Part shown: positions 1 through 55,893 of the stretch, in pieces | Layout of the letters: each line of letters begins with the position of its first letter | Numbering within the stretch: the first letter of the stretch is position 1 | From: Bacteroidetes bacterium QS_9_68_14 | Lineage (GTDB): Bacteria; Bacteroidota; Rhodothermia; Rhodothermales; Salinibacteraceae | Direction of reading: 5' to 3' | Assembly (NCBI GenBank): GCA_003022535.1 | Contig: PXTT01000064.1 | Location: forward strand, 1 to 55,893 | DNA: 55,893 nucleotides | The notes under the pieces: generated by a model | Told to the model about the DNA's origin: nothing | Seen by the model: only the letters and a program-made list of their open reading frames with translations | Databases searched by the model: none | Position numbers and translations under genes: made by a program

Positions 1-1
1 G

Positions 2-88
2 CCGGCCCCGGCGACGGCCGAGGGCGCCGCGCCCGAGGAGGCCAGCGCGTCCGAAGAGGGCGACGACTCCCCGCTGGTCATGCCGTAG
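2..88 (+). CDS. tig: C-terminal end of a CDS, probably trigger factor (partial)
   Basis: Open frame ending ...PEEASASEEGDDSPLVMP* at 86-88, directly upstream of clpP; acidic/Ala-rich tail. Identity rests mainly on tig-clpP synteny. Confidence 0.5.
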   Translation, partial: PAPATAEGAAPEEASASEEGDDSPLVMP

Positions 89-206
89 GGCGTGGGAGCA
101 TTTCCTGCGCCCCTATGCTACCGCGTCCCGCAGAGGAACAGCAACGCCCTATTCAGGGTAGCAGAGTCACCCGCCAGTCAGCTCCCACGCCGCCGGAAAC
201 AGAACT

Positions 207-986
207 ATGAGTGACGACCACGTCGACGACTTCGTTCAGTTCAGCAAAGGGCTCACCTCGATGCCGGAGGGCATTTACAGCGGGGGCACAGGAGAGCAGT
301 CGATGGCCGGCCTCGTGCCGATGGTCGTGGAGCAGACCACGCGTGGGGAGCGCTCCTACGACATCTTCAGCCGCCTGCTGAAGGAGCGCATCGTCTTTAT
401 TGGGACGCCAATCAACGACCAGATCGCCAACCTGACGGTGGCGCAGCTCCTGTACCTCAGCAGCGAAGACGCCGACCGTGACATCAGCCTCTACATCAAC
501 TCGCCGGGCGGGGTCATCTACAGTGGGCTGGCCGTCTACGACACGATGCAGTACATCCAGGCGCCGGTGGCCACGATCTGCGTGGGGCTGGCCGCCTCGA
601 TGGGGTCGGTCCTGCTCGCAGCGGGGGCGGAGGGGCGCCGCGCGGCGCTGCCGAACTCGCGCGTGATGATGCATCAGCCGATGGGGGGGGCCGAGGGGCA
701 GGCCAGCGACATCGAGATCCAGGCGCAGGAGATCATGTGGCTCAAGGAGCGCCTCTTCGACATCCTCGCCCGGCACACCAACAAGGATGCCGACACGATT
801 CGGGAGGATGCTGACCGCAACTACTGGCTCAGCGCCCGGGAGTCCAAAGAGTACGGCCTCGTGGATACGGTGCTGGAGCAACGCCCCGGCGCACCCAGCT
901 CCAATGGCCAGGCGACCGGCTCTTCGAGCGGGAGCGACAGAGGCGACGACGAAGGCCCCAGCACGGCGGGCGGCAGCGAAGGATGA
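207..986 (+). CDS. clpP: ATP-dependent Clp protease proteolytic subunit ClpP
   Basis: ClpP motifs: [36 protein letters not shown] (Ser), MMHQPMGG (His); Ser/Gly-rich C-terminal extension. Confidence 0.96.
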
Positions 987-1175
987 GACCGCCCGGCGGG
1001 AAGCGGCAACACGTCGGCGGGAGCCTGCGGGGCCTGGGCGGCTCGGCGGGCTCTTGGTGCGTTGCTGCCTCGGCGCGAGCCACGCAAGCCACGAGGCGCC
1101 ACGCCGCGCGTGGGGAGGACCCAACGACGAACGCCCCGCTTGCATGAGGCAAACAGGGCGCCCTCGAGTAATCGG

Positions 1176-1250
1176 CACGGCCTACGGGATTCGAACCCGT
1201 GTTACCAGCATGAAAAGCTGGCGTCCTAGACCAGACTAGACGAAGGCCGC
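1176..1250 (-). tRNA. tRNA-Glu (anticodon TTC)
   Basis: Reverse complement gcggccttcgtctagtctggtctaggacgccagcttttcatgctggtaacacgggttcgaatcccgtaggccgt: paired 7-bp acceptor stem, CCAGC/GCTGG anticodon stem with loop TTTTCAT, GGTTCGAATCC T-loop. Confidence 0.93.
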
Positions 1251-1541
1251 AAGTGGTAGTGAGCACGCCGGGAAGCGAACGGCAGTCCGGCACGCAGGAA
1301 CAGAAAACGTATGTGCGCGAGCAGGTGTTTTGCAACAATGCGCGGGTTGGGGCGACGCAATTTCACGACGGTTTCGCGCACTTTTCGCTGCAACAGCAAG
1401 GCGCCGCGCTTCCGCATTTCGGAAAATACTAACAAACCCCACTTCACCAGAACGGGTACAGAGCGTGACGCTCACTTACTGAGCCGCGTGCTTGAATGCC
1501 TGCGTGGCCCGGCTTGCTCTTTTTCGAATCGTCCTTTTGCC

Positions 1542-2672
1542 ATGCTTCGTTCGTTCTCGCGCGCCCGGGGGGCCTGGCGCCTGCTCGCTACTTGCCTCCC
1601 CAGTTTTCTTCTCGCCTCCGTGTTGCTGATGGCGGGGTGCGGCTCAGGGGGCGGCGACGCGGAGCAGACGGAAGCCGGCTACGCTATCGGCGAGCCGATC
1701 AACGGCGACTCGACCATCGCGGCGGTCGCCACCGCGGACGGCGGCTACACCGACACGCTCAGCTACGGGAGCATGCAGCAGATGATGAACCGGATCGCGC
1801 GCGGGCGGCTCCAGATGTTTCCCGACTCGGTCCGGCAGCAGGTGCAGCGCGCGGCGCTCGTGCGCTTCATCGACATGACCAACCAGGTCGCTGAAGCGCG
1901 CGAGCGGGGCGTCAACGCGGACTCGGCGGCCGCGGTTCAGCAGCGCGTCGATCGGCTGCGCCAGCAGGCCGGGGGCGACTCGCTCCTGCAGGCGCGGCTG
2001 GAGCAGAGCGGCATGACGATGCAGGAGGTCCGCGCCGACATCCGCGACCAGCTCCAGGTGGTAGGCTACCAGCAAGCCGTGGCTGAGGAAATGGAGCCGG
2101 TTACGGGCGAGGCGGTTTCGGAGTACCGTACCGACCAGGCGCGCGAGGTGCGCGTGGAGCGCATTCGCTTCGCCGTGCCCCAGCGGGCGAGCCCGGCCCA
2201 GAGCGACAGCGTGCGGCAGCTCGCCCGCGCGGTGCTCGACAGCATTCAGAGCGGGGCGGCCTCCTTCGACGCGATGGCCCAGCGCTACGGCCAGGCCAAC
2301 GACGAACCGGCCACGTACCAGTCGCGCGAGGAGATGGCCGCCCCCTTCACGCAGCGGGGACAGTCGCCGGGCGACGTTCCGCTCGTCGAGCAGGCCTTCG
2401 CGCTCGAAGACTCCGGCGCCGTGGCCGAGGAGCCGGTACGGGCCGGCTCGGGCTTCTACTTGCTCCAGCAGACCGGCTCGCGCGTCGGCACGCTCATGGA
2501 CTCGTCCCGCGCGGCGGAGGAGCTCACTCAGCAGCGACGCTCCGAGTACCTCCAGGAGCAGATCGAGCAGATGCGCGAGGACGCGACGATCCGCCTCAAC
2601 CCCTCCCGCGTCACCGCCGACATGACGCAACCGCTCCCCGACCAGGGCGAGAACCAGGAGTCGGGCGGCTGA
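1542..2672 (+). CDS. SurA/PpiC-type peptidylprolyl isomerase lipoprotein
   Basis: ATG at 1542 with lipobox LLMAGC; SurA-like N domain and parvulin-like region (VRVERIRFAVP...FDAMAQRYG...SGFYLLQQTG). Confidence 0.75.
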   Translation: MLRSFSRARGAWRLLATCLPSFLLASVLLMAGCGSGGGDAEQTEAGYAIGEPINGDSTIAAVATADGGYTDTLSYGSMQQMMNRIARGRLQMFPDSVRQQVQRAALVRFIDMTNQVAEARERGVNADSAAAVQQRVDRLRQQAGGDSLLQARLEQSGMTMQEVRADIRDQLQVVGYQQAVAEEMEPVTGEAVSEYRTDQAREVRVERIRFAVPQRASPAQSDSVRQLARAVLDSIQSGAASFDAMAQRYGQANDEPATYQSREEMAAPFTQRGQSPGDVPLVEQAFALEDSGAVAEEPVRAGSGFYLLQQTGSRVGTLMDSSRAAEELTQQRRSEYLQEQIEQMREDATIRLNPSRVTADMTQPLPDQGENQESGG

Positions 2673-2752
2673 CGGTTCTACCACCGGGCGGCTCTGCGAG
2701 GGCGCAGCCGGGGTCACGCCCCCCGGCTTCTGGCGTGACGTGGGGCGTGGCC

Positions 2753-3229
2753 TCACGGGTACCGCACCATCTCGACGTGCGGGATGCCGACCTCCTCGAA
2801 GCCCGCGCCGCGCCGCTCGAAGCCGAAGCGCGCGTAGAAGTCTTCCAGATGCGCCTGCGCGTGCACGACCTGTGCGGCAAGCCCGGCCTGCTCGGCTTCT
2901 TCGATGGCGCGGCGCACGAGCGCCTGCCCGTAGCCGTTGCTGCGGTGCTCCGGCGCCACTGCGAAGCGCTCCAGCTTGGCTGCTGGCGTGCCCCCGTCCA
3001 GGCGCACCGCTCGCCAGCGGGCCACGGCCACCGCCTCCCCGCCCGGCGTGCGTCCCAGCAGGTGCCGGCTCTCGGGGTCGTGGCCGTCGAACTCCTCCGC
3101 CGGCGGGCAGTCCTGCTCCTCGACGAAGACGCGCCGGCGAAGCGCTTTGGCATCTTGCCACGCCGCACGGCTCTCCACGGGCGCGATGCGAAGGGCCTCC
3201 GAAGCGTCAGAGCGGGCACGGACGGGCAT
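2753..3229 (-). CDS. GNAT family N-acetyltransferase (ElaA-like)
   Basis: MPVRARSD...AKLERFAVAPEHRSNGYGQALVRRAIEEAEQAG...LEDFYARFGFE; the longer ORF upstream is antisense to the cysteine desulfurase. Confidence 0.88.
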   Translation of the reverse strand: MPVRARSDASEALRIAPVESRAAWQDAKALRRRVFVEEQDCPPAEEFDGHDPESRHLLGRTPGGEAVAVARWRAVRLDGGTPAAKLERFAVAPEHRSNGYGQALVRRAIEEAEQAGLAAQVVHAQAHLEDFYARFGFERRGAGFEEVGIPHVEMVRYP

Positions 3230-3331
3230 CGGGCGAGGAGCTACTGCAGGGAGTGAAAGGGCCGCAGGCGAACCATCCGCACGCAGCGATTGTTCAGGGG
3301 AAACCCCTTTAAGAAGTATTCCCGTCGCGCC

Positions 3332-4507
3332 ATGCAGACGCCCGTCTACCTCGACTACAACGCCACCACGCCCGTCGCCGAGGCGGCCCGGGAGCGGATG
3401 AAGCCGTACCTGCGCGAGCGTTTCGGCAACCCCTCCAGCGGGGGCCACGCCTTTGGTTGGATGGCCGAGGAAGCCGTCGAGCTCGCGCGCGAGGAGGTCG
3501 CCTCGCTCCTGAACGTGGAGGAAGAGCCGGCCGAGGCGCTTACCTTTACCAGCGGCGCGACCGAGGCGCTCAACCTCGCCATCAAGGGTGTGGCCCGCGC
3601 CTACCGGTCGAAGGGCCGCCACCTCGTGACCTGCCAGACCGAGCATAAGGCGGTCCTCGGCGCGTGCGAGGCGCTCGAAGAGCGGGGCTGGGACGTGACG
3701 TACCTGCCCGTCGGGGCGGATGGGTGCGTGGACCCGGCTCGCTTCGCCGATGCGCTCACCGACGAGACGGTGCTCGCCACCGTGATGCGTGCCAACAACG
3801 AGACGGGCGTCCTCCAGCCCGTCGAGGCGCTGGCCGAGACGGCCCGCGCGGCCGGCGTGCTCTTTCTCACCGACGCCACGCAGGCGGTCGGCAAGATTCC
3901 GTTCCACGCCGGCGCGGTGGACCTCGCGGTGGCCTCGGCCCACAAGTTTTACGGGCCGAAGGGAGCGGGCGTGCTCTACCGCCGCCGCCGACGACGGCCG
4001 CGCGTGCGACTGGAGCCGCTCATCCATGGGGGCGGGCAGGAGGAGGGCCTGCGCGGCGGCACGCTCAACGCCCCGGCCCTCGCAGGGATGGGGGCCGCCG
4101 CCGCGCTCGCCGAGGAGCACCGCGATGCCGAGCGCTTGGGCCGGCTGCGCGACCGCTTCGAAGAGCATCTGCGCGGCGCGCTGCCGGGCGTGCAGATCAA
4201 CGGGGCGGGCGCCGAGCGCCTGCCGCAGACCGCCAGCGTCACCTTCCCCGGTGTGCGTGCCGAGCACCTCGAAAGCGAGCTCCGGGACCTCGCGGTGAGC
4301 ACGGGCAGCGCCTGCTCGACGGGGACACAGGCGCCGAGCCACGTCCTCAAGGCGATGGGCCTCTCCGATGCAGAGGCGCGCGCTACGCTCCGCTTCAGCC
4401 TGGGCCGCCCCACGACCGAAGAAGAAGTCCAGTTCGCCGCCGAGCGCGTCACCGAAGCCGTGCGCGAGCTCCGCCGCGAGCCCTGCAACGTGCCGGTGGC
4501 AGCCTGA
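3332..4507 (+). CDS. Cysteine desulfurase (NifS/IscS class V aminotransferase)
   Basis: MQTPVYLDYNATTPV...SGATEALNLAIKG...ASAHKFYGPKGAGVLY...STGSACSTGTQAPSHVLKAMG. Confidence 0.95.
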   Translation: MQTPVYLDYNATTPVAEAARERMKPYLRERFGNPSSGGHAFGWMAEEAVELAREEVASLLNVEEEPAEALTFTSGATEALNLAIKGVARAYRSKGRHLVTCQTEHKAVLGACEALEERGWDVTYLPVGADGCVDPARFADALTDETVLATVMRANNETGVLQPVEALAETARAAGVLFLTDATQAVGKIPFHAGAVDLAVASAHKFYGPKGAGVLYRRRRRRPRVRLEPLIHGGGQEEGLRGGTLNAPALAGMGAAAALAEEHRDAERLGRLRDRFEEHLRGALPGVQINGAGAERLPQTASVTFPGVRAEHLESELRDLAVSTGSACSTGTQAPSHVLKAMGLSDAEARATLRFSLGRPTTEEEVQFAAERVTEAVRELRREPCNVPVAA

Positions 4508-4540
4508 CGCCCCTCTCCCACTTCAAATCTCCAACTCAAA

Positions 4541-5128
4541 ATGTCCCAGGATCTTACCAACCGCGTGGCCGAGAGCGAAATTGTCACCTTTGACCTCGAG
4601 GCGCTCTGGGACGGGGCCGAGGTGGCGTCCTTCGATATCGCGCCCTTCCTCGTCGAGGGGCTGATGCTCAAAGAAGAGCCCTTCCGCGAAGCGGTGAAGG
4701 CGCACGACTGGGCGCAGCACGAGGGCCAGCACGTGGCCGTGGCCTGCTCCACCGACGCCATCGTGCCGACGTGGGCGTTCATGCTGGTGGCCACGAAGCT
4801 CGAGGAGGCGGGGGCTGCTTCGGTGGCCTTCGGGAGCGAGGAAGAGCTGGTGCGCGACTACTTCACCCGCGCGCTCGCCAGGCACGACTGGAGCCAGTAC
4901 GAAGGCCGCCCCGTCGTGGTCAAGGGTTGCGCGGGCGACGTGGTGCCAGAGAGCGCGTACCTGCAAGCCACGCGGTGCCTGCAGCGCGCCCCGGCGCGCA
5001 AACTCATGTTCGGCGAAGCGTGCTCGGCCGTCCCGCTCTGGCGCAAGCCGCAGCCGGAGAACCAGAAGCCGGAGGCGGCGGGCACGAAGGCGGTGAGCGC
5101 CGACCTGCCGACGCCGGGGACGTCCTGA
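4541..5128 (+). CDS. DUF2480 family protein
   Basis: NRVAESEIVTFDLEAL...FDIAPFLVEGLMLKEEPFREAVKAHDW...KGCAGDVVPESAYL, typical of the Bacteroidota DUF2480 family. Confidence 0.8.
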   Translation: MSQDLTNRVAESEIVTFDLEALWDGAEVASFDIAPFLVEGLMLKEEPFREAVKAHDWAQHEGQHVAVACSTDAIVPTWAFMLVATKLEEAGAASVAFGSEEELVRDYFTRALARHDWSQYEGRPVVVKGCAGDVVPESAYLQATRCLQRAPARKLMFGEACSAVPLWRKPQPENQKPEAAGTKAVSADLPTPGTS

Positions 5129-5195
5129 GTTTGGGGGTTTGTGGATGCGCGCGTGTGCTCCACTACACGCTTGCGCGTTCACGCACTTGCAAAGC

Positions 5196-6059
5196 CTAAA
5201 AGCCGTCCAGAAAGTCTTCCAGCACGGCGTTGAACGCCTCCGGCTGCGCGACGGGGGCGGCGTGACGTGCGTTTTCGAGCACCGCCAGCTCGGCGCGCGG
5301 GATGCGCCCGGCGCACGTGCGGTAAACCGAGAGCGGCAGGTAATCGCCGTCGGCAGCGGCGACGAGCGTGGGGGCGGTGATCTCGGGCAGGCGCGCTCTC
5401 GCGCTCCAGTTCATAATGGCCTCGAAGCTGGCGCGGTAGGCGACCGGGTCGTTCTGCGCCCAGCGGTCGGTCATCTTCTGCTGGAGGGCGGGGCGTCCGG
5501 GAAAGAGGCGGCGCCCCAGAAGCCAGCCGACCTGCCGTACCGAGAGCGCGCGCATTGCCGCACGCCGCTGCCACAGGAGGCGGCGCTGCCGGCGCGTATC
5601 CGGGCGGTAGTCGACCCCGGCGTTGACGACCGTGAGGCTCTTTAGCACGCCCGGCGCGTCGAGGGCGAGCTGGAGCGCGACCATCCCGCCCATCGAGAGG
5701 CCGGCAACGTGCACGCCGCCGCCTGCCGTCGCCCCGGGCAGCAGGCGGCGCACCATGTCGGCCGTGTCGCCGGCGAAGAGCGGGATCGCGTACGGGCCGG
5801 GCGGCGCCTCGGAGCGCCCGTGCCCGCGCAGGTCGAGCGCGAGAACGCGGCGCTTTTGCGAAAAATGCTCGACCTGCAGCCGCCAGTCGCGCGTGGAGGA
5901 GCCGAGGCCGTGCAGGAGCACCAGCGGTGCCCGGCCCGCATCCGTTTCCGGCCCCTTCAGCTCGTAGTGTAGCCGCACGTCGCGGACGCGAAGAAAGGGC
6001 ACGGGCGGCGGCAAAATCGGCGCGGGGGCGAGCGAAGCGGGCCGGGTGACCTCGGTCAC
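5196..6059 (-). CDS. Alpha/beta hydrolase
   Basis: LVLLHGLGSSTRDW...VAGLSMGGMVALQLA...HAAPVAQPEAFNAVLEDFL. Confidence 0.92.
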   Translation of the reverse strand: MTEVTRPASLAPAPILPPPVPFLRVRDVRLHYELKGPETDAGRAPLVLLHGLGSSTRDWRLQVEHFSQKRRVLALDLRGHGRSEAPPGPYAIPLFAGDTADMVRRLLPGATAGGGVHVAGLSMGGMVALQLALDAPGVLKSLTVVNAGVDYRPDTRRQRRLLWQRRAAMRALSVRQVGWLLGRRLFPGRPALQQKMTDRWAQNDPVAYRASFEAIMNWSARARLPEITAPTLVAAADGDYLPLSVYRTCAGRIPRAELAVLENARHAAPVAQPEAFNAVLEDFLDGF

Positions 6060-6438
6060 GCCTCTTCTGTACTGCGCTGCGCGCGCGACAGTTGCGTGGA
6101 CCGCCTCAGGCCCGTCCCATGTCGGCCTTCAGGGGAAGCAACGGCGCTTCTTCTCAGCAACCCTGCTTCCCCGGGGGCTTCGTTCGTTGGGGGCTCCGTT
6201 CGCTCGCCATGCTCGGCCCCGGCCTCCGGACTTAGAGCGGAAGGCGAACGGTCGGCCTCCGCTGGATTCCCCCCACGAGCGGCGGCGAACCGCCCCGGCA
6301 GGAACCATTCGGCGACGCTCGCGCGTCAGAGAACTCACTGGAATGACGCGCCGCGTTACTGCCCGTTGTCGCGTGGCTGCTTGCCGATGGAGACGGCGCG
6401 GTGTCTTTCTTTTACCGAGTGAACGCTCCCTTTCCCCG

Positions 6439-7026
6439 ATGGCGCGCACGATCAAGCGCTACGACAACCGTAAGCTCTACGACACGGAGGCGAGCAGCTA
6501 CGTCTCGCAGCAGGACGTGGCCGCGCTGGTGCGCCGCGGCGAGACGGTGCGCGTGGTGGACAACTCTACCGGCGAGGACCTCACCGCACAGACCCTGACG
6601 CAGATCATCCTGGAGGAAGGCAAGGAGGACGGGCAGGGCCTGCTGCCGGCCGAGGCGCTGCACAGTCTCTTGCGGCGTGGCAGCCAGGCGGCCGGGCAGG
6701 TGTTCGACCAGACCCTCGGGGAGGGCGCGCGGCAGGTGGGCCAGCGCCTCGACCAGGTCAAAAAAGGGGCCAGCGACCTTGCCCAGCAGTCCCTCGCGCA
6801 GCTCAACCGCCTCGCGCGCAACGCGGCGGGCTGGGACCCGGCCGACGCCCGCGCCGAGGAGGTCCAGGCGCTCCGCCAGCAGCTCGCGCGCCTCGAAACG
6901 CGCCTCGCCGACGTCCTCGACCGCGTGGAGGAGGACGGCGACGGCGGCGTTGCCGATGACCCCCCCTCCTCCGTCCACCAACCCTTGACGACGGGCGACG
7001 AGGCGGGCCACGCGACTGAGTCGTGA
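6439..7026 (+). CDS. PHA accumulation regulator DNA-binding domain protein (PhaR N-terminal-like)
   Basis: MARTIKRYDNRKLYDTEASSYVSQQDVAALVRRGETVRVVDNSTGEDLTAQTLTQIILEE matches the PHB_acc_N type domain. Confidence 0.9.
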   Translation: MARTIKRYDNRKLYDTEASSYVSQQDVAALVRRGETVRVVDNSTGEDLTAQTLTQIILEEGKEDGQGLLPAEALHSLLRRGSQAAGQVFDQTLGEGARQVGQRLDQVKKGASDLAQQSLAQLNRLARNAAGWDPADARAEEVQALRQQLARLETRLADVLDRVEEDGDGGVADDPPSSVHQPLTTGDEAGHATES

Positions 7027-7077
7027 AGCAACGCGCCTACGTCCGTCCTCTTTCTCACGCTCCCACTCCCTTACTCA

Positions 7078-8669
7078 TGAAGTTTGGTCTGGCCTGCGCG
7101 GGCGGCGTCGTCGAAGGGGCCGTCTACGAAATCGGAGTGCTCTGCGCGCTGGAGGAGGCGATCGACGGTCTCGACTTCACGCAGATGGACGCCTACGTGG
7201 GGGTCAGCAGCGGCGGGCTCGTCACGGCCTGCCTGGCCAACGGGATCTCCGCGCGCGCCATGAGCCGCGCGGCCATCTCGCAGGCGAGCCCGGAACTCAA
7301 CCTCCAGCCCGAGCGGCTCTTCACCCTCGCGCTCGGGGAGCTCCAGCGCCGCCTCGTGGAGGCGCCGGGGGCGACGTGGCGGGCGCTGTGGAAGTACGCC
7401 TCCTCCCCGCTGGACCTCTCGCCGGTGGGCGCGCTGGCGGAGATGAGCAGCCTCCTACCGGTGGCGCTCTTCGACAATGCCCCGCTCGAGGCGTATCTCC
7501 GGCATGCCTTCTCCACAGGGGCGCGCACCAACGACTTCCGCGCGCTCGAGCGCCGGGGCCGCCCGCTCCGCGTCATCTCAATGCGGCTGGACAGCTCCGA
7601 GCTCGTCGCCTTCGGGCAGCCCGAGACTAGCCACGTGCCCATCTCGAAGGCCGTGCAAGCCTCCACGGCGTTGCCAGGCCTATACTGCCCCGTCGAGGTC
7701 GACGGCGCGGACTACATCGACGGCGTGGCGCGGCGCACCCTCAACGCCAGCCTCGCCCTGGAGGCGGGCGTGGACCTGCTCTTTTGCGTCAGCCCCATCG
7801 TGCCGGTCAACACGGCGCCGGCGGAGGGGCGCGCTCACCCGCCGCTTACCGATCACGGCCTGCCTTCGGTGCTCTCCCAAACGTTCCGCGCGGCGATTCA
7901 CTCGCGTCGCCGCACCGAGTTCAGAGACTACGCCCACCGCTTCCCCGACGCTGACGTGATCCTCGTGGAGCCGGACCTGGAAGACCCGGGGCTCTTTTTC
8001 TCCAACATCTTCAGCTTTTCGAACCGCCACGCCGTCTGCGAGCGCGCCTACCGCGCCACGCGCGCCAATCTGCGTGGGCGCCAGGCCGAGATGCGCGCGA
8101 AGCTGCGGCGCCACGGCTTGCGCCTCAACGACGAAGTCCTCGCCGACGAGGAGCGCACGCTCTTCGGTCGCCTGCGCCCGGCCCACGAGCGCCCCTACGG
8201 GGAGAGCACGTTCGACAAGGCCCACGACGCGCTCGACCGTCTCGACCACGCCCTCGACGACTACCGGCTGGGGGCGCGCAACCAGGTCGGGGCCGTGTCG
8301 TCGGCCAGTAGGTGCCCGAAGGCAGGCGAGCGCAGGTTGCAGTGCGAAGCCATCGCCCGGCGGCAGGCCTCGGTCTGGGCTACCAGCAGCACGTCGCCGC
8401 TCCTGCAGGCGGGATCCGCCACGTCCGCCGTTCCAACGGGCGCGTGCCGAGACGCGCCGTCAGCGGGCGGCGCGGAGGACCTCGAAGACATCCGAGAGCA
8501 CGCCGGCGGCGGTGACGTGCGCGCCCGCGCCAGGGCCACGCACCGAGAGCGGCGAGGCGTCGTAGCGCGCCGTGTAGAACTCGAAGAGGTTGTCGGTCCC
8601 GGTGAGCTGGCCGAAGGGCGAGCGCTCGGGCACCGCCTCCACCGCGACGCGCACGGCCCCATCGTTTAG
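7078..8669 (+). CDS. Patatin-like phospholipase family protein; 3' end uncertain
   Basis: LACAGGVVEGAVYEIGVL...VGVSSGGLV...YIDGVARRTLNASLALEAGVDLLFCVSP. Last ~130 codons are low-complexity and antisense to hom; a one-step frame change near 8280-8310 gives a stop at about 8311. Confidence 0.75.
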
Positions 8670-9494
8670 GCGGCCCACGTACTGAAGCACCGCGCCGTCG
8701 TCCCGGGCGGCCTGGGTGCGGGCGGCCCAGTCGTCGTCCAGGCGCGGGAGCGCATCGAGGAAGTCTCCCAGCGGACGCTCGCGCAACGCCTCGGGCACGA
8801 GCGACTCGACCTGTACGTCGGCGCGCTCCAGGCGCAGGCCCATCGTGCGGCCCAGGATGAGAAACTTACGCGCCACGTCCTCGCCCGAGAGGTCGTCGCG
8901 CACGTCTGGTTCGGCGTAGCCACGCGTGATGGCCTCCTGCACGGCGCCGCTGAAGGCCGCGCCACTGCGCAACTGGTTGAAAAGGAAGGAGAGCGTGCCC
9001 GAGGCCGCCCCGCGCACGCGCTTCACACGGTCGCCGGTGCGCAGGAAGTCGCGCAGCGTGCGCACGACGGGTAGACCCGCGCCCACGGTCGTCTCGTAGT
9101 GGTAGCGATCCACCCCCTCCCCGCCGGCAGCACGCCGGATGCGGTCGAAGTAGCCTTGCTCCTGCGTGAGCGCCAGCTTGCTGGGCGTCACGATGGCGCA
9201 GCCGGCTTCGAGCAGGCGCGCGTGGTGCCGCGCCACGTCCACGCTGCCCGTCGCGTCGACGAAGACGAGTGCTCTGGACGTTTCCTCCATCCGCTCCAGC
9301 AGGCGGCTCCAATCGGTCGGCTCGCCCTCCGGGAGCGCGGGGTCGAGCGCGTCGGCGGGGCGGGGCGCGTCGTACCAGATGGCGCGGCGTGAGGTGCAGG
9401 CCCCCGCGAGGGGCGGCGCGGCGGCTTCGGGCACGCCCTGGATTTGCTGCAAGAGCGCGCTCCCCACCGAGCCAATCCCGGCGACGAAAAGCAT
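8460..9494 (-). CDS. hom: Homoserine dehydrogenase
   Basis: MLFVAGIGSVGSALL...TPSKLALTQEQGYFDRI...YHYETTVGAGLPVVRTL...VRGAASGTLSFLFNQL...YAEPDVRDDLSGEDVARKFLIL. Confidence 0.93.
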   Translation of the reverse strand: MLFVAGIGSVGSALLQQIQGVPEAAAPPLAGACTSRRAIWYDAPRPADALDPALPEGEPTDWSRLLERMEETSRALVFVDATGSVDVARHHARLLEAGCAIVTPSKLALTQEQGYFDRIRRAAGGEGVDRYHYETTVGAGLPVVRTLRDFLRTGDRVKRVRGAASGTLSFLFNQLRSGAAFSGAVQEAITRGYAEPDVRDDLSGEDVARKFLILGRTMGLRLERADVQVESLVPEALRERPLGDFLDALPRLDDDWAARTQAARDDGAVLQYVGRLNDGAVRVAVEAVPERSPFGQLTGTDNLFEFYTARYDASPLSVRGPGAGAHVTAAGVLSDVFEVLRAAR

Positions 9495-9592
9495 GGGCGG
9501 ATGCTCCGGCGAAGCGGCGGGCGCGGGTGAGGACGCGAGTGGCGCGGCAGAAGAAGGCACAGCGTATACGGCGAAGGGAAAGAGAGAAAACT

Positions 9593-10770
9593 TCAAGCGC
9601 CATGCCGCCAGTCGCGCAAGCGGGCGTTCAGCGCGTCGGTTTCGATGAGGAAGGCGTCGTGGCCGTGCGGCGAGGCGAGCACATCGAGCGTCGCATTCGG
9701 TAGGTGTGCGGCCAGTTGACGTTGCTCCGCCAGCGGATAGAGCACGTCGCTGTCGATGCCCACGACGAGCGCCGGCTGCCGGATGCGGCCGAGCACGTCT
9801 GCGTAGCTGTCGTCCGGCCCGCCGCTCCGCCCGCGCGCCACATCGTGCGAATCCATCTGCTGGGTGAGGCGGACGTAGCAGTTCGCGTCGAAGCGGCCGG
9901 TCAGCTTCTGTCCCTGGTAGCGCAGGTAGCTCTCCACGGCAAAGACTTCGTTTTCTGGCTTGTCGCCGCCGGAGCGCCCGTTCTGCTGCTGGGAAGTCGC
10001 CGCCCCGGCCGGCTCCGGCGTCGCCTGGGTGGGCGCCATGCGCTCGCGGCCGAAGCGCTCGGCGTACGACGGATAGGAGCGGTACGATACCATCGCTACC
10101 ATGCGCGCGGCAGCGAGGCCCTGGCGCGGCCCCTCGCCCGGCGTGTAGTGGCCCCCCCGCCAGCGCGCATCGGCGTAGATGGCCTGCCGCTGCGCCTCGT
10201 TCCACCCGATCTGCCAGGGCGCGTGGCGCCTGCCTACGGCGACGGGCGCGAGCGCCTGCACGAAGGGCGTGCCATCCGCCTTTTCCTCGAAGGCCCACTC
10301 CAGCACGTGCATCCCGCCCATCGAGCCGCCCGCCGCCAGCGCGACCTGGCGCACGCCCAGCCGCTCCAGCACGCGCCGGTGCAGCCGCACCGTGTCACGG
10401 ATCGTCACCTTCGGAAAGTCCGCGCCGTACGGCTCTCCCGTCACCGGGTCGTCGGTGAGCGGCGAGGCGGTGCCGTAGGGCGAGGCCAGCGCGCAGAGGC
10501 CGACCACGAAGTCTTGCCCGGGGTCGAAGGCCCGGCCCGGCCCCAGCAGGCCGCTCCACCAGTCGGAAACGTCGGCGCTGCCGGTGAGCGCGTGGCAGAC
10601 GACGACGGCGTTGTCGCGCGCCGCATTCAGCGTGCCCCATGTGTGGTAGGCCACGGACACTTCGCGCAGCACCGCGCCGTTTTCGAGCGCGAACTCGGGA
10701 ACGACTTCGACTTTTCGCACGGAACGATCCTCGGCAGAGCAAGCACCGGTAATACATATCGGACGGCTCA

Positions 10771-10771
<1 letters not shown>
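9593..10771 (-). CDS. metX: Homoserine O-acetyltransferase
   Basis: VAYHTWGTLNAARDNAVVVCHALTGSADV...GTASPLTDDPVTGEPYGADFPKVTIRD...GGSMGGMHVLEWA...IDSDVLYPLAEQRQLA...HGHDAFLIE; TGATG overlap with metY. Confidence 0.95.
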
Positions 10772-12357
<1,586 letters not shown>

Positions 12358-12358
12358 T

Positions 12359-12468
12359 CATTCATCTTCCCTCACGCACTGTGAGGCAGGAGGTGGCACC
12401 TTTCTCGCGGGAGCGAGCGGTTGCCAGAGCTTCATCGGGCCTGCACCCTCCACTCTTCTGGATGAATG
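12359..12468 (-). promoter_or_regulatory. SAM-I (S-box) riboswitch
   Basis: Minus strand cattcatccagaagagtggagggtgcaggcccgatgaagctctggcaacc...aaggtgccacctcctgcc...gatgaatg: S-box signatures AGAG-GGAGGG, GGCCCgAUGAa, GGCAACC, GGUGCca-CC, P1 closed by gattcatc-type pairing CATTCATC/GATGAATG. Confidence 0.94.
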
Positions 12469-12558
12469 TCAATCAACGTTGTGTGATCGCAGAACACGAT
12501 ATTCGCCACGTGGACGAAGGTTCTTCGCGCGTGCATCAAATAAAGATGAAGAGCCGCC

Positions 12559-14493
12559 TCACCTGCGCCCGAAGATCGCCAGCACGAGCGCGACCAGAAA
12601 CAGTGGCGCCCACAGAAACCACGGCCCGCCCCCCACCGCCGCGATGGAGCCGCCCACCACGAAGGCCCCCGCCAGAATGCCGCTGCGTACCCCGTTCAGC
12701 GGGGCCGTCGAGGGCGGCGGCGCGTTGATGCGCTCCTCGAAGTAGCCGGCCCCCTCGGCTAGAAGCTGGGGCAGGTCCACCGCCAGGTCCACCAGCTCCG
12801 GCGCGTTGCTCATCAGCTCCTTGCCGACCTTGCGCGGGTCGAAGCGACGGCGGAAGATGCGCTCCACGTGCCGGCGCGACACCTTCGTGATGTCCATCTC
12901 CGGCTCCATCGTGCGCCCCACGCCCTCGTAGGTGATGAGCGCCTTGACCATCAGCGTCATCTCGACGGGGAAGAAAACGCGGTACTTGCCCCCCAGCGAG
13001 AGAGACTCCAGGATCAGCTGCGCTACCGAAAGCTCCGAGCGCGCGCCCTGCATCCGAAAGCGGCGCACCAGGTCGCCTACGGCCCTTCGGAAGCCCTGCG
13101 GGTCCGCGCCCTCGCCCAGGCGCGCCATCTCCAGCAGGTAGCGCGTGGCGTTCTCCACGTCTCCGCGCACCAGCGCGTAGAAGTAGTACAGTAGCCGCCG
13201 CTTGACCTTTCGCCCGAAGCGCCCCACCATCCCCACGTCGATGAAGCCGACCTGTACGGGCTGCTCGGGGTCGCCGGTGTGCGGCAGGATGACGAGGTTG
13301 CCCGCGTGCAGGTCCGCGTGAAAGAAGCCGTCTTGGTAGAGCATCCGGATGATCGCCTCCGCGCCCAGGTCGACCACCCGTTCGCGCGTGGCTTCATCGA
13401 GCGCCAGCGCCTCGTCGGAGCCAGGCTTGAGGCCCCGCAGAAACTCCATCGTCAGCACGTCCCCGGTCGAGAGGTCGTGGTAGATGTCCGGGAAGACGAT
13501 GCCGTCGGTGTCCGCGAAGTTGGCCGCGAAGATCTCGGCGTTGTCGGCCTCGTAGCGGTAGTCGAGTTCCTTTTCGGTATAGTCGGCAAACTCCTCGATG
13601 ATCTGCCGGGGCTGGTAGCGCGGCAAGAGCCACTGAAGCAAGACGCCCACCGCTTCGAGGAGCTTCAGGTCGCTGGTGATGACCTCGCGGATGCCGGGCT
13701 TGATGACCTTGAAGACGACCTTGTCGCCGCTCATCGTCTCGGCGAGGTGCGCCTGCGCGATGGAGGCCGAGCCCAGCGGCTCTTTGCGCACGCGGCGGAA
13801 GAGCTCGTGCATGGGGCGCCCGAGGTCCCGCTCCAGAATGCGCCTGACCTGCCGGAAGGGCACCTCCGGGAGCTGGTCGAGCAGGCTCGAAAGCTCCCCG
13901 GTGATCGGGGCGGGCAACAGGTCCTCGCGCAGCGCCATGATCTGCCCCAGCTTGATAAACGTCGGCCCCAGGATCTCCAACCGACGCCGCAGCTGCTTGG
14001 CGAAAGGCAGGTCGCGCAGGTCGCTTTTCACGACGGGCCGCGCGCAGAAGGCGGCAAAGCGAGCGGGCAGGTGGTTGAAGCCGCCCTGCTCCCCGGGCGG
14101 CAGCGCGCGCACGTAGGCGAGCACGCCGCCCAGCAGAAGGCCCAGCACGTGGCGGTAGACGGTAAAGAAACGCTTAAACGCGCCCCGATACGGCGCGAGC
14201 GGGTCGAAGCCCGTCTGCTCCTGGCGGGGCCCTTCGAAGTCACGGCCCGGCTCGACCGCTTCGAGGCCGTCGTCGAGGGGCGCGTTGCCCTGCTCGGTTT
14301 CGCTCCCGGGGCCAGGCGGGGCGAAGGCGCTCGTGTCGGGGCGGGGCTGGCCACGCGTGCTGCTGGCGGCCCCGTCGCCGGAGGGCGTGGCGGCGCCGGG
14401 ATCGACCGGGCGGGCGCCCGAAGCCGCTCCGTCACCGCGGGCCGCCGCCGAGGCGTCCGGGTCACGGGAATCGGAGGGGACGTCTGGCGGCAT
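12559..14493 (-). CDS. AarF/ABC1/UbiB kinase family protein
   Basis: LGPTFIKLGQIMALREDLLP...LGSASIAQAHLAETMSGDKVVFKVIKPGI...FFHADLHAGNLVILP...GFIDVGMVGR. N-terminal Pro/Gly/Ala-rich extension makes the start uncertain. Confidence 0.94.
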   Translation of the reverse strand: MPPDVPSDSRDPDASAAARGDGAASGARPVDPGAATPSGDGAASSTRGQPRPDTSAFAPPGPGSETEQGNAPLDDGLEAVEPGRDFEGPRQEQTGFDPLAPYRGAFKRFFTVYRHVLGLLLGGVLAYVRALPPGEQGGFNHLPARFAAFCARPVVKSDLRDLPFAKQLRRRLEILGPTFIKLGQIMALREDLLPAPITGELSSLLDQLPEVPFRQVRRILERDLGRPMHELFRRVRKEPLGSASIAQAHLAETMSGDKVVFKVIKPGIREVITSDLKLLEAVGVLLQWLLPRYQPRQIIEEFADYTEKELDYRYEADNAEIFAANFADTDGIVFPDIYHDLSTGDVLTMEFLRGLKPGSDEALALDEATRERVVDLGAEAIIRMLYQDGFFHADLHAGNLVILPHTGDPEQPVQVGFIDVGMVGRFGRKVKRRLLYYFYALVRGDVENATRYLLEMARLGEGADPQGFRRAVGDLVRRFRMQGARSELSVAQLILESLSLGGKYRVFFPVEMTLMVKALITYEGVGRTMEPEMDITKVSRRHVERIFRRRFDPRKVGKELMSNAPELVDLAVDLPQLLAEGAGYFEERINAPPPSTAPLNGVRSGILAGAFVVGGSIAAVGGGPWFLWAPLFLVALVLAIFGRR

Positions 14494-14594
14494 AAGCCCG
14501 AGCGAGAGAGGAGACAGTCGGGCCGTCTTAACCGGGCACGAGGCGTGTTGTGCCTGCGTTGCTTCGCGCGTCCTTCAAGTTCGCGGCTAAAGAA

Positions 14595-14627
14595 CGAGGC
14601 AGGAGACCGAAGCGGCCTCCTGCCTCG
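14595..14627 (-). terminator. Intrinsic terminator-like hairpin downstream of the porin-like gene
   Basis: 11-bp perfect stem CGAGGCAGGAG/CTCCTGCCTCG, followed on the minus strand by the short U-rich stretch ttcttt. Confidence 0.55.
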
Positions 14628-14694
14628 TGGCCCTTCGTCAGGTGTCGCCCGCGTGCAGGCTCGTGCCCGCGGCCACGGGCCCTGGCGCGACGCC

Positions 14695-15314
14695 TCAAAG
14701 CGCGAAGCCGAGCGTAACCATGAACGTGCCGGTGCTGAGATCGTCATCCGAGTCGGTGTCGTTAATGTTCGCCAGCCCCAGATCGTAGCGTCCACCGACG
14801 GTAAAGCCGTAGCCGGCGAAGGAGGTGTCGAACGAGGCGCCGAGGGCGAGACCGTAGTCCGTCGAGGAGTACTCGTCCGACCGGTCCTGCGTGCCGCCAT
14901 CATCACTGGCCTCACGCTCTCGGTTCACGGCAAAGCCCACGTACGGCCCGGCGTAGAGGTTGGGAATGAGTTGTCCTTCCAGCGGCAGGTTGGCCTTGAA
15001 GACGACAGGGATCTCGATGTAGTCGATGTTGAAGTTGGCGTCCACATCGTCGGATCCAGTTTCGATGCTGGCGCCCTTGCGCGCTTAGAGCACTCGGGCT
15101 GGAGCGTCAGGTACTGGTTGGCAAGGGGAACCTGGCCGTAGAGGCCGATGACGAAGTCGGTGTGATACCCGTACTCGACGTCTGCGTCGGCGCGGAGCGT
15201 GGCGAAGTCCGCGCCCCCTTTGACGCCGACGCCGGTGAGACCGGGAAGTTGCGCGGAGGCCGGGAGGGCGAAGAGAAGCAGAAGCGCGAGGAAAGCAGTC
15301 GTTTTGCGTAGCAT
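14695..15314 (-). pseudogene. Outer-membrane beta-barrel (porin family) protein, frameshifted
   Basis: N half MLRKTTAFLALLLLFALPASAQLPGLTGVGVKGGADFATL...LTLQPE and C half ...DANFNIDYIEIPVVFKANLPLEGQLIPNLYAGPYVGFAV...FMVTLGFAL* lie in different frames; break near 15080-15095. Confidence 0.85.
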
Positions 15315-15504
15315 GGTCAAGAAGTAGAGGAGGATAGGGAAGATGCAGCCGGCAGTATCTGAAACAGGTGGGAGAAAAAGATGTACCCGCCCGGCGTTAA
15401 TCACGATGTCTTAACACGCCGCGCGTGCTGCGTGTGGCTGTCTCGGCAGGGCAACCTGTGCAGCGCTCGCCTCTTCAACAGCCTGGCATGTCCCCACCGA
15501 CCTC

Positions 15505-16581
15505 TTGGTTATGATCTTCCTTACCGGCGCTCCAGGCTTTCTGGGTACGCGCCTGCTTCGGCGCCTCGGGCGCAAGCACCCCGGCGGGCGCTTCGCGTTG
15601 CTCGTCCAGCCGAAGTTCCGCGAAAAGGCCGAGCGCGCGCTGCTCCGTCTGGGCCTGGCGGGGCGCGCCGAGCTCTTCGAGGGCGACATCACCGCCGGGC
15701 CCGGCCTGGGACTGGCGGAGGCCGACCGCGAGCGGCTGGCGGGCCTTGTCACGCGCGCCTACCACCTCGCCGCCGTCTACGACCTGGCGATCCCCAAGGA
15801 GGTCGGCCACGCGGTCAATGTGGAGGGCACGCGGCACGTCCTCGACTTCCTCGAAGCGTGCGAGCGGCTGGCGGTGTTCGCCTACGTGAGCACCGCGTAC
15901 GTCAGCGGGCGGCGCACCGGCCTCATCCGCGAGGACGAGCTGCGCCACGAGGCGGGTTTCAAAAACCACTACGAACGGACCAAGTACGAGGCGGAGGTGC
16001 TCGTGCAGGAGCGGCGTGGCCGGATTCCGACGGTCATTTACCGCCCGGGCATCGTGGTCGGCGACTCCCAGACCGGCGCGACCGAGAAGTTCGACGGCCC
16101 GTATTTTCTGCTAAAGGTGCTGCGCCGCCTGCCGTCCGTCACGCTGATGACCCGGATCGGCGCTGGCGACAAGCCCGTCAGCGTGGTGCCGGTGGACTTC
16201 GTGACCGAGGCGATGGCCGCCCTCACCGAGCCGGTGCGCGCCGGCCAGACCTTCCACCTCACCGCCCCCGACCCGCTGACGGCTCGCGAGATGATCGCGG
16301 TCTTCCTGCGGCTTCTGGGCAAGCGTGCGGTCTTCGTGCCCGTGCCCCCGGCCGTGGCGCGCGTGCTGACGCAGACGCCGGTGGGCCGGCTGCTGGGCCT
16401 CACGCCGCAGCTCGTGGACTACTTCGACTTTCCCGCCTACTACGACCGCCGCCGCGCCGAAGCGGCCCTCGCCGAGGAGGGCATCCGCTGCCCGCGCCTG
16501 GTGGAGTACGCCCCGCAGATGGTGCGCTACCTCGAAGAGCACGCCGAGCAGGAGGACGTGCGCGCCGAGGCGATGTACTGA
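15505..16581 (+). CDS. SDR family NAD(P)-dependent oxidoreductase (extended SDR, thioester-reductase-like)
   Basis: IFLTGAPGFLGTRLLRRL...HLAAVYDLAIPKEVGHAVNVEGTRHVLDF...YVSTAYVSG...ERTKYEAEVLV...VIYRPGIVVGDS. Confidence 0.92.
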   Translation: MVMIFLTGAPGFLGTRLLRRLGRKHPGGRFALLVQPKFREKAERALLRLGLAGRAELFEGDITAGPGLGLAEADRERLAGLVTRAYHLAAVYDLAIPKEVGHAVNVEGTRHVLDFLEACERLAVFAYVSTAYVSGRRTGLIREDELRHEAGFKNHYERTKYEAEVLVQERRGRIPTVIYRPGIVVGDSQTGATEKFDGPYFLLKVLRRLPSVTLMTRIGAGDKPVSVVPVDFVTEAMAALTEPVRAGQTFHLTAPDPLTAREMIAVFLRLLGKRAVFVPVPPAVARVLTQTPVGRLLGLTPQLVDYFDFPAYYDRRRAEAALAEEGIRCPRLVEYAPQMVRYLEEHAEQEDVRAEAMY

Positions 16582-16705
16582 GGATGCGTCAGTCGCAGGC
16601 AGATCGCTCGCCCGCGTGCGCTCGCTGGTTCGTGGATCGTTTTCGAAAGTCGGACGCGTTGCTAAGAACCCCCGTACCTCCACTCTCCCAAACCCCGCCC
16701 CCAAA

Positions 16706-17068
16706 ATGTCCTCTCCGAAGATCGAGCATCTCTCATGGGGCCGCCTCGAAGTCGGCGGCGAGCGCTTCAAGGACGCCAAGTGCTTCCCCGGCGGAGCGCG
16801 CGCCTGGGACTGGGGCGAGACGGGCACGAGCCACACCCCTGGCATCCAGTTCGCCGACGCCGAGGAGCTGCTGGAGCGGGGCGCGGAGGTGGTCGTCTGC
16901 TCCACGGGCATCAACGAGCGTCTCGGCGTGCCCGACGAGACGCGCGCGGCTATCGAGGAGGCGGGTGCCCGGGCCGAGGTGCTCCAGACCGAGCGCGCTG
17001 TGGAACGCTACAACGAACTGGCCGGCGAGGGGCGCGCCGTCGGGGGGCTCTTTCACTCCACGTGCTGA
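16706..17068 (+). CDS. Mth938-like domain-containing protein
   Basis: IEHLSWGRLEVGGERFKDAKCFPGGARAWDW...HTPGIQFADAEELLERGAEVVVCSTGINERLGVP. Confidence 0.85.
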   Translation: MSSPKIEHLSWGRLEVGGERFKDAKCFPGGARAWDWGETGTSHTPGIQFADAEELLERGAEVVVCSTGINERLGVPDETRAAIEEAGARAEVLQTERAVERYNELAGEGRAVGGLFHSTC

Positions 17069-17187
17069 GGAGGGGAGTCGTGAACAGTGAGTGGGGAGTG
17101 GAAAGGCGGCTCGCGCTCGCCTATCGCGTTGCCGGGTGAAAACCGGCCGGGGCAACGAGGCGTGGGAAGCGCAAGCGAGACCCAACA

Positions 17188-17436
17188 ATGCGAATCGTTG
17201 CTATGGAACCTCAGCCCGAGCGCATCACGATGGATCCTGACGTGTGCCACGGCAAGCCGTGCATTCGCGGGTTGCGCTACCCCGTCGAGATGCTGCTCGA
17301 CCTGATGAGTGCCGGCATGACGATTGACGAGATCCTTGCCGACTACGAGGACCTGGAGCGCGAAGACCTGCTGGCGGCGCTGGCCTTCGGGGCGCGCCTC
17401 AGCCGCGTAAAGCGCATGGACCCAGCCGGCGCATGA
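17188..17436 (+). CDS. DUF433 domain-containing protein (VapB-like antitoxin)
   Basis: ITMDPDVCHGKPCIRGLRYPVEMLLDLMSAGMTIDEILADYEDLEREDLLAALAFGA. Confidence 0.92.
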   Translation: MRIVAMEPQPERITMDPDVCHGKPCIRGLRYPVEMLLDLMSAGMTIDEILADYEDLEREDLLAALAFGARLSRVKRMDPAGA

Positions 17437-17535
17437 GGTTTCTCGTAGACGCGCAGCTCCCCGCGGTCGTAGAGGCGCTCCGCTACGCACGATTACTTGG
17501 AACTGAGCCGCGCGGCGCTGATCGTACACGAGTGA
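17433..17535 (+). pseudogene. Collapsed remnant of a DUF5615 PIN-like toxin partner
   Basis: ATGA overlap with DUF433; N-terminus MRFLVDAQLP, then the C-terminal motif HDYLELSRAALIVHE* in the next frame with the catalytic middle absent. Confidence 0.75.
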
Positions 17536-17539
17536 GCCC

Positions 17540-18865
17540 CTACTCACCCCCCAGCCCAGCCACGCGCTCCAGCTCGTCCCAGAAGCCGGGGAATGACACC
17601 TGCGCCGCCTCGGCGCTGGCCACGCGCGTCTCCCCCGCAGCGGCGAGGCCGGCCACCGCCAGCGCCATCGCCACGCGGTGGTCGCCCCGCGAATCGACGG
17701 CGGCGCCCGCCAGCGGGGCCGGGCCCTCGACGGCCATCCCGTCGTCGAACGTTTCGACCTCCGCCCCCAGGGCGCGCAGCCCTTCGGCCATCGCGGCGAT
17801 GCGGTCGGTCTCCTTCACGCGAAGCTCGGCGGCGTCGCGGACGACGGTGCGCCCCTCCGCGCAGGCGCCGGCCACGGCGAGGATGGGAATCTCATCGATG
17901 AGGTTGGGGATCTGCCGCCCGGCCACGCGCGTGGCTCGAAGCGGGGCCGGGCGCGCCGTGAGGTCCGCGCGCGGCTCGCTGCCCTCGGTGCGCTCGTTTT
18001 CTACGGAAAGGTCCGCGCCCATCGTGCGAAGGACGTCCAGGAAGGCGTTGCGCGACGGGTTCATGCCCGCGCCCGGCAGGCGCAGGCCCTGGCCGGACGG
18101 GCGGAGTGTGCCCCCCGGCGCGATGGAGGCGGCGGCCAGAAAGAACGCCGCGGCCGAGAAGTCTCCCGGCACCGACCAGCGGCGCGCCGCGGGCGCGTGG
18201 CCGCCGCGGGCCGTGATGCGGCGCGTGCCGCCCTGCTCGGCTACGGGCAGGTCCAGCATCCGCTCGGTGTGGTCGCGCGCGGGCACCGGCTCGACGACCG
18301 TCGTCTCGCCCTCGGCAAAGAGCCCCGCCAGCAGTACGCACGACTTGACCTGCGCGCTGGCCACGGGCAACTCGTACTCCATGCCGCGCAGGCGGTGCCC
18401 CATCGCGTCGGTCCCGCTGATGCGGAGGGGCGCGCCGCCGTCGGTGAGCGTGACCTCGGCGCCCATCTGGCGGAGCGGAGCGGCGATGCGCTCCATCGGG
18501 CGGGCGCGCAGGGAGGCATCGCCGGTGAGGGTGCTCTCGAAGGGCTGCCCGGCCAGGATGCCCGCCAGGAGCCGCATCGTGGTGCCGGAGTTGCCGCAGT
18601 CCAGCGGCTCGGACGGCGCCTGAAGTCCGCCAAGGCCACGCCCTTCAATGCGCAGCGGGCCGCCGTCTTCACGCTCCATCGGCACGCCCAGTTGCCGCAA
18701 GCACGCGAGCGTGGACTGCGGGTCGGCCGCCTCGGGGAAGCCGGCGATCTGGGAAGGTCCCTCCGCCAATGCCGAAAGGAGCGCCGCTCGGTGCGAGATG
18801 GACTTGTCAGCGGGCAACGCAACGGTGCCGGAGAGGTAGGGCGCCGTCTGAACCGTCTTATTCAA
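17540..18865 (-). CDS. aroA: 3-phosphoshikimate 1-carboxyvinyltransferase (EPSP synthase)
   Basis: LPADKSISHRAALLSALAEG...LDCGNSGTTMRLLAGILAG...VKSCVLLAGLFA...VPGDFSAAAFFLAAA...LRVKETDRIAAMAEGLRALGAEV...DSRGDHRVAMALAVAGL. TTG start at 18865 assumed. Confidence 0.94.
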   Translation of the reverse strand: MNKTVQTAPYLSGTVALPADKSISHRAALLSALAEGPSQIAGFPEAADPQSTLACLRQLGVPMEREDGGPLRIEGRGLGGLQAPSEPLDCGNSGTTMRLLAGILAGQPFESTLTGDASLRARPMERIAAPLRQMGAEVTLTDGGAPLRISGTDAMGHRLRGMEYELPVASAQVKSCVLLAGLFAEGETTVVEPVPARDHTERMLDLPVAEQGGTRRITARGGHAPAARRWSVPGDFSAAAFFLAAASIAPGGTLRPSGQGLRLPGAGMNPSRNAFLDVLRTMGADLSVENERTEGSEPRADLTARPAPLRATRVAGRQIPNLIDEIPILAVAGACAEGRTVVRDAAELRVKETDRIAAMAEGLRALGAEVETFDDGMAVEGPAPLAGAAVDSRGDHRVAMALAVAGLAAAGETRVASAEAAQVSFPGFWDELERVAGLGGE

Positions 18866-18984
18866 AGTGCGGGCGGTGGATGGTAGGTGGTGAATCGTTT
18901 TCGCCCAGCGCCCTGACCAATCAGCGCCCCGACCGACGGGAAGAAGTGCCCTCGGGGGGCAGCGCGCCTGCGGTCGCAGACCGT

Positions 18985-20034
18985 TCACCAAACCGGCGTT
19001 TCCTCGCTGGCGGCGACGGGGAAGTGCTCCGTCACCTTGCGCAGGAGCGCCTGCTTCTGGTCCCACGGCAGGAAGGCGTGGCGGAAGCCGTTGAGCACAA
19101 TCTCACGCAGGTCCGCACGGCCGAGGTCGCAGTGCTGGTGCACGCGCCAGAGCTCCGTGGTCACGCTCGTGCGGCTGAAGAGGCGGTTGTCGGTGTTGAT
19201 GGTCACCGGCACGTCGGCCTCGACGTAGCGGGTGATGGGATGTGCCTCGAGGCTCGGCACGACGTGCGTTTGCACGTTGGAGGTCGGGCAGACCTCCAGG
19301 GCAATCTGGTGGTCAGCCACGTACTGCATGAGGTCGGGGTCGTTGTAGAGGGAGGTGCCGTGCCCGATGCGCCCGGCCCCGCAGTAAAAGAGCGCCTGGT
19401 GGATCGAGTCGGGGCCCCACGACTCGCCGGCGTGGATGGTGAGGTCCAGCAGGTTGTTGCGCGCGTGGTAGCAGGCCGTGCGGTGGTGCTTTGGCGGGTT
19501 GCCAGCCTCCCCGCCAGCGATGTCGAAGGCCACGACGCCGCGATCGCGGTACCGCGCCGCCAGCTCCGCCTGCTGCAGCGAGGCGCTCTCGTAGCGGTCG
19601 CGCAGTCCGCAGACGGAGAGGTCCTCCTCGGTGTGCAGGATGGGGGCGAAGCGCACCTCCAGGTAGCGCACGTTCTCGGCGACGTTGTCTTCGGCAAGCT
19701 CACGGGCAGCGCGGCGCAACGAGCCTTCGTCCTGGAGGAGCGGGAGCGTGTAGCGGAACCATGCCAGGTAGGCTTCGAGCGTTTCGGAGTCGTCGATGTC
19801 GCGCAGGATTTCGCGCAGCCCGTCGAGCGTCTCGGCGGGGAGGAGGGGGACTTTGTCCTGCTCCTCGGCCAGCTCGAGGACGGTCTCCAGGCGCAGCGAG
19901 CCGTCGAGGTGGCAGTGCAGCTCGGCTTTCGGCCAGTCTTCGAGCGCCCCGCGGGTGAGCGCGGCGTTGCCGGAGGGGGCGCCGGCGGAGACGTTGCTGT
20001 TGGAGGCTTCGGGGGGAGCGTCGGAAGGGGACAC
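18985..20034 (-). CDS. add: Adenosine deaminase
   Basis: LPKAELHCHLDGSLR type motif; LTIHAGESWGPDSI; RIGHGTSL; LEVCPTSNVQT; PVTINTDNRLFS. Confidence 0.95.
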   Translation of the reverse strand: MSPSDAPPEASNSNVSAGAPSGNAALTRGALEDWPKAELHCHLDGSLRLETVLELAEEQDKVPLLPAETLDGLREILRDIDDSETLEAYLAWFRYTLPLLQDEGSLRRAARELAEDNVAENVRYLEVRFAPILHTEEDLSVCGLRDRYESASLQQAELAARYRDRGVVAFDIAGGEAGNPPKHHRTACYHARNNLLDLTIHAGESWGPDSIHQALFYCGAGRIGHGTSLYNDPDLMQYVADHQIALEVCPTSNVQTHVVPSLEAHPITRYVEADVPVTINTDNRLFSRTSVTTELWRVHQHCDLGRADLREIVLNGFRHAFLPWDQKQALLRKVTEHFPVAASEETPVW

Positions 20035-20211
20035 GGAGACAAGAGGGGGCCGGATGAAAACAGGCGGACAGGCGTACCGCAGGGCGCGCGGCGCGGTTTC
20101 GGAGTGGCGCGAGGAACCGCTGCTCCAGCCTGCCGTTCCGCAGAAGGCTATCTCCCTCCTGCCTATGCTGGCAGGCCGTCTTCCTTCGCTCTGCTCCGAG
20201 AGGTGCGCCCC

Positions 20212-20520
20212 ATGGGTTCGTTCGGTATCTTAGAAATCAGCCTGATCTTCCTGGTCGTGCTGTTGGTTTTCGGCGCGAAGCGCATCCCCGAGATCGCGCG
20301 GGGCGTCGGCAAAGGCATCCGCGAGTTCAAGAGCGCTACGAGCGACATTCAGCGCGAGCTTCAAAACGAAGACCAGCGCCAGCAAGGCCGCCCGACGGCG
20401 CGGCCGCCGCGCCAGGGCAACCCGCAGCCGCGCCAGCAGCCGCAGCAGCCTCCCGGCCCACCCGCTCCCGACAATGCGGCCAACCCCGGCGAGGAAAAAA
20501 GCGAGCAGCAGCAGCAGTAG
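20212..20520 (+). CDS. tatA: Sec-independent protein translocase TatA/E
   Basis: MGSFGILEISLIFLVVLLVFGAKRIPEIARGVGKGIREFKSATSDIQREL, Pro/Gln-rich C-terminus. Confidence 0.93.
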   Translation: MGSFGILEISLIFLVVLLVFGAKRIPEIARGVGKGIREFKSATSDIQRELQNEDQRQQGRPTARPPRQGNPQPRQQPQQPPGPPAPDNAANPGEEKSEQQQQ

Positions 20521-20923
20521 CGGGTGGCTTTTCCCGCGGCCGGCGGCATGGCCGGCCTGCCGACCGTGGCGTGCCGGGCCCTTCGCTTCTCATCGAAAAG
20601 CGAGCGCTGGGCCACGTAGCGCGTTTATGGCCATGATGCAGGCGCTTGCGGCTACAGGCTTCCTCCATCCTGCCTGCGGGCCGGATCGCACGACCGCACC
20701 GGGCGCGTGGCCGCACTACGTGACGCGAGGGTGCGCGGGCAGCATTTGCGCGCTGGCGGCTTACCTCGTGTTTTCCTGAACGGGCGGGCCGTTCTGCCAG
20801 GAATTAACATGGTGCCGCTTGTGCGCCGCGTGCCGGAGCGCTACGTTCACCTGCGTCTGCCGGGGGTCTCCTTCTTCCGCCGGCTTCGCTATGCTCAGCC
20901 GCCTTCGTTCCTTCTTCCCGCGC

Positions 20924-22495
20924 ATGGGCGACTCGGACGCTTCCCCGCCGACGACGCTTGCGGAGGCGCGCCACGCCCTCCTCCGGGACGGCGAGACGAC
21001 TTGCGAGGCCCTCACGTCGGCCTTCCTGGACCGGATCGACGCCGAAAACGAGTCGCTGAACGCGCTCGTGGACGTAGACCGCGAGGGCGCCCTCCGCCAC
21101 GCGCGCTCCCTCGACGGGCAACGTGAGCAGGGCCGGGCCGGGCCGCTGGCGGGGCTCGTGCTGGCGGTCAAAGACGTGATCTCGGTGCGGGGCCGGCGGC
21201 TGGCGTGCGCCTCGCAGATGCTCGAGGGCTTCACCGCCGTCTACGACGCGGCCGTGGTCGAGCGGCTGCGGGAGGCCGGGGCGCTCTTGCTGGGGCGGGC
21301 CAACTGCGACGAGTTTGCGATGGGGTCCTCCACCGAGACGTCTTGCTTTGGCCCGGCGGCCCACCCCGAGAGCGACGACCATGTGCCGGGCGGCTCGAGC
21401 GGCGGCGCGGCGGCGGCGGTCGCGGCGGGCCTCTGCCACGCGGCCCTCGGCAGCGACACGGGCGGGTCGCTGCGCCAGCCGGCGGCCTTCTGCGGGCTCG
21501 TGGGGCTCCGGCCCACCTACGGGCGCGTCCCGCGCCACGGCCTCGTCGCCCACGCCTCGTCGCTTGATTGCATCGGCCCGCTGGCGCGCACGGTCGAGGA
21601 CGCCGCGCGCCTGATGAACGTGATCGCCGGTCCCGACGCGCGTGACGCCACCAGCGCCCCGGCCGCGGTGCCCGACTACACCGACGCGCTGGGCCGCGCC
21701 CCCGAGAAGGCGCTCGACGGCCTCCGGGTGGGCATGGCCGAGGAGCATTTCGACGAAAACCCCTTCGCTCGCGCGCTGGGCGATGATGTGCGCGCGCGAA
21801 TCGAGGCGCAGGCCGACGCGCTTGCCGACGCGGGCGCCGAGATCGTAGACGTCTCGCTCCCGCACGCGCCCCACGGGCTAGCGGCCTACTACGTCCTTTC
21901 CACCGCCGAGGCGTCCTCGAACCTCGCGCGCTACGACGGGATGCGCTACGGCCACCGCGCCGCCGCCCAGAACGGCCACGCCGAAGACGACAGCGCCGAC
22001 GAGTCCGCGCTAGAGCGGGCCGTCGCGCGCTCGCGGTCGGAGGGCTTCGGCGAAGAGGTGCAACGCCGCATCCTGATGGGCACGCACGTGCTCTCCGCCA
22101 ACGAGCGCCCTCGCTACTACGAGCAGGCGCGCAAGGTGCGCACCCTCGTCAAGCACGACTACGACCGTGCTTTCGACCGCCCCGGCGGCAACGCACAGGG
22201 AAGCGTGGACGTGCTGCTGACCCCGGCCACGCCGACGCCGGCCTTCCGCAAGGGCAGCCGCACGAGCGACCCGATTCGCATGTACCGCAGTGATCTCTTT
22301 ACCGTGGGGCCGAGCCTCGCAGGCCTCCCGGCGCTGACCGTGCCGGCGGGCCACGCCTCCGCGGAGCCGTCCCTGCCGGTGGGCGCGCAGCTCGTGGGCC
22401 GCGCCTTCGACGAGGCGTTGCTCTTACAGGTCGGCGAGGCGATGGAACGACTGCAAAGTCGAAGGAGAGAAGGAGGTGAGCTGGCAGGTGAGTAA
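20924..22495 (+). CDS. gatA: Asp-tRNA(Asn)/Glu-tRNA(Gln) amidotransferase subunit A
   Basis: Amidase signature: [82 protein letters not shown]. Confidence 0.96.
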
Positions 22496-22536
22496 GCGCG
22501 CCGTTTCGGACAACCTCGAAACCCGAACCCCAACGC

Positions 22537-23421
22537 ATGAGCATTCTCGTAGACCAGGACACCCGCGTCGTCGTGCAGGGCCTGACCGGCTCGGAAGGCG
22601 GCTTCCACGCCAAGCAGATGATGGACTACGGCACGAACATCGTGGCCGGCGTCACCCCCGGCAAGGGCGGGGACGAGCACCTCGGCTGCCCCATCTTCGA
22701 CACCGTGGCCGAGGCCGTCGAGCAGGAAGGGGCCAACACGTCGATCATCTTCGTCCCGCCGCCCTTCGCCGCTGACGCGGCGCAGGAGGCCGCCGCCGCG
22801 GGCGTGGAGGTCGTTATCTGCATCACCGAGGGGATCCCCATCCGCGACATGGTGCCGACCTACCACTACGCCCGGCAGCAGGGCGTGCGGCTGATCGGGC
22901 CGAACTGCCCCGGCGTCATCACGCCCGGCCAGGCGAAAGTCGGGATCATGCCGGCCAAGATCTTCGAGGAAGGCCCCGTCGGCGTTGTCTCGCGCAGCGG
23001 GACGCTGACCTACGAGACCGTCGACCAGCTCACGCGCCAGGGGCTTGGCCAGAGCACGGCCGTCGGCATCGGCGGGGACCCGGTGGTCGGCACGCGCTTC
23101 ATCGACGCCTTGGAGCTCTTCGAGAATGACGACCAGACCGAAGCGGTCGTCTTGATCGGGGAGATCGGCGGCTCGGCCGAAGAGGAGGCCGCCGAGTACA
23201 TCGAGGCGCACATGAGCAAGCCCGTCTTCGCGTTCATCGCCGGGCGCACGGCCCCGCCGGGGCGGCGCATGGGCCACGCCGGCGCCATCGTGAGCGGCGG
23301 CCAGGGCACCGCCGAGGGCAAGTTCGACGCGCTCGAAGACGCCGGCGCTACGGTCGTCAAGAATCCCGCGCTCATCGGGGAGACGGTGCAGGGGAAACTC
23401 GGGACCGCCGCCGTTGCGTAG
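22537..23421 (+). CDS. sucD: Succinate-CoA ligase subunit alpha
   Basis: [45 protein letters not shown]...[19 protein letters not shown]...SRSGTLTYE...[13 protein letters not shown]. Confidence 0.97.
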
Positions 23422-23545
23422 CGGGTGATGCGTGCTGCGCGGCTCGAACGCCGGCGCAGCGATTTTGGATGTGCGACCTTGGATTTTGGATTTCCGACGT
23501 CCGCGACTTTCCGGCGTCCGCAAAGTAGACAATCCAAAATCCGCA

Positions 23546-24145
23546 ATGAAGATCACCGACGCCGCCTTCGTCACCAGCGTGGCCGACCTGGGCGCATTGC
23601 CGGGCGAAGGGCTGCCCGAGGCGGTCCTGGTGGGGCGCTCGAACGTGGGCAAGAGCACGCTCGTGAACGCGCTGGTGGGGCAAGAGGGCCTCGCCTACAC
23701 CAGCGGCACGCCGGGCCGCACGCGCACGCTCAACGTCTTTCGCGTCGAGCGGAGGCGCGGCGGCCCGTTCCTGCTCGTGGACGCGCCGGGCCTCGGCTAC
23801 GCGAAGGCGTCGAACGAAGAGCGCGAGCGTTGGCAGCGCTTGCTTGCGCGCTACCTGGCGAGCCGCGCGCCGCTGCGGCTGGTGCTGCACCTGATGGACA
23901 GCCGCCACGAGCCGCAGCCCGCCGACCGCGACGTTTTCCACTTCCTCGGCGGGCAGCGCGTGCCGTACCTGGCGGTGCTCACGAAGGCCGACAAGCTGGA
24001 CCAGAGCGAGCACGCGCAGGCGCCGCGCCGCACGAGGGAGGCGCTTCTGGAGGCCCAGCTCGAAGCCCCGGTGGTGCTGACGTCCGCCGAAGAGGGCGAA
24101 GGCCTCACCGAGGTGCGCGCCTGGCTTGACGAGACGGTGCGCTGA
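23546..24145 (+). CDS. engB: Ribosome biogenesis GTP-binding protein YihA/YsxC/EngB
   Basis: AVLVGRSNVGKSTLVNALVGQEGLAYTSGTPGRTRTLNVF...LVDAPGLGYAKAS...VLTKADKLDQSE. Confidence 0.95.
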   Translation: MKITDAAFVTSVADLGALPGEGLPEAVLVGRSNVGKSTLVNALVGQEGLAYTSGTPGRTRTLNVFRVERRRGGPFLLVDAPGLGYAKASNEERERWQRLLARYLASRAPLRLVLHLMDSRHEPQPADRDVFHFLGGQRVPYLAVLTKADKLDQSEHAQAPRRTREALLEAQLEAPVVLTSAEEGEGLTEVRAWLDETVR

Positions 24146-24327
24146 GCGCGAGGCGGTGGGCGCAGGGCGTTCGCCCCGAGAGGCGACGCCGGCGCTACGG
24201 AGAACGCCGAGCGCCCCGCGTCCGGCGTATTGGCCTCCTCTTCATGCCCGAGGCCCTGCGTAGCAATGGGCCACCCGTTTCTTTAGGAAACCAATCCCAA
24301 GTCCCTACTCCAACCCCCCCAATCGCA

Positions 24328-25941
24328 GTGGTCGTTCTCATCACCGACAAGCTCGACCCGGTGTGCCACCGGCTCTTAGAGGAGGCGGGCCACGAGCCGC
24401 GCGTCCACACCGACGCCTCGCCCGACGAGCTGGAAGCGCTGGCCCGTGAGGCGCACGGCTGGATCACGCGCAGCGGCACCGACATCACCGCCGAGCTGCT
24501 GGAGGCGGCCGAGCACCTCCAAGTCATCGGGCGCGCGGGGGTGGGCGTAGACAACATTGACTTGGAGGCGGCCACGCGGCGCGGCATTCTCGTCTGCAAC
24601 GCCCCGCGCGGCAACACTCTCTCGGCGGCGGAGCACACCTGCGCGCTGATGCTGGCCACGGCGCGGCAAGTGCCCGCGGCGGCGCGCTCGCTGCGCGAAG
24701 GGGCGTGGGAGCGCAAGAAGTTCGCCGGCACCGAGTTGTTCGAGAAGACGCTCGGCGTCATCGGGGTCGGCAAGATCGGGCGGCGCGTGGCCGCGCGCTT
24801 GGAGGGCTTCGAGATGGAGGTCCTAGGCTACGACCCGTACCTCAGCGACGAGGCGATGGAGCGGCTCCCGCCGACGTTCGTGACCAAAGAGGAGCTCCTG
24901 GAGCGCAGCGACTTCGTGACCGTCCACACCCCCAAGAACGAAGAAACGCGCGGGCTGGTGGGTGAGGAAGAGCTGGCGACCTGCCGGGAGGGCGCGTTCG
25001 TGGTAAACTGCGCGCGTGGCGGGATCGTGGACGAGGCGGCGCTTCTGGGCGCGCTCGAAAGCGGCCACCTCGGCGGCGCGGCGGTGGACGTGTATCCCGA
25101 GGAGCCGCCCTCCGGCGCGGCGCGCGAGGTCATCGAGCACCCGAAGGTTGTAGCCACGCCGCACATCGCCGCCTCCACCGGCGAGGCGCAGGAGAAGGTG
25201 GCCCGCCGCACCGCGCGCCAGGTGATCGCCGTGCTGAAAGGAGAGGCGGTCAGCTCGCCGGTCAACGGGATGGGCCTGCGCATGGCTGCGCAGCCGGAGG
25301 CGCGCCCCTACCTGCGCCTCGCCGACGTGCTGGGCCAGATCGTCTCCCAGCTCAGCGCCGGGCGCCTGCGCGGGCTCACCATGGGCTGCCACGGCGAGGT
25401 GCCGCCGGAGTACGCGGAAGTCCTGCGCGTGGCCGCCCTGCGGGGCGTGCTGGCGCACCAGGGCCTCGACGGGCCCGTCAACCTCGTCAACGCACCCACC
25501 CTGGCCCGGGAGCGCGACCTGCGCGTAAAAGGGGAGCGCGACCCGGACGCCCCCGGCAGCTTCACGCGGCTGCTGGAAGTGGAGGCCACCTTCGAGAAAG
25601 ACGACGGCGAGGGCGAGATGCGCAGCGTGGCCGGCACCCTCTTCGACGAGAGCGACCCGCGCCTGGTGCGCGTAGGCACGCACGACCTGGAGCTGCGCCC
25701 CGAGGGGGCGCTCCTCTTTTACGAAAACGAAGACCGCCCTGGCATGCTCGCGGCCGTGGGTCGGATCCTCGCTGACGCAAACGTCAACATCGCTACGCTC
25801 GCCCTCAGCCGCCCGGCCGACGGCGCCGGGGGGCCCGCCCTCACGGCCATCAACACCGATGAGGCGATCACCCAAGCGGTGCGCGAGCGCGTTGCCGCGA
25901 CCGAAGGCGTGCAGGGCGTGCGCGCGGTGGAGGTGGTGTAG
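24328..25941 (+). CDS. serA: D-3-phosphoglycerate dehydrogenase
   Basis: IGRAGVGVDNIDLEAATRRGILVCNAPRGNTLSAAEHTCALML...LGVIGVGKIGRRVAARL...VNCARGGIVDEAALLGAL; C-terminal ACT-like NEDRPGMLAAVGRILADANVNIATLAL. GTG start assumed. Confidence 0.95.
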   Translation: MVVLITDKLDPVCHRLLEEAGHEPRVHTDASPDELEALAREAHGWITRSGTDITAELLEAAEHLQVIGRAGVGVDNIDLEAATRRGILVCNAPRGNTLSAAEHTCALMLATARQVPAAARSLREGAWERKKFAGTELFEKTLGVIGVGKIGRRVAARLEGFEMEVLGYDPYLSDEAMERLPPTFVTKEELLERSDFVTVHTPKNEETRGLVGEEELATCREGAFVVNCARGGIVDEAALLGALESGHLGGAAVDVYPEEPPSGAAREVIEHPKVVATPHIAASTGEAQEKVARRTARQVIAVLKGEAVSSPVNGMGLRMAAQPEARPYLRLADVLGQIVSQLSAGRLRGLTMGCHGEVPPEYAEVLRVAALRGVLAHQGLDGPVNLVNAPTLARERDLRVKGERDPDAPGSFTRLLEVEATFEKDDGEGEMRSVAGTLFDESDPRLVRVGTHDLELRPEGALLFYENEDRPGMLAAVGRILADANVNIATLALSRPADGAGGPALTAINTDEAITQAVRERVAATEGVQGVRAVEVV

Positions 25942-26061
25942 CAACGCCTCACCGCAGGTCCCCCAGCACTAAGCCCGGCGTGACGCTGCCTCGGCGGCAA
26001 TTGCAACGCCGTTGCCCCGCGGGAGCGGGCTGCGAACCTGCCGTTGGCGGCACGCTCCCGC

Positions 26062-27048
26062 TCACCCCGCCGCCACCGGCGCGCGTCGCCCGAGCTTCGG
26101 CGCGACGTCCTGCATGACGCGCCGCGCGTGCTCGCGCCCATTTTCGATGAACCAGCGACTCGTGTCGAGCCCGCCGGCGACCGTGCCGGCCAGGTAGAGC
26201 CCCGCCCGGTTCGTCTCGAAGGTGTCGGGGTCGTGAGTGGGGGTGCGCGTCGCGTCGTCCTCCACCGCGATGCCGAAGGCGTCGAAGAGATCGTAGTCGG
26301 GCCGGTAGCCGGTCATCGCCAGCACAAAATCGTTCTCGATCTCGAAGCGCCCCTCCGGCCCGCTGAGCACGACGCGGTCGTCGGTCACGCGCTCCACACC
26401 CGTCGAGAAGTGCGCGGCGATGGCGCCCTCCTCGATGCGGTTCTCCACGTCGGGGCGAATCCAGTACTTCAGCCCGTCGTCGAAGTCGTCTTCGAGGACG
26501 ACCATCGTGACTTCCGCGTCGTGGCGGTAGCAGGCCAGCGCCGCCTTCGCGGCGGAGTTGGCCCCGCCTACGACCAGCACCTTCTGGCCGGCGTACGGGT
26601 ACGGCTCCTTGAAGTAGTGCGTCACCTTGCCGAGGTCCTCGCCCTCGGCGCCCAGCGGGTTGGGCACGTCGAAAAAGCCAGTCGCCAGCACCACCTTGCG
26701 CGCCTCGCGCACAGATTTCTCGGTGACGAGCTGGAAGGCCCCGTCCTGCCCGTCCAGGCGCTCGGCGGACTCGTAGAGCGCGAGGTCGAGGTCCTCGGCG
26801 CGCGCCACGCTACGGTAGTAGTCGAGCGCCTCCTCGCGCACCGGCTTGTAGCGTTGCGTGGGAAACGGGTGCCCACCGATCTCCAGCAGCTCAGGCGTGG
26901 AGAAAAACTCCAGCCCCGTCGGGTAGCCGATGAGCGAGTTCACGACCGCTCCCTTTTCGACGACCAGCGCGTCGAGGTCGCGTTGCTTCGCTTCGATGGC
27001 GCAGGCCAGTCCCACCGGCCCGGCTCCCACGATGATGACGTCACGCAT
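26062..27048 (-). CDS. ypdA: YpdA-family putative bacillithiol disulfide reductase
   Basis: MRDVIIVGAGPVGLACAIEAKQRDLDALVVEKGAVVNSLIGYPTGLEFFSTPELLEIGGHPF...VLVVGGANSAAKAAL...AMTGYRPDYDL...LYLAGTVAGG. Confidence 0.92.
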   Translation of the reverse strand: MRDVIIVGAGPVGLACAIEAKQRDLDALVVEKGAVVNSLIGYPTGLEFFSTPELLEIGGHPFPTQRYKPVREEALDYYRSVARAEDLDLALYESAERLDGQDGAFQLVTEKSVREARKVVLATGFFDVPNPLGAEGEDLGKVTHYFKEPYPYAGQKVLVVGGANSAAKAALACYRHDAEVTMVVLEDDFDDGLKYWIRPDVENRIEEGAIAAHFSTGVERVTDDRVVLSGPEGRFEIENDFVLAMTGYRPDYDLFDAFGIAVEDDATRTPTHDPDTFETNRAGLYLAGTVAGGLDTSRWFIENGREHARRVMQDVAPKLGRRAPVAAG

Positions 27049-27144
27049 GGCGTGCCTTCGCTTGGCAAAAAACACCGTACGCTCCTTGCAACTGGCGGCG
27101 CGAAGCGGGGGTTTCTGCGCTTGGTGTGAAGGCAAAAGCGACGC

Positions 27145-27732
27145 TCAGGAAGCAGGCGCCTGCTGCGAGGCGTTGCTGTCAATTTTGTTCAGGAGGGCGC
27201 GCAACGGGGCGCGGGCGGAGTACGAGAGCGAAAACTCCTCCTCGCCGATTTTCCCGCGCACCGTCCCTTTCGACTGGGCGACGTCGCGGAGCGTGCTCAT
27301 GCTCATCCGGATGCGCGTCAGCTCGCTGCCGGCCCCAGAGGCTTTCATCTCGCTCTGGATGCGGTCGCGACTCTCCGGCCACTCGTGCAGGTTCTGGCCC
27401 GTGCGCATCTGCACGTCCCGGTTAGACAGGACGTTCGTGCGTCCTGCCACGCCGCGGATGTTGAACGAGAACCACGCGCGCTGCGGGCGGCAGTCTTCTC
27501 CATCGCACGTGGCTCAGCTGCTCATGCTCACCGTGAGGTCGCGGCTCATCCCGCCGGTCGGAAAAATCGTGCCGAGGCTGATGCGGCGCGCTTGGTACAT
27601 CGTCTCATTCTGGGCCGGCTTGTAGCGGGCGGTGGCCGGCACGCGGCTGGTGGTGCACCCGGCCAGCAGCACGCCTGCCAGGGCAACGAGACTCAGCGAG
27701 AGAAGCGGAGAAACCGAGATGAGGCGTTGCAT
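27145..27732 (-). pseudogene. Lipoprotein gene interrupted by a single in-frame TGA (27514-27516)
   Basis: MQRLISVSPLLSLSLVALAGVLLAGCTTSRVPATARYKPAQ...DLTVSMSS*ATCDGEDCRPQRAWFSFNIRGVAGRTNVLSNRDVQM...SQQAPAS*; both halves in the same frame with no other stop. Confidence 0.75.
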
Positions 27733-27855
27733 GGCATCATCTTCAGGTGAACGAACAGAGCGCTCGGAAGAGAAAAGAGAAGCACTGGCCCAAATGTAAA
27801 AAGCGACGGAAAAGGAAACGCAAGGCGGGGGGCGGCGCGCTGCTGCCCGTCGCCG

Positions 27856-28461
27856 CTACGTGCCACCGGTGCGCACCGCCGTCTCGAAGACGTGCTCCAC
27901 CTCGGCGCGCAGGTCGGCCTCCGTACCGTCGTTCTCGATCACGTAGTCCGCGCGACGGCGCTTCTCGGCCGCGTCGAGCTGGTGCGCCATGCGCGCGCGG
28001 ACCTCCGCCTCGGTGGCCTCGTCGCGCTCCCTCACGCGGCGGATGCGCTCGGCCTCCGGCGCGTGGACGACGGCCACGGCATCGAGGCGCGCCGCGCCGC
28101 CGGACTCGTAGATCAGCGCTGCCTCGTAGACGAGCAACGCGCGCCCGGCCTGCCGCGCCTCCGCCGCGCGCTCGCCGAACGCTTCGTGAACGCGCGGGTG
28201 CACCAGCGCATTAACCTGCTCGATCTTCGCAGGGTCGGCGAAGACCTCGCGGGCCAGGTAGTCGCGGTTCAGCGTGCCGTCAGCGCGGTAACTGGCCTCA
28301 CCGAAGGCCTCAGCGATCTCCGCGCGCAACCCCGCGTGTTCGGCCATCAGGCGCTTGGCCTCGTCATCGGCGTAGAAGACCTCCGCCCCCAGCGCCTCAA
28401 AGACCTCGCAGGCGGTCGTCTTCCCACTCCCGATCCCGCCGGTGACGCCAAGCGTTTTCAC
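27856..28461 (-). CDS. coaE: Dephospho-CoA kinase
   Basis: (V)KTLGVTGGIGSGKTTACEVFEALGAEVFYADDEAKRLM...LNRDYLAREVFADPAKIEQVNALVHPRVHEAF. GTG start. Confidence 0.94.
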   Translation of the reverse strand: MKTLGVTGGIGSGKTTACEVFEALGAEVFYADDEAKRLMAEHAGLRAEIAEAFGEASYRADGTLNRDYLAREVFADPAKIEQVNALVHPRVHEAFGERAAEARQAGRALLVYEAALIYESGGAARLDAVAVVHAPEAERIRRVRERDEATEAEVRARMAHQLDAAEKRRRADYVIENDGTEADLRAEVEHVFETAVRTGGT

Positions 28462-28546
28462 CTTGGATTTTGGGTTTTGGGTTGGGGATTGCGTTGCGGC
28501 TGGCCCCCGGTCCAGAACTCTGAGTCCGCCCTTCAAAATCGAGGTC

Positions 28547-28897
28547 TCATCCCGGCGGCCAGCTCATAGTGCGCCCGCCCAGCAGATGCAGGTGCAGGTG
28601 GTCGACGGTCTGTCCGGCGGCGCCCCCGCAGTTGAAGACCGTGCGGTAGCCGTCTTCCGCGATGCCTTCCTGCTCGGCCAGCCGGCGCGCGACGACGAAG
28701 AGGTGCCCCACCAGCGGCGCGTCGTCTTCGCTCACCGCCTCGAGGCTGGGGATCGGCTCGCGCGGGACGACCAGCAGGTGCACCGGCGCCTGCGGGTTGT
28801 TGTCGCGGAAGGCCACGCACCGCTCGTCCTCGTGGACGATGTCGGCCGGGATTTCCTCGTCGATGATTCTCTGAAAGAGCGTCTTCTCGTCGGCCAT
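28547..28897 (-). CDS. HIT domain protein (HinT-like)
   Basis: MADEKTLFQRIIDEEIPADIVHEDERCVAFRDNNPQAPVHLLVVPREPIPSL...NCGGAAGQTVDHLHLHLLGGR. Confidence 0.95.
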   Translation of the reverse strand: MADEKTLFQRIIDEEIPADIVHEDERCVAFRDNNPQAPVHLLVVPREPIPSLEAVSEDDAPLVGHLFVVARRLAEQEGIAEDGYRTVFNCGGAAGQTVDHLHLHLLGGRTMSWPPG

Positions 28898-29098
28898 GCG
28901 GCTTGCACGTTTTTTTGTTAAAGGGCGAGGGTTTCGGGTTTTCTCTCGGTGGGCGTTGCCACGTTGCCACGCGTGCCCATCGCGCCTGGACAGCGCCCGG
29001 AAAAGGGACCATTCGGCCGCTGTTTTCGTGCTATCGAAGCATCTGCCAGACGGTTTGCGTGCCAATCTACAGTCGAAAATCACCAATCGAAAATCGCC

Positions 29099-29515
29099 AT
29101 GCCCACGGTCTACGCCACGCGCAAGGCGCACTTCAATGCGGCTCACCGCCTGCACAACCCCGCGAAGTCCGACGAGTGGAATCGGGAGGCCTTTGGCAAG
29201 TGCAACAGCCCGCACTTCCACGGTCACAACTACCACCTCGAAGTCACCGTCGCCGGGGCGCCCAGCGCGGAGCGTGGCTACGTCGTGGACCTCGGGGACC
29301 TGAAGGGCGTGATCCAGGAGCGCGTCCTCGAAAAAGTGGACCACCAGAACCTCAACGAAACCGTCGGCTTCATGGACGGGGTGCTGCCCTCTACCGAAAA
29401 CTTTGCGATGGCGATCTGGGACCAGCTCGACGGCCACGTGCCCGGGGAGGCGCAGCTGCACCGCGTGCGCCTCTACGAGACGGAGCGCAACTTCGTGGAC
29501 TACTACGGCGAATGA
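29099..29515 (+). CDS. 6-pyruvoyltetrahydropterin synthase-type enzyme (CX5HGH)
   Basis: HFNAAHRLHNP...AFGKCNSPHFHGHNYHLEVTVAG...VVDLGDLKGVI...VDHQNLNETV...STENFAMAIWDQL; CX5HGH motif resembles eukaryotic PTPS rather than CX3HGH QueD. Confidence 0.93.
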   Translation: MPTVYATRKAHFNAAHRLHNPAKSDEWNREAFGKCNSPHFHGHNYHLEVTVAGAPSAERGYVVDLGDLKGVIQERVLEKVDHQNLNETVGFMDGVLPSTENFAMAIWDQLDGHVPGEAQLHRVRLYETERNFVDYYGE

Positions 29516-29603
29516 GTAAGGGGGGCGAGAGCGCTTCGAGCAACGGGGCTGCTGGGCGAGAACCGTTCAACGTGCCACTTTCAGCTTTCAATCGCAACGC
29601 GCA

Positions 29604-30272
29604 ATGTCTACCAAAGAGCTTTCCGACGACCTTTCCATTGACGGGACCAATGGCGCGGTGCCCGACCCGGAGGAGTCGCCGCTCTACCGGCGGCGCGACA
29701 TCTACGACCGCGCCACGACCGAGGGCCTCGCCGACCACGTGGAAGGCACCCTCCGGCTCCTGAACGAAGACCCCGAGCGCTCGGGGCTCCAGAAGACGCC
29801 TGAGCGCGTGGCCAAGTCCTGGCAGTTTCTCACCCACGGCTACGCCAAAGACCCCGCGGCCATCCTCGAAGCGGCGATCTTCGAGGAGGAATATCCCGAG
29901 ATGATCTTGGTGAAGGACATCGAGGTCTTCTCGCTCTGCGAGCACCACATGATCCCGTTCTTCGGGAAGGCGCACGTGGCCTACATCCCCGACGGGCGCA
30001 TCGTGGGCCTCTCGAAGATCCCGCGCGTGGTGGACGTGTTCGCCCGCCGGCTGCAGGTGCAGGAGCGCCTGACGATCCAGATCCGCGACTGCCTCGATGA
30101 GGTGCTCGATCCGCAGGGCGTCGGCGTGGTCATCGAGGCGCAGCACCTGTGCATGATGATGCGCGGGGCCGAGAAGCAGAACTCCGTGACCACTACCAGT
30201 GCCATGGGCGGCCAGCTGATGGACACGACCACGCGCGCGGAGTTCATGCGCCTCATCAACGCGACGGACTGA
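29604..30272 (+). CDS. folE: GTP cyclohydrolase I
   Basis: [29 protein letters not shown]...[53 protein letters not shown]...[17 protein letters not shown]. Confidence 0.97.
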
Positions 30273-30378
30273 CCACGCGACGGACTGACCTTCGATTTTC
30301 GATTCCGGCGCTCCGGCCCAACAATCCCTGATCCCCCATCCCTCACTCGCTGGTTCCCAACGCGCAACTGCGAAGCCC

Positions 30379-30933
30379 ATGCCTGCGACCAAGGAACGCG
30401 AAAAGGCCACGCTTGCCGATTTTCAAGCCCTGCCGGAGGGGCCGCCCTACCATGAGCTTATCAGCGGCCAACTGATCGAAATGCCGTCGCCTACGCCCAC
30501 GCACCAGCGCATCGTCTTCCAGCTCGCTCGGCGCATGGCCGACTTCGCTGAGGAGCACGACCTCGGCGAGGTCTTCGTCGCCCCGCTGGACACGCACCTG
30601 ACCGACGAGGACGCCTACCAGCCGGACGTGCTCTTTATCTCCCACGAGCGCGCTGGTATCGTTGAGGAGCGCATCGAGGGCGCGCCCGATCTGGTCGTGG
30701 AAGTGCTCTCGCCCTCCACCGGCTACTACGACCTGACGGCCAAGCGCCGCGTCTATGCCGAGACCGGCGCGCGCGAGTACTGGATCGTCGACCCGATGGA
30801 AGAGACCGTCGAGGTGCTCACGCGCACCGAGGCGGGCGACTTCGAGAGCCGGGGCGCGTTGCCGAAAGACGGCGAGGCGGCCTCGCAAGTGCTGGACGGC
30901 TTCACCACGCGCCTCGCCGACCTGACGTCGTAA
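30379..30933 (+). CDS. Uma2 family endonuclease (DUF820)
   Basis: YHELISGQLIEMPSPTPTHQRIVFQLARRMADF...YQPDVLFISHERAGIVEERIEGAPDLVVEVLSPSTGYYDLTAKRRVYAETGAREYWIVDP. Confidence 0.94.
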   Translation: MPATKEREKATLADFQALPEGPPYHELISGQLIEMPSPTPTHQRIVFQLARRMADFAEEHDLGEVFVAPLDTHLTDEDAYQPDVLFISHERAGIVEERIEGAPDLVVEVLSPSTGYYDLTAKRRVYAETGAREYWIVDPMEETVEVLTRTEAGDFESRGALPKDGEAASQVLDGFTTRLADLTS

Positions 30934-31004
30934 CGGCGCGGGGCGCTTCTCGAAAAGCCGGCGTTGCCGACCCTCACACTCCTGCACCCAACCCGCCCCC
31001 AAAC

Positions 31005-31724
31005 GTGCCCACCGTCGTCGTCACCGGGGCGAGCCAGGGAATCGGCCGCGCCATTGCCGAAGGCTTCGCCCGCGAGTGCGCTGGGGCAAGCAACGCCGCC
31101 CGCCTCGCGCTCCTGGCGCGCTCGGAGGAGAAGCTCGAGCACGTGGCCGCCGCGTGCCGCGACGCCGGCGCGGCCGAGGCCGCCGCGCTGCCCTGCGACG
31201 TGACTGACGACGAGGCGGTCTTCGACGCCGCCGAGGCCGTCCGCGAGCGCTTCGGCGAGCCTGCGGTCGTCGTCAGCAACGCGGGCCGGTTTGAGCCGGG
31301 AGCGCTGCTGAACGTCGCGCCCGAGCAGTTTCGCCGCCAGGTGAGCGTGAACCTGACCAGCGCGTTCCTCGTCACGAAGGCGTTCCTGCCGGGCATGGTC
31401 GAGCAAGGGCGCGGGCACCTGTTCTACGTTGCCTCCATCGCGGCGCGCGTAGCCTACGCTGGCGGGGCGGCCTACGGCGCGGCGAAGGCGGGCCTCGCCA
31501 ACCTCGCCGGTGTGGCGCGCGAGGAGACCAAGCGCGAAGGCGTGCGCGTCACTACGCTCCTGCCGGGGGCCACGCGCACGCCCAGCTGGGAGGGCACCGA
31601 CCGGCCCGACGAGCGCTTCATGCCGCCGGCGGACGTGGCCGAGGCGCTCCTCAGCGCGTGGCGACTCTCGGAGCGCTCGGTCGTCGAGGAGATCGTCCTG
31701 CGCCCGCAGGAAGGCGACATCTGA
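31005..31724 (+). CDS. SDR family oxidoreductase, sepiapterin reductase-like
   Basis: TVVVTGASQGIGRAIAEGFA...VVSNAGRFEPGAL...ASIAARVAYAGGAAYGAAKAGL...PGATRTPSWEG...ERSVVEEIVLRPQEGDI*. GTG start. C-terminus recalls the Chlorobium sepiapterin reductase (from memory). Confidence 0.88.
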   Translation: MPTVVVTGASQGIGRAIAEGFARECAGASNAARLALLARSEEKLEHVAAACRDAGAAEAAALPCDVTDDEAVFDAAEAVRERFGEPAVVVSNAGRFEPGALLNVAPEQFRRQVSVNLTSAFLVTKAFLPGMVEQGRGHLFYVASIAARVAYAGGAAYGAAKAGLANLAGVAREETKREGVRVTTLLPGATRTPSWEGTDRPDERFMPPADVAEALLSAWRLSERSVVEEIVLRPQEGDI

Positions 31725-32022
31725 CCGGGGCGAGCCCGCCGGAGGGCCCGCGACCCCCGGCTGGCTCTCTGCTTTCCTTCGTCAATGCTTTACGGAGAGG
31801 GCCGTTGCCCTACGCCCGCTGGGTGCGGCCGCGGCCACGGCGTGATGTCGGGAGCGCGATGTCGGGCAGCCGTAGCAAGAGCCCGTAGCGAGCATGCGGG
31901 CGGAAACGTGACCTCCGGGTGAAATTCGGCGCTGTGCCCGCGCGTCCCGGCCAGCAAGAATCACGCGCGGGGGGGGCCTCCGTTGGCGCGGCGTGTCCGG
32001 TCGAGGCCTCCGCCTTATTTCG

Positions 32023-33306
32023 ATGGCTACTGAAGTGCGCTCTTTCATGGAGCTACGCGGCGAACAATCTACCGGAGGGATGACTTCGCCCGACGATCAG
32101 GCCGGACGGCGCCCGGCGGCACGAGCGTCCCGAGCGGGCCTTTCCCCGCCCGCGAACCGACCTCCGCAGGCCGGGCGCCGCCAGAAGCGTGTGGCCCTCT
32201 TTACCGGCGCCTACAACCACATCGCCGACGGCGTGTCGCTGACGCTTAACCGGCTGGTGGCCCACCTGGAGCGGCAGGGCGCGGCGGTGCGCGTCTTCGC
32301 CCCCACCGTCGAGGACCCGCCCGTCGACCACGCGGGAACGCTCGTGCCGGTGCGCTCGATGCGCGCGCCCGGACGCCCCGACTACCGCGTAACGCTGGGC
32401 CTCTCGCGCGCGGCGCGGCAGGAACTCCGGGCTTTTCGCCCGAACCTTTTCCACGTCGCCACTCCCGACCTCCTGGGCCGCTCGGCGCGCAAGTGGGCCC
32501 GCCGCTGGGGCGTGCCGCTGGTGGCCTCCTACCACACCCACTTTAGCTCGTATCTCAAGTATTACGGTCTCGGGCTCTTGGAGGGAGCGCTGTGGGCGTA
32601 CCTACGCCGTTTTTACCGCCCGTGCCGCCATATCTACGTTCCCAGCCCCTCGATGGCTGAGGTGCTGCGCCACCGCGGTGTGACCGGCGGGCTGCGACTC
32701 TGGCAGCGTGGCGTGGACACGACCCGCTTTCGCCCCGACCGGCGCTCGCTGGCGTGGCGCCGCGCGCAAGGCATCGGTGACGACGAGGTCGTCGTCTCGT
32801 TCGTGAGCCGCCTCGTTCGCGAGAAGGGACTCGGCGTCTTCACCGAGGTCATCGAGGGGCTGCGCGCCCGCGGCGTGCCCTGCCGCTGCCTCGTGGTGGG
32901 CGATGGCCCGGCGCGCGCGGACATGGAAGCGCGCCTGCCGCATACGGCCACCTTCACTGGCCACCTCGAGGGAGAGGCGCTCGCGCGTGCCTACGCCTCC
33001 AGTGACGTGTTTCTCTTTCCCAGCGACACGGAGACCTTCGGCAACGTGACCCTCGAAGCGATGGCCTCGGGGCTCCCCACCATCTGCGCCGACGCCACCG
33101 GATCGAGCACGCTCGTGGACGACGAGCGGACGGGCCTGCTGGCGCCCTCGGGCAACGCGCGTGCCTTTCTGGACGCCACCGCGGTTCTCGGGCGCATGGC
33201 CGGCTACTACGACGAAATCCTGAACCCGCACCGCGTGCACGCCTCCCGGCAGGCCGCTGGCGACGGGGCGGCTCGCGGCGAGCCGGCGCTCGCGGCCACG
33301 CCGTGA
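32023..33306 (+). CDS. Glycosyltransferase family 4 protein
   Basis: VALFTGAYNHIADGVSLTLNRLVAHLERQGAAVRVFAP...VASYHTHFSSYLKYYG...RGVDTTRFRP...SDVFLFPSDTETFGNVTLEAMASGLPTICADATG. Confidence 0.92.
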   Translation: MATEVRSFMELRGEQSTGGMTSPDDQAGRRPAARASRAGLSPPANRPPQAGRRQKRVALFTGAYNHIADGVSLTLNRLVAHLERQGAAVRVFAPTVEDPPVDHAGTLVPVRSMRAPGRPDYRVTLGLSRAARQELRAFRPNLFHVATPDLLGRSARKWARRWGVPLVASYHTHFSSYLKYYGLGLLEGALWAYLRRFYRPCRHIYVPSPSMAEVLRHRGVTGGLRLWQRGVDTTRFRPDRRSLAWRRAQGIGDDEVVVSFVSRLVREKGLGVFTEVIEGLRARGVPCRCLVVGDGPARADMEARLPHTATFTGHLEGEALARAYASSDVFLFPSDTETFGNVTLEAMASGLPTICADATGSSTLVDDERTGLLAPSGNARAFLDATAVLGRMAGYYDEILNPHRVHASRQAAGDGAARGEPALAATP

Positions 33307-33390
33307 GTAGCAACGCGCTGCGTTGCTGTGCCGGACGCAGGGCGTTTTTCTCTGCATCGCGCTCGAAGACCCGTCAAGCGCCCTCCGCCC

Positions 33391-34515
33391 GTGCGCCTGC
33401 TCTTCGTCTCGCACTCGTTTCCGCCGCCGGGGCGCCCGCTGGCGAACCTCGGCGGAATGCAGCGCGTGGCCGTCGAGCTGCACGAGGCGCTTGCCGCCCA
33501 TCCCGCCGTCGAACTGCGCAGCGAGCTTCTGCGCACCTCGTGGCGATGGACCCACTGGCGCACCGGGCCCTTCCTGGCGCGGGCCGCGTGGCGTCTCTGG
33601 CAGGCTGCCCGCCGCCGCGCGGTGGACGCGGTGCTCTTCTCCTCAATGGTCACAGCCACGCTGGCGTGGACGCTGCGCCGCGTCTTTCGGGAAAACGGCG
33701 TGGCCACCGGCGCCATCGCCCACGGGCGCGACGTGACGCTCGCGGTGGCGCCCTACCAGTGGATGCTCCCGCGCGTCTTCGCGTCGCTGGATCGCGTCTT
33801 TCCCGTCAGCCGCGCGACCGGCGAGGCGGCCCGCACGCGCGGCGCTGAGCGCGTGACGGTCGTTCCCAACGGCGTGGATACCGCGCGCTTCTCGGCGCCG
33901 GCGGACCCCCCGGCCGCCCGGCGCGAATTGCTCGACACGTTCGACGCGGAGCGGTCCGAGCCGGCCACGCTCCTGTGTAGCGTGGGGCGCCATGTGGAAC
34001 GCAAGGGCTTCGACTGGTTTGCCGAACACGTCTTGCCGCGCCTGCCGGAGGGCGTGTGCTACTGGATCGCCGGCGCCGGGCCGCGCACTGAGGCCCTCCG
34101 GTGCGCTGCGCGCCGGGCAGGCGTGGCCGGGCGCGTGCGGTTCCTGGGGCGCGTCTCCGAAGAGAACCTGCACCGCCTCTATCGCGGCGCCGACCTCTTC
34201 GTGATGCCGAACGTGCCCGCCCCCGAAGGCGACATGGAAGGCTTCGGCGTCGTCATGCTGGAGGCGGGCCTGAGCGGCCTACCGACGGTCGCTGCGCGGC
34301 TGGAAGGCATCCGCGACGTGATCGCCGAGGGGGAGAACGGGCACCTCGTTCCGCCCCGCGACGCCGAGGCGTTTGCCGCTGCCGTTCGCTGCTACCACGA
34401 CGGCGCGCGCGACCCCCAGGCGGCCGGCCAGCGCGCGGCGGCGTACGTGGAGCGCACCTTCGGCTGGGAGGCCGTGGCGGGCCGCTACGTCGAGGCGCTG
34501 GCGCGCGTGGCTTGA
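33391..34515 (+). CDS. Glycosyltransferase family 4 protein
   Basis: VRLLFVSHSFPPPGRPLANLGGMQRVAVELHEAL...VVPNGVDTARFSAP...ADLFVMPNVPAPEGDMEGFGVVMLEAGLSGLPTVAARLEGIRDVIAEGENGHLVPP. GTG start assumed. Confidence 0.92.
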   Translation: MRLLFVSHSFPPPGRPLANLGGMQRVAVELHEALAAHPAVELRSELLRTSWRWTHWRTGPFLARAAWRLWQAARRRAVDAVLFSSMVTATLAWTLRRVFRENGVATGAIAHGRDVTLAVAPYQWMLPRVFASLDRVFPVSRATGEAARTRGAERVTVVPNGVDTARFSAPADPPAARRELLDTFDAERSEPATLLCSVGRHVERKGFDWFAEHVLPRLPEGVCYWIAGAGPRTEALRCAARRAGVAGRVRFLGRVSEENLHRLYRGADLFVMPNVPAPEGDMEGFGVVMLEAGLSGLPTVAARLEGIRDVIAEGENGHLVPPRDAEAFAAAVRCYHDGARDPQAAGQRAAAYVERTFGWEAVAGRYVEALARVA

Positions 34516-34572
34516 TGAGCGCGTCGCGTTGCGGGACGCGGCCCAGGACGGGCGCGTCGCACATCTCATTCA

Positions 34573-35000
34573 TCACACCCCTTTCGTCAGGTCCATCATG
34601 GCCGGGTTGGTCTTTCCGGCCACGCTTTTGGTATCGTCGCGCCAGCCGCAGATGACGAGGCCGGGCAGGCGCGCCAGCCGCGCTCGCGGGCGGCAGCGAG
34701 GAACGCGTGGTCGAGCGTGCCCGGCGCCCCGCGCGCGACGGCGAGCACCGGCAACGCGAAGCGCGCGGCGAGGCCGGCCGTGCCGGTGCCTTCGGTCAGG
34801 CCCTTGCCGAGGCACATCAGATCCGGCACCACGCCTTCGCCCCCGCAGGCGAAGAGCAGGCCGGTGCGTGCGCCCGCCGCCTCCACGCTGGCCTCCTCGT
34901 CGGGGGGAAACGGCTCGAGCTGGGGGCGTAGCGACGCCTCGTCGCGTCGCCGGAGGCGCGTCTGCCAGCGGGCGTCGGCCGTCTCGGCGGGCGAGGGCAT
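34573..35000 (-). pseudogene. Collapsed bioA-bioD remnant (biotin biosynthesis)
   Basis: BioA-like RTGLLFACGGEGVVPDLMCLGKGLTEG abuts BioD-like LAARFALPVLAVARGAPGTLDHAFLAAARERG; BioD resumes in another frame as GLVICGWRDDTKSVAGKTNPAMMDLTKGV*. Confidence 0.7.
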
Positions 35001-35102
35001 GGGGCGTTGCGGCTGCAGATTTGAGGTTAAAGGTTGGCCGGTCCACCGGCGCGCAACCCGCCCCCCACACCCCTAAACTCCCGCACTCCCACGCCCTCAC
35101 AC

Positions 35103-37414
<2,312 letters not shown>

Positions 37415-37533
37415 AATGCCAGACTGGCAGGCACGCGCGCCCGGTCTGGTTCTTGTGCTCCTTTCTATGACGGGACGGCCTCTGCGCCGCCCGCTCGTCT
37501 TCCCTCGTCGCTGCCGCCGCTGCCCCGCGCCGC

Positions 37534-40078
37534 ATGAACGAACCGCCCCTCGACGAACTGCTCGCCGCCTCCTCCGAGGGCGATCCCACCGTCGCCGCGC
37601 CCGAGCAGGTGCCCTTCGCTCCCGACGACGTCGAGGGCATCGACCTCGACCCCGGTGACGTGCCCGAGGCGCTCCCTATCCTGACGTTGCGCAACACGGT
37701 GCTCTTCCCCGGCGTCGTGCTGCCGATCACCATCGGGCGCGAAAGCTCGCTCCAGCTCGCCCGCGAGGCCTTCGAGAACGAAGAGCTGATCGGCGTGGTC
37801 GCGCAGAAGGAGGCCGAGACCGAGGACCCCGAGCCCGGAGACCTCTACCAGATGGGGACGGTCGCCGAGATCCTCAAGCTCATCAAGATGCCTGACGGCT
37901 CGACCTCGATGGTCATCCAGGGCAAGCGACGCATCCAGACGGGCGATTTCACGCAGGCTGAGCCGTACCTGCGCGCCGAGGTCGAGACCGTCGAGGAGCC
38001 GGAGGGGCACCTGAGCGACGACCAGGAGAGCGACGAGGACGAGGAGCGCCCCGAGCTGGAGGCGCGCCTGCGGGAGATCAAGGACATGGCCGTCGAGATC
38101 GTGGAGGTGGCGCCGAACTTGCCCAGCGAGGCCGCCTACGCGGTGCAGAACATCGACTCGCCGACCTTCCTGATCCACTTCATCGCCTCGAACCTCCAGA
38201 CTGACGTCGAGGACAAGCAGAAGCTCCTCGAGACGCTCCCGCTCTTGGAGCGGGCGGATCTGGTGATGGAGTTCCTCGACCGCGAGCGCCAGGTGCTCGA
38301 AGTCAGTGAAGAAATTAGAGGCCGCGTGCGCGACGACGTGGACGAGCAGCAACGCGAGTACCTGCTGCGCCAGCAGATGAAGGCCATCCAGGATGAGCTG
38401 GGCGAGGGCGCCCCCGGCGCCGGCGACGTGGAGGAGCTACGCGAGCGCCTCGAAGAGAAAGACCTCCCCGAGCACGCCCGCGAGACCGCCGAGAAGGAGC
38501 TGGGCCGCCTGGGCCGCATCAACCCCGCCGCGCCCGACTACGCGGTGACGCGCAGCTACGTCGAGTGGATCCTCGACCTCCCGTGGCGCGACTACTCCGA
38601 CGACAACCTCGACATCGGCCACGCCGAGGAGGTCCTGGAGGAAGACCACTACGGCCTCGAAAAAGTCAAAAAGCGGATGCTCGAGTACCTGGCGGTGCTC
38701 AAGCTCAAAAAGGAGCGCGACTCTGAGGACCAGAAGGCGCCGATCCTGTGCCTGCACGGGCCGCCGGGCGTCGGCAAGACGAGCCTGGGCAAATCGGTCG
38801 CCCGCGCGCTGGGGCGCGAGTTCGTGCGCTTCTCGCTGGGGGGCGTGCGCGACGAAGCGGAAATCCGCGGCCACCGGCGCACCTACGTCGGCGCGCTCCC
38901 CGGGCGCATCCTGCAGAGCCTCAAAAAAGCCGGCACGAACAACCCGGTGATGATGCTCGATGAGGTCGACAAGCTCGACAGCGGCGTGCGCGGGGACCCG
39001 TCCAGTGCGCTACTGGAAGTCCTGGACCCCGAGCAGAACGACAACTTCAACGACCACTACCTGGAGCTCGACTACGACCTGTCGCAGATTCTCTTCATCG
39101 CCACGGGGAACTACCTCCACCGGCTACACGCCGTTCGAGAAGACCCAGATCGCCGAGCAGTACCTCATCCCTCGCCAGATCGAGCGCAACGGGCTGGACG
39201 AGGGGCAAGTGACGCTCGAACCCGACGCGCTGCGCCTCATCATCGACGGGTACACGCGCGAAAGCGGCGTGCGCGACCTCGAGCGCACCATCGGCGCGGT
39301 GTGCCGGGGCGTGGCTAAGGAGGTCGCCACCGGCGAGTCCGACGGCGAGACGGTCGGCGCCGACGACCTCGAAGACTACATCGGCGCGCGCGAGCACTTC
39401 CCCGAGGTGGCCGACCGCACCGAGGTGCCCGGCGTGGCCACGGGGCTGGCGTTCACGCCCACCGGCGGCGACATCCTCTTCATCGAGGCCAGCGTCTCGC
39501 GCGGGAGCGGGCAGCTGCGCCTCACCGGCCAGCTCGGCGACGTGATGCAAGAAAGCGCGCAGGCGGCGCTCTCCTACGTCAAGGCCCGCGCCGACGAGCT
39601 GGGCATTCCGCAGGACGCCTTCCGCTACTGGGACCTGCACGTCCACGTCCCCGCCGGCGCGATCCCGAAGGACGGCCCTTCCGCCGGCATCGCGCTCCTC
39701 GCGGCGCTCGCCTCCATCTACACCCAGCGCCGCGTGCGCCCGGACGTGGCGATGACCGGCGAGGCCACGCTGCGCGGGCTGGTGCTTCCGGTTGGCGGCA
39801 TCAAGGAAAAGGTCCTCGCGGCCAAGCGCGCCGGGATCGACGAGGTCCTCCTGCCGGAGAAAAACGAAAAGGACGTGCGCGAGATCGAGTCCGACGCCCT
39901 CGACGAGCTCGATGTGAGCTACGTGGAGCGCATGGGCGCGGTCGTCGAGCAGGTTCTCGAAGACGACCCGGTGACCGACCCGGCGGAGCTCTTCGGCGTG
40001 TCCGACACGGAGAAGCGCATCGCCGCGGGCCTGGCCAACGGCGACGCGGGCACGGGCCCGCCGCAGGCGGTGGCGTGA
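37534..40078 (+). pseudogene. lon: Endopeptidase La (Lon), frameshifted by an internal deletion near 39117
   Basis: N part LPILTLRNTVLFPGVVLPI...LCLHGPPGVGKTSLGKSVARALGREFVRFSLGGVRDEAEIRGHRRTYVGALPGRI...LFIATGNYLH; C part GYTPFEKTQIAEQYLIPRQ...GDVMQESAQAALSYVK...PKDGPSAGIALLAALAS in another frame. Confidence 0.93.
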
Positions 40079-40127
40079 GCCTTTTGGCTCGGACGGCAGA
40101 CGGCGGGCGGATGGCAGCCACGATCAG

Positions 40128-40160
40128 AAACCCGTCAGGTCTGCGAGGCCTGACGGGTTT
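40128..40160. terminator. Bidirectional intrinsic terminator-like hairpin
   Basis: AAACCCGTCAGG-tctgcgagg-CCTGACGGGTTT: perfect 12-bp stem, between convergent lon and the nucleotidyltransferase remnant. Confidence 0.85.
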
Positions 40161-40187
40161 GCGTTTGGCGTGGCTCCCCGCGCGAGG

Positions 40188-40680
40188 CTATTCCGGCGCG
40201 CTGCTGTCCCCTTCTTCCAGCGCCTCGGCGTCGCCTTGGTCTCTCGTCCGCCCAGTCGCGCGCTCGTTTCGGATGAAGTCCGCCCGCCCGATGACGGGTA
40301 CGGGTATGCCTTCCAGGTTCACCTCCGGTCGCTCGGGCCACGCGTCCTCGAAGGCGGTGGCCTCGACGGACGCCATCACGTCGATGCGGCGTGGAGCGAC
40401 GCCGATCTGGAATACCACGTCCGGCTGGGCGAGGTATTCCCTCGACACCTGCCTGAGCGGAGCGCCGAACTGGCGAAGTGCCTGCATGACGCGCGCGGCG
40501 TTTCCCGCGCTGGGTTTCTACCCGCAGGCCGATGTCGCCGGTAGCGCGCGGGTGTCCGTGCGCCGCCAGCGCGTGAACGCCCACCAAGAGATACTCACAC
40601 CAAGAGATACTCGACCTCCGCGTCGGCGAAGGCGGACAAGATGTCGCGATGGGCCGCTGCTGAGCACGGGGTGTTTCGTT
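40188..40680 (-). pseudogene. Nucleotidyltransferase-fold (MNT/AbiEii-like) protein, disrupted
   Basis: AHRDILSAFADAEVEYLLV* | EYLLVGVHALAAHGHPRATGDI | SAGNAARVMQALRQFGAPLRQV...DVVFQIGVAPRRIDVMASVEATAFEDAW...VPVIGRADFIRNERATGRTRDQGDAEALEEG* read across three frames. Confidence 0.82.
40582..40612. repeat. Tandem duplication, 15-nt unit at period 16
   Basis: caccaagagatactc a caccaagagatactc. Confidence 0.95.
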
Positions 40681-41133
40681 TGCGCTTTCGCCGCGGCTTC
40701 GGTCGCCGGCTTCTTTGAACGCCCACGCCGTCTTCGCCAGCGGCCACACCATGCCGACGCGCTCCGCCGGCGTGCTCCCGGCGAGGTCGTCGTTCGAGGG
40801 GCGCTCGTTGCCGCGCTTGCTAATGGTGGCGGTGCGGCCGAGTCTGTGGTCGGGCATGAGGCGCATGGCCACTGGAGGCGTGGCTACGAGGTGCCTGGAA
40901 AGGAAGGCACGCATCACAGGCGGCCGGGAGGTTCGCCGTCCGCGGTCCGTCGTCTGCCGTCCGGCCCGTCAGGGCCGTCCTCGCGGTCGCGCTCCTCAAG
41001 GATCTTGGCGTCCTCGACGTTCGGGTCGCGGCCCTCGCGGAAGGCCTGCTCCACGTCGGCGAGCGTGTTGGCGGCGCGGCGGCGTGTTACGCAGTTCGTG
41101 TTGCGTGACCCACGAAAAAACGCGCCCCACGCA

Positions 41134-41421
41134 TCAGGAATTACGTCGTTGCGCGCCGGTGGGCGGCTCGGCGGGGCCGGGGCCGTCTCCTTCGGGGCGC
41201 GGGTCGTCTGGGGCGCGTGACGTGCCGGAGGCGCTCTCGAAAAAGGCGTCCAGCTCGTCGGCGAGGGCGTGGCTTATGCCGCGCACGCCCTGCGCGACGG
41301 CCGAGAGCGTCGTCTCGGCGAGGAAGCGGGCTTGCTCGTCGGCGTCGAGGTCGTCGAAGGCGTCACGGGCGCGGTCGTAGTCGCCGGAGCGGGCATCGTC
41401 GTGGGCATCGTCGAAGCGCAT
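41134..41421 (-). CDS. Hypothetical protein
   Basis: MRFDDAHDDARSGDYDRARDAFDDLDADEQARFLAETTLSAVAQGVRGISHALADELDAFFESA; acidic helical, plausible coding composition. Confidence 0.6.
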   Translation of the reverse strand: MRFDDAHDDARSGDYDRARDAFDDLDADEQARFLAETTLSAVAQGVRGISHALADELDAFFESASGTSRAPDDPRPEGDGPGPAEPPTGAQRRNS

Positions 41422-41519
41422 GGGCGGGGACCTCTTTGGCGAAGAAGGCTTTGCAACAAGCGCGCGCATCACGAGAAAGCACGCCTTGTTGTTATGCCCA
41501 CCCGGCTGGAAAGATCGGC

Positions 41520-42608
41520 ATGGCCTCGCTGCCCGAAAAACCCGCCGTCCCGCCCGTGAGCAACGCCCCACCCGCTACCGACGAGAACACCGACGCGCGC
41601 CCCGCTGGCCCGGTGCCGGAGGCGAGCGCCGGGGCCGACGCAAGCAACGCCGACCGGGAGCACCGCACCGGCACAGTCGTCAGCTCCACCGGGAGCTGGT
41701 ACGAGGGGCAGACCGCCGGAGGGCTTGTCTCGTCGAAGGCGCGCGGCAAGCTACGCCTGCGCGAGGAGGACACGACCAATCCCATTGCCGTGGGCGACCG
41801 CGTGACGCTGCGCATCGCGCCGGAGGACGGCACCGGCTACATCACTGCCATCCACGACCGCAGCAACGCTCTCACGCGCCGCGCCGCCGGCTCTCGCGCC
41901 GGGCAGCGCCACGTCATCGTTGCTAACGTGGACGCCGCCTGGGCCGTGCAGGCGGTGCGAAGGCCGAAGCTCAACCCCGGCTTCCTCGACCGCTTTCTGG
42001 TGATGGCGGGCGTTTGCAAGATCCCCGCCGGTATCATTTTCAACAAGACCGACCTGGCGCGCCCGGAGGACAAGGAGCGCGTGGCCACGCTGCGCGCCCT
42101 CTACGCCGATCTCGACTATCCCGTCCTGATGACCAGCGCCACCGAGGGCGACGGCGTCGAGGCGGTGAAGGACGCGCTGGAAGGGCGCCTGAGCGTCCTC
42201 AGCGGGCCCAGCGGAGCAGGCAAGTCCACGCTGCTAAACGCCGTGCAGCCGGGGCTGGGCCTGCGCACCGGCGCGGTGAGCGACAAGACGAACAAGGGCC
42301 GCCACACGACCACCCACGCCGCGCTCTATCCGCTGGAAAGCCTCGACGGCGGCGGCTTTGTGGCCGACACGCCCGGCATCCGCGAGTTCGGCATCCTCGA
42401 CCTCGAGCCCGACGAGCTGGGCCACTTTTTCGTCGAGTTCTTCCACTACCTCGACGACTGCAAATTCCCCGACTGCACGCACGACCACGAGCCGGGCTGT
42501 GCCGTCAAGGATGCCGTGCAAGACGGCGCTATCCACGAGCAACGCTACGAGAGCTACTTGAACATCCTGGCGTCGTTGCGAGAAGGCGAGGCGCGGGTCG
42601 GGTGGTAG
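41520..42608 (+). CDS. rsgA: Ribosome small subunit-dependent GTPase A
   Basis: GTVVSSTGSWYEG...GDRVTL...GIIFNKTDLA...VLSGPSGAGKSTLLNAVQPGLGLRTGAVSDKTNKGRHTTTHAALYPL...VADTPGIREFG...CKFPDCTHDHEPGCAV. Confidence 0.96.
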   Translation: MASLPEKPAVPPVSNAPPATDENTDARPAGPVPEASAGADASNADREHRTGTVVSSTGSWYEGQTAGGLVSSKARGKLRLREEDTTNPIAVGDRVTLRIAPEDGTGYITAIHDRSNALTRRAAGSRAGQRHVIVANVDAAWAVQAVRRPKLNPGFLDRFLVMAGVCKIPAGIIFNKTDLARPEDKERVATLRALYADLDYPVLMTSATEGDGVEAVKDALEGRLSVLSGPSGAGKSTLLNAVQPGLGLRTGAVSDKTNKGRHTTTHAALYPLESLDGGGFVADTPGIREFGILDLEPDELGHFFVEFFHYLDDCKFPDCTHDHEPGCAVKDAVQDGAIHEQRYESYLNILASLREGEARVGW

Positions 42609-42787
42609 TTCGCCCGCCCCACGAGGGCACGCACCGCAAGGGTATGCCCTTCGATCCGCGCAAGGCCCCACGCCGTTAGCTTGCCTGATCGGGGGACGAC
42701 TTTCATCCAGCGTCCCAGGCACAGAGGGGAGCGAGAGGCGAAGCGAACCGACGATCAGCGACCCAGCGAGCGCGAGCACGCGAACTG

Positions 42788-43031
42788 AACCCCACTGCCA
42801 TCGCCCTCGACCTGGTGATGCCGGAAATGGACGGCTTCACCTTCCTGGAGAAGATGCACGAAAACCGCGCCTACTAGTCGATTCCTGTCATCGTGATGAC
42901 GGCCAAAGAGCTGACTGGTGAGGACCGCGCGCCTCAACGGGCACGTCGAGAACGTTCTGCAAGAAGGCCGCTCCCAGTGCGAAGAGCTGCTGGACGCAGC
43001 AGGTGAGCGCGCCGAGCGGGTGACGTCGTGA
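42788..43031 (+). pseudogene. Response-regulator receiver domain remnant
   Basis: PTAIALDLVMPEMDGFTFLEKMHENRAY*SIPVIVMTAKELTGEDR then, in another frame, RLNGHVENVLQEGRSQCEELLDAAGE. Confidence 0.85.
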
Positions 43032-43121
43032 CTCGTCCGCTCACTTCGTTCGCCGGATGGTGGGACAGTCCGCTTGCTACGCTCGCTCGATGATGGATGG
43101 TTTTCGGCGGGCAGGCGCGTT

Positions 43122-43159
43122 GCTAAGCGAAGCCCCCTTCGCTAAGCGGAGCGCCCTTC
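43122..43159. repeat. Imperfect tandem duplication, 19-nt unit
   Basis: gctaagcgaagcccccttc / gctaagcggagcgcccttc (17/19 identical). Confidence 0.85.
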
Positions 43160-43186
43160 ACCATCCACAATCCACCAGCTACCAAA

Positions 43187-45868
43187 CTACCCCTCCTTCT
43201 CCGCCACAAGCTGCACCGCCTCCTCGAGAGTGACGTTCTCGATGGTCTGGTCGTCGATGAGGGAGGCGTTGGTACCGTCGTGCCGGACGTAGGGCCCGTA
43301 GCGGCCGTCCCACACCGTCACCGGCTCGCCCGTCTCGGGGTGCTCCCCGAGGGTGCGCTCCGGCTCGCGGCGGCCGCTCTTTTTCTTTTCGAGCAGTTCG
43401 AGCGCGCGGTCCAGCTCCACGGTCAGCACGTCGTCGCCCTTGTTTTGCTTGAGCGAGGCGTAGAGCGGCTTCCGGTCCTCGCGCCAGTGGCGCACGTAGG
43501 GCCCGTAGCGGCCGACGTTCGTGTCCACCGGCTGGCCATCGTCGGGGTGCTCGCCGAGGGTGCGCGGCAGATTGATGATCTGCAAGGCGAGGTCGAAGTC
43601 CACGTCCTTCGGCTCCACGCGCGGCGGGAGGGAGACGCGCTTGGGCTTGCCCTGCTGCTCATTGTCGCCGAGCTGGACGTAGGGGCCGTAGGGACCGTTT
43701 TTGAGCAGCACCGGCATGTCGTGCTCGGGATGAATGCCCAGCGGGCGGTCGCCGGCGTTGCTTTCCTCGAGGATGTCGTGCAGGCGTTCTTTCGTGGTCT
43801 CGCTGGGCCACAGGTCATCCGGCAGCGACGCGGTCGCGGTCTCGCCAGTCGCGTCGAGGGGGCCTTCCACGTACGGCCCGTAGCGCCCCACGCGCACGAC
43901 GTACGGCTGCCACTTGTCGAAACGGATCTCCGAGACGGCCTTCGGGTCGATCTCTTCGAGGCCCGTCTCCACGCGCTGGTCGAGGCCGCCCTCGCCGCGA
44001 TAGAAGCCTTCGAGAAAGGGCGTGGCGTCGCGCTCCCCGCGCGCGATGTCGTCGAGGATGCCCTCCATCTCGGCGGTGAAGCCGGTGTTGACGAGGCGCT
44101 CGAACTGCTTCTCCAGCAAGTTGTTGGTGGCAAACGCGGTGAACGTCGGCACGAGCTGCTTGCCGTTTTTCTCGACGTAGCCGCGTTGCTGAATGGTCTC
44201 GATGATCGAGGCGTAGGTCGAGGGCCGGCCGATGCCTTCCTCTTCGAGGATTTCGACGAGCGACGCTTCGGTGTAGCGGGAGGGCGGCTCGGTTTCGTGG
44301 TCGCTGGGCTCGACGGAGCGGCAGTCCGGCGCGTCGCCCTCTTCGAGCGCCGGGAGCGGGTGCTCGCGGTCCTCCAGCTCGGCCTCGGGGTCGTCGCTGC
44401 CCTCGACGTAGGCGCGGAAGAAGCCGGGGAAGAGCACCTCCTTGCCGCCGGCGCGGAAGCGGGCGGTGTGGCCGCCGGGGCCCTCCACGTCGAGGTAGGC
44501 GTTGGTATAGCGCAGGCGCGCGTCGGCCATCTGGGTGGCGATGGTGCGCTTCCAGATCAGGTCGTAGAGGCGGCCCTCCTGCCCGGTGAGACCCAGCTCG
44601 TCCTGAGTCCTCATGCCTGAGCCAGCGGGACGGATGGCCTCGTGCGCCTCCTGCGCGCTCTCGGAAGTCTGGCCGCCGTAGCTGCGGGCGCTCTTCGACA
44701 GAAACTCCTCGCCGTAGCGCCCCTCGACGGCCTGGCGTGCGCCCTCGACAGCCTCCTGCGCGAGGTTCGTCGAGTCGGTGCGCATGTAGGTGATGTGGCC
44801 GTTCTCGTAGAGGCGTTGCGCCACGCTCATCGTGCGCCCGCTCGAAAAGCCGAGCTTGCGGCTGGCTTCCTGCTGGAGGCTCGACGTGATGAACGGCGGA
44901 TACGGCGACTTCGTCCGCGTGCGTTGCTTGACGCCGGCCACGCGCCACGCTTTCTCCGGCAATGCCTCGGCGAGCGCCGTCACCTTTTCTTCGGTGAAGA
45001 GGACGCGTAGGTCGCCCGCGTCCACCTCGCTCTGGGAAGGACGCTCAGGGACAGACAGGCCCTCCGGCGGCGTCGCGTTGGGGCGAGGTTCTCCTTCGCC
45101 GTTCCACCCGAAGACGCCGTCTTCGAGCCAGCCCGTCTCGTCGGCGAAGTCCTTGCCGCTGGCGATGCGCACGCCCTCGCCCTGGGCGCCAAAGTGCGTA
45201 AGCTCCGCGTCGAACGTCTGGCCGTCGTGGCGGAGCGTGGCTTCGAGGTCCCAGTACGTGGCCGGGACGAACACGATGCGCTCCTTCTCGCGGAGCACCA
45301 GAATGCGCACGGCCACGCTCTGCACGCGGCCCGCGCTGAGCTTCGGCGCGATCTTGCGCCACAGGAGCGGCGAGATGCGGTACCCCACCAGCCGGTCGAG
45401 GATGCGGCGCGTCTCCTGCGCGGCCACGAGGCTGCGGTCGATGCCGCGCGTGTCATCGAGGGCGCGCTGGATGGCGTCCTGCGTGATCTCGTGGAAGACC
45501 ATGCGCCGCACCGGCACGTCGGGGTCGAGCGCCTCGGTGAGGTGCCAGCCGATGCTCTCGCCCTCGCGGTCCTCGTCGGTGGCGATGTAGAGCTCGTCGG
45601 CGCTCTCGAGCGCGCTGCGGAGCTCGCCGAGCACTTTGCGTCCCCGCCCTTTGGTGACGTAGACGGGCTCGAAGCCCTCCTCGACGTTCACGCCGAGGTC
45701 CGACCAGTCTTCGTCCTTGTACTGCTCGGGCACTTCTCCCGCAGAGGCAGGCAAGTCGCGCACGTGGCCCATCGAGGCCTGAACTTCGTAGGTGTGGCCG
45801 TCTCCGCTGAGGTAGTCGCGGATCGTGTCGGCTTTGGTGGGAGATTCGACGACGACGAGACGCTTCAT
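43187..45868 (-). CDS. topA: DNA topoisomerase I
   Basis: MKRLVVVESPTKADTIRDYL...TDEDREGESIGWHLTEAL...GRVQSVAVRILVLRE...ITYMRTDSTNLAQEAV...AHEAIRP...GIGRPSTYASIIETIQQRGYV; repeated GRYGPYV C-terminal modules. Confidence 0.97.
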   Translation of the reverse strand: MKRLVVVESPTKADTIRDYLSGDGHTYEVQASMGHVRDLPASAGEVPEQYKDEDWSDLGVNVEEGFEPVYVTKGRGRKVLGELRSALESADELYIATDEDREGESIGWHLTEALDPDVPVRRMVFHEITQDAIQRALDDTRGIDRSLVAAQETRRILDRLVGYRISPLLWRKIAPKLSAGRVQSVAVRILVLREKERIVFVPATYWDLEATLRHDGQTFDAELTHFGAQGEGVRIASGKDFADETGWLEDGVFGWNGEGEPRPNATPPEGLSVPERPSQSEVDAGDLRVLFTEEKVTALAEALPEKAWRVAGVKQRTRTKSPYPPFITSSLQQEASRKLGFSSGRTMSVAQRLYENGHITYMRTDSTNLAQEAVEGARQAVEGRYGEEFLSKSARSYGGQTSESAQEAHEAIRPAGSGMRTQDELGLTGQEGRLYDLIWKRTIATQMADARLRYTNAYLDVEGPGGHTARFRAGGKEVLFPGFFRAYVEGSDDPEAELEDREHPLPALEEGDAPDCRSVEPSDHETEPPSRYTEASLVEILEEEGIGRPSTYASIIETIQQRGYVEKNGKQLVPTFTAFATNNLLEKQFERLVNTGFTAEMEGILDDIARGERDATPFLEGFYRGEGGLDQRVETGLEEIDPKAVSEIRFDKWQPYVVRVGRYGPYVEGPLDATGETATASLPDDLWPSETTKERLHDILEESNAGDRPLGIHPEHDMPVLLKNGPYGPYVQLGDNEQQGKPKRVSLPPRVEPKDVDFDLALQIINLPRTLGEHPDDGQPVDTNVGRYGPYVRHWREDRKPLYASLKQNKGDDVLTVELDRALELLEKKKSGRREPERTLGEHPETGEPVTVWDGRYGPYVRHDGTNASLIDDQTIENVTLEEAVQLVAEKEG

Positions 45869-45900
45869 GGGGGTACTGCTTCGTCAGAAGGGACACGCCT

Positions 45901-45936
45901 GAGAAAAGCTGGGTTTCCACGCCTGCGCCGGTGGGG
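45901..45936 (+). repeat. Dispersed intergenic repeat, copy A
   Basis: gagaaaagctgggtttccacgcctgcgccggtgggg; about 32/36 identical to the reverse complement of 47618-47653. Confidence 0.7.
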
Positions 45937-46367
45937 GCGTTCCAGTAGCCTTTTCGTGGGTCGTCCGCTCGCCTTCGGCGTCCCGAGCAACGCGAGGAAG
46001 TACCCCCTGGGAGTCCGCTGGTTCGTCGTTTGGATGCCTCCAGCAACGCGCCCGCTAAGCGACGACCATCCACGTTCTTTCGACGCAGCAGCACAGGCGC
46101 ACAGCAAACGGTGGTCCGTTCAGTGTACCAGCCGAAGCTACAGGCATCGCGGTTCCGCACGCGGCTGGGGGATTCGGGATGCGCTTGCCGGAGTACGATG
46201 CTGAACGATTTCGCAACGTTTGGCAGAAGGCATTCCCGTCCGCGCAGGTCACATGCTTGTGAAGGATACGCCTGCGAACACAGCCCCTCGGATCTCCACT
46301 CTGGCCTTCGCACTTGAGGCAAGAGCGATCAAATGCCCCTTGCTTCTCTCCTCCTCCCTACGTTCCT

Positions 46368-47012
46368 ATGCTTACTGCCCTACGCCAACCGTTTGCTCTG
46401 TGCTGCGTGGTCGCCTTGCTGGTTACCGGCTCGCTTGCCGCCTGCCAGACGGCCGAGGAAGCGGCCGAGGAAGCGGGCGAAGAGGCGTACGAAGAGGTCG
46501 CCGATCTTTACCAAGACGACTACCTGGCCGTCGAGATCGAGGACACCCAGGCCGACGGCAATATCGGCGGCGTGGCGCGCTTCACCTACGATGACCAAAG
46601 CGGCGAGGCCTACGTGCAGGGGCGTGTAACAGGCCTCGAACCCGGGCTGCACGGCTTTCACGTCCACGAGAACGGCAGCTGCGCCATGCAAGACGGCACG
46701 CCTGCCGGCGCCGCCGGCGGCCACTACAACCCCGACGACTCGCCCCACGGCGCCCCCGACGACGATGACGGCGAGCGCCACGTCGGCGACTTCGGCAACA
46801 TCCGCGCCAACAGTAACGGCGTGGCCGAGTTCGCCTTTTCCTACGTCCGCGACGAACCCGACTTTGGCAGCCTCGAAGACCGGGCTGTGCTCGTCCACGG
46901 TGGGCGCGACGACCTGAGCTCCCAGCCCAGCGGCGCTGCTGGCGCGCGCGTCGGCTGCGGGCAAATGACCGATTCGGAGAACGTGGACGACGACATGCTC
47001 GACGACATGTAG
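46368..47012 (+). CDS. sodC: Superoxide dismutase [Cu-Zn] family lipoprotein
   Basis: Lipobox LVTGSLAAC; GLHGFHVHENGSC, AGGHYNPDDSPHG, HVGDFGNI, AVLVHGGRDD, GARVGCGQM. Confidence 0.94.
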   Translation: MLTALRQPFALCCVVALLVTGSLAACQTAEEAAEEAGEEAYEEVADLYQDDYLAVEIEDTQADGNIGGVARFTYDDQSGEAYVQGRVTGLEPGLHGFHVHENGSCAMQDGTPAGAAGGHYNPDDSPHGAPDDDDGERHVGDFGNIRANSNGVAEFAFSYVRDEPDFGSLEDRAVLVHGGRDDLSSQPSGAAGARVGCGQMTDSENVDDDMLDDM

Positions 47013-47060
47013 TTTGGACGGCAAACCGTAGACGGCAGACCGTCCATTCCCCCGAAAGAA

Positions 47061-47576
47061 GTGCCCGCCGCGATGGATTGCTCTTCCCGCACGCCCGTCG
47101 CCCCCCGGCGCGCTTCCGCCACCGCATTGCTTCTTCTTTGCGCGCTCGAGGCCGCTCTCGCGCTCGCCGCCTGCGACGTCGGTGGGGCCAACGGACCGGC
47201 GCCCCGGCCCATCGACTTTTCGAACTTCTCGAAAGACTCGGTGCTCGTTGAAGGAAGGTGGGCGTGGCAGCGCTCGACGGGCTACTTCACCCCGAGTGGC
47301 GAGCCCTACACGCAGACGCCCGCCTCGACAGACAGCACCGAGACGCTCGTCTTCACCGAGCAGGCGGCTCCGAAGCAGGTCACGCTCGAGATCTACCAGA
47401 ACGGGGATCTCAGAGAGCAAACGACCTACCCGACGTGGCAGCGCCTCTACGAAGCGGAGTACGACCGCTTTCTGTTTGGAGTGCGAGGACTGTTTGGAGT
47501 GCGAGGAGATACACTCGCCATTAGTGCAGTACCCCGGGACGGCCTCGAACGCGTTTACACACGCGCCGAGAGGTGA
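47061..47576 (+). CDS. Hypothetical lipoprotein
   Basis: Hydrophobic N-terminus and lipobox ALALAAC; VEGRWAWQRSTGYFTPSGEPYTQTPASTDSTETLVFTEQ. Confidence 0.7.
   Translation: MPAAMDCSSRTPVAPRRASATALLLLCALEAALALAACDVGGANGPAPRPIDFSNFSKDSVLVEGRWAWQRSTGYFTPSGEPYTQTPASTDSTETLVFTEQAAPKQVTLEIYQNGDLREQTTYPTWQRLYEAEYDRFLFGVRGLFGVRGDTLAISAVPRDGLERVYTRAER
47472..47507. repeat. Perfect 18-nt tandem duplication within a CDS
   Basis: ctgtttggagtgcgagga x2, encoding LFGVRG-LFGVRG in frame. Confidence 0.97.
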
Positions 47577-47617
47577 GCGTGTGAGTTCGCTTCGCGCGCG
47601 AGCGCCCGGTGTAGAAG

Positions 47618-47653
47618 CCTCACCGGCGCAGGCGTGAAAGCCCGGCTTTTCTC
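47618..47653 (-). repeat. Dispersed intergenic repeat, copy B
   Basis: Reverse complement gagaaaagccgggctttcacgcctgcgccggtgagg. Confidence 0.7.
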
Positions 47654-47695
47654 GAACGTGCCCCTTCTGACGGAGCCACGCAACCGCGAGCTTAG

Positions 47696-47735
47696 GGACG
47701 CCTGGCCGTTCGGCGGCGGGGCGTCCTTTTGCTTT
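47696..47735 (+). terminator. Intrinsic terminator-like hairpin after the hypothetical lipoprotein
   Basis: GGACGCC...GGCGTCC followed by TTTTGCTTT. Confidence 0.55.
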
Positions 47736-47754
47736 GCGCTGACCGCCCGCGTCG

Positions 47755-48132
47755 CTACGCCACGCGCTCTCCCTCTGCGCCCGGCTCCTCGGCGATGAGG
47801 CCGAAATCGTCCGGGTCTTCTTCGAAGCCCCTCGCCGGCAGGTCGCGGCGCGGCGCTTTCTCGAAGCGGTGCTCTTCCCGATCGCGTGGCTCGATCCGCT
47901 CGATCTTCTCGCGCAGCGGCTGCGTGGCTTTGCGCACCTCCTCGCGCACGGCGCGGCGGATCATGCCTTCGACCTCGCCTTGCGTGAGCGCGTCGCCGCT
48001 CCTGTCTTCACTGGCGGCCCGCACGCCGAAGATGTCGCGCGCGACTTTCGCGCCGTAGCGGAACAGCGGTGCGATCATGATGCATCCGGCGATGATGGCG
48101 ACGACGGCGACGACGGCTTCGTTCGAGGTCAT
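47755..48132 (-). CDS. Hypothetical small membrane protein
   Basis: MTSNEAVVAVVAIIAGCIMIAPLFRYGAKVARDIFGV, then a charged helical tail; single TM helix. Confidence 0.7.
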   Translation of the reverse strand: MTSNEAVVAVVAIIAGCIMIAPLFRYGAKVARDIFGVRAASEDRSGDALTQGEVEGMIRRAVREEVRKATQPLREKIERIEPRDREEHRFEKAPRRDLPARGFEEDPDDFGLIAEEPGAEGERVA

Positions 48133-48168
48133 GGCGGGTCACTGAGGTTGAGCGGGGGAGCAGATGGT

Positions 48169-49464
48169 TTACGCAAACGCATTTTCGCCGGTCACGTCCT
48201 GCCCGATGACGAGCGTATGCACCTCGTGCGTGCCCTCGTAGGTGATGACCGATTCGAGGTTCATCATGTGGCGCATGACGGGAAACATCCCCAGCACCCC
48301 GTTGCCGCCCAGCACCTGCCGCGCCGAGCGGGCCACCTCGAGGGCCATCTGGCAGTTGTTGCGCTTCGCCAGTGAGACCTGCTGCGGGCGCATCTCTTCG
48401 GAATCTTTGAGCGTGCCGAGGCGCCAGTTCAGAAGCTGCGCCTTCGTGATCTCCTGAACCATCTCCGCCAGGCGCTCCTGCATCAGCTGGAAGCGCGCGA
48501 TGGGCCGGTCGAACTGCTCGCGGTTCGTGGCGTGCTGGAGGGCCGCATCGTAACAGGCCATCGCTGCGCCGGTGACGCCCCAGCAGATGCCATAGCGCGC
48601 CTGCGTGAGGCACGAGAGGGGCCCGCGCAGGCCGTTCGCGCCGGGCAGGCGGTTCCCTGCCGGGACGCGCACGCCGTCGAGCACGATCTCGCTGGTGACG
48701 GCCGCCCGCAGCGACCACTTGTCCTCGATGCGGGGCGTGGCCACGCCGTCGCGATCCAGCTCCACGAGGAAGCCGCCGATCTGGTCGTTGCCGTCGTCGT
48801 CTTCGACCTTCGCCCAGACGACGGCCACGTCGCCGGCGCTGGCATTGGTGGCCCAGCGCTTGTGCCCGTCGAGGACGTACTCGTCGCCGTCCTTGCGGGC
48901 GCGCGTCTTCATGCCGGCGGGGTTGGAGCCGTGGTCCGGCTCGGTGAGGCCAAAGGCGCCGATCTTCTCGGCCGAGGCGAGAGCCGGAAGCCACGCCTCT
49001 TTTTGCGCCTCCGTGCCGAAGCGCCAGATAGGGTACATTACCAGCGAGCCCTGCACGGAGCAAAACGAGCGGATGCCGCTGTCGCCGCGCTCCAGTTCCT
49101 GCATCATGAGGCCGTAGACGAGGTTTGAGTGCCCGCCGCAGCCGTACTCCTCGGGCAGGTGCGGCCCCAGCAGGCCCAGCTCGCCGAAGCGTGGGATCAG
49201 CTCTCGGGGAAAGGTCGCCGCCTGCGCGTGCTCCCCGATGACGGGCGTGACCTCTTCGGTAACGAAGTGCCGCACGCGGTCGCGGACCGCTTTTTCCTCC
49301 TCGGAGAGCAGGTCGTCGATGGCGTAGTAGTCGAGCCCCTCGAAGGCAGCGGGGTCGTAGGTGGTCGCTTCCGGCGGAGCCACGCCGTTGGAGCGCGCAG
49401 GGGCGTCCCTGGCGAGGTCGTCGGTGGTCTGGGCGGCGGTGGCGGCGTCGGAGGGACCGGGCAT
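48169..49464 (-). CDS. Acyl-CoA dehydrogenase family protein (glutaryl-CoA dehydrogenase-like)
   Basis: GLLGPHLPEEYGCGG...FGLTEPDHGSNPAGMKTRARKDGDEYVLDGHKRWATNA...ATNREQFDRPIARFQLMQ...LGGNGVLGMFPVMRHMMNLESVITYEGTHEVHTLVIGQDVTG. Confidence 0.95.
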   Translation of the reverse strand: MPGPSDAATAAQTTDDLARDAPARSNGVAPPEATTYDPAAFEGLDYYAIDDLLSEEEKAVRDRVRHFVTEEVTPVIGEHAQAATFPRELIPRFGELGLLGPHLPEEYGCGGHSNLVYGLMMQELERGDSGIRSFCSVQGSLVMYPIWRFGTEAQKEAWLPALASAEKIGAFGLTEPDHGSNPAGMKTRARKDGDEYVLDGHKRWATNASAGDVAVVWAKVEDDDGNDQIGGFLVELDRDGVATPRIEDKWSLRAAVTSEIVLDGVRVPAGNRLPGANGLRGPLSCLTQARYGICWGVTGAAMACYDAALQHATNREQFDRPIARFQLMQERLAEMVQEITKAQLLNWRLGTLKDSEEMRPQQVSLAKRNNCQMALEVARSARQVLGGNGVLGMFPVMRHMMNLESVITYEGTHEVHTLVIGQDVTGENAFA

Positions 49465-49510
49465 GCTGGGGGCGAGGGCGTGGAAGAAGGAGCGTCGGGG
49501 AGAAGGGGAG

Positions 49511-49797
49511 CTACTGGCTGGGCGCGTGGCGCGCTTCGTAGGCGTCGCGGAGGGCGCGGCGGGGTCCGCGGCGTAGAAGTTGATGTAGCCGCACAGGGTA
49601 CAGACGCTTGCGCGCGCTTTCGAGAAGGATTTCTTCCTGTTGAGAAGCCACGCATCCGGGCGACCGAAGGCGACAGCGCGCACGGGGGCCATTGGCTCGC
49701 CGCCGCGAATCATTTCGCGCGCACCGCAACGCGGGCAGACGTCGCTCTCGTAGCGGCCGCCGGGCCGGAGGCCGGCATGGCGCGGCGGCGGGCGCAA
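49511..49797 (-). pseudogene. Zinc-ribbon protein, apparent 1-nt frameshift near 49560
   Basis: RYESDVCPRCGAREMI...SKARASVCTLCGYINFYAADPA, with ALRDAYEARHAPSQ* continuing in the adjacent frame. Confidence 0.65.
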
Positions 49798-49937
49798 GAA
49801 GAAAAAGGCGCACTGATGTACAGGTGCAAGAACGAGGATTTTGAAAAAGAGTTCGTGGCCGGGTTGCCGTTGCAGACGCGCCGCCCGTTATCTTGGAAGA
49901 CACGCGCCCTTTCCGCTCGTTCATCGCCCGATGCCTC

Positions 49938-50471
49938 ATGCCTGCTCGCCGCCTGGCCGTTTGTTTCGCCTTCCTCGCGCTTCCTTTGCTGCTGCGCCCC
50001 GGCTTCTTGGCGCGCGCGCAGCTGGCCGACGACGTGACGCCGCGCCTAGGGGTAGGCGCGCAGGGGCTCGCCAGCACCGAGGACGGCGTGGCCCCGGGCG
50101 TGCGTCTGCGCGCCAGCGCTCCGCTCAACGCCGACGTGTCGCTGGCCGGCGGCCTGGGGCTCAGCGGCTTCGTGCTCGGCGGCTCCGAGGACGCGACCTA
50201 CCTGCTCGACCCGCAGTTTTCGCTGGTGGTCAACCTGCCGAGGCAGTCCGACGGCGACTACTTGCCGTACCTGCTGGCGGGCATGGGCGGCCACTTTCCC
50301 CTCGCCGACGACGGCCGCTCGGAGAGCGGGCTGGTCCTCCACGTCGGATACGGGCGCGTGCAGGGGCTGGCGGACACCTCGGTCTTTTACGAGGCCAACC
50401 CGGGCCTCCTCGTCGCCGAAAACAACGTGGAGGTGCTCCTGCCCATCCGCATCGGGTTGATCTTTCGGTAG
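49938..50471 (+). CDS. Hypothetical exported beta-rich/outer-membrane protein
   Basis: Signal-peptide-like N-terminus LAVCFAFLALPLLLRPGFLARA; beta-strand pattern PRLGVGAQGLAS...SLVVNLPRQSDGDYLPYLLAGMGGHF...IRIGLIFR*. Confidence 0.72.
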   Translation: MPARRLAVCFAFLALPLLLRPGFLARAQLADDVTPRLGVGAQGLASTEDGVAPGVRLRASAPLNADVSLAGGLGLSGFVLGGSEDATYLLDPQFSLVVNLPRQSDGDYLPYLLAGMGGHFPLADDGRSESGLVLHVGYGRVQGLADTSVFYEANPGLLVAENNVEVLLPIRIGLIFR

Positions 50472-50546
50472 CGGCCAGCTATCAGCGGTCGGCCTTCCGC
50501 GGTCAGCCTTCTGGGGGGACGGACTGGTAGCTGGAAGCCGACGGCG

Positions 50547-51153
50547 CTACTCCACGCGCCGCAGAATGGACTGGAGGCGTTCGTGGTCGTCGTCGAACAG
50601 GCGGCTGAGGGTGCGCCCCGCCTCCACGAGCGGCTCGTCGCCGGCGGCTTCGCCGTGGGCGTCGCGCACCTGGCAGAGCACGGCCACAAGCAGGTCGTCG
50701 GTGGGAACGGCGGGGTCGGGGTCCTGCACGAGGGTGCGCAGAAAGTCGTACGGAGCGCCGAGGGCGCGCACCGTCTCGGGTGCGCAGCACCGCACGAAGT
50801 CGTGAACCGAGGGCAGGCGCGGCGGGAGCGTCTGGCGGAGGGCGCCGCCGTCGTCGCCTGCGGGGCCGTCCCGGTAGGCCAGGACCTGCGCGCGGAAGGT
50901 GGTGCGCAGGAGCGCCATCACCTGCGGGCGCTCTTTTCGCAGCTCCTCTTGCGACTGGCCGAAAGCTTGCGCCTGGCGCCCCGGCGCGCGCGCGCTCATC
51001 TCCATGTGGCTGACGAGGCCGTAGAGCGTGTGGCCGGTGTCGCTCTGCTCGACCTCCACCCAGGAGCCGAACGCCGGCGCGTCCTGCCCGTCGTGCACCT
51101 CGGCCACGAAGGCGCGCGTGGAGGCTTCGATGATCTCGGCAGTGGCGTCGGGC
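50547..51153 (-). CDS. Hypothetical protein with possible N-terminal HAS-barrel domain
   Basis: FVAEVHDGQDAPAFGSWVEVEQSDTGHTLYGLVSHMEMSARAPGR resembles the HAS-barrel of HerA/ATP-synthase-like proteins; adjacent to the NurA-like gene on the same strand. Confidence 0.65.
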
Positions 51154-51214
51154 ATTGAGACTGAAAATTGGAGATTGAAAATCGCAAATCGGTTTCGGTT
51201 CGTTGACCGACTAC

Positions 51215-51270
51215 CAATTTGCAACGGACAATTTGCAATGGGCAGCTTGCAATCGGCAGCTTGCCATCAA
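51215..51270. repeat. Degenerate 14-nt tandem repeat, 4 units
   Basis: caatttgcaacgga / caatttgcaatggg / cagcttgcaatcgg / cagcttgccatcaa. Confidence 0.8.
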
Positions 51271-52335
51271 ACCGCCGGGCTGCGCTTCGAGCGGGCTTTG
51301 CGGGAGCGACGCATCGGCGGGAGGCCTTGCTCCTGCAGGGCACGCTCGATCATCTGGTAGAAGCGTTCCTTCTCGGGGGCGCGGATGACGGCGTGCTCGT
51401 GCGCCTCTGACAGGATCATTGGGTAGCCTTCGCCCTTAGCGCACTCGCTGGTGACGAGCCCGTGCACGCGGTCCAGCAGGTCGGGGCTGTCGGCCACCCA
51501 GCGGGGCACCTCCACGCGGGCGATCTCGCCGTCGTCGGGGTGCGCGCTGCTGTCGGGGCCGGCCGGGACGTGCGCGTAGAAGTAGCAGATGCGGTCTTCC
51601 TCGGCGTAGCGCGTCTGGATGCGCGAGGCGCTGGTGAAGGTCGCTGAGCGCTCGCCGGGCGCCAGCGTCTCGGCGAAGAGCCAGCGGTCCAGCAGCCCCG
51701 CCAACGCGCCCTCCTGATCGGGGGCGCCGCCGGCCTCGTCCATGCGGAGGTGCACGCCCAGCAGGTTGATGAGCTCGGCGTTGCCGGGCATCGAGACGTA
51801 GGAGGCCAGCGGCAGCTCCTCGCGGCGAAAATCTTCCAGCAACGCCGCGTATCGGCCGATCATCTCTTCTTCGAGGTCGCGGTCGTCCATGCCGCGAATC
51901 ATCCAACGGATGAGCGTGCCGTCGGCCAGGGCCACGAGCGGGCGGTCGTCGCGGTGCGCCTCGCGGCTCGTCTCGAGGAGCGCCTTCAGCTCCTGCTCGT
52001 CCCGCTGGGCCGAGACGATCTCGTTCGTCACGCGGCCCAGCTCGGCGTCGAGGCGCTCGGCGAGCTTGGCGTGGTGGCCGAAGTGCGGCGGCGTGGCTTC
52101 CAACACGGGCGTCTCGAGAGTGCCGTACTGGAAGGCCACGCGGCTGGTGTTGATGAGGTAGCAGGTCGGCTCGACGTGGCGGTCGGGGTAGATCTGCGAG
52201 CCGTCGGTGGCGACGGCGGTGAAGGGCGCGGCTCGCTCAGGGGCAGGGTAGGTGGCGCCGGCGTTGCGTCTGCGCCTCGACCTGGTAGGCGCCGAAGGCG
52301 TCGAGGTCGCCAGAAAGGGCGTGCAAGTCGAGCAC
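51267..52335 (-). CDS. NurA domain nuclease (apparent frameshift near 52250)
   Basis: PFTAVATDGSQIYPDRHVEPTCYLINTSRVAFQYG...LVALADGTLIRWMIRG...CYFYAHVP...VEVPRWVADSPDLLDRVHGLVTSECAKGEGYPMILSEAHEHAVI; N-terminal (V)LDLHALSGDLDAFGAYQVEAQ in another frame. Confidence 0.82.
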
Positions 52336-52496
52336 GTGGCGATTGGGCGATTGGGGGGCGGTTCCGGACGGGCGATCGCTCCTCCCTGCGCAGACCTGTG
52401 CAGAACAGGGGGCCAGGCGCAACAGACAACGTAGCACAGCCGTTGCCTCTTCGTCAAAATAACCGAAACGGTTCCGCGCACGAGCAAGAGCGCTCG

Positions 52497-53675
52497 ATGG
52501 GAGCACCCAAGCCCAAATCCGGAGTCGGCGTCTACGTGCACGTGCCGTTTTGCGCGGCTTCGTGCCCGTACTGCGACTATCCGCACGCCGTCGCCTCCGT
52601 GGCCGGGGCGCACGACGCCTTTGCCCGGGCGGTGCAGGCGGAAGTCCGCCGCCGTGCCCCGCGCCATGATGCGCCGCTACGGACGATCTATCTCGGCGGG
52701 GGCACGCCTTCGCAGCTCCCCGCGCGCCATCTTGTCGACATCCTCGACGCTGTTCGCGCGCACTTCGGCCACGCGGAGGAAGGGCGGGAAGTCACCGTCG
52801 AGGCCAATCCTGACGACCTGACGGGCACGTGGCTGCGAGCGCTCCGCGAGGCGGGCGTGACGCGACTGAGCCTGGGCGTGCAGTTGTTTTTTGAGGAGGA
52901 CCTGCGCGCGCTGGGGCGCCGGCACGACGCCGCGGAGGCGGCCCGCGCCCTGCCGCTCGCCCGCGAGGCGGGCTTCGGCAACGTTTCGCTGGATCTGCTC
53001 TTCGGCCTGCCGGGGCAGCCGGCGGCCCGCTGGCAGGCCACGCTCGAGAAAGCCATCCAGCAGGCCCCCGAGCACGTCACACTCTACCGCCTGACCCCCG
53101 CGGCCGGCACGCCGCTGGGGGAGCGCGTGGCGCGCGGTGCCGCGCGCCTGCCTGGCGGGGGGGTGGCCACCGCGCAGTACGAGCAGGCGCTCGATGCGCT
53201 CGGCGCGGCCGGCTACCACGCGCAGGAGCAGACGCACCTGGCGCGGCCCGGCTCCGAGGCGCGGCATACGCGCCGCCACTGGCGCCACCAAGACGTGCTG
53301 GGCCTGGGTCCCGGCGCGCACTCGTTTTCCGGGGGCGACGACGGCCTGGCCACGCGCCGCGCCAACGCGCCGGACTGGTGCGCTTACACAGAGGCGCTGA
53401 ACGACGGCCGTGCTCCGCCCCATACGCAGGAGCATCCGCCCCGTGCTGCGCTGGCGGACGAATACGTCGCCCGGCGCCTGCGCACCGCGCGTGGCCTCTC
53501 GCTGAAGACGCTCGCCGCGCGCTACGACCGCGATCTGCGCTCGGAGCGCGGCGACGCGCTCGACCGTCTCCGCGCTGAGGGCTACCTCGAGCAAGCAAAC
53601 GGCAGCGGTTCCGCGGTGCGCCCCACCCGCGCCGGGCGCCTCCGCCTCGACGCTCTCACCGACGCGTTGCTCTGA
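52497..53675 (+). CDS. hemW: Radical SAM family heme chaperone HemW
   Basis: VGVYVHVPFCAASCPYCDYPHAV...TIYLGGGTPSQLP...VTVEANPDDLTGTWLRALREAGVTRLSLGVQ...SLDLLFGLPGQ...VLGLGPGAHSF. Confidence 0.95.
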   Translation: MGAPKPKSGVGVYVHVPFCAASCPYCDYPHAVASVAGAHDAFARAVQAEVRRRAPRHDAPLRTIYLGGGTPSQLPARHLVDILDAVRAHFGHAEEGREVTVEANPDDLTGTWLRALREAGVTRLSLGVQLFFEEDLRALGRRHDAAEAARALPLAREAGFGNVSLDLLFGLPGQPAARWQATLEKAIQQAPEHVTLYRLTPAAGTPLGERVARGAARLPGGGVATAQYEQALDALGAAGYHAQEQTHLARPGSEARHTRRHWRHQDVLGLGPGAHSFSGGDDGLATRRANAPDWCAYTEALNDGRAPPHTQEHPPRAALADEYVARRLRTARGLSLKTLAARYDRDLRSERGDALDRLRAEGYLEQANGSGSAVRPTRAGRLRLDALTDALL

Positions 53676-53741
53676 ATCTTCGGTTTCCAGTTGTCGGGTC
53701 CGTTCGCCCGTCACGAATTGCGCCCCACCCCCGCTCTCCCG

Positions 53742-54317
53742 ATGCTTCGGTCCACGCCTCCGCCCCGCTACGTGCTGCTGCTTCCTGCGTTGCTTGTGCT
53801 GGCCGCCGGCTGCGGAGAAGAATCCGCCGGCCCGCCTCCCGAGGAGGCCTCCGGCGACACGACGAGCGTCGGCGCGGCTCCGGCCTTCGAGAAAGAGGGG
53901 ACCGTCGCTTTCGTGCGCGGCGGCGATACCCTCTCCACCCTCGACGTGGAAGTCGCCGAGACCGACGCCGAACGCAGCCGCGGGCTCATGGAGCGCACGG
54001 CCCTGCCGGCCGGTAGCGGCATGATCTTCCTCATGGAAGAAAACGAGCCGCAGAGCTTCTATATGAAAAACACGCCGATGGCGCTGGACGTCTTTTTCGC
54101 CAATGCCGACTCACAGATCGTGCGCGTTGTCGAGAACACCACGCCTTACTCTACGGACTCCTTTCGCTCGGGCGCACCGGCAAAGTTCGTCGTCGAGGTG
54201 CCCGCCGGCTACGCTGCCCGCCGCGGCATCGTCGCAGGCGACCGCATCCGTTTCGAGCGCGCCGGTGACGGGACCAACAGCAGCGCCGCCTTTGGGGCGC
54301 GGCAGCGCAGCGAGTAA
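53742..54317 (+). CDS. DUF192 domain-containing lipoprotein
   Basis: LVLAAGC lipobox; VEVAETDAERSRGLMERTALPAGSGMIFLMEENEPQSFYMKNTPMALDVFFANADSQIV...AKFVVEVPAGYAARRGIVAGDRI. Confidence 0.95.
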   Translation: MLRSTPPPRYVLLLPALLVLAAGCGEESAGPPPEEASGDTTSVGAAPAFEKEGTVAFVRGGDTLSTLDVEVAETDAERSRGLMERTALPAGSGMIFLMEENEPQSFYMKNTPMALDVFFANADSQIVRVVENTTPYSTDSFRSGAPAKFVVEVPAGYAARRGIVAGDRIRFERAGDGTNSSAAFGARQRSE

Positions 54318-54429
54318 GGAGGGCAGGGCCCGGCGCAGGGGTCGCGCAGGTTCGGGCGACCGCCCCCGTCTTCCGGGAGGCCGCTGGGACGGCCGGCTCG
54401 TCCGTGCTCGCGCCGATGCCGCTCGCGCG

Positions 54430-54629
54430 TCCCACGCGAAAGGGAGCGCATCTACGTCCGCGCTGGGGTGCCCGCGTGCTGGATCGTCAACCTCGAAGAC
54501 GCGTCGCTGGAGGCGTACCGCGATCCGAGCAGCGACGGCTACGACCGGCGCGAGACGGTGCGCCCTCCGGCCACGCTGCGCCCGCCGCAGGCCGAGACCG
54601 AGGTCGCCGTGGCTGACCTGATGCCGTAG
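54430..54629 (+). pseudogene. Uma2 family C-terminal remnant
   Basis: RERIYVRAGVPACWIVNLEDASLEAYRDPSSDGYDRRETVRPPATLRPPQAETEVAVADLMP* matches the Uma2 C-terminal half; the N-terminal half is absent. Confidence 0.7.
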
Positions 54630-54709
54630 CGCGCAGGGCGTGTCTTTCCGGCAACGCGTGCGCCCTGCGAAAAAGGCCGAGTGCTCTCGCTCGCGCGCCA
54701 CGCGCGAGG

Positions 54710-55117
54710 TCACACCCCGAACGACTCGCCGCAGGCGCAGGTGCGCGCCGCCTGCGGGTTCTTGAAGTGAAAGCCCTCGCTCTGGAGCCCGTCGGTAAAG
54801 TCCATCTCGGTGCCGCTCAGGTAGAGGCGGCTTTTCTTGTCCAGGACGAAGCAGAGGCCGCCGGCCTCCTCGGTCGTGTCGCTCTCCTGCTCGGTCGTGT
54901 CCCAGCCGAGGTCATAAGTCAGCCCGCTGCACCCGCCGGGCACCACCGCCACGCGCAGCATCGCCGTGCCGGGGTCCACGTCGTCCTCGCGGGCCACCTC
55001 CCAGAGCTGGTCGAGGGCGCGCTCGGTGATCGTAAGGTCGAGGGCAGGCAGCTCCCTCTTGGCCGTCGCCTCGGTCTGGGGGCCGTCGCCGAAGAGGTCG
55101 TTCTGGGAAAGCTCCAT
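54710..55117 (-). CDS. HesB/IscA-family iron-sulfur cluster assembly accessory protein
   Basis: LTITERALDQLWEVA...LRVAVVPGGCSGLTYDLGW...LSGTEMDFTDGLQSEGFHFKNPQAARTCACGESF; conserved Cys-x(n)-CxC. Confidence 0.95.
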   Translation of the reverse strand: MELSQNDLFGDGPQTEATAKRELPALDLTITERALDQLWEVAREDDVDPGTAMLRVAVVPGGCSGLTYDLGWDTTEQESDTTEEAGGLCFVLDKKSRLYLSGTEMDFTDGLQSEGFHFKNPQAARTCACGESFGV

Positions 55118-55264
55118 GGCTGTTGCGTGGTTCGTGTTGGGTGGGGAGCGCGGGGGCCTGCATCGGCGTGGGAGGGCCCGCGCAGGCTGGTCTTCGGTCG
55201 CTCGATGGGGTAAACTTTCGCCCCGAAAAGAGGTTTCTCCGTCAGCGCGCCCGGCACCGGGGGC

Positions 55265-55300
55265 AGGGCGCGTGGCGTTCTTAGGGCGCGTGGCGTTCTT
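55265..55300. repeat. Perfect 18-nt tandem duplication (intergenic)
   Basis: agggcgcgtggcgttctt x2. Confidence 0.97.
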
Positions 55301-55527
55301 TTCGTGCATTCGTCTGCGCTTCGAAGAACGCCGAGCGCCCCCCCGCCCTTGCGCCCCGCGCAGCCCGATCATTCCCACGTTAAGACGGCGGGAAGTGGGC
55401 GCCCCAAAGGAACGTTGCCCTCGCGCGCAGGGTTGCACTTCATCCACTGAAGTAGCCCCCTGAGGCAGCGGGCCGGGCGGAGCGCCCCTCCTTCCTTTCT
55501 TTCGCCCCAAGCGACCCGCAGCGCGCT

Positions 55528-55893
55528 ATGAGTACCGCAGAGACGCAGTATCTACAGGACGTTGCCGAGCAGGACTACAAGCACGGCTGGGAGACCGACA
55601 TCGAGGCCGACACCGCCGAACCGGGCCTCGACGAGGAGACCGTGCGCATGATCTCGGCCAAAAAGGACGAGCCGGAATGGCTCTTGGAGTGGCGCTTGAA
55701 GGCCTACCGCTACTTCGACCGGCTCATCCAGCAGGAGGACTTCTATCCCGACTGGGCACACCTCGACTACGAGGAGCCGGACTTCCAGAACATGAGCTAC
55801 TACTCGGCGCCGAAGGAGAAGGCGCAGTACGACAGCATGGAGGAGGTCCCGCAGGAGCTGCTCGACACGTTCGAGCGCCTCGGCATTCCCCTC
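55528..55893 (+). CDS. sufB: Fe-S cluster assembly protein SufB (5' part, runs off the window)
   Basis: MSTAETQYLQDVAEQDYKHGWETDIEADTAEPGLDEETVRMISAKKDEPEWLLEWRLKAYRYF...YYSAPKEKAQYDSMEEVPQELLDTFERLGIPL. Confidence 0.96.
   Translation, partial: MSTAETQYLQDVAEQDYKHGWETDIEADTAEPGLDEETVRMISAKKDEPEWLLEWRLKAYRYFDRLIQQEDFYPDWAHLDYEEPDFQNMSYYSAPKEKAQYDSMEEVPQELLDTFERLGIPL

Follow-up and report, generated by a model that had tools for sequence, protein, structure and literature searches.

The locus and its genes

The window, a 55,893-nucleotide stretch, is contig C64 of the MAG of a halophilic, Salinibacteraceae-like member of the Rhodothermales (1.76 Mb, 76 contigs, 56% complete). Comparison was made with 60 Rhodothermales genomes, 43 of them near-complete; the named relatives are Rhodothermales and hypersaline Bacteroidetes MAGs. 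Four open reading frames lie on the forward strand between 29099 and 31724. They correspond to a PTPS homologue (29099–29515), FolE, i.e. GTP cyclohydrolase I (29604–30272), a Uma2-family, PD-(D/E)XK-like gene (30379–30933) and a sepiapterin-reductase-like SDR (31005–31724). An earlier note, made from the sequence, had placed PTPS, folE, Uma2 and the SDR here, and re-reading of the frames together with profile scans bore out all four. The profile scores and a gene order kept across the Rhodothermales exclude a chance origin of the gene set. No promoter or terminator was found by a scan of the 29099–31724 region. Elsewhere in the window, the reverse strand carries a YpdA-type putative bacillithiol disulfide reductase at 26062–27135 (TIGR04018, 429 bits).

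The PTPS homologue

The protein encoded at 29099–29515 reads MPTVYATRKAHFNAAHRL and then FGKCNSPHFHGHNY, followed by the motifs DHQNL, STEN and YETERN, and it matched the Pfam PTPS family (PF01242) with 119.6 bits against a cut-off of 22.4. Members of COG0720 are often misannotated, and a motif rule has been described for them in which CxxxxxHGH denotes PTPS-II (biopterin), CxxxHGH denotes QueD and ExxHGH the folate type (PMC5041015). The window protein has CNSPHFHGH within FGKCNSPHFHGHNY, i.e. CX5HGH, which is the PTPS-II signature and not that of QueD. Its best matches in the PDB were human PTPS (112 bits) and rat PTPS (111 bits), compared with 35 bits for E. coli QueD. The QueD model TIGR03367 gave 71.7 bits, below its cut-off of 89.25, and neither of the two NCBIfam models scored the protein above its curated cut-off, a point against the biopterin reading.

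As a likeness to rat PTPS is not a safe guide by itself, and proved deceptive in Synechococcus (PMC5041015), a phylogenetic tree was built. E. coli QueD, a Bacillus phage QueD, another phage protein and 13 Rhodothermales paralogues with CX3HGH formed one branch (99/98), and the window protein, its orthologues and the rat, human and C. elegans PTPS fell outside it. The QueD rows are long-branched and the alignment has few columns, and the finer forks of the tree were left unused. Judged from motif and tree, 29099–29515 is a predicted PTPS-II of the biopterin type, allied to the animal enzymes rather than to QueD, as the earlier note had supposed.

Variants of this enzyme were found among the relatives. 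In a Salinibacter subclade (G009, G013, G015, G020, G021, G022, G023 and G026; loci L005, L011, L016, L017, L019, L020, L084 and L219, G009 included) Asp stands in place of the catalytic Cys, in GKDNNPNWHGH or near variants (DX5HGH). Those members that were sampled fall together in the tree with support (100/95), and the PTPS-folE-SDR operon is intact in this subclade, which also keeps the genes for phenylalanine 4-monooxygenase (PAH) and pterin-4a-carbinolamine dehydratase (PCD). A third COG0720 paralogue, reading PNCGPENEWHSHHF with HSH replacing HGH, occurs mostly in Salinibacteraceae (L035, L037, L038, L040, L042, L044, L046, L050, L051 and L052) and forms its own set in the tree. Several Bacteroidia loci (L133, L138, L142, L143, L150, L151, L153, L168 and L169) carry a tandem PTPS pair, usually with folE next, and the two copies make up separate clades.

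FolE and the folate pathway

FolE scored 241 bits with TIGR00063 (cut-off 181.6), 263 bits with NF006825 and 244 bits with PF01227. The gene is the only copy found in the host genome and encodes the single GTP cyclohydrolase I in nearly all Rhodothermales relatives; it must therefore also feed folate. The lack of a second GTP cyclohydrolase I in most of these genomes would also suit a reading of the whole cluster as folate synthesis, with the PTPS acting as a PTPS-III which bypasses FolB. We consider this highly improbable. FolB is present in 42 of the 43 near-complete relatives, so no bypass by PTPS is needed, and ExxHGH is missing, there being no Glu at the motif position of CNSPHFHGH; the PTPS-III bypass was rejected on these two grounds. 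Moreover, a reductase of the sepiapterin reductase type has no step in such a bypass.

The SDR resembles sepiapterin reductase of Chlorobium

The product of 31005–31724 is a classical SDR (PF00106, 155.5 bits) with the C-terminus VVEEIVLRPQEGDI. A single-sequence search of 597 PDB sequences returned the sepiapterin reductase of Chlorobium tepidum (2bd0) as the top match, scoring 124.5 bits where the runner-up had 105, and a profile made from 11 SDR sequences again put 2bd0 first (205.8 bits, next 155). An AlphaFold model of the SDR (mean pLDDT 91) had 2bd0 as its top Foldseek match, with a TM score of 0.91 and 35% identity over the structural alignment. By sequence, profile and predicted fold, the C. 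tepidum enzyme is thus the closest solved relative over the full length. The Ser-Tyr-Lys triad is kept, as is the C-terminal VVEEI(I/V)LRPxxGDI; the earlier note had pointed to a very similar C-terminus in the Chlorobium enzyme, correctly, since 2bd0 ends VVEEIILRPTSGDI.

Trp-196 of the C. tepidum enzyme, reported to be indispensable for substrate binding (PMC7520308), is matched in the alignment by Trp195 of the window SDR, an invariant residue. Phe-99 of its substrate pocket aligns with Pro98, and an invariant Phe96 lies two residues earlier. In a tree of SDRs, those of Rhodothermales and Opitutae made up one set (100/99). A weaker set adjoined it, consisting of 2bd0 and SDRs likewise located after PTPS-FolE in three further genomes, one of Ignavibacteriales, one of Bacteroidetes and one of an unclassified bacterium. 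A search of plasmids with the SDR gave generic SDRs only, at up to ∼35% identity. The matches to 2bd0, the kept Trp, the C-terminus and the place beside 2bd0 in the tree support the assignment of the SDR as a putative sepiapterin reductase of the Chlorobium type, in a family in which substrate specificity is hard to predict.

Conservation of gene order

PTPS was present in 58 of the 60 Rhodothermales genomes and FolE adjoined it in all 58. The SDR came next after PTPS-FolE in 49 of the 58, a count read from match coordinates with contig ends taken into account, which includes G038, where the gap is ∼2.3 kb, and G003, G012 and G041, in which the SDR is cut by the contig end. An SDR orthologue is placed elsewhere in the genome in G005, G029, G036, G040, G043, G050, G053, G057 and G059. 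All 43 near-complete genomes have an SDR orthologue scoring >300 bits, the next SDR reaching at most 166 bits, and >130 bits separate a complete orthologue from any other SDR. The predicted PTPS-II therefore co-occurs with the sepiapterin-reductase-like SDR both in the gene-order data and in the survey of SDR orthologues, and the family membership and co-conservation of the three products are plain. A divergent HIT gene is kept on the other side of the cluster in most loci.

The arrangement extends beyond the order. In Opitutae (L107, L113 and L122) PTPS is followed by FolE2 (GTP cyclohydrolase IB; PF02649, 236–241 bits) and then the SDR. This exchange of FolE for a non-homologous first enzyme leaves the same three steps, and so lends independent support to a reading of the cluster as a pathway. 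Gemmatimonadota have PTPS-FolE with a different SDR.

The Uma2 gene (30379–30933; PF05685, 132.7 bits) stands apart from this pattern. It lies between folE and the SDR in only the host genome and G008 (L058/L095, 77% identity) and is absent in the other aligned relatives. Uma2 is a local insertion, as the earlier note had claimed, a hitch-hiker with no part in the pathway.

Two tandem GT4 glycosyltransferase genes follow the SDR at 31993–34515 on the forward strand, and among the loci checked the sister MAG G001 is the only other one where they accompany the SDR. There (G001:C58; L218/L223) synteny with the window takes in the SDR and the GT4 pair and ends exactly at the SDR start. Upstream of the G001 SDR no adjacent PTPS, FolE or Uma2 was seen, which speaks against a pathway reading of the cluster; ruvB-like and rpoN-like frames, recognised by eye, are found instead. 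As G001 and G002 are 62% complete, the absence of PTPS and FolE in G001 cannot be claimed as a loss.

Relation to queuosine biosynthesis

Strong QueC matches were found in 19 of the 43 near-complete genomes, and 12 of these 19 have a second paralogue of the CX3HGH type; the motif was read directly in several of the 12, and the rest were assigned from length, score and position by queC. The paralogue adjoins queC in several relatives (e.g. L047/L199). Neither QueC nor QueE was found in the 56%-complete host genome. A QueE-like protein without strong QueC occurs in the near-complete genomes G027, G030, G034, G036, G039, G040, G044, G046, G048, G049, G050, G054, G058 and G059.

Seven of the 19 genomes with strong QueC (G017, G025, G035, G038, G047, G056 and G057) have QueC and QueE without a CX3HGH QueD. 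At L189 (G035) queF, queC and queE lie together and the only PTPS in the genome is of the CX5HGH type, and L190 (G038) likewise has queC and queE with no CX3HGH QueD. These genomes favour an alternative in which the PTPS is the QueD of the lineage, making 6-carboxytetrahydropterin, or has a double role, with the SDR as a reductase unrelated to it. We regard it as improbable for the cluster as a whole. Nine near-complete genomes (G009, G013, G015, G018, G020, G022, G023, G043 and G051) lack strong QueC as well as QueE, yet keep PTPS, FolE and the SDR, and queuosine is therefore no explanation for the cluster. The separate CX3HGH paralogue beside QueC in several genomes also argues against it, as do the tree and the motif, which put the window protein with PTPS, and the loci examined, in which PTPS stands with folE and the SDR and never with queC or queE. 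In up to seven QueC-positive relatives lacking the CX3HGH protein, the PTPS may also serve queuosine.

The earlier note had proposed a pterin-cofactor cluster rather than queuosine or folate genes. The tree, the motif and the nine genomes without QueC and QueE uphold the core of that proposal, and its exclusive form has to be relaxed, folE being shared with folate and the PTPS possibly with queuosine in up to seven relatives. Of the two outcomes that the note had named as refuting it, neither was seen: the PTPS did not cluster with QueD, and the SDR lay beside 2bd0 in its tree. It had also raised the matter of separate que genes, for which the host MAG gave no QueC or QueE and the relatives a CX3HGH paralogue that is a neighbour of queC.

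Users of the cofactor

The host genome encodes a PAH at G000:C17:11990–12682 (NF008877, 292 bits against a cut-off of 247) and a PCD at G000:C35:28532–28807. An aromatic amino acid hydroxylase, which the earlier note had suggested looking for, and PCD are thus present in the same genome as the cluster. Of the 43 near-complete relatives, 31 have PAH and 42 have PCD. The 12 relatives without PAH keep PTPS, FolE and the SDR; PAH can therefore not be the sole user of tetrahydrobiopterin (BH4), and was rejected as such, though it is likely to be one user among others. NO synthase was discarded as a candidate user, none being found in the 60 genomes. PCD is kept in 11 of the 12 PAH-less genomes (the exception is G048), a hint that some further step may depend on BH4 or that PCD may have an additional function. 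Where bacteria have FolM, PAH works with tetrahydromonapterin (PMC13259868), so the present lineage would differ by its use of BH4.

The same 12 relatives and the lack of NO synthase in the 60 genomes could be read to mean that the pathway yields a reduced and perhaps glycosylated biopterin that serves mainly in photoprotection, signalling or redox chemistry and not with PAH; the L-threo-BH4 of Chlorobium, an anaerobic phototroph, is glycosylated (PMC5683033). Such a main role appears unlikely here, given that the host has both PAH and PCD. The GT4 genes at 31993–34515 gave a match at the generic level (∼32 bits) or none to BH4 glucosyltransferase, and beyond sister G001 the pair is not beside the cluster. 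They were rejected as pterin glycosyltransferases for these reasons, and a search for a dedicated pterin glycosyltransferase found none.

A proposed route from GTP to tetrahydrobiopterin

The preferred reading, in which we have good confidence, is that 29099–31724 encodes a three-step route from GTP to BH4, with PAH as a user, PCD for recycling and FolE also serving folate; Uma2 is the hitch-hiker between the second and third genes. The PTPS tree, the SDR matches, the order-wide gene order and the presence of PAH and PCD all favour the complete pathway that the earlier note had put forward.

Catalysis, product, stereochemistry and use are drawn here by analogy with known relatives. FolE would convert GTP to dihydroneopterin triphosphate, and would feed folate too. 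The CX5HGH PTPS, with its zinc-binding HGH, catalytic Cys and Asp-His pair, would then remove the triphosphate and isomerise the side chain, yielding 6-pyruvoyl-tetrahydropterin. The SDR, with NADPH, would reduce the two side-chain ketones to give BH4, of which L-threo is the probable isomer, given an SDR of the Chlorobium type in which the equivalent of Trp-196 is retained. BH4 would be used by the host PAH and recycled via PCD.

A broader and more tentative interpretation is possible, though rather doubtful at present: the PTPS-II active site of this lineage may be unusually flexible, as in the subclade with Asp for Cys; the same enzyme may serve BH4 and queuosine where QueD is absent; and BH4 may be used beyond the known hydroxylases in the PAH-less relatives. 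The bacteria that make BH4, and its purpose in them, are poorly known. A compact, order-wide operon predicted to lead from GTP to BH4, in relatives which include culturable halophiles, would make both questions testable, and the Cys to Asp exchange in Salinibacter and the QueD-less queuosine genomes offer well-defined cases in which the tuning of PTPS chemistry can be tested. Among the papers searched, none of relevance linked Salinibacter with biopterin.

Comparison with known systems

QueD (PTPS-I) shares the family and the zinc motif with the window PTPS but differs in having CX3HGH for CX5HGH, in its separate supported branch and in its queC and queE neighbours. The BH4 route of Chlorobium tepidum is approached most closely through the SDR, with the likeness to 2bd0 in sequence and fold given above, the shared Trp-196 and the C-terminal (E)EIxLRPxxGD. 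However, Pro98 of the window SDR aligns with Phe-99, the invariant Phe96 lying two residues away, the host has PAH and no pterin glycosyltransferase was identified.

The animal BH4 pathway (GCH1, PTPS and SPR) comprises the same three steps, and the grouping of the PTPS, the CX5HGH motif and the presence of PAH and PCD are common to both. In contrast to the animal pathway, the genes described here are adjacent and on one strand, and the putative sepiapterin reductase is of the Chlorobium type, with another mode of substrate binding and probably an L-threo product.

The nearest precedent is the bacterial PTPS-II of COG0720, with ∼50 bacterial BH4 makers predicted (PMC5041015), with which the locus shares CxxxxxHGH and co-occurrence with sepiapterin reductase. 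It differs from that set in being an order-wide operon with folE, which has counterparts in Opitutae (with FolE2), Ignavibacteria and Gemmatimonadota (with another SDR). The assignment of the locus as a BH4 operon is well supported, and bacterial pathways of this kind have been described before.
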